DNA from: a bacterium
Lineage (GTDB): Bacteria > ARS69
Direction: 5' to 3'
NCBI GenBank assembly: GCA_025774805.1
Contig: JALGZR010000004.1
Coordinates: forward strand, 1 to 64,000
DNA length: 64,000 nt
Shown piece after piece: positions 1 to 64,000 of this stretch. Position 1 is the first letter of the stretch, and each line of letters starts with the position of its first letter. Both the position numbers and the translations under genes were made by a program. Under the pieces are notes generated by a model. That model searched no databases. It had not been told where the DNA came from and was given only the letters and a program-made list of their open reading frames with translations.

Positions 1-5
1 CGCAC

Positions 6-94
6 CACCGGACGGGCGTCCTCGCGTCTCGCACCCTGCGACGTATCGTTCAGATACGACTCGGGTTCGAGCCCCTGCGGGTGCCCGTCCGGTG
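6..94. other. Structured element closed by a 12-bp perfect inverted repeat
   Basis: Bases 6-17 (CACCGGACGGGC) pair perfectly with 83-94 (GCCCGTCCGGTG). Inside are three smaller hairpins: TCGCA/TGCGA at 29-41, CGTATC/GATACG at 42-58 around loop GTTCA, and GGG-TTCGAG-CCC at 63-74. The last resembles a tRNA T-arm, so the outline is cloverleaf-like. However, the closing stem is too long, no D-arm is recognisable, the base before the anticodon is not T, and no CCA follows, so it is not called a tRNA. It could be a structured RNA, a bidirectional terminator or a degraded tRNA-like element. The window edge hides what lies upstream. Confidence 0.35.
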
Positions 95-135
95 GGCGTC
101 TCCACGATCTCGCGCCGGCCCTTCATGAATAGTCC

Positions 136-213
136 GGGCTAGATCCGCATTTCTCGGCGGCCTCCCGACGAACCCGATGAGAGACGCAGGCTTGCCTGCC
201 TCGCGACGACCCT
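136..213. repeat. Degenerate copy (E) of the dispersed TIR repeat
   Basis: This stretch starts with GGGCTAGATCCGCATTTCTC and, 30 bases on, has the facing end GATGAGAGACGCAGGC. A second end fragment (CGACCCTGGTGAGAC) follows at 200-214. The ends match the terminal repeats of the complete copy at 21989-22171, but the internal part is shortened and diverged. It lies in the mreB upstream region. Confidence 0.5.
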
Positions 214-335
214 GGTGAGACCGGGGGTCCGGAGATCACCGGGTCGGGCAAGGGTCTCTCCCCGCGGGCGTCCCGGCCGACGGAGCCGAACCAGAGCTTC
301 ATTCCTCTGGATCGTTTGCCGATCAGGACTTAGAC

Positions 336-367
336 TCGCCCGACGGTCGGGCGAAGTTGCCGTTTTT
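336..367 (+). terminator. Hairpin with trailing T-run in the mreB leader
   Basis: TCGCCCGA (336-343) and TCGGGCGA (347-354) form an 8-bp perfect stem around CGG, and five Ts follow at 363-367 after eight bases. The gap between stem and T-run is longer than in a textbook intrinsic terminator. It may therefore be a weak terminator for upstream transcription or an attenuator-like element for the mre operon. Confidence 0.35.
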
Positions 368-472
368 CGCCGATATTTGTGCTCCCTGCGGGATCGAGGC
401 GCGCCCCGATCGTCCCGGTGAGCCCGTTCCCGATCACCCTTCGGGTCCCGTCCCACACCAAGAAGGTCACGG

Positions 473-1516
473 ATGCCCCTCTCGAAGCTCTGGAGCCTGT
501 TTTCCAACGACATGGCGATCGATCTCGGGACCGCCAACACGCTCGTCTACATCAAGAGCCGGGGGATCGTGCTGAACGAGCCGAGCGTGGTCGCCCTGGA
601 GCGGGGCACCGACGACACGATCGCCGTGGGCAAAGAGGCGAAGTCGATGCTCGGGCGCGCTCCGGAGCACATCGAGGTGATCCGTCCCCTCCGGGACGGG
701 GTGATCGAAAAGGTCGGCATCGCGGAGGTGATGCTGCGCTCTTTCATCACGAGAGCCCAGGGGCGCAAGGCCTTCGTCCGGCCCCGGACCGTGATCGCCG
801 TTCCCAGCGAGATCAGCGAGTCGAACGAGCGGGCCCTTCGCGACTCCGCGGAGAACGCGGGCGTCCGTGAGGTCTACATCGTGACCGAACCGATGGCGGC
901 CGCCATCGGGGTCGGGCTTCCGGTCGAGAAGCCCTCGGGAAACATGGTCATCGATATCGGAGGGGGAACGAGCGACATCGCGGTGATCGCGCTGTCGGGC
1001 ATCGTCGCCCACACATCGCTCAAGGTCGGCGGAGACGAGATGAACGAGGCCGTTGCGCTCCACATCAAGAAGTCCTGCAACATGCAGATCGGAGAGCAGG
1101 CGGCCGAGGCCATCAAGATCGCGATCGGCTCGGCCCACGCGGACGGGATGGAGGAGGACGAGGACCTCGAGGTGAAGGGAAGCGATCTCGTCGAGGGGAT
1201 TCCCAAGACGGTGCGCGTGAACTCCGCCGACATCCGGATCGCCCTCCGGGAGCCGATCGACGAGATCATCCGCGGCGTGAAGCGCACGCTGGAGGAGACT
1301 CCTCCCGAGCTCGCCGGCGACATCGTGGACCGGGGAATCGTTCTGACGGGAGGAGGTTCCCTGCTCCGCGGACTCGACATCGTCCTGCGCGAGAGCACGA
1401 ACCTTCCGATCAACGTGGTCGAGGACCCGCTCACCTGCGTGGTGATGGGCGCCGGGAGAATCCTCGACGATCTCGAACGCTACGAGAAGGTCCTTCTGCA
1501 TCGCGATCGGCGGTAG
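473..1516 (+). CDS. mreB: Rod shape-determining actin-like protein MreB
   Basis: MreB is an actin homologue. It polymerises under the inner membrane and positions the elongasome that inserts new peptidoglycan along the side wall. The 347-residue product has the family length and the actin phosphate loops: DLGTANTLVY near residues 17-26 and DIGGGTSDIAV near 162. The C-terminal LTGGGSLLRGL adenosine-binding segment is also present. It opens an operon with mreC (3-bp gap), mreD, the PBP2 gene and rodA, the standard elongasome set. The ATG start gives the normal MreB N-terminus. The first gene upstream is outside the window. Confidence 0.97.
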   Translation: MPLSKLWSLFSNDMAIDLGTANTLVYIKSRGIVLNEPSVVALERGTDDTIAVGKEAKSMLGRAPEHIEVIRPLRDGVIEKVGIAEVMLRSFITRAQGRKAFVRPRTVIAVPSEISESNERALRDSAENAGVREVYIVTEPMAAAIGVGLPVEKPSGNMVIDIGGGTSDIAVIALSGIVAHTSLKVGGDEMNEAVALHIKKSCNMQIGEQAAEAIKIAIGSAHADGMEEDEDLEVKGSDLVEGIPKTVRVNSADIRIALREPIDEIIRGVKRTLEETPPELAGDIVDRGIVLTGGGSLLRGLDIVLRESTNLPINVVEDPLTCVVMGAGRILDDLERYEKVLLHRDRR

Positions 1517-1519
1517 GCC

Positions 1520-2488
1520 GTGGCCGTCCTGACCGATTACCTGTCGCGTCGCGGGGAGATCCTGGTCCTCGTGCTGGTGATCGTTCTCTCCGTCGCGCTC
1601 ATGTTCCTCTCCCGGGCCGAGAAGGACGCGGTCGTTCGTCTCGTCAACGACACCGCGTTCACCCCGATCCAGGTCGTGCTCTCCCACGGGCGGGCGCTCA
1701 CCGGACTGCGAAGCGAGAACGACTCTCTGCGAGCCGAGCTCGCGCGCACGCGTCTGCGGGAGGACCACCTTCGGGAGGCGGGTCACGAGGCGATGCGCCT
1801 GCGCCGACTTCTCGGGTTCCGGGAGAGGACCCGGCTCGGCGTGATCGGGGCCCGGGTCATCGCCCGGTCGGCCGACCGGAGCGGCCGGGATCTCAAGATC
1901 GATCGCGGGACGAACGACGGGATCCAGGGCAACCTCGCCGTGGTGACGCCCGCGGGTCTGGTCGGCAAGACCGTGACGGCCGAGCCGCTGTCCTCCTTCG
2001 TTCGCCCCCTCATTGCCCCGGGGTGCCGGGTGAGCGCCCGTCTCTTCCGCTCCCGCGCGGGGGGCATTCTCGAGTGGACCGCCGACTTCGGCCTCCACCT
2101 CTCCTTCCTGCCGCTGCGGGCGGAGGTGAAGGCCGGTGACGAGATCGTGACCTCCGGCCTCGGCGGCGTGTTTCCGCCCGGCATCGTCGTCGGCGCGGTC
2201 TCGCGGACGGAGACGGTTCCCACCGACGGATCCCTCCGGGTGCTCGTCGAGCCGGCCGTGGACTTCCGCTCCCTCGAGGAGGTCTTCATCGTGGTGGAGA
2301 CCGCTCCACCGACCCCCTTCGAGGAGGAGGACGGTCCGATCCTGGATCCCGGCTTCCGGTTCGAGGAGCCCGCCGAGTCCCCCGAGGGTGCGGACCCGCG
2401 GGCCGACCCGGCCCCGTCCGGGGGAACCTCCGCGGGCCCCGAGACGCGGGTCGGGGCGCACGCCGGGGGAGGGCGGCAACTCCGGTGA
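1520..2488 (+). CDS. mreC: Rod shape-determining protein MreC
   Basis: MreC is a bitopic inner-membrane protein. It couples cytoplasmic MreB to periplasmic PBP2/RodA. The 322-residue product starts at a GTG just 3 bp after the mreB stop. It has one membrane segment at about residues 14-33, then a coiled coil rich in Leu and Arg (about 55-95). The paired beta-barrel domain follows, with the characteristic IDRGTNDGIQ and VGKT segments. The last 50 or so residues are an acidic, Pro/Gly-rich tail not needed for the family fold. It overlaps mreD by 4 bp (GTGA), indicating translational coupling. Confidence 0.95.
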   Translation: MAVLTDYLSRRGEILVLVLVIVLSVALMFLSRAEKDAVVRLVNDTAFTPIQVVLSHGRALTGLRSENDSLRAELARTRLREDHLREAGHEAMRLRRLLGFRERTRLGVIGARVIARSADRSGRDLKIDRGTNDGIQGNLAVVTPAGLVGKTVTAEPLSSFVRPLIAPGCRVSARLFRSRAGGILEWTADFGLHLSFLPLRAEVKAGDEIVTSGLGGVFPPGIVVGAVSRTETVPTDGSLRVLVEPAVDFRSLEEVFIVVETAPPTPFEEEDGPILDPGFRFEEPAESPEGADPRADPAPSGGTSAGPETRVGAHAGGGRQLR

Positions 2489-2988
2489 TTCGGACTCTTC
2501 GATTCCTCGCGGCGCTCTACGTGCTGATCGTTCTCCAGACCACGCTCGTCCCGAGCATCGCGATCCTCGGCGTCCGACCCGATCTTGCCTTCGTTCTGGT
2601 GCTTCTCGTGGCGCTGCGCGAGGGGGCGGCCGGAGGTGCTCTCGCCGGATTCGTCGCCGGGCTGTTCGTCGACATGAACTCGGCGCAGGCGCTCGGCACC
2701 GCGTCGCTGGCCTCCGCTCTCGTCGCGTTCGGAGTCGGCCTCATGGCCGGCCGGCTCGTGCGGGCGAGCATCGTGACCCGACTCGTCGTCGCCTTCGTCG
2801 GCACCGTTCTCCGGGATGAGCTCGTGGCTCTGGTTCTCCATCCGGGAGGCTTCGTCGAGAGCTCGCGCGCGTTCGTCTCGAGCGTGCTTCCCGGCGGCCT
2901 CTACACGGCTCTGCTGGCCCCGGCCGTCATGGCCCTGTGCGAGTGGATCGTCGGATGGGAGAGAGGGAACGGCCGTGGCGTCCGGTGA
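2485..2988 (+). CDS. mreD: Rod shape-determining protein MreD
   Basis: This 167-residue, very hydrophobic protein is the polytopic MreD subunit of the elongasome. Five or six membrane helices are visible. The conserved pattern of an early PDLAFV segment and a Gly/Phe-rich GFVAGLFVD segment (about residues 54-62) supports the family. The GTG start overlaps the mreC stop by 4 bp. The 3' end overlaps the PBP2 gene by 14 bp if that gene begins at its GTG. Confidence 0.92.
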   Translation: MIRTLRFLAALYVLIVLQTTLVPSIAILGVRPDLAFVLVLLVALREGAAGGALAGFVAGLFVDMNSAQALGTASLASALVAFGVGLMAGRLVRASIVTRLVVAFVGTVLRDELVALVLHPGGFVESSRAFVSSVLPGGLYTALLAPAVMALCEWIVGWERGNGRGVR

Positions 2989-4780
2989 CTCGTTCCAGCG
3001 GGCGGAGCGATCCCGCCGGGGATGGCGCCTCAGCGCGCTGATCGGCGTCGGAGTCCTGATCCTGGCGAGCCGGCTCTTCGTTCTCCAGTTACTGGGGGTC
3101 GAGGAGTACGCCCTGAAATCGGAGAAGAACCGGATCCGGCAGGAGTGGATCGGAGCGCCCCGGGGTCTCATCGTCGACTCGAGGGGTGAGGTGCTCGCGG
3201 GCACCCGTCCCAGCTACGCGGTGCTCGCCGTTCCCCGCGAGATCTTCCGATCTCCGACCGCGCTTCCGCTTCTCTCCGAGCTTCTCGAGGTGCCCGAAGA
3301 GGAGATCGCCGAGCGCCTCCGATCCGGCCCCCGTCACGCGCCCTGGGTCGTGCGCCACGACGTCGGCTTTCCCCAGGTGTCCCGCGTGGCGGAGCGGGAA
3401 GACGAGCTCCCCGGCGTCTCGCTCGAGATCGCGCGGGTCCGGGTCTATCCGCACGGGTCGCTCGCCGCCCATCTCCTCGGTCACGTGGGGGAGATCTCCG
3501 AGGCGGAGCTGGACAACCTCGAAACGCGGGGATACCGCGCCGGCAGCTACATCGGGCGCACCGGCCTGGAGCGGGTCTACGAGTCGGTGCTGCGCGGGCG
3601 GGACGGCGAGGAGTACCACGAGGTGAGCGCCGTCGGGAGGAGGCTGGGTCGATTCCTCGGGCGTAATCCGGTTCCCCCCGTACCGGGACGCATCCTTCAC
3701 CTCTACCTGGACACCGAGCTTCAGGCGCAGGCGGAGTCGCTTCTGGCCGGCTCCCGCGGCGCGGTCTGCGTCCTCGACGTGGATACCGGGGGATTGCGGG
3801 TCCACGCGAGCTCGCCGACGTTCGATCCGAACCGGTTCGCCACCGGAATCGGAGCCGAAGAGTGGAACCGCCTGAACACCGACGGGGAGCGGCCGCTCCT
3901 GGATCGCACGGTTCAGGCCGTGTACGCCCCCGGATCGACGTTCAAGATCGTCTCCTTCGTGGCGACCCTCCAGGAGAGGATTCTGGGGTACCGGGATCAG
4001 CCCCCGACCCCTTGCTTCGGCGGATACCAGTTCGGGAACCGTTGGTTCGGCTGCTGGGAGGAGGGGGGGCACGGATCGCTCGCGCTCGAGCAAGCCCTGG
4101 TGCAGTCCTGCGACACCTACTTCTATCAGGTGGGCGAGGCCCTGACCGTGAACCAGCTCGCCCGGCACGCGACCGCGGCCGGACTCGGACGCCGGACGGG
4201 CATCGACCTCCCCCAGGAGCTGCCGGGCAACGTCCCGACGTCGGAATGGCTCGACGCCCGGTACGGCCGGCGCCAGTGGACCCAGGGCACGGTTCTCAAC
4301 CTCATCATCGGGCAGGGCGAGTATCTCGTGACCCCGATGCAGATGGCGCGGACGGCCGCCGCGGTGGCGAACGGGGGGGTGCTCCCCACGCCGCGGCTCG
4401 TGCGGGGGGTCGAGGAGCCGGACGGTTCGATCCGACCGCTGACGACCGGGTCCGAGGAGCGGTGGGCGTTGCCCGCGGGAGTGCTCCGCAGACTTCGCGC
4501 GGCCATGGCGTACGTGGTCGGGGACGAGGAGGGGACGGGGCGCGGGTGTCGAATCGAGGAGTACCCCGCGGCCGGGAAGACCGGGACCGCGGAGAACCCG
4601 CACGGGCCGCCGCACTCCTGGTTCATCGGCTACGCCCCGACGGACGAGCCGGAGGTCGCGTTCTCGGTGATCGTGGAGGGAAGGGGGCACGGCAGCGACG
4701 CGGCCGTCCCACTCGCCCGGGAGCTCCTCGAGATCCTCGCCGCTCGGCGCGGCGCGGCCGGTCCGGAGGAACCGTCGTGA
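2975..4780 (+). CDS. mrdA: Penicillin-binding protein 2, elongasome transpeptidase
   Basis: This is a class B PBP that cross-links peptidoglycan during cell elongation, working with the SEDS glycosyltransferase RodA. The 601-residue product has a short cytoplasmic tail and one membrane anchor at about residues 15-33. The pedestal/dimerisation domain follows, with the Gly-Arg-Thr-Gly-Leu-Glu segment. The transpeptidase domain carries the nucleophile motif STFK (Ser321-Lys324), an SCD motif for SxN and KTGT at Lys535. The GTG at 2975 was chosen because it directly precedes the basic tail and membrane anchor. Using it overlaps mreD by 14 bp. The frame stays open further upstream, but that extension encodes mreD-shadow sequence. 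Confidence 0.94.
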   Translation: MASGDSFQRAERSRRGWRLSALIGVGVLILASRLFVLQLLGVEEYALKSEKNRIRQEWIGAPRGLIVDSRGEVLAGTRPSYAVLAVPREIFRSPTALPLLSELLEVPEEEIAERLRSGPRHAPWVVRHDVGFPQVSRVAEREDELPGVSLEIARVRVYPHGSLAAHLLGHVGEISEAELDNLETRGYRAGSYIGRTGLERVYESVLRGRDGEEYHEVSAVGRRLGRFLGRNPVPPVPGRILHLYLDTELQAQAESLLAGSRGAVCVLDVDTGGLRVHASSPTFDPNRFATGIGAEEWNRLNTDGERPLLDRTVQAVYAPGSTFKIVSFVATLQERILGYRDQPPTPCFGGYQFGNRWFGCWEEGGHGSLALEQALVQSCDTYFYQVGEALTVNQLARHATAAGLGRRTGIDLPQELPGNVPTSEWLDARYGRRQWTQGTVLNLIIGQGEYLVTPMQMARTAAAVANGGVLPTPRLVRGVEEPDGSIRPLTTGSEERWALPAGVLRRLRAAMAYVVGDEEGTGRGCRIEEYPAAGKTGTAENPHGPPHSWFIGYAPTDEPEVAFSVIVEGRGHGSDAAVPLARELLEILAARRGAAGPEEPS

Positions 4781-4838
4781 GCGGGAGGCGGGCCCGCGCA
4801 TTTCCCGGCGCGCGGCGCTTCGACCGCGGGCGGGCGTC

Positions 4839-6056
4839 ATGAGGCGTCGACCCGAGGGGTTCGATCCCGTCTTTCTCGCGCTCACCCTCGCGCTGCTGGC
4901 GATCGGGCTGGTCACGATCTATTCCGCCTGCCAGGCCGACGATCCGGATCTCCGGTCCGACGCGTGGAAGAGGCAGATCCTGTTCGCCGCCGTCGGCCTG
5001 ATCGCCTTCACGCTGTGCGCGGCAATTCCCCACCCGCTTTGGGAGCGTCTCTCGCCCGTGTTGTACATGGGCGCTCTGGGGGTTCTCGGCGCGGTCCTGA
5101 TCGTGGGCACGGCGGGGGGCGGTGCGACCCGCTGGATCACCGTCGGAGGCTTTCGATTCCAGCCCTCCGAGCCCGCAAAGATCGCGACCATCCTCTTTCT
5201 CGCGCGGTACCTCGCCTCCCGGCGCCGTCCCCCGGAGAGCTTCGGCGCTCTCGCCCTGCCCGTGCTGCTCGTCCTGATCCCGATGGGGCTCGTCCTCCGG
5301 GAGCCGGATCTCGGCACCTCCCTCGTCTTCCTGGTGATCGCCCCCCCGATGCTCTACTGGAGCCGGGCCTCCGTCGGCTATCTGCTGCTCTCCGTCTCGC
5401 CCCTCGTATCGGTGGTCTGCGCCTCCAGCCTGCCGTCGTGGACGGTGTTCATCGTGGGCCTTCTCGTCCTCGCCTACTACTCGCGGGCGCTGCTCTTCGA
5501 CCGCATTCTCTACGTATCCCTCTCCGTGCTCGCCGGCATCGTGACGCCCCTGCTCTGGGGTCGCCTCGAGCCGTACCAGCGGCAGCGGTTCATCGCGTTT
5601 CTCGACCCGGAGAGCTACAGCTCCGGAGCCGGCTATCAGATCATCCAGTCGAAGGTGGCCGTCGGCTCGGGCGGGCTGACCGGCGTGGGCTTTCTCGAAG
5701 GGACCCAGAAGGGTCTGGCCTTCCTGCCCGCCCGGCACACCGATTTCATCTTCAGCGTCCTCGGGGAGGAGTTCGGCTTCGTCGGCACTCTGACCGTGCT
5801 GGCCCTGTTCACCGCACTGCTCGTGCGGGGATTCCGGATCGCCGCGGCCGCCCGGGATCGATTCGCCGGCTTGACGGTCGTCGGCATTCTGTCGATTCTC
5901 GCGTTCCAAGTGTTCCTGAACATCGGGGTCACCCTGGGGTTGGTCCCCGTGACGGGGCTGCCGCTTCCGATCTTCTCCTACGGAGGGACCTCGCTGATCT
6001 CCACGCTCGGGGCCCTGGGCATCGTGTTCGGGATCGGGATCCGCCGGCGGATCTGA
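4839..6056 (+). CDS. rodA: SEDS peptidoglycan glycosyltransferase RodA
   Basis: RodA polymerises lipid II into glycan strands in the elongasome and pairs with PBP2, encoded immediately upstream. The 405-residue product has about ten membrane helices. It carries the SEDS hallmarks: RWI...GGFRFQPSEPAKIA near residues 94-114, the large periplasmic loop with the SKVAVGSGG..G.GF..GTQ segment (about 268-290), and the closing LPIFSYGGTSL. The ATG lies 58 bp after the mrdA stop; the intervening bases contain no other gene. It belongs to the mre operon. Confidence 0.95.
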   Translation: MRRRPEGFDPVFLALTLALLAIGLVTIYSACQADDPDLRSDAWKRQILFAAVGLIAFTLCAAIPHPLWERLSPVLYMGALGVLGAVLIVGTAGGGATRWITVGGFRFQPSEPAKIATILFLARYLASRRRPPESFGALALPVLLVLIPMGLVLREPDLGTSLVFLVIAPPMLYWSRASVGYLLLSVSPLVSVVCASSLPSWTVFIVGLLVLAYYSRALLFDRILYVSLSVLAGIVTPLLWGRLEPYQRQRFIAFLDPESYSSGAGYQIIQSKVAVGSGGLTGVGFLEGTQKGLAFLPARHTDFIFSVLGEEFGFVGTLTVLALFTALLVRGFRIAAAARDRFAGLTVVGILSILAFQVFLNIGVTLGLVPVTGLPLPIFSYGGTSLISTLGALGIVFGIGIRRRI

Positions 6057-6085
6057 GATCCCGAGAGGGAGTACCGGAGGAACGA

Positions 6086-6868
6086 ATGCATCGTACGCTC
6101 CTCGATCTGGGCTTCTTCCAGATTCACTCCTACGGCTTCTTCCTGGCGCTCTCCTTCGCGCTGGGGATCTGGATCTCGGGAATCCGGGCCGAGCGCCGCG
6201 GGATTCCCGGGGAGAGGATCACCGATCTCGCCCTCGTGATCGTCCTCGCCACCGTGATCGGAGCGCGCGGGCTCTTCGTGATCGCCCACTGGAGCGCGTT
6301 CGAGGGAAGGCTCCTCGACGTCTTCCGGACATGGGAGGGGGGGCTCACGATGTACGGGGGAGCCGTCCCCGCCACGATCCTCGGGATGTGGTTTCTGAAT
6401 CGGTGGGGGATCGACGCATGGAAGGCGGCCGATGCGGTCGCCCCGTCGATGGCCCTCGGGCTCGGTCTCACCCGCATCGGCTGCTTCCTGTCCGGGTGTT
6501 GCTTCGGGATCCCGACCGACCTCCCCTGGGGCTGCGTCTTTCCGGATGATTCCCACGCCGGTCATCTCTTTCCCGACACGCCGCTGCATCCCGCCCAGCT
6601 CTATGCGGCGGGAATCGGCCTCCTGCTCTTCGTGGGATTGCTCCTCATCGACCGCCGCGGCCTGCCGCGAGGCCATCTCTTTCTCCTCTTTCTCGGTCTG
6701 TACGCGATCGCCCGCTTCTTCCTCGACATGGTGCGCGTGTACGACGAGACGGCGTTCCCCGTCGGGTGGACGCTGAACCAGTGGATCTCACTGGCCGTCC
6801 TTCTGGGGGTCGGGGGCAAGGTGCTGTGGGATCTCGGAATCCGTCGGGCGGAGACCGCCCGGTCCTGA
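6086..6868 (+). CDS. lgt: Prolipoprotein diacylglyceryl transferase Lgt
   Basis: Lgt transfers diacylglycerol from phosphatidylglycerol to the lipobox Cys of prelipoproteins in the inner membrane. The 260-residue product has seven membrane segments. It carries the family signature around GGLTMYGG (catalytic region), RIGCFLSGCCFG, and the C-terminal Q-W-I-S end segment. A GGAGG ribosome site sits 5 bp before the ATG. It follows rodA by 29 bp and overlaps aroE by 4 bp or more. The window encodes several lipoproteins that would be its substrates. Confidence 0.95.
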   Translation: MHRTLLDLGFFQIHSYGFFLALSFALGIWISGIRAERRGIPGERITDLALVIVLATVIGARGLFVIAHWSAFEGRLLDVFRTWEGGLTMYGGAVPATILGMWFLNRWGIDAWKAADAVAPSMALGLGLTRIGCFLSGCCFGIPTDLPWGCVFPDDSHAGHLFPDTPLHPAQLYAAGIGLLLFVGLLLIDRRGLPRGHLFLLFLGLYAIARFFLDMVRVYDETAFPVGWTLNQWISLAVLLGVGGKVLWDLGIRRAETARS

Positions 6869-7749
6869 AGTTCCTCGTCATCGGCTCGCCGGTGGCGCAT
6901 TCCCTCTCTCCCGCCATGATGCGCGCGGCGATCCGGGAGGCCGGGCTCCCGGCCACCTACGAGGCGCGGGAGATCCCCCGGGCCCGTTGGCCCGCCGCCA
7001 TGGCGGATCTTCACGCCGAGGGAGTCGCCGGCGCGAACGTCACGGTTCCGCACAAGGTGGGAGCGTTGTCGGGAGCCCGAGAGGCCACCGGGGTGGCCCG
7101 GGCGATCGGAGCGGCGAACACGCTGATCCGAGTCGAACGGGGATGGCGCGCGGACAACACCGACGGTCCCGGCTTCGTCGCCTGGGTCACAGAGCTCGGC
7201 CACGAGGACGCTCTGGGCCGGGAAGCTCTGCTGATCGGCGCAGGCGGAGCGGCGCGCGCCGTGCTCTGGGCGCTGCTCGACGCGGGATGTCCCCGGGTGC
7301 GCCTCCGGAATCGGACCCGGGAGCGCGCGGAATCGCTCGCCGCTCGTCTCCCGCCGGAGGCGAGGGCGCGCGTCGCGATCGAGACCCCGGGCGCGGACGG
7401 CCCGACCGCCCGAGCGGGAAGGGCCGGCGGCGGACCGATGGGCGAAGCCCCCCCGGAAGGGATCGAGGGCGGGATCGTCGTGAATTGCACCTCCCTCGGA
7501 TTGCGACCGGGGGATCCGCTGCCGATTCGCCCGGAGTCGCTGACGAAGGCCTCGTGTCTTCTCGATCTCGTCTATCCGGATCCGCCCCTGGTGCGAGAGG
7601 CGGAGAGGATGGGCATCCCCTCCCACGACGGCATCGGTCTTCTCGTCTCTCAGGGAGCTCTCTCATTCGAGCGGTGGACCGGTTTCGCTCCGGATCGGAA
7701 GGCGATGACGACGGCAATCCGAGAGGAGCTGGCGCGGCGGCGTCGCTAG
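6865..7749 (+). CDS. aroE: Shikimate dehydrogenase AroE
   Basis: AroE reduces 3-dehydroshikimate to shikimate with NADPH in aromatic amino-acid synthesis. Visible motifs are the shikimate-binding SPVAHSLSPAM, the catalytic-Lys motif NVTVPHK, DNTDGPGF, the dinucleotide loop GAGGAARA and the NADP-binding NRTRERA. An insertion of about 20 residues rich in Gly and Ala (about 173-195) lengthens the protein to 294. The start is uncertain. CTG at 6865 overlaps the lgt stop as CTGA and places the first beta strand correctly, while GTG at 6826 would add 13 residues. The TAG stop lies inside the end of a dispersed repeat (GCTAGCCTGCAT). Confidence 0.9.
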   Translation: MKFLVIGSPVAHSLSPAMMRAAIREAGLPATYEAREIPRARWPAAMADLHAEGVAGANVTVPHKVGALSGAREATGVARAIGAANTLIRVERGWRADNTDGPGFVAWVTELGHEDALGREALLIGAGGAARAVLWALLDAGCPRVRLRNRTRERAESLAARLPPEARARVAIETPGADGPTARAGRAGGGPMGEAPPEGIEGGIVVNCTSLGLRPGDPLPIRPESLTKASCLLDLVYPDPPLVREAERMGIPSHDGIGLLVSQGALSFERWTGFAPDRKAMTTAIREELARRRR

Positions 7750-7772
7750 CCTGCATATTTCACCCGGTCTGT
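7745..7772. repeat. Repeat end fragment (copy F) at the aroE stop
   Basis: GCTAGCCTGCATATTTCACC matches the terminal inverted repeat of the complete element at 21989. Only one end is recognisable. The TAG inside it is the aroE stop codon. Confidence 0.55.
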
Positions 7773-7839
7773 CGCCCGGCGGACGCGCTGGTCGGCCCTC
7801 CGGGCCACGGGTATCTCCTCGGGCCCGAGGAGGGCACCC

Positions 7840-8559
7840 GTGGATCTCGCCGGCCTCTTCCGCCGACACGTCGCCGCCGCCGTCGACCTCCTGTGGCCCC
7901 CCGACTGCCCGCGGTGCGGTCGCCGGGCGGATCGCCCTCGAGACCTCTTCTGCGAGCACTGCTGGGACGGTCTCCGGCCCGATCGGCCCGACTCGTCCCC
8001 TCGGCCGCCCGGAACGCCCGCCGTCTTCGCGGCCTGGACGGTGGACTCCCGATTTCTCGAGATGCTGGTCGCAGCGAAGTACCGGCGTCAGCGCGCCGTC
8101 GGCCGTCGGCTCTGCGCCGAGGCGGCGGCGATCCTCGCCTCCCGAGTTCCCGCCGGAACGCTGCTGCCCGTTCCGTTGACGCGCGCGAAGCGACGCGAGC
8201 GCGGCTTCAACCAGTCCGAGGACTTCGCTCTCGAGATCGCCCGAGTGACCGGTCAAGACGTGCGCACCGACTGGCTGGTCCGCCGGAGGGGAGGGCGTCC
8301 CCTCGCCGGCCGCCCGCGCGAGGAGCGGGCGGACGCCGTTCGGGGCGCGTTCGCGCGCGCGCCGGGGCTTCCCCTCGAATCGATTCCGCCCCTGATCCTG
8401 GTCGACGACGTGGTCACGAGTGGATCGACGGCGGCGGAGTGCATCCTCACGCTTCGTGAGGGAGGTGGCCGGGTTCGCGCCGTGGTCGCGATGGCCCGGG
8501 CCCGGGACGCTCACGACGACGCACCCTCCCTCGACTGGACCCGTCTCGAGGTCGTCTAG
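7840..8559 (+). CDS. ComF-family phosphoribosyltransferase-like protein
   Basis: The 239-residue product has the two parts of the ComF family. An N-terminal zinc-binding segment has CPRC and CEHC pairs (about residues 23-47). A C-terminal type I phosphoribosyltransferase domain carries the PRPP loop LILVDDVVTSGST (about 187-199) and the RGFNQS motif. ComF proteins are cytoplasmic and linked to DNA uptake and single-strand DNA handling in competent bacteria, but many homologues have no tested role. A GAGGAGGG ribosome site precedes the GTG start. It is 90 bp after aroE, with a repeat fragment between them. Confidence 0.88.
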   Translation: MDLAGLFRRHVAAAVDLLWPPDCPRCGRRADRPRDLFCEHCWDGLRPDRPDSSPRPPGTPAVFAAWTVDSRFLEMLVAAKYRRQRAVGRRLCAEAAAILASRVPAGTLLPVPLTRAKRRERGFNQSEDFALEIARVTGQDVRTDWLVRRRGGRPLAGRPREERADAVRGAFARAPGLPLESIPPLILVDDVVTSGSTAAECILTLREGGGRVRAVVAMARARDAHDDAPSLDWTRLEVV

Positions 8560-8870
8560 TCCGGGCTAGCCCGCCGATCTCACCAGCCTCTGCTGCGACG
8601 GCGACAAAGGCGCGCCCGGCTTCGTCGCTGCGAGGCCTCCGCCCTGCGACGGAGCTGCAGCCCCGCCTCCGGCGAAAGCCCCCCAGCTTCTCGCCCGACG
8701 AGCCTGTCCGCAGCCTCGCGACGAGCCTGGGGAGAAGTGCGGGTTAGCGGTCTGCAATACACGGCCCGACGGTCCTTCGTGATTCTTCCGGTGCGTTCGC
8801 CGAAAGCAGCCGAGCTTGACCGGCCGGATTCTTGCCGCCAGCTTGCACTTCGCAGGACCCGAGTGATATC
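8560..8870. other. Intergenic region before the C25 peptidase gene
   Basis: The region holds repeat copy A (8565-8748) followed by about 120 bp of unique sequence. A TTGACC at 8816-8821 could be a -35 box for the downstream gene, but the -10 candidate 17 bases later (CAGCTT) is poor. No other feature is seen. Confidence 0.45.
8565..8748. repeat. Full-length copy (A) of the dispersed TIR repeat
   Basis: This 184-bp element begins GCTAGCCCGCCGATCTCACC and ends with the inverted GGGGAGAAGTGCGGGTTAGC. The inner parts (CTTCGTCG, CCGCCCTGCGAC, GGCGAAAGCCCCCC, CGCGACGAGCCTG) align along the whole length with the copies at 21989-22171 and, inverted, 15201-15368. No protein gene lies inside. It sits directly after the comF-like gene. 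Confidence 0.75.
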
Positions 8871-11800
8871 ATGATCTCGACTGCTGGCCCGGTCACGCCG
8901 TCACGCCACCGCCTCTCGCCCTGGCGCCAGATACCCGTGCGATTCGCGTATCCGCTTCTCGGTCTCAGCGTAGCGATTCTCTCCGCCCCGTTCCCTGCGT
9001 GGGGGTCTCCCTCCAACGCCCCGACGGGGTCCCGGGTGAGTGACGCCGAGTGGCGTCGCCTCGAACGGCTTCCCTCGGCACGAATCGACCTCCCGCCCGG
9101 CCCCGGGTCCGTCCTGAGGGCGCGGCGCGAGTTGCGCTATCTGGATGTCCACGAGGACACGCGGTTCGCTCCCACCGAAGAGCCCTCTCCGGAGGGGACT
9201 CCGGTCGAGCAGGTCATCGTGACGAGTGACTGGCTCGCCGGCGCCTTCCAGCTGATGGCGGATCGAGAGACGATGCGGGGCATTCCCACGGTCGTCCGAA
9301 CCGTCTCCTGGATCGAGGGCCGGTATCCCGGCGCCGACGGGCCGGCGCGCATCCGGACGTTCCTGCGCGATGCGTACGATTCCTGGGGCACGCGGTACGT
9401 GGTCCTGGGGGGGAACACGGAACACGTCCCCACCCGGTACGTGCAGTGGGAGCAGGAGCAGATCGCCACGGACCTGTACTACCAGTGCCTCGATCGGGAG
9501 TGGAACGAGGACGGGGACGCATTGTACGGCGAGGCCCTCAGGGCCGAGGATCTGAACGGATACGTCAACGATCTGGCGGTCGACGCGGGCGGCGATCTGT
9601 GGGTCGCGACCTACCACGGGCTCGTGGTCTACGATGAATCGGTCGTGGACCTCCACGACGTCAGCACCGGTCTGCCGTCGGACGAGATTCAGGCCGTGGA
9701 CATCGCCCCCGACGGAACCGTCTGGGTGGCGACCGGGGCGGGGATCGCCCGCCGGACCGGGGGGTCCTGGACCGTCTGGACGACCGCCGACGGTCTCCCG
9801 AGCGATCTCGGAACGGATGTCGTGGCCGTCTCCGCGGGCGAGGCGTGGGTCTCGACGTTTTTGGGCATCGCACACTTCGACGGTCTCGTCTGGACGAGTT
9901 GGGGCATGGAGGAGGGAATCCCGGAACCGCTCGTGAGCGGGATCGCTCTCAACGGCAGTGCGGTCTGGATGATCACGTCGCAGGGGGCGGTGAAGCTCGA
10001 GGCAGAGCAGATCGACATCTTCAACACGACGAACTCGGGCATCCTGTCCCACTGGCTGCTCACGGTCGCGGTCGACGACTCGGGGAACGTCTGGTTCGGC
10101 CACTCCGACAACTACTTCGCCGAGGGAGGCCTCTCCCGATTCGACGGGGTCTCCTGGACGACCGACGACTTCCCGGCCCGGGGTGGTCTATCGATCCACG
10201 ACTTCGAGTTCCTCTCCGGCGGGAACGGGTTCTGGGCCGCCACGGGACAGGGGCTCCTGCATCGGGATACGGGCGCCGACACGCTCTACGGCCCCGAGAA
10301 CGGCCTCGCGGGCATGGAGCAGTACTCGGTGGTCGATCGGGGCGGCGGAGAGATCGCGGTCGGCGGGGCGGAAGGGGTGTCGATGGGCACTCCCGGGAAC
10401 TGGACGATCCTGGACGAGACGAACGGCCTTCCCATCGGCGTCGTCGACTACGACGACATCGACCTGCTGCCGGAGCTCGCGGTCGCGAGAATCCCCGCCG
10501 TCGACTCGACGGAGGTGGCGCTCTACTTCCAGAAGCTGCGGGACTACCGGGCCGGGCTGAACGTCGACCGGGTGGATCACGCCCTGTTCATGGGCGAGAT
10601 GCTGTTCGAGGGCGTCGACGGAAAGGACTTCTGTCTCGCGGCCAAGGCCGAGTTCCCCGTCTCGTTCTCCTTCGAGGAGCTCTACGAGACCGACGGCACG
10701 CTCGACGCGGCCGCCGCGCTCGCGGCCCTGGACTACGGTCCCGGATACGTCGTGCAGGTCGCCCACGGGTCCTATGACGTCATCGGAGTCGGTCCCGGAC
10801 TCGAGCTGCTCTTCAACTCCGACCTCGACGGGATCGATTCCGGGGGCCGCTTCAGCTTCTACGATGTCTACTCCTGCAACACCGGGGGCTTCGACCAGGA
10901 CTGCTCGATGGAGCACCTCCTGCTCAACCCGAACGGCGGTGCCATCGGCACCGTCTCCAACACGCGCGAGGCGCACCCCGGCGCGGATGCCAAGCTGAGT
11001 GAGGCGTTCTTCACCGCGCTGTTCGCGTCGACCTCCTCGGAGCCCTGCACCGTGATGCGCGAGGTCATCGAACAGGCCGTCACGGACGATCCCGATACCT
11101 ACCGCCTCATGAACGGGACGCGCCGTGCGCTCCTGACACGAAGCTACCTCGGGGCGGCGACGCTCTCCCTCTGGAGAGATGCACCGGCCCCGCTGGCCGT
11201 CACCCACCCGGCGACCGTTCCCTTCCGGCGCGCCGACTTCTCGTTGACCGTGACCGATTCGACGAGCGGTCAGCCGATCGACGGCGCGCTCGTCTGTCTC
11301 TCGAAGGGGATCGAGGACTACGCCTTCGGTCGGACCGATTCGACCGGATCGATCACGTTCGATTTCCGTCCGGAGAGCGCGGGGTCGGTCACCGTCTTCG
11401 TGAGCGCACCCGAGTACGCTCACTACGAGGGATCCGCCGCCGTCGACGCGGCCTCCGGGCCGAATCCGGTGGCGGAGGGTTGGCAGCTCCTGAGTCCGCC
11501 GGGTCGCGCGTTTCCCGACACCGACTGGACCATCTCCCTGGGGGTCCGGAACTTCGGCGAGGCGAGCTTGGGCGGCTGGACCCTGACGCTGACGACCCCC
11601 CACCCGGAGATCACGATCATCGACAGCTCGGGCACGCTCGATGAGCTGGGGGCGGGGGCCTTCGCCTGGACGTCCGGCTTTCCGATTCGTCTGAGCTCGG
11701 CGCTGCCGGACAGCACGGAGTTCACGCTGAGCCTCCACGGAACCGGGCCGCCGGGGAACTTCGACGAGGAGTACGTTCTCACCGCCTCGAAACCGGGTCT

Positions 11801-13967
11801 GGCCCTGGACGGACTGACCGTGAACGGTGTGACGATCCGACCCCGGATCACGAACACCGGAAGCGCGGCCACGGGCCCGCTCACCGGCACGCTGCGGTCC
11901 GTGGGATCCGGCACGGTCATCGATTCGCTCGGAGCGGGTCCGTCGGCGGATCCGGGTCAGACCGTCGAGTTCACCGACGGATTCGACGTGTTGGGAGAGC
12001 TGGAGGATCGATTCGAGCTCCGGGTCATCGCCTCGGACGGTACGGAGCTCGTCCGAGACATCGACCGGGAGAGTCCCGCGGGTGTGACCTCCGCCATGAG
12101 CGAACCGCTCGACACGGGAGCCCGCCTCACCTGGGACGCGAGCCCGTCCCCGGATCTGGCGGGATACCGCGTTCTCGGCCGCGACAACGGGGGGCCCTGG
12201 GTCGATGAGTTCAGTCACCTCGTGACTCAGGGGGGGCAGGCCGAGGTGTCGTTCGGGCGCGCCGCCCGGCGCGACTTCCTGGTCCTGGCCGTCGACAGCT
12301 CCGGACACGAGAGCGCCGATTCCAGCTTCATCGAAGCGTACTCCTCGCCGGAGACCATGCCGGGTTGGCCCCTGCAGCTCATCTCACAGGTCGGGCCGTC
12401 CCCGATCGTCGCGGTCGACCTCGACGGCGACGGAGTCAAGGAGATCCTCCTCGGATCGATGTGGGAAGCGAACTCCGTCCACGTGTTCCGACTCGACGGA
12501 ACGGAGTGGAACGACGGAGATCAGGACTCCGGAACTCCAGGGATCTTCGGCGAGACGGACGGGCGCATCCACGCGACGCCCCTCGCCGTCGACATCGACG
12601 GAGACCAGCAGATGGAGATCTTCGCCGGCTCGTTCGACGGATTCGTCTACGGCTGGCGCACCGACGGACCGGCGGGCGTGCCTCCCCCCGACCTGCCCGG
12701 CTGGCCGGTCGACCACAACCTCGCGGCGGTACGGAACTCCCCCGTCGCCGGCGATCTCGACGGAGACCAGGAGCTCGAGATCGTGACCGTCTGCACGGAC
12801 GCCCGCGTTCGGGCGTACGAGACCAACGGCACGCTGATGAGCGGCTGGCCGTACGAGACGGGCCAGGGGAATCTCGGATCCACTCCGGCGGTCCACGACC
12901 TGAACGGGGACAGCCTGGAGGACCTCGTGTTCGGTGCGACCGACAGTACGCTGTGCGTGGTCTCGGGCAACGGCTCGGATCTTCCCGGGTGGCCCGTGCA
13001 CCTCGGGGCGAAAGTCCTGTGTAGCCCGGTCCTCGCCGACGTCGACGGCGACGAGGACATGGAGATCTTCGTCCAGGATCGCAACGGGCTGGCCTGGGGA
13101 TTCCAGCACGACGATCAGGACACCACCCCGGGTCCGGACGTCCTTCCGGGTTGGCCGGTCCAGCTCGCACAGCTGGACGTGACACCGCCGTCGCCCGCCC
13201 TGGCCGACCTGGACGCCGACTCCGTTCCCGAGATCGTGTTCGGCACGTCCGAGGAGCTCGCCATCCTTCGTGCCGACGGAACGCCTTTCCCCGGCTGGCC
13301 TGCGAACGTCACGTCCGACGTGAGGAACTCTCCGGTCATCGCCGACATCGACGGAAACGGGGAGCTGGACGTCATCGTCGGAACCGGGGAGTGGAAGCTC
13401 GAGGCGTACCACCTCGACGGCACCGTCGTTCCGGGTTGGCCGCGCCGCTTCTACGAGGCGCCGAAGTCGACTCCCTTCGTCGGGGACTTCGATGGGGACG
13501 GAGATCTCGACATGGTCCTCGGCTCGGACGACCGGTGGATTCGCGTTCTCGATCTGGACGCACCGGCGCTCCCGGGCTCGGCCCCGTGGCCGGGCTACCA
13601 CGGATCCGCCGACCAACGCGGCGTGTACTTCCCGACGCCCACGCTTCCCACCGACGTCACCCTCGAGATCCCCGCACCCCTCCCGGGGCGATTCGCTCTG
13701 CTGCCGGCCGCCCCGAACCCGTTCCGCGCCGCCACCGACCTCCGTTTCGCGCTGCCCCGGCAGACCCTCGTCAGACTCGACGTCTATGCGGTCGACGGGC
13801 GTCGCGTCGCGACCCCTCTCGCCGGCGAGCTCCTCCCCGCGGGCGTCCACACCGTCGCCTGGAACGGGCGCGACCGGGCGAACCGCCCCGTCGCCTCCGG
13901 CGTCTACTTCCTGCGCCTCCGGGCGGGGTCGGAGACCCGGACGGGGAAGGTGTTGCGCCTACGCTAG
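8871..13967 (+). CDS. Secreted gingipain-like C25 peptidase with inserted beta-propeller and FG-GAP repeats
   Basis: This is a predicted exported cysteine peptidase of 1698 residues. After a signal peptide (about 20-48), the N-terminal half of a C25 domain runs from about 114 to 228, with VIVTSDW and GGNTEHVP strands and a TDLYY segment. It is interrupted by about 290 residues of propeller repeats (WVATGAGIAR-type, GLPSD turns). The domain resumes at YDDIDLLPELAVARIP (about 526) with the catalytic pair His632 (VAHGS) and Cys669 (YSCNTGG). Ig-like domains follow, then FG-GAP/VCBS-type repeats (LDGDGVKEI, about 1163-1583) and a FlgD-like sorting tail (about 1617-1698). ATG 8871 was chosen because it just precedes the signal peptide; no strong ribosome site is seen. 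Substrate is unknown. Confidence 0.85.
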   Translation: MISTAGPVTPSRHRLSPWRQIPVRFAYPLLGLSVAILSAPFPAWGSPSNAPTGSRVSDAEWRRLERLPSARIDLPPGPGSVLRARRELRYLDVHEDTRFAPTEEPSPEGTPVEQVIVTSDWLAGAFQLMADRETMRGIPTVVRTVSWIEGRYPGADGPARIRTFLRDAYDSWGTRYVVLGGNTEHVPTRYVQWEQEQIATDLYYQCLDREWNEDGDALYGEALRAEDLNGYVNDLAVDAGGDLWVATYHGLVVYDESVVDLHDVSTGLPSDEIQAVDIAPDGTVWVATGAGIARRTGGSWTVWTTADGLPSDLGTDVVAVSAGEAWVSTFLGIAHFDGLVWTSWGMEEGIPEPLVSGIALNGSAVWMITSQGAVKLEAEQIDIFNTTNSGILSHWLLTVAVDDSGNVWFGHSDNYFAEGGLSRFDGVSWTTDDFPARGGLSIHDFEFLSGGNGFWAATGQGLLHRDTGADTLYGPENGLAGMEQYSVVDRGGGEIAVGGAEGVSMGTPGNWTILDETNGLPIGVVDYDDIDLLPELAVARIPAVDSTEVALYFQKLRDYRAGLNVDRVDHALFMGEMLFEGVDGKDFCLAAKAEFPVSFSFEELYETDGTLDAAAALAALDYGPGYVVQVAHGSYDVIGVGPGLELLFNSDLDGIDSGGRFSFYDVYSCNTGGFDQDCSMEHLLLNPNGGAIGTVSNTREAHPGADAKLSEAFFTALFASTSSEPCTVMREVIEQAVTDDPDTYRLMNGTRRALLTRSYLGAATLSLWRDAPAPLAVTHPATVPFRRADFSLTVTDSTSGQPIDGALVCLSKGIEDYAFGRTDSTGSITFDFRPESAGSVTVFVSAPEYAHYEGSAAVDAASGPNPVAEGWQLLSPPGRAFPDTDWTISLGVRNFGEASLGGWTLTLTTPHPEITIIDSSGTLDELGAGAFAWTSGFPIRLSSALPDSTEFTLSLHGTGPPGNFDEEYVLTASKPGLALDGLTVNGVTIRPRITNTGSAATGPLTGTLRSVGSGTVIDSLGAGPSADPGQTVEFTDGFDVLGELEDRFELRVIASDGTELVRDIDRESPAGVTSAMSEPLDTGARLTWDASPSPDLAGYRVLGRDNGGPWVDEFSHLVTQGGQAEVSFGRAARRDFLVLAVDSSGHESADSSFIEAYSSPETMPGWPLQLISQVGPSPIVAVDLDGDGVKEILLGSMWEANSVHVFRLDGTEWNDGDQDSGTPGIFGETDGRIHATPLAVDIDGDQQMEIFAGSFDGFVYGWRTDGPAGVPPPDLPGWPVDHNLAAVRNSPVAGDLDGDQELEIVTVCTDARVRAYETNGTLMSGWPYETGQGNLGSTPAVHDLNGDSLEDLVFGATDSTLCVVSGNGSDLPGWPVHLGAKVLCSPVLADVDGDEDMEIFVQDRNGLAWGFQHDDQDTTPGPDVLPGWPVQLAQLDVTPPSPALADLDADSVPEIVFGTSEELAILRADGTPFPGWPANVTSDVRNSPVIADIDGNGELDVIVGTGEWKLEAYHLDGTVVPGWPRRFYEAPKSTPFVGDFDGDGDLDMVLGSDDRWIRVLDLDAPALPGSAPWPGYHGSADQRGVYFPTPTLPTDVTLEIPAPLPGRFALLPAAPNPFRAATDLRFALPRQTLVRLDVYAVDGRRVATPLAGELLPAGVHTVAWNGRDRANRPVASGVYFLRLRAGSETRTGKVLRLR

Positions 13968-14561
13968 ACGGTTCCGGCGCGGCGCGGGACCGGGTACTCC
14001 CGTCGCTCAACCTCGCTCCGGCATCACGCCTCCGCTCGGATCGTGAAAGCCGCCTCCGCCCTCCCAGGCTCCGGCGTCTTTCGACGACGCGACGGCGGCA
14101 CCCGCACCCGCGCCGCCCCACCCGCGGCCCTCGCCCGGATTGACTTCGCGGGTGGGGGCCGGTATTATCGGCGGCTCAAGTGCTTGATTTCCGGACTCTT
14201 TCGCCCTGTACCGGAGGGAGTCACCGAGGAAGGACACCCTGGTGGACGGTCAACGTCCCCTTCGGCAGCGACTTGACGGGAGTTTCTCCACCCCACGCCC
14301 CGCTGGCTTTGCCCCGGCGATCCCGACGATCCTCGCGGGTCCCGGGTTCCGAACGCGTCCGGCGTCCGAGGGGGACGATCCGACCTCCGACCTGCCCCGG
14401 ACGAGACCGTTCAACCCGGTCCCCGCCTCGGACGAAACCGGGAAAGACACAGGGGGGAGGTCCCCGGAGAGATCGTCGAACGCCCGAGCCGGGGTCGGAG
14501 CCCGGCCCGAGACGAGAAGTCATCACGCCCGATATCCGACGGACATCCCACGGAGGAACAG
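13968..14561. other. 594-bp intergenic region upstream of cysC
   Basis: The first 170 bp after the peptidase gene show no feature. A good promoter lies at 14140-14168, leaving a leader of about 385 bases before cysC. The leader is GC-rich with several short inverted segments. No SAM, T-box, cobalamin or other riboswitch core could be recognised by eye. The short open frames here lack ribosome sites and are not called. Confidence 0.5.
14140..14168 (+). promoter_or_regulatory. Sigma70-type promoter upstream of cysC
   Basis: TTGACT (14140-14145, five of six consensus bases) is followed after exactly 17 bases by TATTAT (14163-14168, five of six). This is the best-matching promoter seen in the window. 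Transcription would begin near 14175, giving an unusually long leader of about 385 nt before cysC. Confidence 0.6.
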
Positions 14562-15158
14562 ATGGACTACCCCGGTTTCACGATCTGGTTTACGGGCCTT
14601 CCGTGCTCCGGTAAATCCACGATCGCGGTGCTGCTCGGAGAGGCGATCCGGAGAGAGCGGAACATGGTCGAGGTGCTCGACGGTGATGTCATCCGGACGA
14701 ACCTCTCCAAGGGGCTCGGATTCAGTCGCGAGGACCGTGAGACGAACCTGAAGCGGATCGCGTTCGTCTGCAACCTCCTCACCCGGAACGGCGTGCCGAA
14801 CATCGCCGCGGCGATCTCTCCGTTCGAAAACGTCCGCGAGTGGTGCCGCGATCTCATCGGCGACCACTTCATCGAGGTCTACACCCGCTGCCCGGTCGAA
14901 AAGTGCATCGAGCGCGATGTCAAGGGCATGTACAAGAAGGCGCTGGCGGGGGAGATCAAGGGATTCACGGGGATCGACGACCCGTTCGACGATCCGATCG
15001 ATCCCGAGGTCGTCTGTGACACCGACCAGGAGACCCCCGAGGAGTCGACGGCCAAGATCCTCGACCATCTCCGGAAGGAGGGATACCTTCCGGCGCGGGG
15101 ATCCACGAACGGTTCGGGAAACCGCGCCGGCGTGCAGGAGGCGGCCGGGGCGGAGTAG
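14562..15158 (+). CDS. cysC: Adenylyl-sulfate kinase CysC
   Basis: APS kinase phosphorylates adenosine 5'-phosphosulfate to PAPS, the sulfuryl donor, in the cytoplasm. The 198-residue product has the P-loop GLPCSGKS (residues 12-19), the LDGD segment (about 39-42), the acidic-aromatic EDRETN helix and the ISPF loop (about 86-89) at the APS-binding site. About 20 extra polar residues form the C-terminus. GGAGG lies 5 bp before the ATG. It is not in an operon with sulfate adenylyltransferase genes in this window. PAPS made here could serve sulfation of surface glycans, but no sulfotransferase is seen. Confidence 0.93.
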   Translation: MDYPGFTIWFTGLPCSGKSTIAVLLGEAIRRERNMVEVLDGDVIRTNLSKGLGFSREDRETNLKRIAFVCNLLTRNGVPNIAAAISPFENVREWCRDLIGDHFIEVYTRCPVEKCIERDVKGMYKKALAGEIKGFTGIDDPFDDPIDPEVVCDTDQETPEESTAKILDHLRKEGYLPARGSTNGSGNRAGVQEAAGAE

Positions 15159-15200
15159 CGGGATCGTGAGCACCACCCTCGACTCACACCTCGAGCCAGG

Positions 15201-15368
15201 TCCGCATTCCTCACCGGGCTCGTCGCGAGGCTTTGGATCGTCGTGTTTGGCGAGGAGACGGGGTGCTTTCGCCCGAGGCTAGGGCCCGGTCGCGGGCGGA
15301 GGTGCCGCAGCGACGAAGCCAGGCGCGGCGAGCCGCTGGCGCAGCAGAGGCTGGTGAGGTATGCAGGC
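15201..15368. repeat. Full-length copy (C) of the dispersed TIR repeat, inverted
   Basis: Read on the minus strand this 168-bp stretch begins GCCTGCATACCTCACCAGCC and ends CCCGGTGAGGAATGCGGA, colinear with copies A and B. Its plus-strand right end contains the ATG used by the small gene starting at 15361. Confidence 0.75.
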
Positions 15369-15771
15369 CGGTTGGGTTCCCGCCCTGACGGCGACCTTTC
15401 TCATTCTCGCCGCCCTCTGGCTGGGGGGGGCTCCGTTCGATCTCCCCGACCGCGATACGCCCGAGATCGAGCTGTTCGGACCTCGGGGCGATCTCGACCG
15501 GTTTCCGGAGCAGTTCGAGTGGCGGCGCGTGGAGGGCGCGGAGTTCTACGACGTCTCGGTGATCCACGTTCCCCGGCCGGACGGCGCGCAGGGGACCCTC
15601 GTGTTTCGGCAGCGCGGCGTGACGAACGTGCTCCGGGTGTCGTTCGGCGAGGAGACGCTGCCTCCGTGGGGGGAGTTCCGCTGGGAGGTGCAGGCGTATC
15701 GGGCGAACCGGGTCCTGGCGGCCGGGCTCGGTTCGTTTCGCGTCGTGACGCCCCCGACCATTCCGGACTGA
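15361..15771 (+). CDS. Small membrane-anchored protein of unknown function
   Basis: The 136-residue product has one N-terminal hydrophobic segment (about residues 6-26), probably a membrane anchor or uncleaved signal. A soluble domain rich in beta strands follows; its FEWRRVEGAEFYDVSV pattern resembles a fibronectin III-like fold, with a second strand set ending FRWEVQAYRANRV. No enzyme motif is visible. The ATG and part of the ribosome-binding context (GGTGAGGT) belong to the end of the repeat at 15201-15368, so the present 5' end may be a by-product of repeat insertion. Composition matches neighbouring genes. Confidence 0.65.
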   Translation: MQAGWVPALTATFLILAALWLGGAPFDLPDRDTPEIELFGPRGDLDRFPEQFEWRRVEGAEFYDVSVIHVPRPDGAQGTLVFRQRGVTNVLRVSFGEETLPPWGEFRWEVQAYRANRVLAAGLGSFRVVTPPTIPD

Positions 15772-15853
15772 TTCCCGGTCGGCGCCCCTCACCGGCCTCT
15801 TCGCGCGGCTCCCGCCGTCGAGGCCGAGCCCGGTGGGTGACGAGGGCCGGCGA

Positions 15854-17914
15854 CTATTCCCCCTCCAGTCCGAGATCCCGCAGAAAGGCCTCGTTGTTCG
15901 GCTCTCGTCCCAGGAAGTTGCGGACGAGCTGATCGCCGTCGAGCGTTCCACCCTTCTCGTAGATCTCCCGCCGCCACCGCATCCCCACCTCGGGATTCAG
16001 AATCCCCGCCTCCTCGAACGCGGTGAACATGTCGTCGCCGAAGACCTTGGACCAGAGATAGCTGTAGTACGACGAGTCATAGCCGAAGAGGTGTCCGAAG
16101 CCCGCCTGCATGTGCGTTCCGGCGAGAGCGGGGAATCCGCAAATCGGGTGGAGCTCCTCCATGATCTTCGTCGTGTTCTTCCTCTCGCCCGCCTCGTGAT
16201 ACCTCAGATCGAGCGTGGCGTAGTACACCTGGCGGAGATACCGAATGCCCGAGTTCAGCTGTTTCGCGGCCACCAGGCCCTCGATCATCTCCCGGGGCAT
16301 CTTCTCTCCGGTCTCGAAGTGGGCCGCGAAGCGGTCCAGGACCTCCGGCGCCCAGATCCAGTGCTCGAGATTCTGCGAAGGCGCCTCCACGAAGTCGTGC
16401 TCCGTCTCCGTTCCCGTGAACCGGGTCAGCTCCGCCCGGGTCAGGACCTGGTGGAGGATATGTCCGAACTCGTGGAAAAGCGTTTCGACTTCCTCGTGGG
16501 TGAGAAGAGAAGGGGTCTCCTCGGTCGGCTTCGTGAGATTCGCCACGATCGCGGAGACCGGGAGCTGCCGGCGCCCGTCGAAGGTCCCTCCGCTCCGGAG
16601 CGGGAAGGCCGCAGCGTGTCCGAACTTCCCGTCCCGCGGGAAGAGATCGGTGTAAAAGAATCCGATTCGCTCGTCCGTGCCGGTGTCCCGGACTTCGAAG
16701 AGCTGCACGTCCTCCTGCCAGGTCTCCGGGTCGCTCACCTCCTCGTAGCGCAGCCCGAACATCTCCTGGGTGATGGCGAACATTCCGGTGAGGACCCGAT
16801 CGAGCGGGAAGTACTTCGAGATCTCGGCGGGATCGACGGCGAACTGCGTCCTCATCTGCTGGCTGTTCCAAAAGCGCCAGTCCCAGTAGTCGATCTGCCC
16901 GTCGGGGTCCGATTCCTCCGCCGGCTCCCGCATCGCGGCCAGGTCGGACTCGAGCTTCGGCCGGACCCGGCGCGAGAGGTCCTCCAGAAAGTCGAACACG
17001 CGCTGCGGATCCCCGGCCATCCGCACCTCGATCACGTAGTGGTTCCAGCTCGGATACTCGAGCCGCTTCGCGATCCTGTCGCGAAGCGAGATGGCCTCCT
17101 CGAGCAGTTCCACGTTTCGCGGGAACCCCTTGTTCCACGACTTCTCCAGGAGCGCGCGGCGCAGCTCGCCGTCCTCCGCGTTGGCCATGAACGGGAAGAG
17201 GTCGGGATAGTCGAGGCTGACCCAGTAGCTGCCGTTCTCCCTGCGCTCGAGCCCGGCCAGGTACTCTTCGGGCAGGCCGCCGGCGCGATCCGGGGGCACC
17301 TCGATGCCGTCCTTCCAGTCGGCGAGGTTCTGCTCGTACTCGAGACCCAGCTCGACGAGCCGTCTCTTCATCTCCTGGACCTCTTCCCGCACTTCGGGTC
17401 CCCGGCCGAATCCGTTGCGACGGTAGTCGCGCAGGGTGAAGTCGAGGAATCTCCTCCGCTCCCCCGTCGACTCCGCCGCCTCCGCGGTCCGGGAGTAGGC
17501 GAGCACCGCGTCGAAGACGTCTTCCCGGAAGCCGAGATCGACCGTGTACTTGTCCAGCCCCTCCTCCTGAGTTCGCGCCGCTTCGCGAAGATCGGGGTCG
17601 GGGGAGACGTAGCCGAGAAAGGCGTACTTGCCGAACGCCTGTCCGAGGAGGTCCTGGAGGCGGTGGAGGGGATAGAGCGTGTTCTCGAACGTCCGGTTCC
17701 CGTCCTCCACCGCGACGATGCCGTCCACGATCGCGTCGGCCTCCTCGATCGCCGCCGCGCACTCCTCTGCGACGATCGCTGCGGAGACATCGGGATAGGC
17801 GATGAGCGGGGCGGTTCTCGCCGTGAGCTCGGACGGCGGCGGCGCGTGCCCGAGGACGAGCGCGAGCCCTGCCGCGAGCGGGATCCGACGCAAGGGCACG
17901 GGAAAGGGAAACAC
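15854..17914 (-). CDS. M3-family oligoendopeptidase (exported)
   Basis: This zinc metallopeptidase of the M3 family (thimet oligopeptidase, Dcp, OpdA type) cleaves short peptides. The 686-residue product carries the HEFGH motif (His481, Glu482, His485) and the downstream third-ligand segment with FVEAPSQ. The GTG start, 7 bp after GAGGTG, places a hydrophobic export signal at about residues 8-27, so a periplasmic location is likely. The frame extends further upstream, but that part is low-complexity and lies in the divergent promoter region. A paralogue of identical length is encoded at 57820-59880. It is divergent from the epimerase gene. Confidence 0.9.
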   Translation of the reverse strand: MFPFPVPLRRIPLAAGLALVLGHAPPPSELTARTAPLIAYPDVSAAIVAEECAAAIEEADAIVDGIVAVEDGNRTFENTLYPLHRLQDLLGQAFGKYAFLGYVSPDPDLREAARTQEEGLDKYTVDLGFREDVFDAVLAYSRTAEAAESTGERRRFLDFTLRDYRRNGFGRGPEVREEVQEMKRRLVELGLEYEQNLADWKDGIEVPPDRAGGLPEEYLAGLERRENGSYWVSLDYPDLFPFMANAEDGELRRALLEKSWNKGFPRNVELLEEAISLRDRIAKRLEYPSWNHYVIEVRMAGDPQRVFDFLEDLSRRVRPKLESDLAAMREPAEESDPDGQIDYWDWRFWNSQQMRTQFAVDPAEISKYFPLDRVLTGMFAITQEMFGLRYEEVSDPETWQEDVQLFEVRDTGTDERIGFFYTDLFPRDGKFGHAAAFPLRSGGTFDGRRQLPVSAIVANLTKPTEETPSLLTHEEVETLFHEFGHILHQVLTRAELTRFTGTETEHDFVEAPSQNLEHWIWAPEVLDRFAAHFETGEKMPREMIEGLVAAKQLNSGIRYLRQVYYATLDLRYHEAGERKNTTKIMEELHPICGFPALAGTHMQAGFGHLFGYDSSYYSYLWSKVFGDDMFTAFEEAGILNPEVGMRWRREIYEKGGTLDGDQLVRNFLGREPNNEAFLRDLGLEGE

Positions 17915-17989
17915 AGGACACCTCGGGCATCGGGTTGAGGGCGCCGCGGTCCCTCCGGGCCGGTTTCCGCCCGGGAGGGACCGTCCATG

Positions 17990-18019
17990 TTGCCAGACGG
18001 GGCGAGGTCGGGCAATACT
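17990..18019 (+). promoter_or_regulatory. Candidate promoter for the epimerase operon
   Basis: TTGCCA (17990-17995) and AATACT (18014-18019) are separated by 18 bases, matching sigma70 boxes at five and four of six positions. Transcription would start about 140 bases before the epimerase ATG. The minus strand of the same segment shows TTGCCC with CAACAT 17 bases away. The two divergent promoters may therefore overlap. Confidence 0.42.
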
Positions 18020-18167
18020 CGCCCGCGCCCCGTCCTCCGGGGGTCGACCGAGGCTTTTTCCGGGGGGCGTTCTTGTGCATCTTGGGCATTGGTGACCGCC
18101 CCTCCGGGACGATGGGGAGAGGGCCGAGACCTCCCGTCCCCCCGGGAGCGGGGGAGAAGACCGCAAC

Positions 18168-19151
18168 ATGCATCGATTTCAAGACGTGACGGTGGCCGTG
18201 ACCGGGGGAACCGGATTCCTCGGCCGGCATCTCGTCCCGCGTCTCCGGGCGGAGGGGGCCCGGGTCACGGCCCCCTCCTCGGACGAGTGCGACCTGATGG
18301 TCCTCGACAACGCCCGCCGGCTGTTCTCGGAGGGTCCGGATCTCGTCTTTCACCTCGCCGCCCGCGTCGGGGGGCTCGGCGCGAATCGCGAGCACCCCGC
18401 CGAGTTTTTCCGCGACACCCTGGTCATGGGAATGCACACGCTCGAGGCCGCGCGGGAGTGCGGGGTGAAAAAGCTGATCCAGGTGGGGACGGTCTGCAGC
18501 TATCCGAAGCACACCCCGGTTCCCTTTCGGGAGGAGTCCCTCTGGTCGGGCTTCCCGGAGGAGACGAACGCCCCCTACGGGATCGCGAAGCGGGCTCTCA
18601 TCGCGGGGTCGATGGCCTACGCCGAGGAGTTCGGCCTGGATACGGTCAACCCTCTGCTTCTCAATCTGTACGGAGAGGGGGACAACTTCGACCCGTCGAC
18701 CTCGCACGTCGTCCCCGCTCTCATCCGAAAGGTCCACGAGGCCCAAGACCGGGGAGAGACGGAGGTCGAGGTGTGGGGGGACGGGAGCGCGACGCGCGGA
18801 TTCCTCTACGTGGAGGACGCGGTCGAGGGTCTCCTGCTTGCCGCACGAAGGCTGAGCTCTCCGGATCCGATCAACCTCGGCGTCCCCGGGGAGATCACGA
18901 TCCGTGAGCTGGCCCAGAAGATCGGGGAGCTGTGCGGATTCCGCGGAACCTTCCGCTTCGACGCCACGCAGCCGACGGGCCAGCCTCGACGTTCCCTCGA
19001 CTGCACGAAGGCGGAGGAAATGCTAGGCTTCCGGGCCGAGACCCCGTTGCGAGCGGGCTTGCGGAACACGATCGCCTGGTACCGTGAGCGGAGGGCACGG
19101 GAGGGTCCTTCTCCGGACACCGCCGGAGCCGGGAGCCGCGCTGTGACCTGA
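18168..19151 (+). CDS. NAD-dependent sugar-nucleotide epimerase, GDP-L-fucose synthase-like
   Basis: This short-chain dehydrogenase/reductase acts on nucleotide sugars for surface polysaccharide. The 327-residue product has the Rossmann loop VTGGTGFLG (about residues 11-19), a G-T-V-C-SYP segment typical of the WcaG/GDP-fucose synthase group (about 108-114) and the catalytic pair Tyr137/Lys141 (YGIAK). The WGDGSATRGFLYV segment is also characteristic. Exact sugar specificity cannot be set by eye. It starts a glycan cluster with the GT4 gene 1 bp downstream and a WecA-type transferase. Confidence 0.85.
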   Translation: MHRFQDVTVAVTGGTGFLGRHLVPRLRAEGARVTAPSSDECDLMVLDNARRLFSEGPDLVFHLAARVGGLGANREHPAEFFRDTLVMGMHTLEAARECGVKKLIQVGTVCSYPKHTPVPFREESLWSGFPEETNAPYGIAKRALIAGSMAYAEEFGLDTVNPLLLNLYGEGDNFDPSTSHVVPALIRKVHEAQDRGETEVEVWGDGSATRGFLYVEDAVEGLLLAARRLSSPDPINLGVPGEITIRELAQKIGELCGFRGTFRFDATQPTGQPRRSLDCTKAEEMLGFRAETPLRAGLRNTIAWYRERRAREGPSPDTAGAGSRAVT

Positions 19152-19152
19152 G

Positions 19153-20442
19153 GTGGATGTCGCCTCGGTGCTCGTACGATCCGGAGCGCGCCACTTGAGA
19201 CTCCTCTTCGTCAACCAGCACTATCCGCCCGACTCTGGAGCCACCGGCGCGCTCCTCTCCCAGCTCGCCGAGTGTCTCGCCCGGTCCGGGCACGAGGTAA
19301 CCGTCCTCACGGGCCGACCCACGTACGGAGAGGCCCGGGACCGGCCCGCTCCCCGCCGGGAGGTGCGGAACGGGGTCCGGATCCTCCGGCTGGCCATGCT
19401 CGATCGCCGGCCCGGCCCCGCCGGACGGACGCTCCACTACCTCTGGTTCGCGATCGCCCTCCTCGGGAAGGGTCTCCGCCTCCCGCGCCCCGACGTCCTC
19501 ATGGCCTGGTCCTCGACACCGCTCTTCGGGGGTGCGGCGGCCCGGATGCTGGCCGGTTTTCACCGCTGCCCCTTCGTCTACGGCGTGCAGGACGTCTATC
19601 CGGAGATCGCCGTGGCGCTCGGCCTGCTCCGGAATCCTCTCCTGGAGCGTCTGGGGCGGTTCCTCGAGTCCTTCGCCTGGCGGGGAGCCTCCCGCGTGGT
19701 GGTCATCGCCCGCGACCTCCTCCCGGCCGCCGACCACCGGGGCGTTCCCCTTGACCGGGTCGTCGTGATCCCGAACTGGGCCGACACCGAGCGGATCGTA
19801 CCTCTCGAGAAGAGCCCCTTCCGGGAGGAGATGGGGCTCGCGGACGAGGATTTCGTCGTGGAATACGCCGGCAACCTCGGACACAGCCAAGACCTGGGCA
19901 CGGTTCTGGAGGCGGCCCGCATCGTGAGCGATCGAGCCCGCCGGCCCATTCGGTTCCTCATCGTCGGATCGGGAGACGGCGCGGAAGAGCTCCGGCGAAC
20001 CGTCCGCGGGATCCCGGGAGTCGCCCTGGTCGCCGCCCAGCCGGAAGAAAGGGTGGCCGAGGTGCTCTCCGCCGCCGATCTGTCCCTCATCCCCCTGAAA
20101 CGGGGTCTGAGTCGGTACTGCGTGCCGAGCAAGGTCTACTCCATACTGGCCAGCGGGCGGCCGGTCGGAGCCGTGGTGGACGCGGAGAGCGAGGTGGCCC
20201 GCATCGTCCGGGAGAGCGAGTGCGGGTTTCGCGTGAATCCGGGGGATTCCGAGGCTCTCGCCCGGGAGATCCTGCGCCTGGCCGACGATCCGGACCGGGC
20301 CCGGCGCCTCGGCCGCCACGGCCGCGCGTTCGGCGAGCGCTCGGGCTCCCTGGTCCGGGCGGCCGGCGACTACGAAGCTCTTTTCAGAGATGTGTTTACC
20401 GGGTCAAGGTCCGGAACTTGGCAACCGACTAGGAAGTGGTAG
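19153..20442 (+). CDS. Family 4 glycosyltransferase (WcaI/WbuB-like)
   Basis: This predicted cytoplasmic GT-B glycosyltransferase transfers a nucleotide-activated sugar to a lipid-linked acceptor. The 429-residue product has the N-terminal FVNQHYPPDSGATG segment typical of WcaI/WbuB-type enzymes. The YAGNLGHSQDL switch follows (about 237-247), then the donor-site region with IPLK.G.SRYCVPSKVYSILASGRP (about 315-340). The GTG is 1 bp after the previous stop, so the genes are co-transcribed. A start a little further in, before LRLLFVN, is also possible. Confidence 0.88.
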   Translation: MDVASVLVRSGARHLRLLFVNQHYPPDSGATGALLSQLAECLARSGHEVTVLTGRPTYGEARDRPAPRREVRNGVRILRLAMLDRRPGPAGRTLHYLWFAIALLGKGLRLPRPDVLMAWSSTPLFGGAAARMLAGFHRCPFVYGVQDVYPEIAVALGLLRNPLLERLGRFLESFAWRGASRVVVIARDLLPAADHRGVPLDRVVVIPNWADTERIVPLEKSPFREEMGLADEDFVVEYAGNLGHSQDLGTVLEAARIVSDRARRPIRFLIVGSGDGAEELRRTVRGIPGVALVAAQPEERVAEVLSAADLSLIPLKRGLSRYCVPSKVYSILASGRPVGAVVDAESEVARIVRESECGFRVNPGDSEALAREILRLADDPDRARRLGRHGRAFGERSGSLVRAAGDYEALFRDVFTGSRSGTWQPTRKW

Positions 20443-20587
20443 CGCCTCGCCCGGATCCCACGAGATCGCGTGCGGGGGGCTCCTTCTCCGCGCCGGGGGA
20501 GGTGGCGGTCCGCCTGGAATGCGGACGAGCCGACAACGAGTTCCCGAGTCCCGGCCCTCGGGCCGGCAAGGGTGACGCCGGGGGCCA

Positions 20588-21979
20588 ATGGATCTGACTC
20601 TGCTTTCGCTCTTCTTCGCGACCTTCGTCTCGACACTCGTCTTCGTCCCGATCACGCGCGCCTTCGGAGCGGGCGCTGGGCTTCTCGATCATCCCCACGA
20701 GCGAAGGATCCAGCGCACGGCGGTTCCCCGCACCGGCGGCATCGGCATTCTCATCGGGATGCTGTGCGGAGTGATCGCGCTGATCCAGCTCTCCGACTCC
20801 CTCGGCGTGCCCGTCGGGCGCCCCGTCATCGCCATCTTCTTCGGCGCCGGGTTGATCCACCTCACCGGGATCCTCGACGATCTCGTCGATCTTCCGCCGT
20901 TCAGCAAGCTCTTCGCCCAGATGCTGGCGGTCGGTGTCGTCGTCGGCCATGGCCTGGTGATCGATCGGGTCGTCTTGCCGGGGGGCGCGACTCTCGAGCT
21001 GGGTGCACTCGCCCTTCCGCTGACCAGCTTCTTCATTCTCGGATACGTCAACGCCATCAATCTCGTCGACGGTCTCGACGGTCTCGCCGGCGGAATCGTC
21101 GCGATCGGGGCGGCTCTGCTGGGGCTGAACGGGATCATGACCGGCAACGCCGTCCTGGCCGCCCTGTCCACGGTTCTCCTCGCGACCGTGTCGGGATTCC
21201 TGCCCTACAACTTCTCCGGACGACGCAAGACGTTTCTCGGCGACGCCGGGAGCATGCTTCTCGGCTTCATGGTTCCGGTCACCGCGATTCACGGGTCGCG
21301 CTTCAGCGGGGAGTCGACCGGCCTGTTCCTCGCGCTCGCCGTGGCCACGGTTCCGATTCTCGACACCGCCACGACGATCCTGCGCCGTTTCCGAAACCGC
21401 AAGGCGATCTTCCGCCCCGACACCATGCACGTGCACCACCGGCTGATCCGCTTCGGGCTCAGTCCCGCGCGGAGCGTCGGGACGATCCTGGCCCTGACGC
21501 TCTTCTTCGGAGGACTCACGTTCCACGTCCAGGTGGAGGGGGCCACACCGGTCGCGCTCGCCTCCGCGTTGGCGGGGGTCGTCGCGGTGGCGGAGATCCG
21601 GAGACAGAAGAGGCGCAACGCCGCCGAGGACGAGACCTCCTTCAAGGAGATCCTCCTCTATCTTCTCGGAGCCCTGAACGGACGGGGCCCCCGGCTCGAC
21701 GGCGGTCTCACGATGCTGGACGTGCTCGCGGTCTCTCCCGCGGCGGCGTCGAGCGCCGGAGGCAACGGAGGCAACGGAAGCAACGGCAAGAAGAACGGCA
21801 AGCCCCGAATCGTTCCGGTCGTATTCGGAAACGGGCACTCCCCGCCCGACGTCGGTCCCTCCGAGCCGGCGACCGTCCCGGCGACGATCCGCCCGGCGAT
21901 CGCCCCCGCCGAGCCGGCGACGAACGCGCCGGCGATCCCTTCGGCGGAACCGGTGACGGCGGGTCGACGTGCCTGGTGA
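20588..21979 (+). CDS. WecA-like undecaprenyl-phosphate sugar-1-phosphate transferase
   Basis: This polytopic enzyme of the MraY/WecA family loads a HexNAc-1-phosphate onto undecaprenyl phosphate, the first step of lipid-linked glycan synthesis. The 463-residue product has about 10-11 membrane helices and the catalytic motifs LDD (about 97-99), NAINLVDGLDGLAGG (about 155-169), LGDAGSM (about 218-224) and HHRL (about 285-288). The final 120 or so residues are an unusual soluble tail with Gly/Asn/Lys and then Pro/Ala-rich repeats, absent from typical 330-360 residue members. The last codon and TGA come from the end of the adjoining repeat (CCTGGTGAGA). Confidence 0.88.
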   Translation: MDLTLLSLFFATFVSTLVFVPITRAFGAGAGLLDHPHERRIQRTAVPRTGGIGILIGMLCGVIALIQLSDSLGVPVGRPVIAIFFGAGLIHLTGILDDLVDLPPFSKLFAQMLAVGVVVGHGLVIDRVVLPGGATLELGALALPLTSFFILGYVNAINLVDGLDGLAGGIVAIGAALLGLNGIMTGNAVLAALSTVLLATVSGFLPYNFSGRRKTFLGDAGSMLLGFMVPVTAIHGSRFSGESTGLFLALAVATVPILDTATTILRRFRNRKAIFRPDTMHVHHRLIRFGLSPARSVGTILALTLFFGGLTFHVQVEGATPVALASALAGVVAVAEIRRQKRRNAAEDETSFKEILLYLLGALNGRGPRLDGGLTMLDVLAVSPAAASSAGGNGGNGSNGKKNGKPRIVPVVFGNGHSPPDVGPSEPATVPATIRPAIAPAEPATNAPAIPSAEPVTAGRRAW

Positions 21980-22011
21980 GAGATGCAGGCTAGCCTGCAT
22001 CTCTCACCAGC
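21972..22011. repeat. 40-bp near-perfect palindrome made of two facing repeat ends
   Basis: An 18-base arm CCTGGTGAGAGATGCAGG, the central CTAG and the facing arm CCTGCATCTCTCACCAGC form a palindrome with a single terminal mismatch. The left arm is an isolated element end and the right arm is the left end of repeat copy B. The palindrome overlaps the stop of the WecA-like gene and could fold into a cruciform or act as a transcription terminator hairpin. Confidence 0.7.
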
Positions 22012-22171
22012 CTCTGCTGCGGCAGCGGCAAAGCCGCGCCTGGCTTCGTCGTCGGGGCGCTTCCGCCCTGCGACGGGGCTACGGCCCCGCCTCGGGCGAA
22101 AGCCCCCCATCTCCTCGCCAGCCACGACTATCCGCAGCCTCGCGACGAGCCTGGTGAGAAATGCAGGCTAG
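21989..22171. repeat. Full-length copy (B) of the dispersed TIR repeat
   Basis: This is the best-preserved copy, 183 bp. Terminal inverted repeats are GCTAGCCTGCATCTCTCACC at the left and, inverted, CTAGCCTGCATTTCTCACC at the right. The inside carries the CTTCGTCG, CCGCCCTGCGAC, GGCGAAAGCCCCCC and CGCGACGAGCCTGG blocks shared with copies A and C. It lies between two convergent genes, and its right end supplies the TAG stop of the minus-strand transglycosylase gene. Confidence 0.8.
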
Positions 22172-23910
22172 GAGTTCGGGACCCTGATCAGATCACCCGG
22201 TCGAATCAGGTCGTTCTTGCGGAGGTTGTTCGCCTTCAGCAGCGCTTTTACGCTCACTCCGTGCAGGCGGGCGATGTCCCAGAGGGTGTCGCCCTTTCGG
22301 ACCCGTACGGTGAAGGTCCCCGAGCCGCCCGACCCTCGGTACGCGAGCTGCCGCGGCGCGACGTGGATCGTCAACCGATCTCCCGGGTGGATGTACTTTC
22401 CGATCCGGTTCCAGCGACGGAGCTTGCGCGTGGACGTCCCGTAGCGCATCGCGATCTCGGAGAGCGTGTCCCCCCGGCGGACCGTGTAGCGGATGCGCTC
22501 GGTGCCCTCCGGTCCTGACCCCCCGCCCGTCGCGAAGTTCGGAAGGGGGCCTCCCGACTTCCGACCGCTCGGGATCAGAAGGTCCTGGCCGACGGAGAGG
22601 AAGTGCCGGCTTCTCAGGCGGTTGGCCTCCGAGATCGCGCGCACGCTCGTGCCGTACCTCTCGGCGAGGTGCGAGAGGGTGTCTCCCCGCCGGACGCGGT
22701 GGTGGGCCCACCGGACGCGCCGCTCCGCCGGCAGCGAGGCGAGCGCCTGCCGCGTGCGCTCCGCCGTTCCGGCGGGAACGAGGACCCGGAATCCCTCCTC
22801 ATCGGGAGGCGTGCAGCGCCGGATCAACGAGGGATTGAGCGAGGCGAGGGTCTCCGCGGAGACGCCCGCGCACTCCCCGAGCACCTCGAAATCGACACAG
22901 AAGTCGACCTCGACCGCCTCGGTCGTGGGTGGAGCCGGGCCTCCGGCCTCGAACCCGTTCCGCTCCGGATCCGTGCCGAGGATCATCGCCGCGTAGAACT
23001 TCGGGACGTGGTTGCGAGTCTCCCGGGGCAGCTTCAGCTTCCAGTAGTCCCGCGTCCCCTGACGTCGAATCTGCTTCCGAATCCGGGCTTCCCCGACGTT
23101 GTAGGCGGCCAGCGCCAGCTCCCAGTCCCCGAACTCCTCGTAGAGCGCCGTCAGATACTTCGCCGCCGCCTCCGTCGCCTTGTCGGGATCGCGCCGCTCG
23201 TCCACCCACCAGTCGCAGCGCAATCCGTAGGTCCGGGCGGTCCCGCGGATGAACTGCCAGAGTCCCACCGCGTGTGCCCAGGAGTAAGCGCGCGGATTGA
23301 AGCCGCTCTCGATCATCGCGTGGTAGACCAGCCCGGGGGGCAGGCCGTGGCGGGCGAACGCCGCCCGGCAAACCGGCTCGTAGAGAGACTTCCGGGCCAA
23401 CCAGCTCGCGAAGACGGCGCGGCCGTCCCCCCGGAAGTAGCGAAGCCACCGGTCGACGTGCCGGTTCCGAACCGGCTCGATCTTCCCGTGGACGACGGTC
23501 CATTCGGCCGACGTCGGGGTCTCCGGCTCCTCCGTGACCTCGGTGGCGGGTCTCTCCTCGAGGACGACCTCCCGGCCCTCCGCGATCTTCTCCAGGAAGT
23601 ACGCCGACTTGGACCGGAGCGCCTGTGCGTCCCGGGCCTGCATCTCGGTGAAGTCCCCCCACTCGCCCGCGAACGCCAGCCTCTCCTGACAACGGTTCAG
23701 GAGGCGCTCCGCCTCCTCGGGCTCCTCGCCGACGTAGGCTCGGACCCCCTCGTGGTAGTCGTCGCGGGCCGCCTCGAGCCGGTCCTCGACCGTCTCCCGG
23801 GCCGCCGGCTCGGAGGGCCGCGTGGGGGGGGGCGGCGGCTTGGGAGTCGCGCAACCGCCCGCGGCCAGCGCGAGGAGCAGTCCACCGGCGATGGAGATGA
23901 GAGATCGCAA
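22168..23910 (-). CDS. MltD-like membrane-bound lytic murein transglycosylase with three LysM domains
   Basis: This predicted lipoprotein cleaves the glycan strands of peptidoglycan to 1,6-anhydromuramyl products. The TTG start is chosen because it is followed by a clean lipoprotein signal ending LAAGGC; a GAGGAGAG site lies upstream. The 580-residue product has a helical N-terminal region. The family 1 SLT domain follows, with catalytic Glu201 in AMIESGFNP and AVGLWQFI, then three LysM repeats near the C-terminus (each starting RVRRGDTL, TVRRGDTL or RVRKGDTL), which bind peptidoglycan. Two of the LysMs are joined by a Gly/Ser linker. The stop codon is part of repeat copy B. Confidence 0.92.
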   Translation of the reverse strand: MRSLISIAGGLLLALAAGGCATPKPPPPPTRPSEPAARETVEDRLEAARDDYHEGVRAYVGEEPEEAERLLNRCQERLAFAGEWGDFTEMQARDAQALRSKSAYFLEKIAEGREVVLEERPATEVTEEPETPTSAEWTVVHGKIEPVRNRHVDRWLRYFRGDGRAVFASWLARKSLYEPVCRAAFARHGLPPGLVYHAMIESGFNPRAYSWAHAVGLWQFIRGTARTYGLRCDWWVDERRDPDKATEAAAKYLTALYEEFGDWELALAAYNVGEARIRKQIRRQGTRDYWKLKLPRETRNHVPKFYAAMILGTDPERNGFEAGGPAPPTTEAVEVDFCVDFEVLGECAGVSAETLASLNPSLIRRCTPPDEEGFRVLVPAGTAERTRQALASLPAERRVRWAHHRVRRGDTLSHLAERYGTSVRAISEANRLRSRHFLSVGQDLLIPSGRKSGGPLPNFATGGGSGPEGTERIRYTVRRGDTLSEIAMRYGTSTRKLRRWNRIGKYIHPGDRLTIHVAPRQLAYRGSGGSGTFTVRVRKGDTLWDIARLHGVSVKALLKANNLRKNDLIRPGDLIRVPNS

Positions 23911-24076
23911 GATGTCGCTCTCTCCTCGCGAGAGTGGACGGGGTGACCGTGCACCGGGAGAGGTCCGAACGGCCTTCCCCAGGCATCGGCACGCCCGCCG
24001 GCCGGGCTGAAGGGGACCCCGGGCGGGGGGCGCGGCAGGCCCGGGAGCGCGAGGATCCGAAAAATCCGACCTCACG

Positions 24077-26038
24077 TCAACGCCTGGCGGGAGGTCGGGA
24101 GGAGTCCGGGGTCCGGAACCGCTCGGGCAGCTCCGCCCGGCCGGGGGCGAGATCCCTCGCCCGGGCCCAGCAGCGGTCGGCCTCCGCCCGATTCCCGCGC
24201 GACTCGAGGAGGCGGGCCAGGGCCGCCCAGGTGTCGAAGTGCATGGGCTCCGCCTCGACGGCCCGCCGGTAGAAGCTCTCGGCGGCGGCTCCGTCTCCCC
24301 GCGCCCGCCGGAAATCGCCAGCCGACAGGAGAAGGACGGCCGCCTCGGGACTGTGGGAGAGCCCTTCCTCCGCCAGCTCGATCGCCCGGTCGAGGTCTCC
24401 CCGGTCGAACTCCATCTGCGCGAGATGGGACCAGGCCTCGGGCATCTGCGGGTTCCGCTCGACCGACCGCCGATAGTAGGCGCGGGCGGTCGTCGGGTCC
24501 CCGAGCTCCCGGAGGCAGTCCGCCAGATAGAAGAGAACCGAGACGTTGTCCGGATCCATCCGGTAGGCGCGTTGGAGAAAGGGCAGGGCTCCCGCGTGAT
24601 CTCCGGTCCCGGAGAGGCTGATTCCCCTCAACAGGAAGTTGACGGCGTCGATCAACTCCTTCGGGTTCTTCCCCCGCCGCGGATCCGAGGTCGTCCCGGT
24701 GACGTAGCCGAGCGCGAGAAGCTTCTCCCGGGCCTCCGGATCGACGGGGGAGATCTCCTCCCGGGCCGGGTCGCGGGCGAGCGCCGCCACCTGCGCCGCC
24801 AGCCGGGCCGCCACCTCGGGGTGCGCCTCGATCACGTCGGTCCGCTCGCCGGGGTCGGAGTCGCGATCGAACAGCTCCGGGTCGGGACCCTCGACGTACG
24901 TCCACCTCTCGTCCCGCCAGGAGAGCAACGGACTCCAGCCGTAGTGAAGCGTCGGGTAGTACGTCTCGCCGTAGGCCCCCTTCCCGCGGGCGGAGGGATC
25001 GAACCACGAGAGACCCTCGACGTCGTCCGAAACCGAGAGGCCGGCGAGATCCAGGAGGGTGGGAAGCAGGTCGGAGTACCGGGCGACGCTCTCCCGGATG
25101 CCGCGCCCCAGGCGGCGCGCCGCCTCCGTGCCGGCCGGCGCCGCGAGGCCGAGGAGTCCGCGCATCGTCTCCTCGTGCAAGAGGATTCCGTGTGTCACTT
25201 CCCGGTGATCCCCGAGACCCTCCCCGTGATCGGAGACGACGGCGGTGATCGGAGGGCGACCGCCCCCCCACTCCGTGACGCCGCGCCAGAGTCGGCCGAT
25301 CTCGTGGTCCATCCCCCGGATCTCCCGGTTGTACGGCGGGTGGTCCAGGATACGGTCGAGGGAGCTCGTGACCTCCCACGGATGGTGCGGATCGAAGAAG
25401 TGAGCCCAAGCGAACCAGCGCTCCCCGGCGGGAACGCCCCGAAGCCAGTCGAGGACGGCGTCGACGACCCGGCGCGCGGGGCGCCGGGCGTAGACGTTGA
25501 CGGAGGTCCGCTCTCGGGGGAGCTCGAGCTCCTCGTCGTAGGTGTCGAAGCCGCGCGAGAATCCGTACCGGGAGTGGAGGGGAAAGGCGGCGATGAACGC
25601 CGCGGTGCGGAACCCGCCGTCGCCGAAGAGCGTCCCGAGCGTGGGAACGTCCTCCCGAAGCCGGAACATTCCGTTCTCGCGCACTCCGTGGGTGGGTGGC
25701 TCGAGTCCGGTCAGCAGAGACGCGTGCGACGGAGCGGTCAGGGGGGTCGGGGCGAACGCGCGGCGGGCGAGAAGGCCGGGTCTCAGAATCCGGTCGATCG
25801 CCGGAGTCAGCCCGCCCGGATGACCCATGCAGCCGGCCCGATCCGCGCGAAACGTGTCGAGCGTGATGAGCAGAACGTCCGGAGGGCCGACCGGCGCCGG
25901 GAGTCGCGTCCTGTCGGCCGGTGGCCCCCCGGTCTCGCAGCTCACCGTCAGCGCCGCGCCCCCGAGAAGGAGAGCGATCGCGGTTCGGCCGGCTCTCGAC
26001 CGGCGGCCCCGCGGTCCGCGGGCGGGCACGTCACTCAC
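24077..26038 (-). CDS. Sulfatase-fold lipoprotein or membrane protein with TPR tail
   Basis: The protein is an alkaline-phosphatase-superfamily hydrolase or transferase of the sulfatase group fused to TPRs (653 residues). A hydrophobic N-terminus with a Cys (TVSC, about residue 34) suggests a lipoprotein. Metal-site motifs are LITLDTFRADR and VSDHGEG. The nucleophile motif reads PLTAPSH, with Thr101 where FGly-sulfatases have Cys or Ser, so classical sulfatase maturation is unlikely. The last 190 residues form about five TPR units. GTG 26038 overlaps the upstream paralogue by 4 bp. The substrate is unknown; phosphate, sulfate and phospho-headgroup transfer are all possible. Confidence 0.82.
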   Translation of the reverse strand: MSDVPARGPRGRRSRAGRTAIALLLGGAALTVSCETGGPPADRTRLPAPVGPPDVLLITLDTFRADRAGCMGHPGGLTPAIDRILRPGLLARRAFAPTPLTAPSHASLLTGLEPPTHGVRENGMFRLREDVPTLGTLFGDGGFRTAAFIAAFPLHSRYGFSRGFDTYDEELELPRERTSVNVYARRPARRVVDAVLDWLRGVPAGERWFAWAHFFDPHHPWEVTSSLDRILDHPPYNREIRGMDHEIGRLWRGVTEWGGGRPPITAVVSDHGEGLGDHREVTHGILLHEETMRGLLGLAAPAGTEAARRLGRGIRESVARYSDLLPTLLDLAGLSVSDDVEGLSWFDPSARGKGAYGETYYPTLHYGWSPLLSWRDERWTYVEGPDPELFDRDSDPGERTDVIEAHPEVAARLAAQVAALARDPAREEISPVDPEAREKLLALGYVTGTTSDPRRGKNPKELIDAVNFLLRGISLSGTGDHAGALPFLQRAYRMDPDNVSVLFYLADCLRELGDPTTARAYYRRSVERNPQMPEAWSHLAQMEFDRGDLDRAIELAEEGLSHSPEAAVLLLSAGDFRRARGDGAAAESFYRRAVEAEPMHFDTWAALARLLESRGNRAEADRCWARARDLAPGRAELPERFRTPDSSRPPARR

Positions 26039-27927
26039 GGCGCGGCTTCCCCTCCCTTCCCGGCGAGCCTCCGCTCCGCCTCGGGAAGCCACTTCCGCGC
26101 GAGCGGATGGGAGGGATCGAGATCCAGCGTCAGGTGCCAGCGCTCGATCGCGTCGCGCCACCGCCGCGCCCGGTAGGCGACGACCCCCCAGTTGAATCGG
26201 GCCTCGACGTTCAGGGGATCTCCGGCCACACAGCGTCGGAGGCTCGCCTCCGCCCGTGCGAGCAGACCGTGGTCCATGGCCAGCCGGCCGATCTCGAAGT
26301 GCACGAGCGGATCCAGCGAGGCCGGGGCAAGAGACAGACACCACTCGAACCGGTCGAAGGCGGGCCGGAGGGCGCCCTCGGCCGCCTCGACCCGGCCCAG
26401 AAGGATGTGGGCCTCCTTGTACCGGGGATCGACGGTCAGCGCCTCCGAGAGGACGGCGCGCGCGAAGCGGGGGCGACCGGACTCGAGCTCGCCCGTCGCC
26501 CGACTGAGCAGGCGATCGATCCGTATTCGAGTCTTCGGGTCGGGGAGACTCTCGTCCGACGACATCGGTCGGCGGTCGACCGCGGCGTACCCCAGACTCG
26601 CGAGGGCGGCCTCGACCTCCGGGTCGATCGACGCGACGTCCGGAGCGCGGTCGGCCCAGCGGGGATTCTCGAGCTCGGTGAAGAGCTCACCCACCCGGCG
26701 CGGGAGCGCCGGATCCCCGATGAGGTTCGTCCGCTCCCCCGGATCGACCTCGAGATCGTAGACCTCGGGCTCGGGGGCTCGAATGACCTTCCAGCGCGCG
26801 GTGCGGAATCCCCGGAGGGAAGACCACCCGTGGCGGAGGCGGGGGTAGATCGACTCCACGTAGAGCGGTCGATCGCCCTCGGCCGGTCGACCCGGCCCGA
26901 TTCCGCGCCGCCCCGGGGGGACCGGCTTCACCAGCGCCGCCTCGAAGGCCTGGGGCGGCTCGAGCTCCGCCCACTCCGCGATCGTGGCCGCGATCCCGGA
27001 GAGGGAGACCGGCGTCCCCACGAGAGTCCCCGGCAACCGTCCGTCTCCGTGCAGGATCAACGGCACCCGGGTCGTCGCCTCGTAGACGAAGATGCCGTGG
27101 GTCTCCTCCCCGTGCTCGTTCAAGCTCTCCCCGTGATCGGCGACGCAGGCCACCCGGACCTCTTCGAACTCCCTCGCAAGCCGTTGCAGGAGTCGACCGA
27201 TCTGGGTGTCGGTGGCGTGAACCTCTCCCCGGTACGTGTCCCCGCGGGCCGCCTTCCGGTAGGAACGGTCCGGCTCGAAGGGCGCATGCGGATCGAAGTA
27301 GTGGACCCACAGGAAGAGGGCGGAGGAGGATCGTCTCTCCTCGAGCCAGGCGAAGAGCTCGCGATTCACCTCGGCGGCCGAGCGCTCGACGAAGGGCGCG
27401 GGCGAGCCCTCCCGGCGGAAACCGGGCGCGTCCCGGTAGACCTCGAACCCGCGGGACAGTCCGAACCGCTTCGCCAGCGGGTACGCGGCCACGAAGGCCG
27501 CCGTGTTCCAGCCGGCGGAGCGGAACGTCTCGGAAAGGAGCGGCACATTCTCGGGCACTAGGTACACCCCGTTGTCCCGGGCGCCGTGGTCCGGGGGCAG
27601 GCGGCCGGAGAGAATCGTGGCGTGAGCGGGCAGGGTCAGGGGAACGGGGGAGATCGCCCGAGCGTACTGGACCCCGCGCCGGGCGAGGCGATCCAGGTGC
27701 GGGGTGCGGGCCCGGGGATCCCCCCCACCGCCCAGCCGGTCGGCCCGCAGCGTGTCGATCGTCAGGAGAAGCAGCACCCGCCCCCGCGTCGTTCCGGACT
27801 CCGGAGCACAGCCGAGTCCACCGGCCGCGAGCGCCGGTCCGACGAGCGCGGCGAGCCGCGCCGCGAAGTGAAGGGTGCGAACGGCTCCGCACCGGCGGGC
27901 ACGCCGGGGGCTGGGCGTGGAGATCAA
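26035..27927 (-). CDS. Sulfatase-fold lipoprotein with TPR tail (paralogue)
   Basis: This is a tandem paralogue of the preceding gene (630 residues). The TTG start is preceded by GGAGGA at 7-bp spacing and followed by an export signal ending ...GLGC, a likely lipobox (Cys near residue 40). The sulfatase fold shows LLTIDTLRADRLG, PLTLPAHA with Thr98 at the nucleophile position, HYFDPHAPF and VADHGESL. A TPR region covers about residues 470-620. It is first in a two-gene operon with the gene at 24077 and has a recognisable promoter at 27961-27990. A function in modifying extracytoplasmic glycans or lipids is plausible but unproven. Confidence 0.82.
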   Translation of the reverse strand: MISTPSPRRARRCGAVRTLHFAARLAALVGPALAAGGLGCAPESGTTRGRVLLLLTIDTLRADRLGGGGDPRARTPHLDRLARRGVQYARAISPVPLTLPAHATILSGRLPPDHGARDNGVYLVPENVPLLSETFRSAGWNTAAFVAAYPLAKRFGLSRGFEVYRDAPGFRREGSPAPFVERSAAEVNRELFAWLEERRSSSALFLWVHYFDPHAPFEPDRSYRKAARGDTYRGEVHATDTQIGRLLQRLAREFEEVRVACVADHGESLNEHGEETHGIFVYEATTRVPLILHGDGRLPGTLVGTPVSLSGIAATIAEWAELEPPQAFEAALVKPVPPGRRGIGPGRPAEGDRPLYVESIYPRLRHGWSSLRGFRTARWKVIRAPEPEVYDLEVDPGERTNLIGDPALPRRVGELFTELENPRWADRAPDVASIDPEVEAALASLGYAAVDRRPMSSDESLPDPKTRIRIDRLLSRATGELESGRPRFARAVLSEALTVDPRYKEAHILLGRVEAAEGALRPAFDRFEWCLSLAPASLDPLVHFEIGRLAMDHGLLARAEASLRRCVAGDPLNVEARFNWGVVAYRARRWRDAIERWHLTLDLDPSHPLARKWLPEAERRLAGKGGEAAP

Positions 27928-27960
27928 AGGCCGGTCCTCCGGCGCGGGGGAAGGGCGCCC

Positions 27961-27990
27961 ATGATCGTCAGGGCGAAACGTCGGTGTCAA
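27961..27990 (-). promoter_or_regulatory. Promoter of the sulfatase/TPR gene pair
   Basis: On the minus strand a perfect TTGACA (27985-27990) is followed after 18 bases by GATCAT (27961-27966, four of six). Transcription would start near 27954, about 27 bases before the TTG start codon, which fits the GGAGGA site. Confidence 0.5.
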
Positions 27991-28015
27991 GCCGCGGGAG
28001 AGCCGGAGCGTCGGA

Positions 28016-28034
28016 CCTGGTGAGAGATGCAGGC
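28016..28034. repeat. Isolated repeat end (copy G)
   Basis: CCTGGTGAGAGATGCAGGC is identical to the left arm of the palindrome at 21972. No second end or internal block of the element is found nearby, so this is a solo terminal repeat. It lies between two minus-strand transcription units. Confidence 0.6.
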
Positions 28035-28119
28035 CAGGGCCCACGAAACGAACGGGGTCGAACGTGAGATTGACGAGAGTGACGGAGAGAGCAACAAGAA
28101 GTGACAAGAAGACGGCCGA

Positions 28120-28157
28120 ACGAGAGAGGGGCGCCGGTCTCTCGACCGACGCCCCTC
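28120..28157 (-). terminator. Strong hairpin after the secreted-protein gene
   Basis: GAGGGGCG (28126-28133) pairs with CGCCCCTC (28150-28157), and inside it GGTC pairs with GACC around TCTC. On the minus strand the downstream side reads TCTCGTTCGGCCGTCTTCTTGTC, moderately T-rich, so an intrinsic terminator is plausible. A second, smaller hairpin (ACGCCAC-GAG-GTGGCGT, 28173-28189) lies closer to the gene. Confidence 0.45.
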
Positions 28158-28198
28158 GAACCTCGAAGCCTCACGCCACGAGGTGGCGTTCGGTGAGA

Positions 28199-28903
28199 CT
28201 AGCGGTAGAGGTTCTTGATGTTGCCCCAGCTGTCGCTTTCGACCGCGACCGCCTTCTTCAGCGTGACCGCAGCGAGCCACTCGACGTAGCACTGTCCGTC
28301 GAACAGAGGGGAGCCGGGGCACGCCGTGCCCCCGATGCCCCAGAGGTAGGACTTCGTGGTGCGGTCCGTCGGGAAGCAGACACCGCAGGCGAACGGGCCG
28401 TCCGAGTACACGTTGACCGGAGTCCCGTAGCCGTTGGCATCACCGAGCGTGTAGCTGACGGCGAACGAGCTAGCCACGGGGACGCCCCACGCGATGAACT
28501 CCCAGCCAGCGCCGGACGGGAGGTACGGAATCTGCGCGATCATTCCACCCAGACACTCGAGGTGCGGCTTGGAACCCTCAACATGGGTCACCTGAGCCGT
28601 ACCGGTGAACCCGTAGTTCGGTGGCGCTCCCGTCGGGAAGTACTGGAAGCTTCCCACGAGCGCGCCGCCGGCGTCGTTGTTGAACGCGGTCCCGAACGTC
28701 TCGTCTGCAGCGAACCCGGACCAGACCCAGACCCAGCCCAAGCAGATGTTGTAGTAGTGGATGGTGACCGTGGCTTCGGATGCCATCCAGTCGTCGAGGT
28801 AATCGCCAGTGAACTGGCCCTGCGACTTTTGGAGGGCATGGCCCGAGGTCGCGAAAGCGAAGATCGCGGCCAGGACGAAAGCAGAAACGAAGAACTTGCG
28901 CAT
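28199..28903 (-). CDS. Secreted protein of unknown function
   Basis: The 234-residue product starts with a clear cleavable signal peptide (MRKFF..., cleavage after GHA near residue 23). The mature part is rich in aromatic residues, Gly and beta-strand patterns and contains several Cys (for example CLGW, ECLGG, ACGVCF, GTACPG, GQCYV), suggesting disulfides after export. There is no FlgD-like tail, no lipobox and no recognisable enzyme motif. Its codons are noticeably less GC-rich than its neighbours, which can reflect high expression or recent acquisition. It is monocistronic, with its own promoter and terminator candidates. ATG 28903 follows a GAGAGG site. Confidence 0.75.
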   Translation of the reverse strand: MRKFFVSAFVLAAIFAFATSGHALQKSQGQFTGDYLDDWMASEATVTIHYYNICLGWVWVWSGFAADETFGTAFNNDAGGALVGSFQYFPTGAPPNYGFTGTAQVTHVEGSKPHLECLGGMIAQIPYLPSGAGWEFIAWGVPVASSFAVSYTLGDANGYGTPVNVYSDGPFACGVCFPTDRTTKSYLWGIGGTACPGSPLFDGQCYVEWLAAVTLKKAVAVESDSWGNIKNLYR

Positions 28904-29270
28904 GTGCCTAGACCTCTCTGTGCAAGTCGGACTGAACGGAATCGCCACCCCTGTTCCGTCGACCTCGGTCCTCGCCGGGGCGGCTTGCGTGTACGGTCGA
29001 CGGAACGACCACTCACGGAAGACAGACACTTCGGCAAGCGGCCGGGAGGACGGCCCGCACTGAGCCGATTCCTCCGAATCGCTTATGAGGCTATCACATG
29101 GGGGAGAACCGTGTCAAGCGCCCCCCGGGGGGCCTGGCGGGCTCAAGACGATATGGAGCAAGAAGTTAGGAATACGGCTCCTCAGAGGGTCAGGGATTTC
29201 CTCCCGCTCCCGGCCCCCGGGCAGCTTCGGCCGTTGACGGGGAGCGGGAGCGTGCCGATTCTGGGGCCCC
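28904..29270. other. Divergent intergenic region (367 bp)
   Basis: This region separates the secreted-protein gene (minus) from the GT-C/TPR gene (plus). It contains an 11-bp perfect inverted repeat (28954-28964 and 28995-29005, TTCCGTCGACC) in the leader of the minus-strand gene and the promoter at 29088-29117. A weak plus-strand promoter is also possible: TTGACG at 29234 and GATTCT at 29257 would place the start almost at the ATG of the next gene. Nothing else was found. Confidence 0.45.
29088..29117 (-). promoter_or_regulatory. Promoter of the secreted-protein gene
   Basis: On the minus strand a perfect TTGACA (29112-29117) is followed after 18 bases by TAGCCT (29088-29093), or after 17 bases by ATAGCC preceded by TGTG. 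Transcription would begin about 180 bases before the ATG at 28903. That leaves a leader containing the 11-bp inverted repeat. Confidence 0.48.
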
Positions 29271-31199
29271 ATGAACCCCCGGTCCGCCCGAGTGCCCGTT
29301 CTCGCCACGATTCTGAGCCTCCTGCTGAGGATCGCCTACTACCTCCAGATCCGGGACAACCCGTATTTCGCCACCCTGGTCATGGACGAGGGATTCCATG
29401 ACCTCTGGGCCCGGGAGATCGCCGCGGGAGACCTGACCGGGAGGATTCCGTTCTTCCGGGCCCCCCTCTATCCCCACCTCCTCGGTCTCGGCCACGCTCT
29501 GTTCGGGCCGCAGACGGGGCTGTTTCGGGGGCTCCAGCTGCTCCTCGGGGCCGTCACCCCGGCCCTGACCTGGGGCCTGGCCCGGCGGCTGCTTCCCGAC
29601 CGCCCGGGCGTGGCCGCCGCGGCGACCTTCCTCGTGGCCCTGGACGGCATTCTGGTCTACTTCGAGGCCGAGCTCCTGCTCGAGAGTCTTCTCGCCTCCC
29701 TGGGGACCCTCCTGGGGCTCGTCCTCCTGTGGGCGGGGGAGGCTCGCTCGGCGGCCCGCTGGGGGATCGTGGGACTCGTGCTCGGCGCGTTCGCGATCAC
29801 CCGTCCGAACGTCCTCCTCTTCGCGCCGGCCGCGTTCGTCCTCTCCCTGGGCTGGGCCGGGGACCGCTTTCGCCTCGGCCGGTGGCGGTGGAGATCGGCG
29901 CTCGCGCTCACCGCCGGGACCTGCGCTCTCGTGCTTCCGGTGACTTTCCTCAACGCCGGGATCGGCGGGGATCGGGTTCTCGTCGCCTCCCAAGGGGGGC
30001 TCAACTTCTTCCTCGGGAACAACGAGGAGGCCAACGGATGGTCGGCCACCGCTCCCTCCCTGATGCGCATCGACTGGTGGGGGGGAATCGAGGACGCGAA
30101 CGCGATCGCCGAGGAGGCGGCGGGCCGGGACCTGCGCCCGTCCGAGGTCTCGGACTACTGGTACTCGAGAGCGTTCGCGTGGTGGAGGGAACACCCGGGA
30201 GACGGTCTCGCGTTGCTCGCGAAGAAGATCGTCTTTTTCCTGTCCGGAATCGAGTTCGGCAACAACCGGAGCATCTCTCTCTTCTTCCGGGAGTACGCGC
30301 CGATCGGCTCGCCGTCGCTCCTACTCGCCTACGCGATGCTTCCGCTCGCGCTCGTCGGGGCCCTCGCGCTCGGACGGTCGGGCGGGATGCGAGGCCGGGC
30401 GATCGTTCTCCTCGCCGGCATCTACGCGCTGTCCGTCGTGCTGTTCTTCGTGACCGCGCGGTACCGCGTTCCTCTCCGGCCGATGCTGATGGTTCTCGCC
30501 ATCGAGGGAGCCCGAAGACTCGCGCTGGGCGTCCGGAGAGGCGGCTGGCGGGGCCTCCTTCCCGCGGCGGCGACCCTCGGGCTGGCGGTCTGTATCAACG
30601 TGAATCCCTGGGCTCGCGAGTACCGTCCGTCCGAGGCCCAATTCTATCAGTCCGTGGCCGACGTCCACCGGGAGAACGGAGACCTCCTGCTCTCGGTCGA
30701 GGCCCAGGAGCGGGCGCTCTCTCTCGATCCAACCTACCCGAAGGGGAACCTGAACCTCGGAACGATGTACATGGCCCTGGATCGGGTGCCGGAGGCGATT
30801 CGGGCCTTCGAGCGAGAGCGGGTCCTCGACCCCTCCGACGGGCGGAACCTCGCCTCGCTCGCACGGGCGCACCAACGATCGGGGCGGGTCGAAGATGCCG
30901 ACCGCTGGTACGCGGCGGCCGAGGAGGCGGGCCTCGAGGATGCCCCTACCCTGTACAATCACGCGCTCTGCCTGGAGCGTTTGGGAAGACCGGAGGGGGC
31001 GGACTCGCTGTATCATCGAGCGGTCGCGGCCGACTCCACGTTCACCGACGCGTGGAACAACCTCGGTGTGCTCCGGGCCCGGGCCGGGCGGATCGAGGAG
31101 GCGATCCCGTACTGGGAAAAGGTGCTTCGGATCCGCCCGGAGGATCCGCAGGCCCTCGAGAACCTGGCGCGAGCCCGTCGACGTCTCCCGGACGACTGA
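29271..31199 (+). CDS. GT-C family membrane glycosyltransferase fused to TPR repeats
   Basis: The 642-residue product has about 10-11 membrane helices in its first 440 residues, with an early acidic pair in the first outside loop (VMDEGFHDLWA, about 38-48) and FFRAPLYPHLL. This is the layout of GT39/ArnT-like GT-C enzymes that use polyprenyl-phosphate sugars. The C-terminal 200 residues are soluble and form four to five TPR units. TPRs on the outer face of the membrane would recruit a protein partner or acceptor. The ATG has little upstream space from a weak promoter candidate; no good ribosome site is visible. The same architecture recurs at 49966-52275. Confidence 0.78.
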   Translation: MNPRSARVPVLATILSLLLRIAYYLQIRDNPYFATLVMDEGFHDLWAREIAAGDLTGRIPFFRAPLYPHLLGLGHALFGPQTGLFRGLQLLLGAVTPALTWGLARRLLPDRPGVAAAATFLVALDGILVYFEAELLLESLLASLGTLLGLVLLWAGEARSAARWGIVGLVLGAFAITRPNVLLFAPAAFVLSLGWAGDRFRLGRWRWRSALALTAGTCALVLPVTFLNAGIGGDRVLVASQGGLNFFLGNNEEANGWSATAPSLMRIDWWGGIEDANAIAEEAAGRDLRPSEVSDYWYSRAFAWWREHPGDGLALLAKKIVFFLSGIEFGNNRSISLFFREYAPIGSPSLLLAYAMLPLALVGALALGRSGGMRGRAIVLLAGIYALSVVLFFVTARYRVPLRPMLMVLAIEGARRLALGVRRGGWRGLLPAAATLGLAVCINVNPWAREYRPSEAQFYQSVADVHRENGDLLLSVEAQERALSLDPTYPKGNLNLGTMYMALDRVPEAIRAFERERVLDPSDGRNLASLARAHQRSGRVEDADRWYAAAEEAGLEDAPTLYNHALCLERLGRPEGADSLYHRAVAADSTFTDAWNNLGVLRARAGRIEEAIPYWEKVLRIRPEDPQALENLARARRRLPDD

Positions 31200-31260
31200 G
31201 GCCGAGCCTCGTCCCGCCCGTCCCGGTCTCTCGCCTCGAGCCCGAAGAAGAGGAAGAGCG

Positions 31261-32181
31261 ATGCACATACCCGAACGACTCGTCGGACTCCTGGTCTCGG
31301 GCGTCCTGGGGACCGCCGGCTCCGCGTCCGCGATCTCGTTCACCGTGCCCGGCGACCATTCCACGATCCAGGAGGCCGTTCTCGCGGCGTCCTCCGGGGA
31401 TACGGTTCGGGTCGGCCCCGGCTCCTACCGGGAGCAGATCGAAATGAAGGACGGCGTGGTTCTCCGTTCCGTTGCCGGCCCCGACACGACGATTCTCCTG
31501 AGCCCCGGTTCGGGGGCCGGGCCGATGGAGGAGAAGCTGATTGTCTGCCCGGAGGGTGTGGGGCCCGGAACGGTCATCGAGGGTTTCACTCTCGACGCCG
31601 CCGGGCTTTCCGGGACGGGAATCGAGTGCGAGCACGCGAGCCCGACCATTCGAGGGAACCGGTTCGTGGGCTTCGGGTGGGCCGTGAAACTCATCTCCTC
31701 GGAGTCACTGATCGAAGACAACGTGATCGAGCGTTCCCAGACGTTCGGCCTCCTGGTCTTCGCCTCCTCGCCGCGCATCTTCCGCAACACGTTCATCGAC
31801 AACCAGCCTCGCGCGATCACCATCGGCGGCAAGGAGTCCCACCCCTTGATCGGCGGCAGCCGGGAAAACAGCAACCGCATTCTCCGAAGCTACCAGGCGA
31901 TCGTGAACGGCAGCCGGAACGACATCGATGCGACCTGGAACGACTGGGGATGGGAGGTTGCGGCCGAGATGGAGGCGAAGGGATATCCTGCGGACATCTA
32001 CACGATCATGGATGGGAACGACGCGGGGGATTCCGGGGTCGGCAGAGGGAAGGTGGACTACCGTCACTGGATCCGGGCGGAGCCGGAGAAGACGTCCGGC
32101 CGGTCTCGCGGTCGGGTCGGGATTCCGATCGCGCTCGCCCTCGTTCTGATCGTCGTGTTCGTCGTCTTCGCCCGGCGTTGA
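31261..32181 (+). CDS. Exported right-handed beta-helix protein with C-terminal membrane anchor
   Basis: The 306-residue product begins with a signal peptide (cleavage after ASA near residue 24). A TIQEAV.AA..GDTV.V.PG.Y motif follows, typical of pectate-lyase-fold/DUF1565 proteins, then parallel beta-helix turns (about 60-220) of the NosD/CASH type with N-rich stacks. The last 25 residues are a hydrophobic helix ending in Arg-Arg, so the protein should be tail-anchored on the periplasmic side. No catalytic residues are evident. A GAGGAAG site precedes ATG 31261. It follows the GT-C/TPR gene by 61 bp and may be co-transcribed. Confidence 0.78.
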   Translation: MHIPERLVGLLVSGVLGTAGSASAISFTVPGDHSTIQEAVLAASSGDTVRVGPGSYREQIEMKDGVVLRSVAGPDTTILLSPGSGAGPMEEKLIVCPEGVGPGTVIEGFTLDAAGLSGTGIECEHASPTIRGNRFVGFGWAVKLISSESLIEDNVIERSQTFGLLVFASSPRIFRNTFIDNQPRAITIGGKESHPLIGGSRENSNRILRSYQAIVNGSRNDIDATWNDWGWEVAAEMEAKGYPADIYTIMDGNDAGDSGVGRGKVDYRHWIRAEPEKTSGRSRGRVGIPIALALVLIVVFVVFARR

Positions 32182-32266
32182 CCGGCTTTGACCGGCGGAC
32201 TAGAGGAGCACCGACGCGCGCGCGTTGCGGGGGAGGACGCCGGAGATACCGTGATCCGGCCGGGGA

Positions 32267-34624
32267 TCAGCGCACCAGAACGATCTTGCGGACGTCGTTC
32301 GCGTAGTCGAGGCGCACCCGGATGAAGTAGATTCCGGGTGGAACGCGGTTTCCGTTCCGGTCCGTTCCGTTCCAGCTCGCGTTGAATCGCGTGGTCTCCC
32401 GCTTCCGGAAGATCCCGAGGTCTCGTACCAGCCGACCCCGCACGTCGTAGACGGCGAGCGAGACGTCCCGGTTCACCCGGACGGCGCCCGCCGAGGAGGT
32501 CTCGCCGCCATCCCCGGGGCCGTCCCGGAAGTCCTCGGGGGGGGGAACGTCCGGGTCCCCGCCGCCGTTCGTGCCGGCGCTCGGTCCCACCGGCACGGTC
32601 ACGGTGAAGTCGACCGCCCCTCGACTCGGGTTCGGAGCGACCGAAGTGAAGTTGCCGGGGGGCGGGTTGTCGAGATACGCCGTGGCCCGGGCGAGGCCGA
32701 GAGTCTTCCGACCCTTGCCGGGGATGTCGGCCACGAGGCGATAGTCGTACTCGCTGCCGGGATCCACGGTGTCGTCCCAGAAGACGAAGTCCTCGTTCGC
32801 CCGTCCGGTCGACTCGACCTCGCCGATCACCGATTCCGCTCCCTCGCCGGCGAGGCCACGGTGGATGCGGTAGACGCTGTCGAAGTCCTCTCCGTCGATC
32901 GACCAGAGGATCGCCAGCCGGCTTCCCCCCGGCACGACCTCCAGATCCCGCTCCAGCTTCACGTCGAACACGAAGAGGTCGACGATCGCGGGGCTCGGGT
33001 CGGGAGCGCCGACCGAGTTGACCGCGCGGATCTTGGCGCGGTGGCGGCCGCCGCCGAGCTCGGGGAGGCGACCCTCCCAGGCCTCCTCCCGGTCCCGGAA
33101 GCCGTCCTCGTCGAGCGGCCGGGCCTGATCCCACGGGGCCCCGTCGATGGAGAACTCGACCCCTCGGATGGAGTTGATCGTGACCGGCTCCGGATAGCGA
33201 GCGGGATTCGCGGGAGGATAGGGCAGATCCCAGGCGAGCCCGCGGATCGGAACGTTTCGCGAGTCCTCCAGGGTGTCGGGGAGAACCGTCGTCGCCTGCG
33301 TCTGGGGCCTCGTCTCCCTCACGTCCATGATGCCGTTCTCGTTCAGATCCCAGAGGCCCACCTGCCCCAGGGTGTACGTGCACGGGTGGATTCTCGTCTC
33401 CATCTGATCCCGGTCGCTGTGGGTGTACTGGCCCGAGCTGCGCATGACGCAGGGCACGTCATCGCCCAACGGGCAGCGCACACAGTTCCAGTTGCGGACT
33501 TCGAGGTACCCGGACGCCTGGATGCAGCCGCTGCACGCCTGCGAGTACTCGTCGAGCGCCTGGAAGATGTGTCCCATCTCGTGCGCCACGACCGGAGCGA
33601 GATCCTCGAGGCCGAGGCCTCCGTTGCCCCGCAGGGCGACGGTGTACGGTCCGCCGAGATAGGCGTACGCGAGAACTCCGCCCCCTCCGAACGTGTCCTG
33701 ATTGAGGACGAACTGCGTGTACGCCCAGTGCCCGCCGTACTCCGCGGCCATGTCCACGTTGAACTCGTCGAGCGTGGGGAAGGGGCAGTCGCCCACCCGG
33801 CCCAGCCGGTCCAGACACTGCCCGATCCACCCCGAGTCCTCGACGCCGCCGAACCCTCCCTGGGCCGGATCGACGCGCGACGAGAGGATGCCGTGATCGA
33901 CGAGGACCAGCCGGACCTGGGGAGCGTGGTGCCCGGGAAACCTCGACTTGAGCTCCCACCAGCGGAGCGCCCGCAGGACCTCGGAGCGCACCTTGTCGGC
34001 GGCCTGCGGCACCCAGAAGGGTCCGTCGACGTACTCGGGAAGGATGAAGTTGCAGACCACGCGGCCCCCGGCGAAGTGGATCCGGGAGGCCTCGTCCGGC
34101 ACTCCGCCGCATCGCAGGAGATCCTCCCGCCCCGCGTCGCGAAGCTCGTCCTCCAGATTCCGGGACCCCGCGCAGATCCGGATCGGCTCGCTCGGCTCCT
34201 CCCCCGGGACAGGCTCGGGCGCTCGGACGGGGTTCTCGAAGCCGTCGTTCCACCAACGGAGAAGACCGGCCGTCGCCGGGGACCCGCTCCGGGGACGCAC
34301 GCCCGCCGGCGCCGGTTCCGTCAGGATCTCGGTCACGGCCGGCTCGGCGGTCAGGAGGGCCGCGAGACCGGGCCGTTCGTCGAGGATGAGGCCCGCCCCG
34401 ACGACGGCGACCGGGACCGGATGGCCCGCCGCCTCGATGCGGTCGAGAAGGGCGACGAAGTCCCTTCCGGTGAGACCCGGCGTCAGGGCGACGATCGGTC
34501 TCTCCGGGTACAGGTCGTGGTAGGCCTGGGAGGGCTCGGATCGAGCGGGGAACCCGATCGCCCAGAGGAGGAAGGCGAAGGCGATCCGGAAGATCCCCCG
34601 ACCGCCCGGAAGCAGTCGGCGCAT
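32267..34624 (-). CDS. Secreted zinc metalloprotease with FlgD-like C-terminal tail
   Basis: This 785-residue predicted extracellular metalloprotease has a signal peptide at about 8-30. The zinc motif AHEMGHIFQALDEY (His348, Glu349, His352) is followed by several Cys-rich loops that would be disulfide-bonded. A fibronectin-like region follows (about 500-660). A C-terminal FlgD-Ig-like domain (about 665-785) has an internal Gly/Pro/Asp linker and ends K-I-V-L-V-R. This tail is shared with the genes at 8871, 45988 and 46895 and likely directs export or surface attachment. Family assignment beyond HEXXH is not certain. Promoter candidate at 34667-34695. Confidence 0.82.
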   Translation of the reverse strand: MRRLLPGGRGIFRIAFAFLLWAIGFPARSEPSQAYHDLYPERPIVALTPGLTGRDFVALLDRIEAAGHPVPVAVVGAGLILDERPGLAALLTAEPAVTEILTEPAPAGVRPRSGSPATAGLLRWWNDGFENPVRAPEPVPGEEPSEPIRICAGSRNLEDELRDAGREDLLRCGGVPDEASRIHFAGGRVVCNFILPEYVDGPFWVPQAADKVRSEVLRALRWWELKSRFPGHHAPQVRLVLVDHGILSSRVDPAQGGFGGVEDSGWIGQCLDRLGRVGDCPFPTLDEFNVDMAAEYGGHWAYTQFVLNQDTFGGGGVLAYAYLGGPYTVALRGNGGLGLEDLAPVVAHEMGHIFQALDEYSQACSGCIQASGYLEVRNWNCVRCPLGDDVPCVMRSSGQYTHSDRDQMETRIHPCTYTLGQVGLWDLNENGIMDVRETRPQTQATTVLPDTLEDSRNVPIRGLAWDLPYPPANPARYPEPVTINSIRGVEFSIDGAPWDQARPLDEDGFRDREEAWEGRLPELGGGRHRAKIRAVNSVGAPDPSPAIVDLFVFDVKLERDLEVVPGGSRLAILWSIDGEDFDSVYRIHRGLAGEGAESVIGEVESTGRANEDFVFWDDTVDPGSEYDYRLVADIPGKGRKTLGLARATAYLDNPPPGNFTSVAPNPSRGAVDFTVTVPVGPSAGTNGGGDPDVPPPEDFRDGPGDGGETSSAGAVRVNRDVSLAVYDVRGRLVRDLGIFRKRETTRFNASWNGTDRNGNRVPPGIYFIRVRLDYANDVRKIVLVR

Positions 34625-34666
34625 CGGGACGTCCCCAGTGAGTCTCGTGAACCGGAGTCTCGTCCG

Positions 34667-34695
34667 ACCTTAGGAACCGGTCTCCGCGCTGTCAA
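34667..34695 (-). promoter_or_regulatory. Promoter of the metalloprotease gene
   Basis: On the minus strand a perfect TTGACA (34690-34695) is followed after 17 bases by TAAGGT (34667-34672). The start would lie near 34660, about 36 bases before the ATG. Confidence 0.48.
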
Positions 34696-34704
34696 GCCGG
34701 CTCG

Positions 34705-34733
34705 TTGACCGGCCCGAGGGGGCGCGCTAGCTT
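34705..34733 (+). promoter_or_regulatory. Candidate promoter of the third sulfatase/TPR gene
   Basis: TTGACC (34705-34710, five of six) is separated by 17 bases from TAGCTT (34728-34733). The -10 bases lie inside a repeat end (GCTAGCTTGCAT), so the repeat may contribute part of this promoter. It is divergent from the metalloprotease promoter. Confidence 0.38.
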
Positions 34734-34753
34734 GCATTCCTCACCAGGCCCGT
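34726..34753. repeat. Repeat end fragment (copy H)
   Basis: GCTAGCTTGCATTCCTCACC, followed by AGGCCCGTCG, matches one end of the dispersed element. No facing end is found before the gene at 34789. Confidence 0.5.
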
Positions 34754-34788
34754 CGATCCGCCCGTCGATCCGCCACCGGAGCCCTGAA

Positions 34789-37155
34789 ATGCGACTCCCC
34801 TCGCCCCTCGGGGCGATTCGGCCCCTTCTCCTCGTCGGCCTCGTCGGCGCGTTCCTCACGGCCGCTCACCTCGCGGGGTGCGGGCGATCCGAGGGTCCCC
34901 CCGGTCTCATCCTGGTGACCATCGACACCTGCCGGGCGGATCGGCTCGGCTGCTACGGGGCCCGGGACGGGGCCACCCCCGTCCTCGACGCCCTGGCCGC
35001 CCGCGGGGTGCTTCTCGAGCAGGTCCAGGCGCCCGTCCCCCTGACCCTGCCCTCCCACTGCTCGCTGCTGACGGGCCTCTACCCCGACCGGCACACGGTT
35101 CGCAACAACGGGACCGCCCGCCTCCCCGACGCCGCCGTCACCCTGCCGGAGATCCTCCGGGATCGGGGATGGCGGACCGCCGCGTTCCTCTCCGCCTTTC
35201 CGCTCGACCGTCAGTTCGGCGTCGATCAGGGGTTCGAGATCTACGACGACGAGCTCTCCGGCTCCTCGGCCGGATCGGTGGCGACCGAGGAGGGCCGCCG
35301 CGCCGACGTCGCGGACGGGTTCTTCTACGACGAGCGGACCGCCGCGGCCACGGCCGCGAGCGCGCTTCCCTGGATCGAGGAGGCATCCCGAGGGGAGGAC
35401 CCGTTCTTCGCCTGGATCCACTTCTTCGATCCCCACTCCGTCTACGAGCCGCCGGCGCGCTTCCTGACCGAGCGGCGTCTGGACGCTTACGGCGGGGAGA
35501 TCGCCTACGTCGACGAGCAGCTCGGGCGAATCCTCGAAGCTCTGGGGGAGAGGGAGGAATCGACCACGCTGATCGTCACCGCCGATCACGGGGAGTCGTT
35601 GGGAGAGCACGGGGAGGTCTCGCACGGGCTGTTCGTGTACGAGTCGTCGCTTCGCGTCCCGTGGCTCATGGCCGGCCCGGGACTTCCGGCCGGGCGGCGG
35701 ATCGGGACTCCCGTGTCGCTCGTCCAGGTCCTCCCGACCGCACTGGACCTGCTCGGTCTTCCCTTACCGGAGGGGCTGGACGGCGCTTCGACCCTGCCCC
35801 TGCTCCGGGAAGGGGAGCCGGAAGCGGTGCCGATCCACGGCGAGAGCCTCTTCGGCCGTACCCAGTACGATTGGGCCGGCCTGCGGACGGTCCGCCGGGG
35901 ACGATGGAAGTTGATCGAGGCTCCGCGCCCCGAGCTCTACGACCTCGAAAGCGATCCCCACGAGGAGCACGACCTCGCCGCCGCGCGCCCCGAGCTCGTC
36001 GCCGAGCTGCGCGAGGAGATGCGCCGCCACGCCGGGCGGGGAGGGCGTCTGGACGCGGATCATCTGAGCGTGAGCGAGGAGACCCGGCGCCGGCTGGAGG
36101 CGCTCGGCTATGTCGGGGGAGCGGGTGCGGAGATCCTCGAAGAGGATGCCGACCTCTGGAGCCTCGGGGGAAGAGACCCGAAGGACATGGTCGGCTTCTT
36201 CAACCGCCTCCAGGAGATCCCCACGCTCCTGTTCTCGGGTCGCGCCGAAGCGGCGGAACGTCTCCTGAAGGAGCTCCGAGTCGAGGACCCGCAAAACCTC
36301 GACGTTCTCCACAAGCTCGCCCTCGTATGTCGCATGGAAGAGCGCTGGGAGGAGGCCGGGGACTACTGTCGCGCCGTCCTGGATCTCGACCCGGACGATG
36401 TGAGAGCCCGAAGGAACCGGGCGCACGCCTTGCGCATGCAGGGGGATCGGGAGGGAGCGCGGCTCGAGTACCGGGAGCTTCTCGAGCGTCATCCCGAGGA
36501 GGCGTCGGGTTGGGCCGCTCTCGGAGCGCTCGACTCCCAGGACGGCCTTTCCGAGGATGCGGCGCGCGCCTTCCGGCGCGCGGCGGAGCTCGAGCCCGAC
36601 GTGGGGGACCATCACTACGCGCTCGGCCGGGCCCTGGAGGCCGCGGGGAGGATCGAGGAAGCCCTGCGCTCCTACGAACGGACCCGGGCGCTCGAGCCGG
36701 CGCGGACGGAGGCGGTGAACGCGAAGGCGCTCCTTCTCGCGTCGGTGGGCCGGACCCGGGAAGCCGTGACCGCCCTGCGGTCCGCGGTGGAGCGACACCC
36801 CGACGACGTCGACTCCCGCAACAACCTCGCCTGGATTCTGACGAACGGGTCGATCGACGCCGAAGAGGGATACACGCACGCGCGCCGGGCCGCGGAGCTC
36901 GCCCCCGACGATCCGGTGATCCTCGACACCCTCGGATGGGCCGCGATTCGCTCGGGTCGTCCTCGGGAGGCGATCGCGCCTCTCGAGCGCGCGTGGCGGG
37001 CGACCGGCGACGCCGAGGTTCGCGCGCACCTGGGAGTGGCGCTGGCCGAGAGCGGGCGGGAGCCGGAGGGCATCGAGCACGTCCGGGCCGCCCTCGCGGA
37101 ACGGCCCGATCTCACCCGACTGCCCGAGGTCAGTCGGTGGAGCCGGCGGCGTTAG
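34789..37155 (+). CDS. Sulfatase-fold lipoprotein with long TPR domain
   Basis: The third member of the family (788 residues) has a lipoprotein-like signal ending HLAGC (Cys about residue 28). The sulfatase fold follows, with LVTIDTCRADRLGCYG, PLTLPSH (Thr86 at the nucleophile position), HFFDPHSVYEPP and TADHGESLGEHGE. From about residue 470 to the end there are seven or more TPR units. ATG 34789 was chosen because it starts the signal sequence and has GGAG 9 bp upstream; the frame stays open back to 34705 through repeat sequence. Its last 26 bp overlap the convergent diguanylate cyclase gene. Confidence 0.83.
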   Translation: MRLPSPLGAIRPLLLVGLVGAFLTAAHLAGCGRSEGPPGLILVTIDTCRADRLGCYGARDGATPVLDALAARGVLLEQVQAPVPLTLPSHCSLLTGLYPDRHTVRNNGTARLPDAAVTLPEILRDRGWRTAAFLSAFPLDRQFGVDQGFEIYDDELSGSSAGSVATEEGRRADVADGFFYDERTAAATAASALPWIEEASRGEDPFFAWIHFFDPHSVYEPPARFLTERRLDAYGGEIAYVDEQLGRILEALGEREESTTLIVTADHGESLGEHGEVSHGLFVYESSLRVPWLMAGPGLPAGRRIGTPVSLVQVLPTALDLLGLPLPEGLDGASTLPLLREGEPEAVPIHGESLFGRTQYDWAGLRTVRRGRWKLIEAPRPELYDLESDPHEEHDLAAARPELVAELREEMRRHAGRGGRLDADHLSVSEETRRRLEALGYVGGAGAEILEEDADLWSLGGRDPKDMVGFFNRLQEIPTLLFSGRAEAAERLLKELRVEDPQNLDVLHKLALVCRMEERWEEAGDYCRAVLDLDPDDVRARRNRAHALRMQGDREGARLEYRELLERHPEEASGWAALGALDSQDGLSEDAARAFRRAAELEPDVGDHHYALGRALEAAGRIEEALRSYERTRALEPARTEAVNAKALLLASVGRTREAVTALRSAVERHPDDVDSRNNLAWILTNGSIDAEEGYTHARRAAELAPDDPVILDTLGWAAIRSGRPREAIAPLERAWRATGDAEVRAHLGVALAESGREPEGIEHVRAALAERPDLTRLPEVSRWSRRR

Positions 37156-38752
37156 GCTGAGAGGCCGGTGGGGGCTTCAGCGGCATCTTCATCTCCCGGG
37201 CGCTCGCCCAGGAGACCACGCGGTTTCGGCCGCGGTTCTTGGCCGCGTACAACGCAACCCGGTCGGCGCGATCGATGAGCTGCTTCGCGGTGGCGGCGTC
37301 GTCCGGATAGAGAGCCACCCCCAGCGAGATCGACAGTCGGACGTCGTTCAGTCCGGGCACCGCACCCTCGAACTTCGTGTCCGCGACGACGCGTCGCAGC
37401 CGCTCCGCGGTGCGCACCGCCCGAGCGCGAGTGATGGAGGGGAGCAGGATCGCGAACTCCTCCCCGCCGTAGCGCGCGGCGACGTCGATCTGACGGATGT
37501 TCTGCCTGATGATCACGGCGAGGTGAGCGAGGGCCTGATCGCCCGCCTGATGTCCGTAGGTGTCGTTGATTCGCTTGAAGTGGTCGAGGTCGGCCATCAG
37601 CAGCGCGACCGAGGTCCCCATGCGATTCGCTCGCTCGATCTCCCGCTCGATCTGATCGTCGAAGTAGGCGCGATTGTAGAGGCCGGTCAGCTTGTCGAGG
37701 AAGATCAGCTTCTCCAAGACCTCGGCCTGGACGACCACGCTGGCGGCCACGGCGGCGGACAGCGCGAAGAACCGGAGCTCCTCGGCGTCGAAGGGTCCGG
37801 GCCGGTCGCGGTGGACCTCCATCAGGCCGACGACCCGATCCCGGTCGACGAGAGGGAGAGATACGAGCGCTCCCGTCTCTCCCGGCGGCGCACCCGTGTC
37901 CGGAACGGCGAGGTTCGGCACGTGGAGGTTCCGCCCCTCGATGAGAACGGCCTGCCGGACCTGCTCTCCGAGGGTCAGCGGGTCCCTCTTCGCCTGGTCC
38001 CGTTGGGGCAGGAGGAGAAGCGACTCCCCCTCTGCGTCGAGCGTGTAGAAGCGGACGTCGGAAGCGCTCGTGCGCTCCCGGATCTGATTTCGAACCGGGA
38101 CGAGCGACTCCCCGAGCTCCTCCGGGGTGAGACAGGGGGAAAACGTCGAGAAGAGCGAGTGCAGGGGCTCTCCGCTCGTCTCGTCGTGAAAGCGTCGCGC
38201 GATCCCCGGTTCGATCACGACCTCCTCGACAGGTCGGATCGGGTGGGCCGGGACCGGAGGTCGCGGCTCGGAAACCGGGGCCGGCCCGGGAATCGGCGTG
38301 GGCTCGGCGGCCGACTCCGGCTCCGCGGCCGGCTCCGGGACGGGGGTCGGGGCCGGCGCGGTCTCCGGTGCCGTCTCGGGAGCGGGGGCCGGTTCGCGGA
38401 CGGCCTCGGGCTTCGGGCTCGGGCCCGGCGGCGGCCGTACCGCGTCGGGAGAGGGGCCGGGGACCGGAGGCTCCGCGACGCCGGGGTCGGGCAGCTCGAC
38501 CGTCCAGTGATCGCTCGTGAGGGGGTCGAGGTAGCGCCGCACGTTCCGGCGGTCCCCCGAGCGGCGGCCCAGGCGGAGCAGCGTGCCCCGGGACGCGATC
38601 TGCTCGAGCAGATCGCCCAGTCGGACGGCGACCTCCAGGTCCTCGGGAATCCCCAGGATGAGCTCCGTCTGCCGCCTCTCCTCGGTCCGAAGGAGCCGTC
38701 CCGAGAGAAGCCTCCGCAGGAGGTCTCGATACGTAAGTCGTTCCCTTCGCAT
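37130..38752 (-). CDS. GAF-GGDEF diguanylate cyclase
   Basis: This enzyme makes cyclic di-GMP from two GTP. The 540-residue product has an N-terminal region of unknown type (1-90), a Pro/Ala/Glu-rich linker (about 90-180), a GAF-like sensor domain (about 200-355) and a C-terminal GGDEF domain. The active-site motif GGEEF is at Gly429-Phe433. An RxxD inhibitory site (RQID) lies five residues before it, so product feedback is expected. No membrane segment is present, so it is cytoplasmic. The ATG lies in a segment resembling a worn repeat end (GAGCTAGCTGCCTCAC on the plus strand). Confidence 0.9.
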   Translation of the reverse strand: MRRERLTYRDLLRRLLSGRLLRTEERRQTELILGIPEDLEVAVRLGDLLEQIASRGTLLRLGRRSGDRRNVRRYLDPLTSDHWTVELPDPGVAEPPVPGPSPDAVRPPPGPSPKPEAVREPAPAPETAPETAPAPTPVPEPAAEPESAAEPTPIPGPAPVSEPRPPVPAHPIRPVEEVVIEPGIARRFHDETSGEPLHSLFSTFSPCLTPEELGESLVPVRNQIRERTSASDVRFYTLDAEGESLLLLPQRDQAKRDPLTLGEQVRQAVLIEGRNLHVPNLAVPDTGAPPGETGALVSLPLVDRDRVVGLMEVHRDRPGPFDAEELRFFALSAAVAASVVVQAEVLEKLIFLDKLTGLYNRAYFDDQIEREIERANRMGTSVALLMADLDHFKRINDTYGHQAGDQALAHLAVIIRQNIRQIDVAARYGGEEFAILLPSITRARAVRTAERLRRVVADTKFEGAVPGLNDVRLSISLGVALYPDDAATAKQLIDRADRVALYAAKNRGRNRVVSWASAREMKMPLKPPPASQPNAAGSTD

Positions 38753-38991
38753 GAGCTAGCTGCCTCACTCGGGGCGTCGGAGCACGTCGGGACGGAATCG
38801 CGCGAGCCGGCGGATCCCACCCCATCTCGATCCTAGCTCGGATGTCCCGCTCAAATCCACTGTGGCATGGGGGGCGAGCCCACGAAACGCGTCCTCCGGG
38901 CGCCGGGCGGAGGGCGGCCGGAGGGCCCGATCGGAGGTCCGAGACGCCGGTGGGTCGGTGGACGTCGCCGCGAGCGGCGTCCGGCGGGCAC

Positions 38992-40905
38992 TCAGTCGAC
39001 CGCGAACACCCGGAACGAGTCGCCACCGAGGTCTTCGGGACTGCGGTAGAGCAGGCGGAAACCGGCCTGCCCGTTCAGAACGCGGGGATCGCGGCTGCAC
39101 AGCGCGGTGATCGCGGTGCCGGGGGGCGGCCCGCGGGTCCTCTTCGTCGAGAAGCCGAGGAGGTAACCCGCCCCCAGCCAAAAGCTCCGGTCGACGAGCA
39201 GATAGCGGCACCGTTGACTGCGGATCCACCGGCGGAGCTCCTCGGGAGACCGGTGGGCGAACGTCGTCATGAACTGCTCGATCCGCCGCCGGCTTCGGGT
39301 GGTCTCGTACTTGGGCTGTTGCAGGATCGGGTGTCGGGTGTGGGCGAGAACGGCCGTCGAGTTCACGAAGTCCGCGGCGAGCGGCTCGCCGGGAGGAACA
39401 TGCCGCTCGATCCAGTCTAGCGCGTGGGCGAGCTCCGCGTTGCGGGACGGCGGTTCGTACCACGGGATCCGCAGGTCCTTCAGCCAGACCGAGAAGAGCA
39501 CGACCTGGGCGGCGAGCCCCCCGGCGATCATGGCCGTCCGCGGGATCCCGGCCCTCGTCCGGCTCAGCAGGACGGCGGCCACGACGGGGAGAGTGAGCGA
39601 CGGGAGGATGATCGTGCGGCGCACGAGGACCGCGGTCACGGCTCCGGTGACGGTGAACGCGAGCAGCAGCATCGTCGCCGCGTCCCCTCTTCCGTTGCGC
39701 CATCCCCGCACGCCGAAGCGGAGAGCGAGCGCGAGGACCGGCAGAGCGAACCCGAGCGAGCCGATGTAGTACGACGCGCTCGCGGTCTGGAACGGGCCCT
39801 GCCAGAGGAGCCGCGAGTCGAACGAGAGCTCGTTCGGGTCCTCGGGAAGGCGACCGAGGTGGCGGACCTTCGCCTCCATGAGTTCGAAGACGTGCGCATA
39901 TCCCTCCCGATCCCCTTCGAGAAGACCCGAGACGACCGACGTTCCGGCGAACGCGACCGCCAGCACGAGGAGACCCGCGATCCGGGTCCCCTGCCGGGGG
40001 CGCCTCCCGAGACGCTCCCACGCCGCGGCCCCGAGGAGCGCGATCATCACCTGCATCGGCAGCGACAGCCCGAACAGCTTGGCCCGGAGCATCGGGACGG
40101 CCCCGGCGAAGGCGGCGAGCACCCCCGCGAACGCCAGGGCGCCCGGCGCCGCGAGAGGGTTCCGTCCGGTTCGGAGAAACCAGGCGAAGAGACACGCGGC
40201 CTCGATCGAGATCACGAACCCCATGGCGTGCCAAGTGCTCGCCGCGAGCCCCAGCGTCACCGCGGCGGCGACGATCGCGCGACGGGACCCGACCCGCGCG
40301 GCCCTCGCCGCCGCCCAAAGGTGTAGCGCGAACCACGGAACGCTGAAGTCCTCCCGGATCAGAATGAAGCCGATCGTGCGGTAGTTGCCCTCGAGGACGA
40401 CGTAGAGCGAGACCGCGAGCACCGCCCAGCGCACGCGTCTCGTCAGCTCGAACGTGAGCCCGTAGACCGCGACGGCGGCGAGGCTGGCGAAGATCCCCAT
40501 CACCCAGACACAGAACACGTGCAGGGGCGCGTCTCCTCCGAGCCACCGGTAGAGTCCGGCGACGAGTAACTCCTGGCCGACCGAGAACATCGCCGGCAGG
40601 TCGGCGCCGTCCGGGTGCTCGACGCGCCGATCGGCGCGGAAATCCTCGGGAGGAAGGCCTCCCGCCTCCACGATCCGATCGGTGATGTAGTAGAGGAGAG
40701 CCGGATCGCTGCGCAGAAGGGGACGGGCGCTCTGCACGTCGAAGTTCGGATCGGTCAGCGCGGTGTGGATCCGGATCGTCGCTCCGAGCCCCACGGCCAG
40801 CAGCAGCATCGCCAGGCCCACGAGGTGCCTTGCCCACGGCGCCGTCCGGGCGGGGAGCGGAGCCCGGTCCTCGTCTCCCGCCCCCTGCTCTTCGCTCACC
40901 CTCAT
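38992..40905 (-). CDS. STT3-like GT-C membrane glycosyltransferase
   Basis: The 637-residue product has about 12 membrane helices. Its first outside loop carries acidic residues (NFDVQSA; DRRVEHPDGADL), and a soluble C-terminal domain of about 170 residues follows. This layout and the C-terminal motif order (ADFVNSTAVL..TRHPILQQPKYET...YLLVD) resemble STT3/AglB oligosaccharyltransferases. The canonical WWDYG is not present, so it may be a distant GT-C enzyme rather than an N-glycosylation enzyme. It is divergent from a GT9 gene by 183 bp. The ATG is clear, but the first 25 residues are charged and could be an alternative N-terminus. Confidence 0.68.
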   Translation of the reverse strand: MRVSEEQGAGDEDRAPLPARTAPWARHLVGLAMLLLAVGLGATIRIHTALTDPNFDVQSARPLLRSDPALLYYITDRIVEAGGLPPEDFRADRRVEHPDGADLPAMFSVGQELLVAGLYRWLGGDAPLHVFCVWVMGIFASLAAVAVYGLTFELTRRVRWAVLAVSLYVVLEGNYRTIGFILIREDFSVPWFALHLWAAARAARVGSRRAIVAAAVTLGLAASTWHAMGFVISIEAACLFAWFLRTGRNPLAAPGALAFAGVLAAFAGAVPMLRAKLFGLSLPMQVMIALLGAAAWERLGRRPRQGTRIAGLLVLAVAFAGTSVVSGLLEGDREGYAHVFELMEAKVRHLGRLPEDPNELSFDSRLLWQGPFQTASASYYIGSLGFALPVLALALRFGVRGWRNGRGDAATMLLLAFTVTGAVTAVLVRRTIILPSLTLPVVAAVLLSRTRAGIPRTAMIAGGLAAQVVLFSVWLKDLRIPWYEPPSRNAELAHALDWIERHVPPGEPLAADFVNSTAVLAHTRHPILQQPKYETTRSRRRIEQFMTTFAHRSPEELRRWIRSQRCRYLLVDRSFWLGAGYLLGFSTKRTRGPPPGTAITALCSRDPRVLNGQAGFRLLYRSPEDLGGDSFRVFAVD

Positions 40906-41088
40906 GGCGCATCCCCTATCACCGCCCCGACCGGGGAGGCAAGACCATCCTCCGACCGGATCGGCCGCCGTCCGCCGGTCCGTCCGGCACCCGGACCGTG
41001 CGAGCGGACCGAGGCCTGCGACGGATCGCCTTCCGGTGTATCATCGATCCCGCACGTCCACGATCCGGAAAACGACGGAGGATCCCGC

Positions 41089-42231
41089 GTGCCCTCGTCC
41101 GAGCTCTCGTGGAAGACCGACTGTCGCCACTTCCGTGGGGAGAGGCCCTGCGTTCACCGCCGCGAATGCGAAGGGTGTGAGCTGTACTCCCCGATGGGGA
41201 AGCGGATCCTGGTTCTGAAGATCGGCGCTCTGGGAGACGTGCTGCGCACGACTCCGATTCTGCCGGCGCTGACCGGGGGCGAGGGTCCCGTCCACGTCAC
41301 GTGGGTCGTCGGGGAGCCGGCGGCGGAGCTCCTGAGCGACCACCCTCGCATCGACCGGCTCCTGATCCCGTCGGTGGAGACGTCCGAGCGGCTCGGGGTC
41401 GAGCGCTTCGATCTCGTGCTCTCGCTCGACAAGGACGCGTACTCGACGTCGCTGGCCACGCGCGTCGAGGCCGAGGAGCGCCGGGGGTTCGGCCGGGACC
41501 GTCACGGCTCGCTCGTCCCTCTCCACCCCGCGGCGCGCCACGCCTACGACCTCGGGCTCTCCGATCGGCTGAAGTTCCACGTCAACGAACGGACGTACCA
41601 GGATCTGATCTTCGAGGTCGCGGGACTGGATTGGAGGGGACAGGAGTACGACGTCCCCGCGGCCTCCTCGGGGCGCGAGGCGGGGAAGGCCGCCCTGGCC
41701 GCGGTCGGGCTCGCGACGGGCACGGGGCCGCTGGTGGGACTGAACACCGGAGCCGGCGGCATCTTCGCGAACAAGGCCTGGACGATCGACGGGTACGCGG
41801 CGCTGGCTCGCCGCCTCGCCGCCGAGGGCGCCCGGGTCGCGCTCCTCGGGGGGCCCGCCGAGCGGGATCGCAACGCGCGAATCGTCTCCCGCTCGGAGGG
41901 TGCGGCCGTGGACACCGGCGGGGACCACGACCTGATCGACTTCGCCGGCCTCGTCGGCTGCTGCGATCTCGTCGTGACCGGGGACACCCTCGGAATGCAC
42001 CTCGCCATCGCGGGACGCGTCCCGGTGGTCGTTCTCTTCGGGTCGACGTGCGCCCAGGAAATCGAGCTCTACGGGCGGGGAGAAAAGGTCGTGACCCCCA
42101 TCGAGTGCCACCCCTGCTACCGTCGCGAGTGCGACCTCTCGCCCAGTTGCCAGGATCTCATCGACGTGGACGAGGTGCACGCCGCCGTGAGGCGCGTGAT
42201 GGAGCGCTTCTCGTCCCGCGAGCGCCGTTAG
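41089..42231 (+). CDS. Family 9 glycosyltransferase (heptosyltransferase-like)
   Basis: This GT-B enzyme is related to the ADP-heptose:LPS heptosyltransferases. The 380-residue product has an N-terminal Cys-rich segment (about residues 8-25, C-x-H-F-R-G pattern). The KIGALGDVLRTTP motif follows (about 37-49), then the donor-side NTGAGGIFANKAW and VTGDTLGMHLAIA segments, and a C-terminal Cys cluster (CHPCYRREC). Such Cys-framed GT9 proteins occur in deep-branching diderms. GGAGGAT precedes the GTG start. The acceptor is unknown; other lipopolysaccharide genes are not adjacent. Confidence 0.87.
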   Translation: MPSSELSWKTDCRHFRGERPCVHRRECEGCELYSPMGKRILVLKIGALGDVLRTTPILPALTGGEGPVHVTWVVGEPAAELLSDHPRIDRLLIPSVETSERLGVERFDLVLSLDKDAYSTSLATRVEAEERRGFGRDRHGSLVPLHPAARHAYDLGLSDRLKFHVNERTYQDLIFEVAGLDWRGQEYDVPAASSGREAGKAALAAVGLATGTGPLVGLNTGAGGIFANKAWTIDGYAALARRLAAEGARVALLGGPAERDRNARIVSRSEGAAVDTGGDHDLIDFAGLVGCCDLVVTGDTLGMHLAIAGRVPVVVLFGSTCAQEIELYGRGEKVVTPIECHPCYRRECDLSPSCQDLIDVDEVHAAVRRVMERFSSRERR

Positions 42232-42275
42232 AGCGGCCCCCGCCCTCGACCCTTTCCCCCGGCTCCGGCTCGTCG

Positions 42276-42281
42276 TATGCT
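42276..42281 (+). promoter_or_regulatory. Possible -10 box for the redox cluster
   Basis: TATGCT (42276-42281, four of six) lies 17 bases after TTTCCC (42253-42258, weak -35). It would give a leader of about 95 bases before the TlpA-like gene. This is the only candidate seen between 42232 and 42380. Confidence 0.25.
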
Positions 42282-42380
42282 GTTTGCTGTCCTTGCCGGT
42301 CTCCGGGGGCGGGGAAGGCGATCCCGTCGGGGCATCCGCCCCCTCGCCCCACGATCCCCTGGAAAGGTCAGGTATCCTCG

Positions 42381-42944
42381 ATGTCCCCCATCGCGCGGTC
42401 GGCACTGGCCCGTCTGATCACCCTCACGCTGCTCGCATCCGTCGCCGCCGGGGCCTTCGCGGGCGATACCCGGGTCAAAGCGCAGAACTTCCGAACCACC
42501 GACCTGAACGGGAAGAAGGTCTCTCTCGAGGACTTCCTGGGCAAAGGCCCCGTCGTCGTCGACTTCTGGGCGACCTGGTGCAAGCCGTGCATCAAGGAGC
42601 TTCCCTACATCCAGAAGATGATGGACGAGTACGCGGAACGAGGACTCACGGTCCTGACGGTCACGATCGACTCTCCCAAGACCCAGTCCCGGGTGAAGCC
42701 CTTCATGAAAGGTCGGAGGTTCGATTTCCCCGTGCTCCTGGACGCCAGCCAGGACGTCTTCCGCAAGCTGCAGGGGAAGGGCTCGGTTCCCTACGTCGTC
42801 GTTCTCGATTCGCAAGGGTACATTCGGTATCGCCATACCGGTTACCGGCCCGGAGACGAGAAGGAGCTGGAAAAGGCGGTGCTCGAGCTGCTTGACGAGA
42901 GCGTGGCGAACGATCCGTCCGAGGAGGAGGAGACCTCCAGTTGA
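42381..42944 (+). CDS. Exported TlpA/ResA-like thioredoxin
   Basis: This periplasmic thiol-disulfide protein has 187 residues. A signal peptide (cleavage after AFA near residue 27) precedes a TlpA-type domain with DLNGKKVSLEDFLGKGPVV and the active site WCKPC (Cys67, Cys70). The cis-Pro loop is GSVPYVVVLD. The C-terminus is acidic. It overlaps the next gene by 4 bp, starting a run of exported proteins of which two more have thioredoxin-like redox motifs. It could keep those partners reduced. Confidence 0.9.
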   Translation: MSPIARSALARLITLTLLASVAAGAFAGDTRVKAQNFRTTDLNGKKVSLEDFLGKGPVVVDFWATWCKPCIKELPYIQKMMDEYAERGLTVLTVTIDSPKTQSRVKPFMKGRRFDFPVLLDASQDVFRKLQGKGSVPYVVVLDSQGYIRYRHTGYRPGDEKELEKAVLELLDESVANDPSEEEETSS

Positions 42945-44527
42945 GCCCGTCGTTTCCCCGACCGGCCCCGTCGCCTCCCGGTCGGGGAGACGCCCGCCCT
43001 CCCTCGCGCCGCGCGGCGCCCCATCCCCGGCGTCTCGGGTGGCTTTTCGCCGCGGTCGTGCTCGCGGCGATGGCAGCGCCCCGGCCTCTTCCGGCCCAGG
43101 ACGAGGAGCCGATCTACCTCAGCGTCACCGACAAGCTCGACTATCGCCGTCTCGACAAGGAGAACCGGCGGGACGAGGCCTTCCGCAACCGCCTCGAGGT
43201 GTCCGCCTACCGGGGGATGTTCGGGGCGTGGCTCCGGCTCCAGAGCCTGGGAGTGAGTGACGCGAACTTCTACGACCCCTACGGCGTGGCGGAGGACGAT
43301 GTGCCGGGAGAGCAGCGGATCGACGGGACCGAGCTCACGCGCCGCCTCTTCACGATCGACACGGAGCCGTTCCAAATGGCCGTCGGGGACTTCTCCTACG
43401 TGTTCGGCCGAGGGCTGATGCTCTCGGTCTTCGAGGACGAGGAGCTCAACTACGACACCCGCCTCGAAGGCGTGTGGGCCACGTGGAACCACGACCGGGG
43501 GAGTCTCACCGCCATCGGCGGGAGCCGGGACGGAAACCGCTTTCGCGGTCTCTTCGCGGAGCCGCGCTCCTTCGGTCCCGCCCGCGTCGCCGCCTCCTTC
43601 GTCGAGGCGTGGGGGGCGGAGACCGCCACGAGCATCCGGGTACGGGAGAGGCAGGCCGGGGCGCTCGCCGAGGTCGGATGGGGTCCGGCGTCGATCTACG
43701 GGGAATATGTCCACCGGGAGTTCCCCGGAGGGAACACCGCCCGACCCGAGGACGAGGACGGCCACGGCGGCTTCGTCTCCGGGGTGATCTCCGGCGCCGG
43801 CCTGACGCTCTCCGGGGAGTACCGGGACTACGAAAAGTTCGAGCACGACTTCCACGATCCCCCCACCTCGCTCAAGCAGCACACCTGGACGCTCCTGAAC
43901 CGGGTCAACGGTCAGGTCCTCGCGGACATCGATGACAACGACGTGAAGGGCTGGCTCGCCGAGGGGGAGTACAGCCACGACTACTTCACCAGCGTGCGGG
44001 GAAGCTACGGTCGCGCCGACGGCGACGCCGGGGACGACTTCTGGGAGGTGTACGGCGAGGCAAAGGGCGCGTGGCGCGAGCGCGTGTTCGTCACGGCGGC
44101 GGGGGCGGAGTCGGAGCTCCAGTTCCTGTCGGTCTTCGAGGAGCGCCGCTCCGGGTTCGGGGAGGTGGTCGTCGAGCTCGATGACGCGAACAGCCTGACC
44201 GCCGGCGTGGAGTGGGAGGAGGTCCAGGAGACGGACGCGCTGACCGCGGCGTACGAGTTCCCCCGGGAGTACCGGAATCGCATCTACTCCCTCTCCTACG
44301 GCCGCTCCCCCTGGCTCACCCTGAGCCTGACCCACGAGGACACGACCGACGAGACCGAGGCGGAGGACGACTGGTTCGTCGCCTCCGCCGAGATCGTGCT
44401 GACGGAGAGCCAGGACCTCACCGTGAGCTTCGGAAGCGAACGGGGCGGCTGGAAATGCACGGGCGGCGTCTGCTTCTTCGAGCCGGAGTTCGAGGGGCTC
44501 AAGGTGAGGTGGGTCGCGAGGTACTAG
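42941..44527 (+). CDS. Outer-membrane beta-barrel-like protein
   Basis: The 528-residue product has a signal segment (about 32-52, ending PLPAQ) and then long stretches of alternating hydrophobic/polar residues with aromatic girdles. The C-terminus is VRWVARY, a terminal aromatic as in barrel signals. A segment VGDFSYVFGRGLMLS resembles proteins grouped as DUF6029, but this could not be checked. It starts at a TTG overlapping the TlpA stop (TTGA), so translation is coupled. The CTGGVC near the C-terminus gives a possible disulfide or partner for the neighbouring redox protein. Confidence 0.72.
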   Translation: MSPSFPRPAPSPPGRGDARPPSRRAAPHPRRLGWLFAAVVLAAMAAPRPLPAQDEEPIYLSVTDKLDYRRLDKENRRDEAFRNRLEVSAYRGMFGAWLRLQSLGVSDANFYDPYGVAEDDVPGEQRIDGTELTRRLFTIDTEPFQMAVGDFSYVFGRGLMLSVFEDEELNYDTRLEGVWATWNHDRGSLTAIGGSRDGNRFRGLFAEPRSFGPARVAASFVEAWGAETATSIRVRERQAGALAEVGWGPASIYGEYVHREFPGGNTARPEDEDGHGGFVSGVISGAGLTLSGEYRDYEKFEHDFHDPPTSLKQHTWTLLNRVNGQVLADIDDNDVKGWLAEGEYSHDYFTSVRGSYGRADGDAGDDFWEVYGEAKGAWRERVFVTAAGAESELQFLSVFEERRSGFGEVVVELDDANSLTAGVEWEEVQETDALTAAYEFPREYRNRIYSLSYGRSPWLTLSLTHEDTTDETEAEDDWFVASAEIVLTESQDLTVSFGSERGGWKCTGGVCFFEPEFEGLKVRWVARY

Positions 44528-44546
44528 ACCCGGTATTATACTGGGT
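44528..44546. promoter_or_regulatory. 19-bp inverted repeat containing -10-like sequences
   Basis: ACCCGGTAT-T-ATACTGGGT is symmetric at eight of nine positions per arm and lies just after the barrel gene stop. It contains TATTAT and TATACT, both close to a -10 box, but no convincing -35 box lies 16-18 bases upstream. It could be an operator or a small hairpin. Confidence 0.35.
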
Positions 44547-44616
44547 AGAGGAAGAGGCGAAGCGGAGCCGGACCGATCCCCATCATCTCGAGAGCACACC
44601 GAGGAGGACCCCACCC

Positions 44617-45900
44617 TTGATCCCGAACCGGCCGAGGAACCGGTTCTCGCGGCTTTCCCCCCGGACTGAACGCCGATCCGCTCCCCGGCTCGGCACCGCC
44701 GTGCTGACGGCTCTGGCGCTCCTCATCGGCTGCAAGGACGAGCTGGCCCCCCCGACCCTGGGTTTCGTGGAGGTCCGGACCGGCGGGGTCGCGAATGTCG
44801 ACGTCTATCTCGACGGAGAACTCGTCGGGGTCGACCTCGACCGGCTGGGCCCGTTCGAGGCCGGGACGTATCGGGTGCGGGTGGCACGGTTCGGATTCGA
44901 CGTGGATCCGGCCGACGGGATCGACGTGACGGTTTCGCCCGGAAGGACCGCGATCGCGACCTTCGCGCTCGTCGCCCGCGACTTCGGCTCCGTCCGCATT
45001 CGGGCGTTCGACGAGGTGCTCGACACCGAGGTGCTCGGTGCGCCGATCCTGCAGAAGACCGGATCGGGGGACTACGTGTCCACCGGTCGGGTGACGGGTC
45101 AGCTCGTGGAAGAGATACCGGTCGGCCCCGCGACTTTCCTGATCCGGGAGGTCGGGTACGAAGACAGCGCCCCCGTCGTCGTCACGGTCGCCAACGACAT
45201 CGTGGTGGAGGAGGACGTCGTGCTCGCCCCACCCCACGCCGTCCTCGGCGAGATGTTCACGTTCGTGCAGTGCACCGGCTGTCCCGCGTCCGCCGACCGG
45301 CTCCGCGAGCTCTACCACGCGAACCCGGGGCGGATGTACGTGATCGAGTGGCACTCGGTGCCGGGCCAGGGTCTGTATGATCCGAGATGGCAGGAGAGGG
45401 AGCGCTTCTACGAGGAGCTTCACCTCGGGGGGGCGAGCATCACGGCCTACCCGACGGCTCTCTTCCAGGGCGTCCCCCCGCTGCTGTTGAACTCCCTACC
45501 CGCGACGCTCAACCAGTACGACGCGCTCGTCGCCGATCGCCTCGATGATTGCGCCACGGACTGCGCCGTCGCCATGAAGGTGGAGGGGCCGATCACGGAG
45601 CCGGCGACCACGATCACCGTACATCTCAAGTGGCGGGGAGGCGCACTCCCCGGCGACCTGAAGCTGCGCTTCGTCATCCTGGTGGGGGGGATCCCGGGAG
45701 GTCCGGAAGGGCACGTCTTCCACTTCGTCCCGAGGAACTACGAGGAGCAGGACGTGACGTTCGGAGCTCCGGGCGAGATCCGGCACTTCTCGGCGACCCT
45801 CGACCTGAACCCTTGGCCGACCTCGAACACGTTCGACTACGTCGTCTATCTCCAGTCCGACCAGACCGGAGAGATTCTGGCCGTGAGCGGAACTTACTAG
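44617..45900 (+). CDS. Omp28-like lipoprotein with thioredoxin-fold CTGC motif
   Basis: The 427-residue product starts at TTG (GAGGAGG 9 bp upstream) with a lipoprotein signal ending LLIGC (Cys about residue 34). Two PEGA-like beta domains follow (FVEVRTGGVANVDVYLDGEL-type). The thioredoxin-like segment then has FTFVQCTGC (Cys219, Cys222) and a tail domain of beta strands. The region after the CXXC (ADRLRELYHANPGRMYVIEWHS) aligns by eye with the selenoprotein encoded at 46895. A redox role at the outer membrane is inferred. It lacks the FlgD-like tail of its relatives. Confidence 0.78.
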   Translation: MIPNRPRNRFSRLSPRTERRSAPRLGTAVLTALALLIGCKDELAPPTLGFVEVRTGGVANVDVYLDGELVGVDLDRLGPFEAGTYRVRVARFGFDVDPADGIDVTVSPGRTAIATFALVARDFGSVRIRAFDEVLDTEVLGAPILQKTGSGDYVSTGRVTGQLVEEIPVGPATFLIREVGYEDSAPVVVTVANDIVVEEDVVLAPPHAVLGEMFTFVQCTGCPASADRLRELYHANPGRMYVIEWHSVPGQGLYDPRWQERERFYEELHLGGASITAYPTALFQGVPPLLLNSLPATLNQYDALVADRLDDCATDCAVAMKVEGPITEPATTITVHLKWRGGALPGDLKLRFVILVGGIPGGPEGHVFHFVPRNYEEQDVTFGAPGEIRHFSATLDLNPWPTSNTFDYVVYLQSDQTGEILAVSGTY

Positions 45901-45987
45901 CTCGGGGCCAATACACCGCCGTCCCGGATGTGCTAACATCGATCGGTTGATCCAGCTATCGGCGATACCACCCACGGAGGGGCCCCC

Positions 45988-46815
45988 ATGACCCGGATGG
46001 CACGGGCGAGCAATCTGGCTCTCCTCACGACCGTTGCCTTTGCCCTCGCCGGCTCCCTGGCGACGACGGACGCTTCAGAACTAACCGTGAGCAAGGCGCG
46101 CGCGCCCGAGGAGCGTCCCTCGCTCCGGCTCGCGCCGGCGGCGGACTACGAGTTCACCATCGAAGAGCTCTCCCTCAACTTGACCATCTTCGACGCGAAC
46201 ATCGTGGACTTCGTCGGCTCGTACTACTTCTTCTGGCTCACGAACACCGGCACGTCGTCGGACACCTATCGCCTGATCGTCGACAACGTCAGCTCCCCGG
46301 CCCTGTCGGCGGCGGTCTGCATCGGGACGGTGTGCACGCCCGACAGCATCAATCACACGCTCGCCCCGGGTGGCGCCGACACGGTCGGCGTGAACGTCGC
46401 CGCGTTCGACCACGTGGTGGGAACCGTCGATTTCCACGTCTACTCCGTCGGGAACTCGTCCAACCAGGCCCACTACACCGTGACGATCTACGGTGGGAAC
46501 ACGGGTCTCGGCGTCGAGCCGTTCGCGGGCTCGCTCGAGGGGTACACCCTCGGCCAGAACACGCCGAACCCGGTGCGCGCCGCCACGACGATCCCCTTCG
46601 CGCTGCCGAGGGAGGAGCGGGTGAGCCTGAGCCTCTACGACGTGGCCGGACGCATGGTCCGCGGGCTGACCGACGACGTCCTGCCCGCCGGCCCGCACGC
46701 CGTCACGTGGGACGGCCGGGGCGAGAACGGCCGCGAGCTCTCCAGCGGGGTCTACTTCTACCGGCTGACGACCCCGCAGGGCACGCTCACGAAGAACCTG
46801 ACGCTGACCCGATGA
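45988..46815 (+). CDS. Secreted protein with FlgD-like C-terminal sorting domain
   Basis: The 275-residue product has a signal peptide (about 8-30) and one central beta-sandwich domain (about 50-175) resembling CARDB/Ig-like folds, with a CIGTVC pair. The C-terminal FlgD-like domain (about 190-275) has the NTPNPVRAATTIPF start and LTKNLTLTR end. No enzyme motif is seen, so a structural or surface-attached role is likely. It lies between the two Omp28-like genes and 79 bp before the selenoprotein gene, probably in one transcript. Confidence 0.8.
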   Translation: MTRMARASNLALLTTVAFALAGSLATTDASELTVSKARAPEERPSLRLAPAADYEFTIEELSLNLTIFDANIVDFVGSYYFFWLTNTGTSSDTYRLIVDNVSSPALSAAVCIGTVCTPDSINHTLAPGGADTVGVNVAAFDHVVGTVDFHVYSVGNSSNQAHYTVTIYGGNTGLGVEPFAGSLEGYTLGQNTPNPVRAATTIPFALPREERVSLSLYDVAGRMVRGLTDDVLPAGPHAVTWDGRGENGRELSSGVYFYRLTTPQGTLTKNLTLTR

Positions 46816-46894
46816 CTCATCTTCCCTTCCCCCTCGTTCCGGCCCCCCGGAGTTCCCCGTTGCCGAGAGACCCTCTCAAAGGAGAAGCCCCGTG

Positions 46895-48943
46895 ATGACC
46901 CGAAGCAAGCTCTTCCCGATCGCGGGTTTGGCGCTGGGCGCCCTCGCGTTTCTCGTCCCGTCCTCCTCGGATGCCACGCTCGTCAAGCGCACGGTGTTCT
47001 GCGAGGAGTTCGGCTTCAGCACCTGACCGTACTGTCCGGACGTCCGTGAGGCGTTCCAGATGCTCCAGGAGGACTACGGGAACGAACGAATCGTCCACAT
47101 CGACTGGCAGAACAGTGGGTCTCTCAACAACCCGGACGCCCAAGCTCGCGGTAGTTATTACGGCGTGAGCTCGGTTCCCCACTCCGTCTTCGACGGCCAG
47201 AATCCCATCGTCGGAAGCTACGGCAGCCCGCAGGCGAACTACAACGTCTTCCTGCCGATCTTCCTGGCCCACGAGGCCGAGAGCTCCAAGGTGATGGTCG
47301 ACGCCTTCGTGACCTTCGACCCGGGCAGCTTGCAGGGCTACGTCGAGGTCACCGTCGAGATCGCTCCCGGGGAGACGGTCATTCCGACCAATCGCTTCAT
47401 CCGCGCGGCGATCTTCATCCGGGCTTGGCAATCCGGTCCCACGACCTGGCACGACATGGGAATCCGTTTGCCGCTCAACGTGCCCCTGACGATCTCGAGC
47501 GGAGGCCAGACCCAGACGGCATCCAGGACGTTCTCGCTGGATCCCGCGGATGTAAACCAGGCCTACGTCAACAATCCCTGGGACTGGGGGCAGCTCCGCG
47601 CCATCGGATTCGTCCAGAACGACGGCAGCCGGAAGGTGCTCAACGCGAACCTGGCTCCGCTCGCCTACGACCTCCAGGTGACGAACCTGGACCACCAGGT
47701 GCAGAAGGTGACCGGGGCCGAGAACGCCGAGGTGAACACCGAGGTCGAGTATCTCGGGGCCATTGACGACACCGTCACGGTCACGATGGACAAGTCGGGT
47801 CTGCCGGCCGGCTGGGACGCCGAGCTGGTCTGGAACTCCACGGTCTATCCGAGCGGTTTTACCATTCCGGCCATGACCGAGGGTCAGATCGAGGCGGTGA
47901 TGGTCCGGACGATCCCGGGCGCGGGCCCCGGTCTCGGTTCCGTCTCCGTGACGACAGAGCCCGTCTCCGAGCCGTTCCGGGGGACGACCTACGTCTACTC
48001 GACCTTCAAGGACACCGACGCCATCCTCTTCGTGGACGACGACAGGGGAGCGACGACGGAGACGATCTACGAGGCCGCGATCGCGGGCGCCGGTTACCAC
48101 TCCCTGACGTACGACTTCTTGGCCCTCTCGTACCCCACCGCCGATTACCTGGCTCCGTTCGACGCCGTCGTCTGGACGACGGGTGAGATGCAGTCCGGCA
48201 CGATCGGCAACAATGCTCAGGCCGAGTTGATCTCCTTCATGGACGGGGGCGGTCGGCTGTTCGTCTCGAGCCAGGGCTTTCTGAATCAGTACGGAGCCGG
48301 CGGCGATTTCGCCAGCAACTACCTGCGGGTGGCCTCGTTCAACCAGGACCCCCAGGCCGATTCGGCTTACGGCGTCGGCGGTGACCCGATCGGCGACGGA
48401 TGGGTTCTGGAACTGAACCCGCCGTTCGTCGACTTCGCCGACAGGATGACGCCGGGAACCGGGGCCGTCACTTGGTTGAACAGCGAGGAGGGACCGATCG
48501 GCCTCCGCTACGACGCGGGGGTCTTCCGGACCGTGTTCATGTGCGCCGCGTTCGATGGCGTTCCCGCCGGTCCGGCCATGAACGAGGAGATGATGCACCG
48601 GATCCTCGACTGGATCCTCGCGGGCTCCGGCCTCGACGTGACGACCGAGCCGGCGGCGGGCCCGGTCCGTCTCGCCCTCTCGCAGAACGCCCCGAACCCG
48701 TTCGCGGGCGCGACGCAGGTCCGCTACTCGATACCCGACGCCGGGCCGGTGAAGCTGTCGGTCTTCAACGTGACGGGCCGGAAGGTGACCGATCTGGTGA
48801 ACGGCATGATCCCCGCCGGGAACCACGTCGTGTCCTGGAACGGCGTCGACGCCGCGGGCAACCGCGTGGCGAGCGGCGTCTATCTCTACCGGATCGAGGC
48901 CGCCGGGGAGAGCCTCACCAAGGAGATGGTCCTGCTGCGCTAG
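46895..48943 (+). CDS. Omp28-like thioredoxin-fold selenoprotein with in-frame TGA (Sec44) and FlgD-like tail
   Basis: Reading from ATG 46895 (GGAG 10 bp upstream; GTG 46892 also possible) gives a signal peptide (about 5-27) and then CEEFGFST-U-PYC. The TGA at 47024-47026 is codon 44, and Cys47 completes a U-x-x-C redox site. The thioredoxin fold continues with EDYGNERIVHIDW and the cis-Pro loop GVSSVPHSVFDG. Beta domains follow, then a PIGL-type Ig region and a FlgD-like tail ending MVLLR; total 682 residues including Sec. Codon use upstream and downstream of the TGA is equally coding-like. Alternatives are a nonsense mutation or sequencing error (TGC to TGA) or a downstream start at 47060, which would lose the signal and active site. 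Confidence 0.8.
47048..47065 (+). promoter_or_regulatory. Candidate bacterial SECIS hairpin after the TGA
   Basis: Starting 21 bases after the TGA, GAG-G-CGT can pair with ATG-CTC (one bulged G and one G-U pair) around the loop TCCAG, placing a G-containing apical loop about 29-33 bases downstream of the UGA. That is inside the spacing known for bacterial SECIS elements. The nearby GTCCGGACGTCCG could form a competing stem. The fold was judged by eye only. Confidence 0.4.
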
Positions 48944-48985
48944 AGAGACTCCTCACACTCCCGCTCCCGGCGAGCGGGTCGAACA

Positions 48986-49018
48986 GGGGCCGCCGGAATG
49001 CCGGCGGCCCCGCCTCTT
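48986..49018 (+). terminator. Strong terminator hairpin after the selenoprotein gene
   Basis: GGGGCCGCCGG (48986-48996) pairs perfectly with CCGGCGGCCCC (49001-49011) around AATG, an 11-bp GC stem followed by GCCTCTTTG. It sits 43 bp after the stop and would end the redox-cluster transcript, although the T-run is short. Confidence 0.6.
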
Positions 49019-49028
49019 TGCCCCGCCC

Positions 49029-49091
49029 TCATCTCTCCACCGGCCTCTGCTGCGGCAGCGGCTCGCCGAGCCTGGTGCGCATTGCGGGCCG
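49029..49091. repeat. Shortened repeat copy (D1)
   Basis: CATCTCTCCACCGGCCTCTGCTGCGGCAGCGGC is followed closely by GAGCCTGGTGCGCATTGCGGG. The two ends of the dispersed element are thus brought together with most of the middle missing. Confidence 0.6.
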
Positions 49092-49140
49092 GGATTTCCG
49101 GTTTCCCGGGGCGCGCGGTTCGGGGAGAATCGGGGGCGGT

Positions 49141-49207
49141 AGCCTGCATGTCTCACCAGGCGCGGCTTCGCCGCTGCCGCAGCAGAGGCCGGTGAGACAT
49201 GCAGGCT
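49141..49207. repeat. Mini-copy (D2) of the repeat with perfect terminal inverted repeats
   Basis: A 67-bp element runs from AGCCTGCATGTCTCACC to its inverse GGTGAGACATGCAGGCT. Inside is a small hairpin GCGGC-TTC-GCCGC and the block CGCAGCAGAGG. It is an internally deleted derivative, typical of non-autonomous mobile elements, and lies 25 bp before the GT2 gene. Confidence 0.7.
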
Positions 49208-49232
49208 GGGAGCCGGCCAACCGAGGGGGCCC

Positions 49233-49952
49233 GTGAAGACCGTCATCTTCGTCCCCACGTACAACGAAGCGCCCAACCTCGAGCGGCTCGTGGGAGAGAT
49301 CCGTCGGTTCTCCCCGTCCTCGGAGATCCTGATCGTCGACGACGAGTCGCCGGACGGCACGGGGGAGATCGCGGATCGCCTGGCGAGCCGGGATGCCTCG
49401 GTTCACGTCATCCACCGCTCTCCGCCCCGGGGGCGGGGCCTCGCCGGGCGCGACGGCTATCTCGCCGCCCTGGACCGGGGGGCGGATGTCGTCCTGGAGA
49501 TGGACGCCGACTTCTCCCACGATCCGGAGCTCCTGCCCCGCTTCTGGGAGGAGATCGAACGGGGAGCCGACATGGTGCTCGGCTCCCGGTTCGTGCGGGA
49601 GGGGAGCGACGTCGATCGGGGGATCGTGCGCCGGACGATCACGATCCTGGCCAACACGTACATCCGGTGGGTGCTCGGCGTGCCGGTCGGCGACTGCAAC
49701 TCGGGATATCGCTGCTTCCGGCGGGAGACCCTGGAGGCGATCTCTCCGGCGACGCTCACTTCCGAGGGGCCCTCGATCGTGCAGGAGGTCCTGTTCCGGG
49801 CCCACCGTCAAGGAGCGAAGATGGTGGAGATTCCCCTGACTTTCGTGGATCGTAGGGAGGGCGACTCGAAACTGGGGTTCGGGCTTCTCCTCGAGGGCTA
49901 CTTCATGATCCTCCGGCTCAAGCTCCGCGCTCTTCGAGGAGGGAAGTCGTGA
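49233..49952 (+). CDS. Polyprenol-phosphate mannosyltransferase-like GT2 (Dpm1 type)
   Basis: This family 2 glycosyltransferase likely transfers a sugar (mannose or glucose) from a nucleotide to polyprenyl phosphate. The 239-residue product has the N-terminal VPTYNEAPNLERLV segment (about 7-20), IVDDESPDGTG (about 34-44), EMDADFSHDPE carrying the DAD metal motif (about 88-98), and GDCNSGYRCF (about 151-160). It has no C-terminal membrane helices, as in the Dpm1 group. Its product could feed the GT-C enzymes encoded nearby, including the next gene 13 bp downstream. GAGGGGG precedes the GTG start. Confidence 0.9.
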   Translation: MKTVIFVPTYNEAPNLERLVGEIRRFSPSSEILIVDDESPDGTGEIADRLASRDASVHVIHRSPPRGRGLAGRDGYLAALDRGADVVLEMDADFSHDPELLPRFWEEIERGADMVLGSRFVREGSDVDRGIVRRTITILANTYIRWVLGVPVGDCNSGYRCFRRETLEAISPATLTSEGPSIVQEVLFRAHRQGAKMVEIPLTFVDRREGDSKLGFGLLLEGYFMILRLKLRALRGGKS

Positions 49953-49965
49953 GAGAGGGCTCCGC

Positions 49966-52275
49966 GTGAGAGCACCGGCCGATCCCTACGCGCGGAACGC
50001 TCCCCTGCGTCGCTTCGCCCTTCTCTCCGTGATGGGCGTCGTGCTCCTGCTCTCCTGCTTCCACGTCACGAACCTCGACCTCGGCGGTCACCTGACGGTC
50101 GGCCGGGAGATCCTCAAGACCCGGGCCATCCCCGACACCGAGTTCTTCAGTCACACCGCCCGGGGTCACCCTTATCCGGTCCACCAGTGGCTGGGCGAGG
50201 TCATCCTCTTCGGAGTGGATCACCTCACCGGGGTCCCGGGTCTGATCCTGCTCCGGATGGGTCTGGCGCTCCTCGGGGCGATACTGCTCTACCGCAACGC
50301 GCGCCGGGAGGGGGCTCCCGTGGTGGTTGCGGCCGGAATCGTCCTCCTGCTGATCGCGGCCGCTCGCCCTCGACTTTTCATTCGACCGTTCCTCGTCTCG
50401 CTCGTCTTTCTGCCCCTGCTGCAGTCGTGGATGCTCGATCTGCGGCAGGGCCGGACCCGGAGACTCTGGCCGCTCCTCCCGCTGTTCGCGATCTGGGGAC
50501 ACCTCCACTCGGGGGTCCTCTTCGGCGTGCTCTTCCTCGCCGGGACTCTCGTGGGGGAGGGGTTCAAGGGCCTCGTCGCGCGAAGGCGCCGCGCCCGCGT
50601 CCGGGCGGAAGGAGGCTCGGTCGGGGTCGACACCCGGTTCCCGGGACCGCCGGTGGACGGGTGGAACTACCGGCGGCTGGTCCTCTTCTCGCTGATCGCG
50701 GTCGCCCTGCCCTTCGCCACCATGGCGCTCGTGAATCCGAGCGGCGTGAAGCCGCTCGTCCTTCCCCTCCTGTTCTTCCGGAACCGTGGCTTCCAGGAGA
50801 TGATCGCCGAGTACCGGACGGTCGATCTGTCGGTGGACTGGCCCTTCGATCTCGTCGCGGGGGCGCTCCTGGTCGGAATCCTCCTCCGCCCGCGCCGCGT
50901 CGACGGGACCGACCTGTTGATCTCGGTCGGGTTCGGTCTGATCGCATTCCAGGCGGTCCGCGGCATTCTCCCCTTCGCCGCCACCGCCGCGCCGCTTCTC
51001 GGCCGGACCTGGGGCTCGATCGTGGAAGACGTACTCGGTTGGGTCGGCGGATCCCGGGGCATGCCGAGCGCACGGAAGACGCGTGCCGACGCGGTGGAGG
51101 CGGTCCTCATCCTGGGAGTGATCGGGGTGGCCGGGTTCCTCGGGGCGCGCGCGATCCAGGGATGGGCCATCCCCTTCGGCTTCGGCAAGGACCCGAAACA
51201 CTATCCCGAGCGGGCCCTCGACTTCGTGGCGGCACAGGCCATCCGGGGTCCGATCTTCAACACCGACCTCTGGGCGTCCAGCATCCTCTGGCGCTGGCAC
51301 GGCACGCGACTTCCCGTCTTCGTCGACGCGCGCCTCGAAGCGTATCCCGAGGACTTCTGGCGGGACTCCTACTACCGGGTGTTGACCGCGGCGCCGGGGT
51401 GGCGGGACGTGCTCGCGCGCTACGGAGTCCAGGCGGCCCTGTTGCGGCGCGCGCCCGGCCGGTCCGACGATCGGATCGGCGAGGCCCTCTGGGAGGACCC
51501 CGGCTGGGGGCTCGTCTATTGGGACGACGCGGTGCTGGTCTATCTGCGCAAGGACGGGCCCTCCGCCCGCAACCGCGCGGTTCTCGCCGACTGGGGGCTC
51601 TCCGATCTGAACCCGCGGCACCCGGAGACGGTCCGTGATCTCGACGGGCCGGCCCGGGAGCGGGTCGCCGGCCAGCTCGAACGGCTCGTGCTGTGGAACC
51701 CCGACTCCTTTCTGCCCCGATGGGTCCTCGCCGCGGCGTGGACCCGTCTCGGTCGGGGCGAGGAGGCGGCGGGCATCTTCGAGTCGCTCGCCTCCCGTCG
51801 CGAGGCCCGGGGCAATCGGGCGTTCCTGGCGAGCCGCGCCGAGGCGGAGCTCGTCGCGGGGCGGCGCGATCGGTGGTCCAGCCTTCTGCGCGACCTCGGT
51901 ACCGACCCGGGCCACCCCGACGCGCTCTTCGGAGGGGCGGCGCTCCTGGGCACCGCCGGGAAGAACGAGGCCGCGATCGAAATGTACCGGGAGGTGCTGG
52001 ACCTCCGACCGACGGATTCCGATGCGATGAACAATCTCGCTCTGCTTCTCGCGCTCGAGGAGTCGGGCCGGCCCGAGGCCCTCGGTCTCCTGGACGCCGC
52101 CCTCGAGCGGCACCCGGAGGATCCCTATTACATCGCGTCGAAGGGCGAGGTGCTGTACCGGTCGGGGCGCCGGGGCGAGGCGTTGGTCGAGCTGCAGCGG
52201 GCTCTCGATCTCCTTCCGGAGGGCGACGCCGCGGCCCGGGAAGAGGTCATGCGCTGGATGCTCCGGGCGGAGTAG
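49966..52275 (+). CDS. Polytopic membrane protein (GT-C-like) fused to TPR repeats
   Basis: The 769-residue product has about 10-11 membrane helices to about residue 400. The first outside loop has the acidic pattern NLDLGGHLTVGREIL, and a later one has HPYPVHQWLGE, as in GT-C glycosyltransferases. A soluble domain follows (about 410-570), with FNTDLWASSILWRW and FVDARLEAYPEDFW segments, and then at least four TPR units (about 570-769). It resembles the gene at 29271 in overall plan. The GTG start follows the GT2 gene by 13 bp, suggesting the GT2 supplies its lipid-linked sugar. The catalytic role is inferred, not shown. Confidence 0.72.
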   Translation: MRAPADPYARNAPLRRFALLSVMGVVLLLSCFHVTNLDLGGHLTVGREILKTRAIPDTEFFSHTARGHPYPVHQWLGEVILFGVDHLTGVPGLILLRMGLALLGAILLYRNARREGAPVVVAAGIVLLLIAAARPRLFIRPFLVSLVFLPLLQSWMLDLRQGRTRRLWPLLPLFAIWGHLHSGVLFGVLFLAGTLVGEGFKGLVARRRRARVRAEGGSVGVDTRFPGPPVDGWNYRRLVLFSLIAVALPFATMALVNPSGVKPLVLPLLFFRNRGFQEMIAEYRTVDLSVDWPFDLVAGALLVGILLRPRRVDGTDLLISVGFGLIAFQAVRGILPFAATAAPLLGRTWGSIVEDVLGWVGGSRGMPSARKTRADAVEAVLILGVIGVAGFLGARAIQGWAIPFGFGKDPKHYPERALDFVAAQAIRGPIFNTDLWASSILWRWHGTRLPVFVDARLEAYPEDFWRDSYYRVLTAAPGWRDVLARYGVQAALLRRAPGRSDDRIGEALWEDPGWGLVYWDDAVLVYLRKDGPSARNRAVLADWGLSDLNPRHPETVRDLDGPARERVAGQLERLVLWNPDSFLPRWVLAAAWTRLGRGEEAAGIFESLASRREARGNRAFLASRAEAELVAGRRDRWSSLLRDLGTDPGHPDALFGGAALLGTAGKNEAAIEMYREVLDLRPTDSDAMNNLALLLALEESGRPEALGLLDAALERHPEDPYYIASKGEVLYRSGRRGEALVELQRALDLLPEGDAAAREEVMRWMLRAE

Positions 52276-52305
52276 TTGCCCGGCACCGTACCCCTTTGGT
52301 AGGCT
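52276..52305 (+). promoter_or_regulatory. Possible promoter of valS
   Basis: TTGCCC (52276-52281) and TAGGCT (52300-52305) are separated by 18 bases directly after the previous stop codon. The match is modest, but the 62-bp gap and the tidy spacing support it. No T-box-like leader is present. Confidence 0.3.
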
Positions 52306-52337
52306 GCGTCACTTCTCCTCACGAGGTTCGAAGGATC

Positions 52338-55013
52338 ATGTCCGATCCGCGCGCCGTGTCTCTCGCGAAGGCCTACGACCCCGCGTCCGTCGAGGAGCGG
52401 ATCTACGCCGACTGGATCTCCGAGGACCTGTTCCGGGCGGATCCGAGTTCCGAGAGACCGCCGTACACGATCATGATCCCCCCGCCCAACGTGACGGGGG
52501 CCCTCCACATGGGACACGCGCTCAACAACACGATGCAGGACATCGTGATTCGCCACCGGCGCATGTCCGGATTCGAGGCCCTGTGGCTTCCGGGCACCGA
52601 CCACGCCGGGATCGCCACCCAGGCCGTCGTCGAGAAGATGCTCTACGCCGAGCGGGGCGTCACTCGCGAGAACCTCGGTCGCGAGGCCTTCGTGAAGGAG
52701 GTCTGGAGCTGGCGGGAGCGTCACGGCGGCCGGATCCTCGAGCAGCTGCGGCGGCTCGGGTGCTCGTGTGACTGGTCCCGCACCCGATTCACTCTCGACG
52801 AGGACATGTCGCGAGCGGTGATCACGGCGTTCGTCCGGCTCTGGGAGAAGGGGCTCGTCTACCGCGGAGCGCGGCTCGTGAACTGGGACTGCGCGCTCCG
52901 GACGGCCGTGTCGGACGACGAGATCGTCTACGTCACCCGGAAGGGAAGCCTCTGGTACCTGAAGTACCCGATCCGGGGTCGGGAAGGGGAGTTCGTGAGC
53001 GTCGCGACCACGCGGCCCGAGACCATGCTCGGCGACACCGGGGTCGCGGTGCACCCGGACGACGAGCGCTATCGCGGCCTGATCGGCGCCACGCTCGTGC
53101 TGCCGCTCCTCGGACGGGAGATCCCCGTGATCGCGGACGAAACCGTCGACCCGGAGTACGGCACGGGCGCGGTCAAGGTCACTCCGGGTCACGATCCGGC
53201 CGACTACGACCGCGGCACGCGTCACGGCCTTCGGATCGTGAACATCCTCAACGAGGACGGGACGCTGAACGCCGAGACCGGCCCCTACGAAGGGCTGAGC
53301 CGTGACGAGGCGCGGCGGAAGGTCCTCGACGACCTCGAGGCGCAGGATCTCCTCGGTCCGATCGAGGAGATCGAGCACAACGTCGCGGTGTCGGACCGCT
53401 CGCAGTCCGCGATCGAGCCGCTGGTCAGCGAGCAGTGGTTCGTGAAGATGAAGCCGCTGGCCGGCCCCGCCATCGAGGCGGTGCGGTCGGGAAGGCTCCG
53501 AATCCTCCCCGAGCGGTGGACGAAGGTCTACCTCGACTGGCTGGAGGACGTTCGGGACTGGTGCATCAGCCGTCAGCTCTGGTGGGGACACCGGATCCCG
53601 GTCTGGTACGACGAGGACGACACGCCCGCCGCCGCGGTGGAGGCGCTCGAGATCGGCTCGCCCCACCCCGAGACGGGCAAGCCGATCGTGCGCCAGGACG
53701 ACGACGTCCTCGACACCTGGGCATCTTCGTGGCTCTGGCCCTTCTCCACGCTGGGCTGGCCGGACCGGACCGAGGACCTCTGCCGTTTCTATCCGACGCA
53801 GTTCCTCTCGACGGCTCGGGAGATCATCTACCTCTGGGTGGCTCGAATGGTGATGGCCGGGTACGAGCTCCTGGATCACCTGCCCGACGAGAAGCGCGTG
53901 CCCTTTTCCACGTGCTACATCCACGCCACCGTGCTCGACGCCCAGGGCCGGCGGATGTCCAAGAGCCTCGGAAACGGAATCGACCCCATCGAGATGATCG
54001 ACCGCTTCGGGGCCGATGCGGTCCGTTACTCCCTCATGATGCTGACCCGCGAGGGTCAGGACGTGAAGCTCTCCGAGAACCGCTTCGACCTCGGACAGCG
54101 CTTCTGCAACAAGATCTGGAACGCGGTGCGGTTCGCGCTGGGCAACCTCGGCGGCGAGCCCGTGGCGGCGCTCCCGAGCGACCGAATCGAGGATCGGTGG
54201 ATCCTGTCCCGGACCCACGAGGCGATCCGGGACGTGAACGCGTCGATCACCGCCTACCGGCTCCACGACGCCGGCCAGGAGCTGTATCGCTTCTTCTGGA
54301 ACGACCTCTGCGACTGGTACCTCGAGGTCGCGAAGCGACGTCTCGGCGAAGGGGCCGATCCGGCCGATCGCGCAGCGGCTCGAGCCACGCTGGCGCGGGT
54401 GCTCTCGGCCACCCTCCGAATCCTCCATCCCTTCCTTCCGTTCGTGACCGAGGAGCTGTGGAAGCATCTCCCCGGATCGAAGGGGCGGATCATGGTCGCC
54501 GACTGGCCGGATGCCGGGGACTTCCCGCACGACCCGGCGGCCCTCTCGGAGTTCGACGCGCTCCGCGAGGCGGTCTCCGCCGTCCGGAACGTGCGGAGCC
54601 GGATGAAGGTTCCCCCCGGAACCGCGCTTCGAGTCCTCGCGAAGCCCGACGGTCCGGAGCTGGGCCGGGTTCTCGACACCACCCGGGACATGATGGTCTT
54701 CCTCGCCCGGCTGTCGGAGCTCGTCGTGGACCCCGGCATCGACAAGCCGGAGGCGAGCGCCAGCGCCGTGATCCGGGGAGGGACCCTCTACATCCCGCTG
54801 GAGGGGATCATCGACATCGAGGTCGAGCGGACGCGCCTCGAGAGCGAGAACGAGCGCCTCACGAATCTCATCGCGGGAAGCGAGAAGAAGCTCTCGAACG
54901 AGAACTTCCTGAATCGCGCGAAAGCCGAGGTGGTCGAGCGGGAACGGGAGAAGCTCGCCAGCCTCCAGGGAGACCTCGAGAAGGTACACGCCGCCCTGGC
55001 CGATCTCGGCTGA
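52338..55013 (+). CDS. valS: Valyl-tRNA synthetase
   Basis: This class I synthetase charges tRNA-Val. The 891-residue product has the HIGH-type signature HMGH (His57-His60) within PPPNVTGALHMGHAL. The editing domain (CP1) contains TTRPETMLGDTGVAVHP and the conserved GTGAVKVTP.HD. The KMSKS loop reads RMSKS (Arg539), followed by the anticodon-binding helical domain and a C-terminal coiled coil (about 825-890), all diagnostic of ValRS. Length is normal. The ATG was chosen at the start of the typical N-terminus; the frame remains open upstream inside the previous gene. Confidence 0.97.
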   Translation: MSDPRAVSLAKAYDPASVEERIYADWISEDLFRADPSSERPPYTIMIPPPNVTGALHMGHALNNTMQDIVIRHRRMSGFEALWLPGTDHAGIATQAVVEKMLYAERGVTRENLGREAFVKEVWSWRERHGGRILEQLRRLGCSCDWSRTRFTLDEDMSRAVITAFVRLWEKGLVYRGARLVNWDCALRTAVSDDEIVYVTRKGSLWYLKYPIRGREGEFVSVATTRPETMLGDTGVAVHPDDERYRGLIGATLVLPLLGREIPVIADETVDPEYGTGAVKVTPGHDPADYDRGTRHGLRIVNILNEDGTLNAETGPYEGLSRDEARRKVLDDLEAQDLLGPIEEIEHNVAVSDRSQSAIEPLVSEQWFVKMKPLAGPAIEAVRSGRLRILPERWTKVYLDWLEDVRDWCISRQLWWGHRIPVWYDEDDTPAAAVEALEIGSPHPETGKPIVRQDDDVLDTWASSWLWPFSTLGWPDRTEDLCRFYPTQFLSTAREIIYLWVARMVMAGYELLDHLPDEKRVPFSTCYIHATVLDAQGRRMSKSLGNGIDPIEMIDRFGADAVRYSLMMLTREGQDVKLSENRFDLGQRFCNKIWNAVRFALGNLGGEPVAALPSDRIEDRWILSRTHEAIRDVNASITAYRLHDAGQELYRFFWNDLCDWYLEVAKRRLGEGADPADRAAARATLARVLSATLRILHPFLPFVTEELWKHLPGSKGRIMVADWPDAGDFPHDPAALSEFDALREAVSAVRNVRSRMKVPPGTALRVLAKPDGPELGRVLDTTRDMMVFLARLSELVVDPGIDKPEASASAVIRGGTLYIPLEGIIDIEVERTRLESENERLTNLIAGSEKKLSNENFLNRAKAEVVEREREKLASLQGDLEKVHAALADLG

Positions 55014-55160
55014 TCCCGCCCTGCGGACCTCCCGGGTCTCCGCCTTCTTCACCCGATCGCCGGGGATCCCCCGGATCTTCGCGGGGTTCCCATCTCGACA
55101 GGGACGCCCTTCCCGGCCACACTCCGGGGGCGGATCCCGATCCCGGCAGGAGGTTTCCGT

Positions 55161-56510
55161 ATGCCCGCTCGCACCGGTCTCATCGCCTTGGTCGGCGTCC
55201 TGTTCGCGGTCGCCGCGCCGCTGCACGCCGACCTTCTCTACGTCACCGTGTACAACGACGATCTCGCCCTCGTGAAGGAGGCCCGCGAGATCGAGGTGCC
55301 CCGCGGCATCGGCGAGTTCTCCTTCACGGGGGTCCCGGCGCGGATCGACCCGACGTCGGTGCGCCTCGACCCCGGCAAGGGGGGCGAGTTCGCGATTCTC
55401 GAACAGGACTACCGCTACGACCTCGTGAGCCGGGAGAAGCTGCTCGAGCGCTACCTCGACCGGACGATCGAGGTCGTCACCGAGCTGGAATCGATCCATC
55501 GAGGAGTCCTGAAATCGGCGGCCGGCTCTCTCGTGCTCGAGACCGAGGGGGGCGTCGTGGTCCTCGGGGCCGACAAGATCGCGAACCTGATTCTCCCCGA
55601 GATCCCCGAGGGCCTCATTACCCGGCCGACCCTGGTGTGGAAGGTCGAGAACGGCGGAAGCCCGAATCGAACCGTCGAGATCGCCTACCTGACCGGAGGC
55701 ATGAGCTGGCACGCCGAATACGTCGCCGCCGTGGACGCGAAGGACGAGCGGATGAAAATCAGCGGGTGGGTGTCCATCGACAACCGGTCGGGACGCACGT
55801 ACGAGAGCACCCGACTCAAGGTGGTCGCGGGCGACGTCCATCGCGCCATGCCTCCCCCTCAGCTCCGGCGGAAGGGCATGGCCATGGACATGATGGCGGC
55901 CCCCGGCGGATTCGAGGAGCGCGAGTTCTTCGAGTACCACATCTACGATCTGGATCGAATCACGACGCTCGCCGATCGGGAGGTGAAGCAGATCCAGTTC
56001 ATCGCCGAACGGGTCGTCCCCCTGGAGAAGGTGTACGTCTACGAGCCCACCCGGGGAAACGACAAGATCCAGGTGAAGCTCGAGTTCGTGAACAGCGAGG
56101 AGAACGGTCTGGGGATTCCGCTCCCCGCCGGGAAGTTCCGTGTCTACCGAGAGGACGCCGACGGCGCGCTGGAATTCGCCGGCGAGGATCGGATCGACCA
56201 CACGCCGCGCGACGAGAGGGTCTCGACCTACCTCGGAAACGCCTTCGACCTCGTCGGGGAGCGGAACGAGATGCAGATGGAGCGCCGGGAGGGGCGCCAC
56301 TTCCGCCAGCGGGTCGAGATCAAGCTCCGGAATCGCAAAGAGAAGGACGGCGTGACGATCATCGTGCGCGAGCATCCCGGCGGCCACTGGGAGGTCCTCG
56401 ACAGCAACTTCGCCTGGGAAAAGCCCAACGCGCACGATCTCGAGTTCGAGATCGACGTCCCGGCGGGAGAAGAGGTCATTCTCGACTATACGGTGGACAT
56501 CAAGTACTAG
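55161..56510 (+). CDS. Exported DUF4139-type protein
   Basis: The 449-residue product has a signal peptide (cleavage after LHA near residue 23). A beta-rich protein follows with the DUF4139 signatures: VYNDDLALVKEAREI near the N-terminus, the ...WHAEYVAAVD segment (about 184-193) and SGWVSIDNRSGRTYEST (about 201-217). A Met/Gly/Phe-rich loop lies at about 237-257, and the C-terminal VPAGEEVILDYTVDIKY is typical. Such proteins are periplasmic or surface-located and of unknown biochemical role. AGGAGG lies 7 bp before the ATG. It precedes rodZ by 15 bp, so the two are probably co-transcribed. Confidence 0.85.
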   Translation: MPARTGLIALVGVLFAVAAPLHADLLYVTVYNDDLALVKEAREIEVPRGIGEFSFTGVPARIDPTSVRLDPGKGGEFAILEQDYRYDLVSREKLLERYLDRTIEVVTELESIHRGVLKSAAGSLVLETEGGVVVLGADKIANLILPEIPEGLITRPTLVWKVENGGSPNRTVEIAYLTGGMSWHAEYVAAVDAKDERMKISGWVSIDNRSGRTYESTRLKVVAGDVHRAMPPPQLRRKGMAMDMMAAPGGFEEREFFEYHIYDLDRITTLADREVKQIQFIAERVVPLEKVYVYEPTRGNDKIQVKLEFVNSEENGLGIPLPAGKFRVYREDADGALEFAGEDRIDHTPRDERVSTYLGNAFDLVGERNEMQMERREGRHFRQRVEIKLRNRKEKDGVTIIVREHPGGHWEVLDSNFAWEKPNAHDLEFEIDVPAGEEVILDYTVDIKY

Positions 56511-56525
56511 CCCGGACTGAGAGCC

Positions 56526-57659
56526 ATGGAGAGTCTCGGAGCCTTCCTGAAGGCGGGACGGGCGGAAGCCGGCCTCACGATCGAAGAGCTGGCGGACCGC
56601 ACGCGGATTCGACGGGAGAACCTGGAGGCGCTCGAGCGGGAGGACCTCGAGTCGCTGCCGTTCGATCCCTACGTCCGCGGTTTCGTCCGGCTCGTCTGCC
56701 AGGAGCTCGGCCTTCCGGGCCGGGAAGGACTGGTTCGCTACGAGCTGCTCAAAGAGCGGAAGGCTCCCCCGGACGAGGTCGTCTGGTCGGAGGAGCGCAC
56801 CGCGCGGGAGCCGGGGGTGCTCGAGCGCGCGCTTCGCGACCCCGAGCGCGTGGTGAGGCTTGCGCGACGGTGGAGTCGGGGGCTCGCATGGGGTCTCGGG
56901 GGCGGGCTCGCGATCGTGCTGCTCGTCCTCGCCGTCCGGCAGGTTCCGCTCGGCGGAGGCGACCGGGAGGCGCTCGTCGCGGCCGACGGCCCGCCCGGGG
57001 AGCCATTCCCGGGGGCGGAGCGGCCCTCCGACTCGGACCCGATCGCTTCGACCGTCGAAGATCCGCCGGTCCGAGACGTGCCGGTCCCCGAGGTCCGCGT
57101 CACCGAGACGGCGGCCTCCTCCGAGACGCCCGTCCCGAAGGAGGCCCGGGCGGAGCCGCCGGCGGAGGAGCCTGTCGCGACCGAGCCGCCCGCGACCGAG
57201 CCGCCCGCGCCGGCGGCCATCGAATCCGAGCCGCCCGCGACGGAACCGCAGACCCCCGGGGCCCCGCGGGAAGAGACGCCGATCGAAGACGCCCCGCCGC
57301 CACCGGACTCCCGGATTCAGGCCGTCGTGGAGTCTCCGGACGCCGTCGATCGGGCGGCGGTCGCCGGAGAGACCTCGATCGCGCCCCCGTCCCCGTCGGG
57401 GGTGGGAACGCGGCGGGTGCTCGAGGTGTGGGCCCGCCGCGACGTCGAGGTGTCCGTGCTCCTCGACGGGGTCGGCCATCCGCGTCGTCGGACTCTCGAC
57501 TCGGGTCAGGCCAAGCTCTGGAAGGCGGACCGGTTCTTCCTTCTGAGCGCGACCGACGGGGGCGCGGTCCGGGTCGTCCTCGACGGCGAGGACCTCGGGC
57601 CGGCCGGGCCCGACGGGGTGCCCGTCGATCGGAAGAGAATCGGTTCCGGAGGGCCATGA
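56526..57659 (+). CDS. rodZ: Cytoskeletal protein RodZ
   Basis: RodZ is a bitopic protein that links MreB to the elongasome. The 377-residue product has an N-terminal xenobiotic-response-like HTH domain (about residues 4-65, AFLKAGRAEAGLTIEELA). A single membrane helix follows (about 120-138), then a long periplasmic linker rich in Pro, Glu and Thr with repeated EPPATEPP-type units (about 195-240). The C-terminal beta domain (about 298-377) matches the DUF4115 region. It is encoded far from mreBCD, as in many bacteria. Confidence 0.88.
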   Translation: MESLGAFLKAGRAEAGLTIEELADRTRIRRENLEALEREDLESLPFDPYVRGFVRLVCQELGLPGREGLVRYELLKERKAPPDEVVWSEERTAREPGVLERALRDPERVVRLARRWSRGLAWGLGGGLAIVLLVLAVRQVPLGGGDREALVAADGPPGEPFPGAERPSDSDPIASTVEDPPVRDVPVPEVRVTETAASSETPVPKEARAEPPAEEPVATEPPATEPPAPAAIESEPPATEPQTPGAPREETPIEDAPPPPDSRIQAVVESPDAVDRAAVAGETSIAPPSPSGVGTRRVLEVWARRDVEVSVLLDGVGHPRRRTLDSGQAKLWKADRFFLLSATDGGAVRVVLDGEDLGPAGPDGVPVDRKRIGSGGP

Positions 57660-57819
57660 CCCTCCGGTAATCACCCCCGGCCACCGTCATTCGTCCCCGG
57701 GTCCGGCGGATTCGTGGCAATTCACGGAGGCCCGGAAGACGCACGCCTTGCGGGAGGGTATCCTTCCCGGCATGAAACCCCCGGAGTTGAACCCCATTCG
57801 AGAAAGGATCTCCAGTCCC

Positions 57820-59880
57820 ATGAGACCCGTCTTCCTCCGACCGGCGGTTTTCCCCCGCCGCGTCGGGAGCGCTCTGGCCCTTCTTGCTCTCGCCGCATCC
57901 CCGGTCCGGAGCGAGCACTTCGATTCGAACCTCGTCGCGACCGCCCTCGCGCGGGCGGACGAATCCGTGGCCCGGATCATTGCGGTCCCCGACGACGAGC
58001 GCACGTTCGAGAACACTCTCGACCCGATCGACGCACTGACCGCCCAGGTCGAGCTCGATACGAACATGTACCTCTTCCAAGCCTATGTCTCACCGGACGC
58101 GAGGGTCCGCGAAGAGGCCCAAGCCGGCGAGGAGTTGGTCCGCGAGTGGTTCATCGAGCTCGCGAAGAACGAGGATCTCTACCGCGCGGTCAAGGCCTAC
58201 GCCGACACGAAGCCCGAGCTCGAAGGGGAGCGGGCCCGTTATCTGAACCACACGCTGAGGGATTACCGCCGGGCGGGCATGGAGCTCCCGGAGGAGAAGC
58301 GGGACGAGCTCAAGGAGATCCAGAAGGAGATCGCGCGGCTCTCGATCGAGTTCGACGAGAACATCCGTGAGGACGAAACGCGCGTCCCGTTTACCGCGGA
58401 AGAGCTGGTGGGGATGCCCGACGACTACCTGGCCGGGCTGACGAAGGTCGGCGACGTCTACCTCGTCGGTCTGTCCTATCCGGAGTTCTTCCCCCTGCAG
58501 GATCTCTGCGAGAACGAGACCACGCGCAAGAAGATCTGGATCACGTACAAGCGCCGCGGCGGGACCCGGAACGTCGGTGTGCTCGAGCGGATGGTGGCGA
58601 AGCGTGCCGAGGCCGCCCGGCTCCTCGAATACGGGTCTACGGCCGCCTACGAGGTCGAGACGAAGATGGCCAAGACGCCGGACGCGGTCGAGGGGTTCTA
58701 CGCGGAGCTGCGACCTCTCGTTCGGCGCAAGGCGAAGCGGGACTACGCCGAGTTCGTCGAGGCGAAGCGCCGTCACACCGGAGATCCCGAGGCGGAGCTC
58801 GAGCCCTGGGACTACTCCTTCTACAAGAACCTGCTCCTGCGGGAGAAGTACGCCGTCGACTCGGAAAAGGTCCGCGAGTACTTCCCCCTCGAGAAGGTCA
58901 CGAACGGGTTGTTCTCGATCACGCAGGCCATCTATGAGGTCGAGTACGAGGAAATCACCGAGAGCGCGCGCGACGAGGGCCGGTTCTTCTGGCACGAGGA
59001 CGTCCGGCTCTTCGAGGTTCGGGATCGGGCGTCGGGAGACGTGATCGGGGAGTTCTACATCGATCTCCACCCGCGTCCCGGAAAGTACGGACACGCGGCG
59101 CAGTGGGGGCTCGCCCAGCACCGCGTCTGGGCGGACGGGTCCGTGACCCGGCCTCTGGCCGCTCTCGTCTGCAACTTCACGAAGCCGACCGCGGAGAAGC
59201 CGTCTCTTCTGACCCACGAAGAGGTCGAGACCTACTTCCACGAGTTCGGCCACTGCCTGCACACTCTTCTGAGCGAGGCCGAGCTCTTCGGCTTTGCGGG
59301 CACGGGCGTCGAGAGAGACTTCGTCGAGGCGCCTTCCCAGATACTGGAAAACTGGATCTGGGACGCCGACGTGCTGGCGACGTTCGCGGCGCACTACGAA
59401 ACGGAGGAGATCCTGCCGCGGAGCCTGCTCGACGGGATGATCCGGGCGCGGCACCTCGGGTCGGGGCTCGAGGCGGAGCGGCAGTTCTTCTACGGGATCT
59501 ACGATTTCACGCTCCACTCCGACCCGGAGGGCGATCTGGACTCGACGGAGCTCGGTCACGAGCTCTGGGGAAGGCGGGGAGAGGGCGTCGAGCTCTACGG
59601 GGCGATTCCCGAGACCCACTTCCAGGCGGCCTTCGGACACTTGACCGGGTACCAGGCGGGCTACTACGGCTACCAGTGGTCCCTCGTCTACGCCGCGGAC
59701 ATGTTCCAACGCTTCCGGGAGATGGGAATGCTCGATCCCGAAGCGGGGATGCACTTCCGGAAGGCGATCCTCGCACGGGGGGGGACCCTCGACGGGCTCG
59801 ATCTAGTGAAGGACTACCTGGGACGCGATCCGGACATGACCGCCTACCTCGAGCACCTCGGTCTGGACGAGGTGCCCTGA
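57820..59880 (+). CDS. M3-family oligoendopeptidase (exported, paralogue)
   Basis: This is a second M3 zinc peptidase of 686 residues, the same length as the one at 15854. It has a signal peptide (about 15-32, ending PVRS) and the HEFGH motif (His474, Glu475, His478) in FHEFGHCLHTL. The downstream ligand region FVEAPSQ is present, as is the AFGHLTGYQAGYYGY segment near the C-terminus. ATG 57820, with AAAGGA upstream, gives a clean signal peptide; an upstream ATG at 57772 would add 16 charged residues. Sequence identity to the first copy is moderate, so the duplication is not recent. Confidence 0.9.
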   Translation: MRPVFLRPAVFPRRVGSALALLALAASPVRSEHFDSNLVATALARADESVARIIAVPDDERTFENTLDPIDALTAQVELDTNMYLFQAYVSPDARVREEAQAGEELVREWFIELAKNEDLYRAVKAYADTKPELEGERARYLNHTLRDYRRAGMELPEEKRDELKEIQKEIARLSIEFDENIREDETRVPFTAEELVGMPDDYLAGLTKVGDVYLVGLSYPEFFPLQDLCENETTRKKIWITYKRRGGTRNVGVLERMVAKRAEAARLLEYGSTAAYEVETKMAKTPDAVEGFYAELRPLVRRKAKRDYAEFVEAKRRHTGDPEAELEPWDYSFYKNLLLREKYAVDSEKVREYFPLEKVTNGLFSITQAIYEVEYEEITESARDEGRFFWHEDVRLFEVRDRASGDVIGEFYIDLHPRPGKYGHAAQWGLAQHRVWADGSVTRPLAALVCNFTKPTAEKPSLLTHEEVETYFHEFGHCLHTLLSEAELFGFAGTGVERDFVEAPSQILENWIWDADVLATFAAHYETEEILPRSLLDGMIRARHLGSGLEAERQFFYGIYDFTLHSDPEGDLDSTELGHELWGRRGEGVELYGAIPETHFQAAFGHLTGYQAGYYGYQWSLVYAADMFQRFREMGMLDPEAGMHFRKAILARGGTLDGLDLVKDYLGRDPDMTAYLEHLGLDEVP

Positions 59881-59921
59881 CGCGGTGCGGCGCGCCCGCC
59901 CCGAGAGATCATCTTCGAGCC

Positions 59922-59956
59922 GAGCTCCCCGGCCGCCCCCGGGGGGCTCCTCTTTT
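59922..59956 (+). terminator. Intrinsic terminator after the M3 peptidase gene
   Basis: GAGCTCCCCGG (59922-59932) pairs with CCGGGGGGCTC (59939-59949; one G-T pair) around CCGCCC and is followed by CTCTTTT. This is the clearest rho-independent terminator in the window. Confidence 0.7.
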
Positions 59957-60105
59957 CGGTTTCGACCCCTCGACGAGCGCAGGTCCGCGGCTCCCGGCGC
60001 GTTCAGGGACAGCAGGAAGGAGGAATGGATCGTGGCCGGACGCAGGATCCCGCAGGCGGTGAGGCCGGCTGCGAAACGGGGACGGCGAAACGAAGGAGGA
60101 TCGAG

Positions 60106-60690
60106 ATGAACGCGAAGCTCGGAACGATCGCCGCGGTCTTGGCGACGGTGTGGCTGATCGGGGCGGCAACGGAAGTCGCGGCACAGGGGAAGGGCCCGGG
60201 AAGGGGAGGGTTTGGCGGCGGGCGGCACGCCGGCTGGTGCGAGCGGATGGCGGAGCCGCTCGATCTGACCGAGGAGCAACGGGAGAAGTTCGCCCGAATT
60301 CACGAGGAAGGACGGAAGGAGTCCGTCGCGCTGCGCAAGGAGATGCTCCGCTTGCGCCACGAGCTCCGGGGGGTGATGCTCGAGGACGAGCCCGACCTGG
60401 AGCGGGCGGTGAAACTGACGGAGAAGATCGGCGGGATCGAGACGAAAATGCAGGTCCGTCGCCTCCGTCAGCGGTTCGAGGTTCGGAAGGTGCTGACTCC
60501 CGAGCAGCGGGACCGGGCGATGCTCCACGGACACCGGCCCGGCGGGTGCGGGCCCGCGTTCGGACCTCGGGGGGACCGATGCCGGGGCGGACACCGTTTC
60601 CCGCGGGGCGGGCGCCCCGGGGGCCCCGGGAGGTTCGGCGGGCCCGGACCCTGGGGCCCGGGGGCGGAAGAAGATCCGGACTCACCATGA
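60106..60690 (+). CDS. Exported Spy/CpxP-like protein
   Basis: The 194-residue product has a signal peptide (cleavage after VAA near residue 24). A helical domain follows with two LTxxQ-type motifs, LDLTEEQREKF (about 53-63) and LTPEQRDRA (about 132-140), the hallmark of periplasmic Spy/CpxP chaperone or metal-sensing proteins. The C-terminal 45 residues are a Gly/Pro/Arg tail with two Cys and two His, perhaps metal-binding. AGGAGGA lies 5 bp before ATG 60106. It precedes the ECF sigma gene by 24 bp and is likely a target or sensor of that sigma system. Confidence 0.85.
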   Translation: MNAKLGTIAAVLATVWLIGAATEVAAQGKGPGRGGFGGGRHAGWCERMAEPLDLTEEQREKFARIHEEGRKESVALRKEMLRLRHELRGVMLEDEPDLERAVKLTEKIGGIETKMQVRRLRQRFEVRKVLTPEQRDRAMLHGHRPGGCGPAFGPRGDRCRGGHRFPRGGRPGGPGRFGGPGPWGPGAEEDPDSP

Positions 60691-60714
60691 TCCCGGACGG
60701 GAGGTGCACCCGAC

Positions 60715-61302
60715 GTGACCGACCCCGGCGAGGGGACGACCACCGCTTCGGAGCCGACGGACGACGAGCTGATGGCGCGGGGAGCGGAGGGGGACGAGGA
60801 GGCTTTCCGCCTCCTCGTTCGTCGGTGGGAGGCTCCCGTGTTCGCCTTTCTGGAGCGCATGCTCGGCTCGCCGGAGGAGGCCCAGGATCTCGCGCAGGAG
60901 ACCTTCCTCCGGATCGGCCGTCAGGCGCGGAGCTACCGCCCCGAGGGGCGGTTCAAAAGCTGGCTGTTCCGCATCGCGGGCAACCTCGCGCGCAGTCGGC
61001 TGCGGCGCCGGAAGATCCTGACCTGGGTCCGGTTCGAGCCGGGCCGGCACGACCGGGCGGAGCGGTCCGAGCCGGCCGACGAGCGGCTGGAGCGGGAGGA
61101 GCGACGCCAGGCGGTTCGGGCCGCGCTGGCGAGGCTGCCCGAGCGGCAGCGGCGGGCGGTCGTTCTGCGGCGCTGGGAGAACATGAGCCTGGCCCGAATC
61201 GCGGAGACGATGGACACGACGGTCTCGGCGGTGGAATCGTTGCTGCACCGGGCCACGGAGACGTTACGCCGCGATCTCGGGCGTAGGAGGGAGATCCTGT
61301 GA
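60715..61302 (+). CDS. ECF RNA polymerase sigma factor
   Basis: This extracytoplasmic-function sigma factor of 195 residues has region 2 (about 22-97, with EEAQDLAQETFLRI and GRFKSWLFRIAGNLARSRLRR, cut here) and region 4 (about 138-187, with ALARLPERQRRAVVLRRW and SAVESLLHRA). The first 20 residues are a variable tail. Its GTG start follows the Spy-like gene and its stop overlaps the next gene by 4 bp. Together with the flanking Spy/CpxP-like genes it suggests a response to periplasmic protein or metal stress. Confidence 0.93.
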   Translation: MTDPGEGTTTASEPTDDELMARGAEGDEEAFRLLVRRWEAPVFAFLERMLGSPEEAQDLAQETFLRIGRQARSYRPEGRFKSWLFRIAGNLARSRLRRRKILTWVRFEPGRHDRAERSEPADERLEREERRQAVRAALARLPERQRRAVVLRRWENMSLARIAETMDTTVSAVESLLHRATETLRRDLGRRREIL

Positions 61303-61664
61303 GTCGAGAGCGGGAACGACCCGAGCCCGACGGCGACCGGGCCGAGCTTGCCGAGCTGCTGGACGTCGATCCGGCCGGGGGGCCGCTCCGACCCGTGTGG
61401 CCCGCGGTGCGGGACGGTCTCTCGCGGCGGCGGCCGTGGAGGCTCGACCCCTTCCTCGCCTTCGGAGCACCCGCCACCGCGGCGGCGGGTCTCGTGATCG
61501 GTCTTCTCGTGGGGGGCGGTCCTCCGTCCGACCCGATCCGGGCGAGCGCCGACGACTCGGAGGACGTGGTGCTCGCGTTTGCGGCGGAGGAGGGCACCAC
61601 GCTGGCGGAGATCTGGATCGACTCCTGGAGCCCGGGCGAAGACACGTCGGAGGTGGCCCCGTGA
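61299..61664 (+). CDS. Small single-span membrane protein, possible anti-sigma factor
   Basis: The 121-residue product has a charged cytoplasmic N-terminus (about 1-50), one membrane helix (about 55-73) and a short acidic periplasmic tail ending SEVAP. No zinc-binding anti-sigma motif (HxxxCxxC) is present. Its location, overlapping the ECF sigma gene by 4 bp (GTGA) and the next gene by 4 bp, is the usual position of an anti-sigma factor. The role is inferred from context only. Confidence 0.7.
   Translation: MSRERERPEPDGDRAELAELLDVDPAGGPLRPVWPAVRDGLSRRRPWRLDPFLAFGAPATAAAGLVIGLLVGGGPPSDPIRASADDSEDVVLAFAAEEGTTLAEIWIDSWSPGEDTSEVAP

Positions 61665-64000: not shown

Follow-up and report, generated by a model that had tools for sequence, protein, structure and literature searches.

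A predicted Omp28-related UxxC selenoprotein with a type IX secretion tail in an uncultured bacterial lineage

The stretch of DNA analysed here (the window) comprises 64,000 nucleotides of contig JALGZR010000004.1 and belongs to a metagenome-assembled genome (MAG), named G000 in the following. On its forward strand a long reading frame is interrupted by exactly one TGA codon, which is followed by 638 codons in the same frame, as read in the sequence and its translation (Table 1). The codon lies in the context CEEFGFST-U-PYC behind a leader resembling a signal peptide, and occupies the first position of a thioredoxin-type x-P-Y-C motif. Further downstream the loop SSVPHSVFDG (residues 92-101) carries a proline that is the same in 8/8 aligned relatives. 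The leader was read by eye, and the relatives have similar ones. The preliminary description had proposed the frame, the placement of the TGA in the motif, the cis-Pro loop, the signal peptide and a FlgD-like C-terminus from the letters alone; frame and TGA proved exact, and the other elements were recovered at the expected positions.

The gene is part of a block with the order glycosyltransferase 9, TlpA-like thioredoxin, DUF6029 protein, CTGC Omp28-like lipoprotein, small FlgD-tailed Cys-pair protein, selenoprotein, glycosyltransferase 2, TPR protein and valS. This order is kept in four other genera, as far as the contigs of the relatives and the compared stretches reach. Two genes upstream of the Sec gene, the lipoprotein gene represents a neighbouring paralogue of the Cys type, and four other genera have a homologue at this position. 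Imperfect inverted repeats (GCCTCTGCTGCGGCAGCGG / CCGCTGCCGCAGCAGAGGC and CCTGCATGTCTCACC / GGTGAGACATGCAGG, 49035-49210) lie in the interval that separates the selenoprotein gene from the glycosyltransferase gene after it.

Table 1. Features in and around the predicted selenoprotein gene, in window coordinates.
Feature	Position	Strand	Remarks
Exported TlpA/AhpC-TSA-type thioredoxin, CKPC	42381-42944 (start approximate)	+	PF00578, 85.7 bits; homologues in G001-G003
DUF6029 protein	42941-44527	+	PF19494, 58.8 bits; upstream, conserved in the same block
Probable lipoprotein, CTGC Cys-type Omp28-like domain	44605-45900 (start approximate)	+	NF045500, 14.2 bits
FlgD-tailed secreted protein, Cys pair CIGTVC	45988-46815	+	Upstream neighbour; adjacency to the selenoprotein gene conserved
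Shine-Dalgarno-like AGGAG	46880-46884	+	Direct sequence reading; precedes GTG 46892 / ATG 46895
Alternative start GTG	46892	+	Just ahead of ATG 46895
Predicted selenoprotein gene	46895-48943	+	682 codons, stop TAG; codon 44 is UGA (predicted Sec); other genera have full-length homologues that share this TGA
Predicted N-terminal signal peptide	46895-46975	+	Residues 1-27, by eye; hydrophobic stretch up to SSSDA; relatives with similar leaders
Thioredoxin-like / Omp28-related domain	46976-47650	+	Residues 28-252; NF045500 E 5.5e-11; Thioredoxin_3 E 6.6e-4
UGA codon, predicted Sec, first position of U-P-Y-C	47024-47026	+	TGA in 6/6 clade genes, Cys in other homologues
Predicted resolving Cys47 of UxxC	47033-47035	+	Invariant in alignment
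Candidate bSECIS hairpin GACGUC-CGUGA-GGCGUU	47039-47055	+	6 bp, 5-nt loop at 47045-47049, 18 nt after UGA
Pro95, cis-Pro position of thioredoxin fold	47177-47179	+	Invariant in alignment
C-terminal T9SS type A sorting tail / FlgD Ig-like domain	48692-48931	+	Residues 600-679; TIGR04183, PF13860

The sequence marks of a thioredoxin fold, i.e., the C/U-x-x-C motif, the cis-Pro and a match to thioredoxin-like profiles, are all present, and the family profile matches the thioredoxin of PDB entry 1fo5 (E 4.7e-5). Two AlphaFold models, built on a 5-sequence alignment, reached a mean pLDDT of 56 and 47, with the redox domain mostly below 50. As the redox domain was modelled with low confidence, the assignment of the fold is based on the motif, the invariant proline and the sequence profiles. 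At the C-terminus TIGR04183 scored 34.7 bits (cut-off 23), and in the same region the FlgD_ig model PF13860 scored 34.9 bits. SprA, the translocon of the type IX secretion system (T9SS), was found in G000 with 509.9 bits (cut-off 200), so that the two sequence features of a T9SS type A cargo, a sorting domain over the cut-off and SprA in the genome, occur together. At least 18 other FlgD/T9SS-type tails were counted in G000 and many per genome in the relatives, which suggests that this lineage may secrete many proteins by the type IX route.

Conservation of the TGA was followed in the relatives G001-G004, which together with G000 represent the phylum in the searched set. In a protein search of 60 genomes, each of the four remaining genomes of the family of G000 yielded homologues, and every match that spans the motif has one TGA. 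TGA occupies the same column in six genes from five genera of this family (one gene each in G000, G001, G002 and G003, two copies in G004). The motif reads UPYC in G000 and G002, USFC in G001 and G003, and UQFC or UTFC in the two G004 copies. Identity among these homologues in the region is 32-44%, and the frame is kept on both sides of the TGA. In other homologues the column holds cysteine, among others in L050, a G001 paralogue with CPDC, and in L049 from another family with CGFC. An in-frame UGA that aligns with the cysteine of homologues, with flanks conserved on both sides, is the pattern of a bacterial selenoprotein. The preliminary description had staked the selenocysteine reading on the identity of this column and on the conservation of the upstream frame in relatives, and both came out in its favour. 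A search of contigs returned four loci, all from relatives already found. An apparent TGA in the paralogue upstream in G002 turned out to be an ordinary stop.

Most of the machinery for selenocysteine insertion was found in G000 by sequence search: selA (535.7 bits), selB (382.9 bits, with the SelB winged-helix and beta-barrel domains) and a tRNA-Sec with the anticodon TCA (UCA in RNA). Within the phylum, tRNA-Sec was detected in all five genomes and selA in three of them. The preliminary description had named selA, selB, selC and selD as the genes to look for; selD was the one missing in G000, searched with a profile model and with the SelD of a relative as query, whereas it is present in 4/4 relatives. 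A weak selD match in G000 was identified as PurM on reading. Given a MAG completeness of 96% and a contamination of 5%, the missing selD is a gap and not a contradiction. In G002, which is 100% complete with 1% contamination, the TGA gene, selA, selD and tRNA-Sec are all there. Each of the relatives' selD copies (L074-L077) itself contains an in-frame TGA, and in L075, the one copy read, it lies within SHTAGUASKICAK. An in-frame TGA is known for many SelD proteins; this lineage appears to use selenocysteine in its selenophosphate synthetase as well.

A bacterial SECIS element (bSECIS) is modelled as a hairpin with a loop of 3-9 nt, a G in the first two loop positions and a distance of 16-37 nt to the UGA (PMC13188914); as the limit of stability -7.5 kcal/mol was used. 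The hairpin of the window, with the loop CGUGA at a spacing of 18 nt, has this form. Its local fold reaches -9.7 kcal/mol and passes the limit, and the 7-bp hairpin alone has -6.7 kcal/mol. In all six sequences a stem of 5-6 bp with a CGUGC or CGUGA loop is located 18 nt after the UGA, and the segment GCCCGTGCGGCG 3' of the TGA is nearly identical across the six genes while its surroundings have diverged. The arginine codon at the hairpin is CGT in 6/6 genes, although CGT makes up 14% of the Arg codons elsewhere in them; the chance of this is ~7e-6 under the assumption of independent sequences, which these related genes are not. In G001 the stem shows a compensatory change, with U-A pairs instead of A-U and G-U. 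Random synonymous recoding produced a comparable stem in 0.6-2.6% of cases for four of the six genes, in 18% for the window gene and in 25% for G001. Since recoding often gives a stem for the window gene, the support for its hairpin is comparative and does not come from the window alone. In line with this, the RNA of the window folded on its own was no stabler than shuffled sequences, and the signal arises only from comparison across genera. Of the six hairpin cores, that of the window has the lowest stability (-4.7 kcal/mol), and an Rfam search of the window gave no match.

The wider family was surveyed with NF045500, the NCBIfam model named 'Omp28-related selenoprotein', in 386 genomes. It gave matches in 100 of these genomes, all of them below the cut-off of 200. 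TGA was found at the first motif position in 13 further proteins from other families, e.g., as UVYC (L100), UPYC (L101, L108, L112 and L124), UTYC (L121) and UGYC (L125). A hairpin of the bSECIS kind follows in 19/19 TGA genes and is weak in one, L126 (-3.8 kcal/mol). L125 carries the form seen in the clade, ACGCC-CGUGC-GGCGU, and seven Omp28-like Sec genes of other families (L095, L101, L108, L121, L122, L123 and L127) have a second form ~34 nt after the TGA, whose stem is capped by an invariant AGUU loop. Covariation in this stem is strong, with both sides changed in 10 cells, and 0/500 shuffles reached as high a value. In a control of nine Cys homologues the hairpin was absent or very weak in seven and fairly stable in two, showing that the bSECIS model lacks specificity when used by itself. 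G108 (L095, L121, L122), a genome from another family, contains four distinct Sec-type Omp28-like genes; a pair of these, with UVYC and UPVC, are ~2 kb apart. In a tree of 38 domains the distribution of Sec and Cys needs 6 changes on the best tree and at least 3 on well-supported branches. A single Sec clade was rejected (p-AU 0.004), a result to be read with caution as the tree has long branches.

Proteins of this general kind have been known since 2008, when GOS_C, a thioredoxin-like protein with a UxxC motif, was described from ocean metagenomes with 74 Sec sequences (Zhang and Gladyshev, PMC2398784); according to a 2026 review GOS_C corresponds to NF045500 (PMC13188914). The word 'unusual' in the preliminary description was therefore too strong. 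Like GOS_C, the window protein has a single Sec in the UxxC of a thioredoxin-like domain. It matches profile positions 35-264 of NF045500, and by offset the Sec falls at about position 51, where the first cysteine of a Cys homologue also falls. However, it scores 42.5 bits (E 5.5e-11) against the curated cut-off of 200, and because of this it is, on sequence, a divergent relative of NF045500 and not a member by NCBI's rule.

The name 'Omp28-like' holds as a distant relationship. Besides the match to NF045500, residues 27-69 align with the Omp28 lipoprotein model (NF033782, lipoprot_Omp28; E 4.4e-6), but both matches are below their cut-offs, and the window protein gave no hit to the Pfam Omp28 family PF11551. 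Some relatives do match PF11551 (4/8 aligned sequences at E up to 10, best E 1.7e-13). The window protein differs from the Omp28 lipoproteins in that it has no lipobox by eye, and has ~430 extra residues, a sorting tail and Sec. With other thioredoxin-fold selenoproteins (Trx-like, Prx and DsbA/DsbG types) it shares Sec in place of the first Cys of CxxC and a bSECIS just downstream, but it comes from a different domain family and has the type IX tail. Conversely, it resembles other T9SS type A cargo (TIGR04183 / FlgD_ig tails) in its tail and the presence of SprA, and differs from them in being a predicted selenoprotein. A literature search for Omp28 together with selenoprotein returned nothing under that name, and the link was made via the identity of NF045500 and GOS_C. 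We found no description of the occurrence in all sampled genera of this lineage, of its own bSECIS form, of the T9SS tail together with SprA, or of the conserved block.

We consider it almost certain, judged from the sequence data, that UGA 47024-47026 is read as selenocysteine, as the preliminary description had proposed. A chance stop in a Cys-type gene, be it a nonsense mutation, a pseudogene or a sequencing error, might be suspected for a single MAG contig in whose assembly selD was not found. However, the TGA stands in the same column of six genes from five genera, whose genomes were assembled independently of each other, the downstream frame is conserved, and so are the synonymous sites and the hairpin 3' of the TGA. 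As independent assemblies agree, sequencing error and pseudogene were ruled out, and the earlier judgement that a random nonsense mutation was improbable can be sharpened: this explanation has a negligible probability. Equally hard to maintain is a reassigned code or unspecific readthrough, with TGA meaning Trp, Gly or Cys everywhere, although one in-frame TGA would fit any readthrough. TGA is the ordinary stop of neighbouring genes, from which it follows that the code as a whole is standard; moreover, the aligned residue of homologues is Cys and not Trp or Gly, selA, selB and tRNA-Sec are present, and the SelD of the relatives has its own in-frame TGA. Reassignment was rejected on the normal stops nearby and the aligned Cys. 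The locus might also be translated in two pieces, with a short secreted peptide that stops at the TGA and a second protein initiated internally at ATG 47060, which opens a frame of 627 amino acids. This is very unlikely. A protein begun at the internal start would lack both the signal peptide and the redox motif, where conservation is highest; moreover, each Cys-type homologue runs through uninterrupted as one protein, and the TGA is fixed with no variation among stop codons.

Less remote, if still improbable, is a true selenoprotein that is not a surface redox enzyme, either because its Sec site does something else, for example binds a metal or heme, or because the protein remains periplasmic. 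No assay of the family was found in a literature search, and GOS_C was reported without functional evidence in 2008 (PMC2398784). Against this stand UxxC, the invariant proline and the thioredoxin-like profile matches, and for the location the sorting tail and SprA. An exported redox role is thus the likely one for the window protein.

For selenocysteine reading at this locus we propose that SelB bound to the hairpin would deliver the Sec-tRNA(UCA) at the UGA, and that Sec would thereby enter the protein at the leading position of the thioredoxin-type UxxC centre. We infer this insertion from the Sec codon, the hairpin and most of the machinery, which are observed at the sequence level, as are the sorting tail and SprA. 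The signal peptide would export the protein, and the C-terminal tail would route it through the type IX secretion system, presumably to the cell surface. There the Omp28-related domain would probably act as a selenol/thiol-disulfide oxidoreductase that exchanges electrons with disulfides outside the cytoplasm. The probable setting is the conserved block, which would be extracytoplasmic and redox-active with its TlpA-like thioredoxin, the CxxC lipoprotein and the Cys-pair FlgD-tailed protein; that these redox proteins are partners of the selenoprotein is a guess. The chances are about even that the proteins form a separate subfamily below the curated cut-off, which is fixed across this uncultured lineage, carried to the surface by T9SS and placed in a redox block, within a superfamily in which Sec and Cys were interchanged several times.

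Omp28-type UxxC selenoproteins thus extend well beyond the curated model, into all five sampled genera of one lineage and into other families, where the Sec genes use two different bSECIS forms. Such genes are liable to truncation at the UGA or to pseudogene calls in genome annotation. With its repeated switches between Sec and Cys, the family lends itself to studying the reasons for the gain or loss of Sec, and the joint occurrence of Sec and a type IX secretion tail suggests that selenium chemistry takes place on the cell surface.
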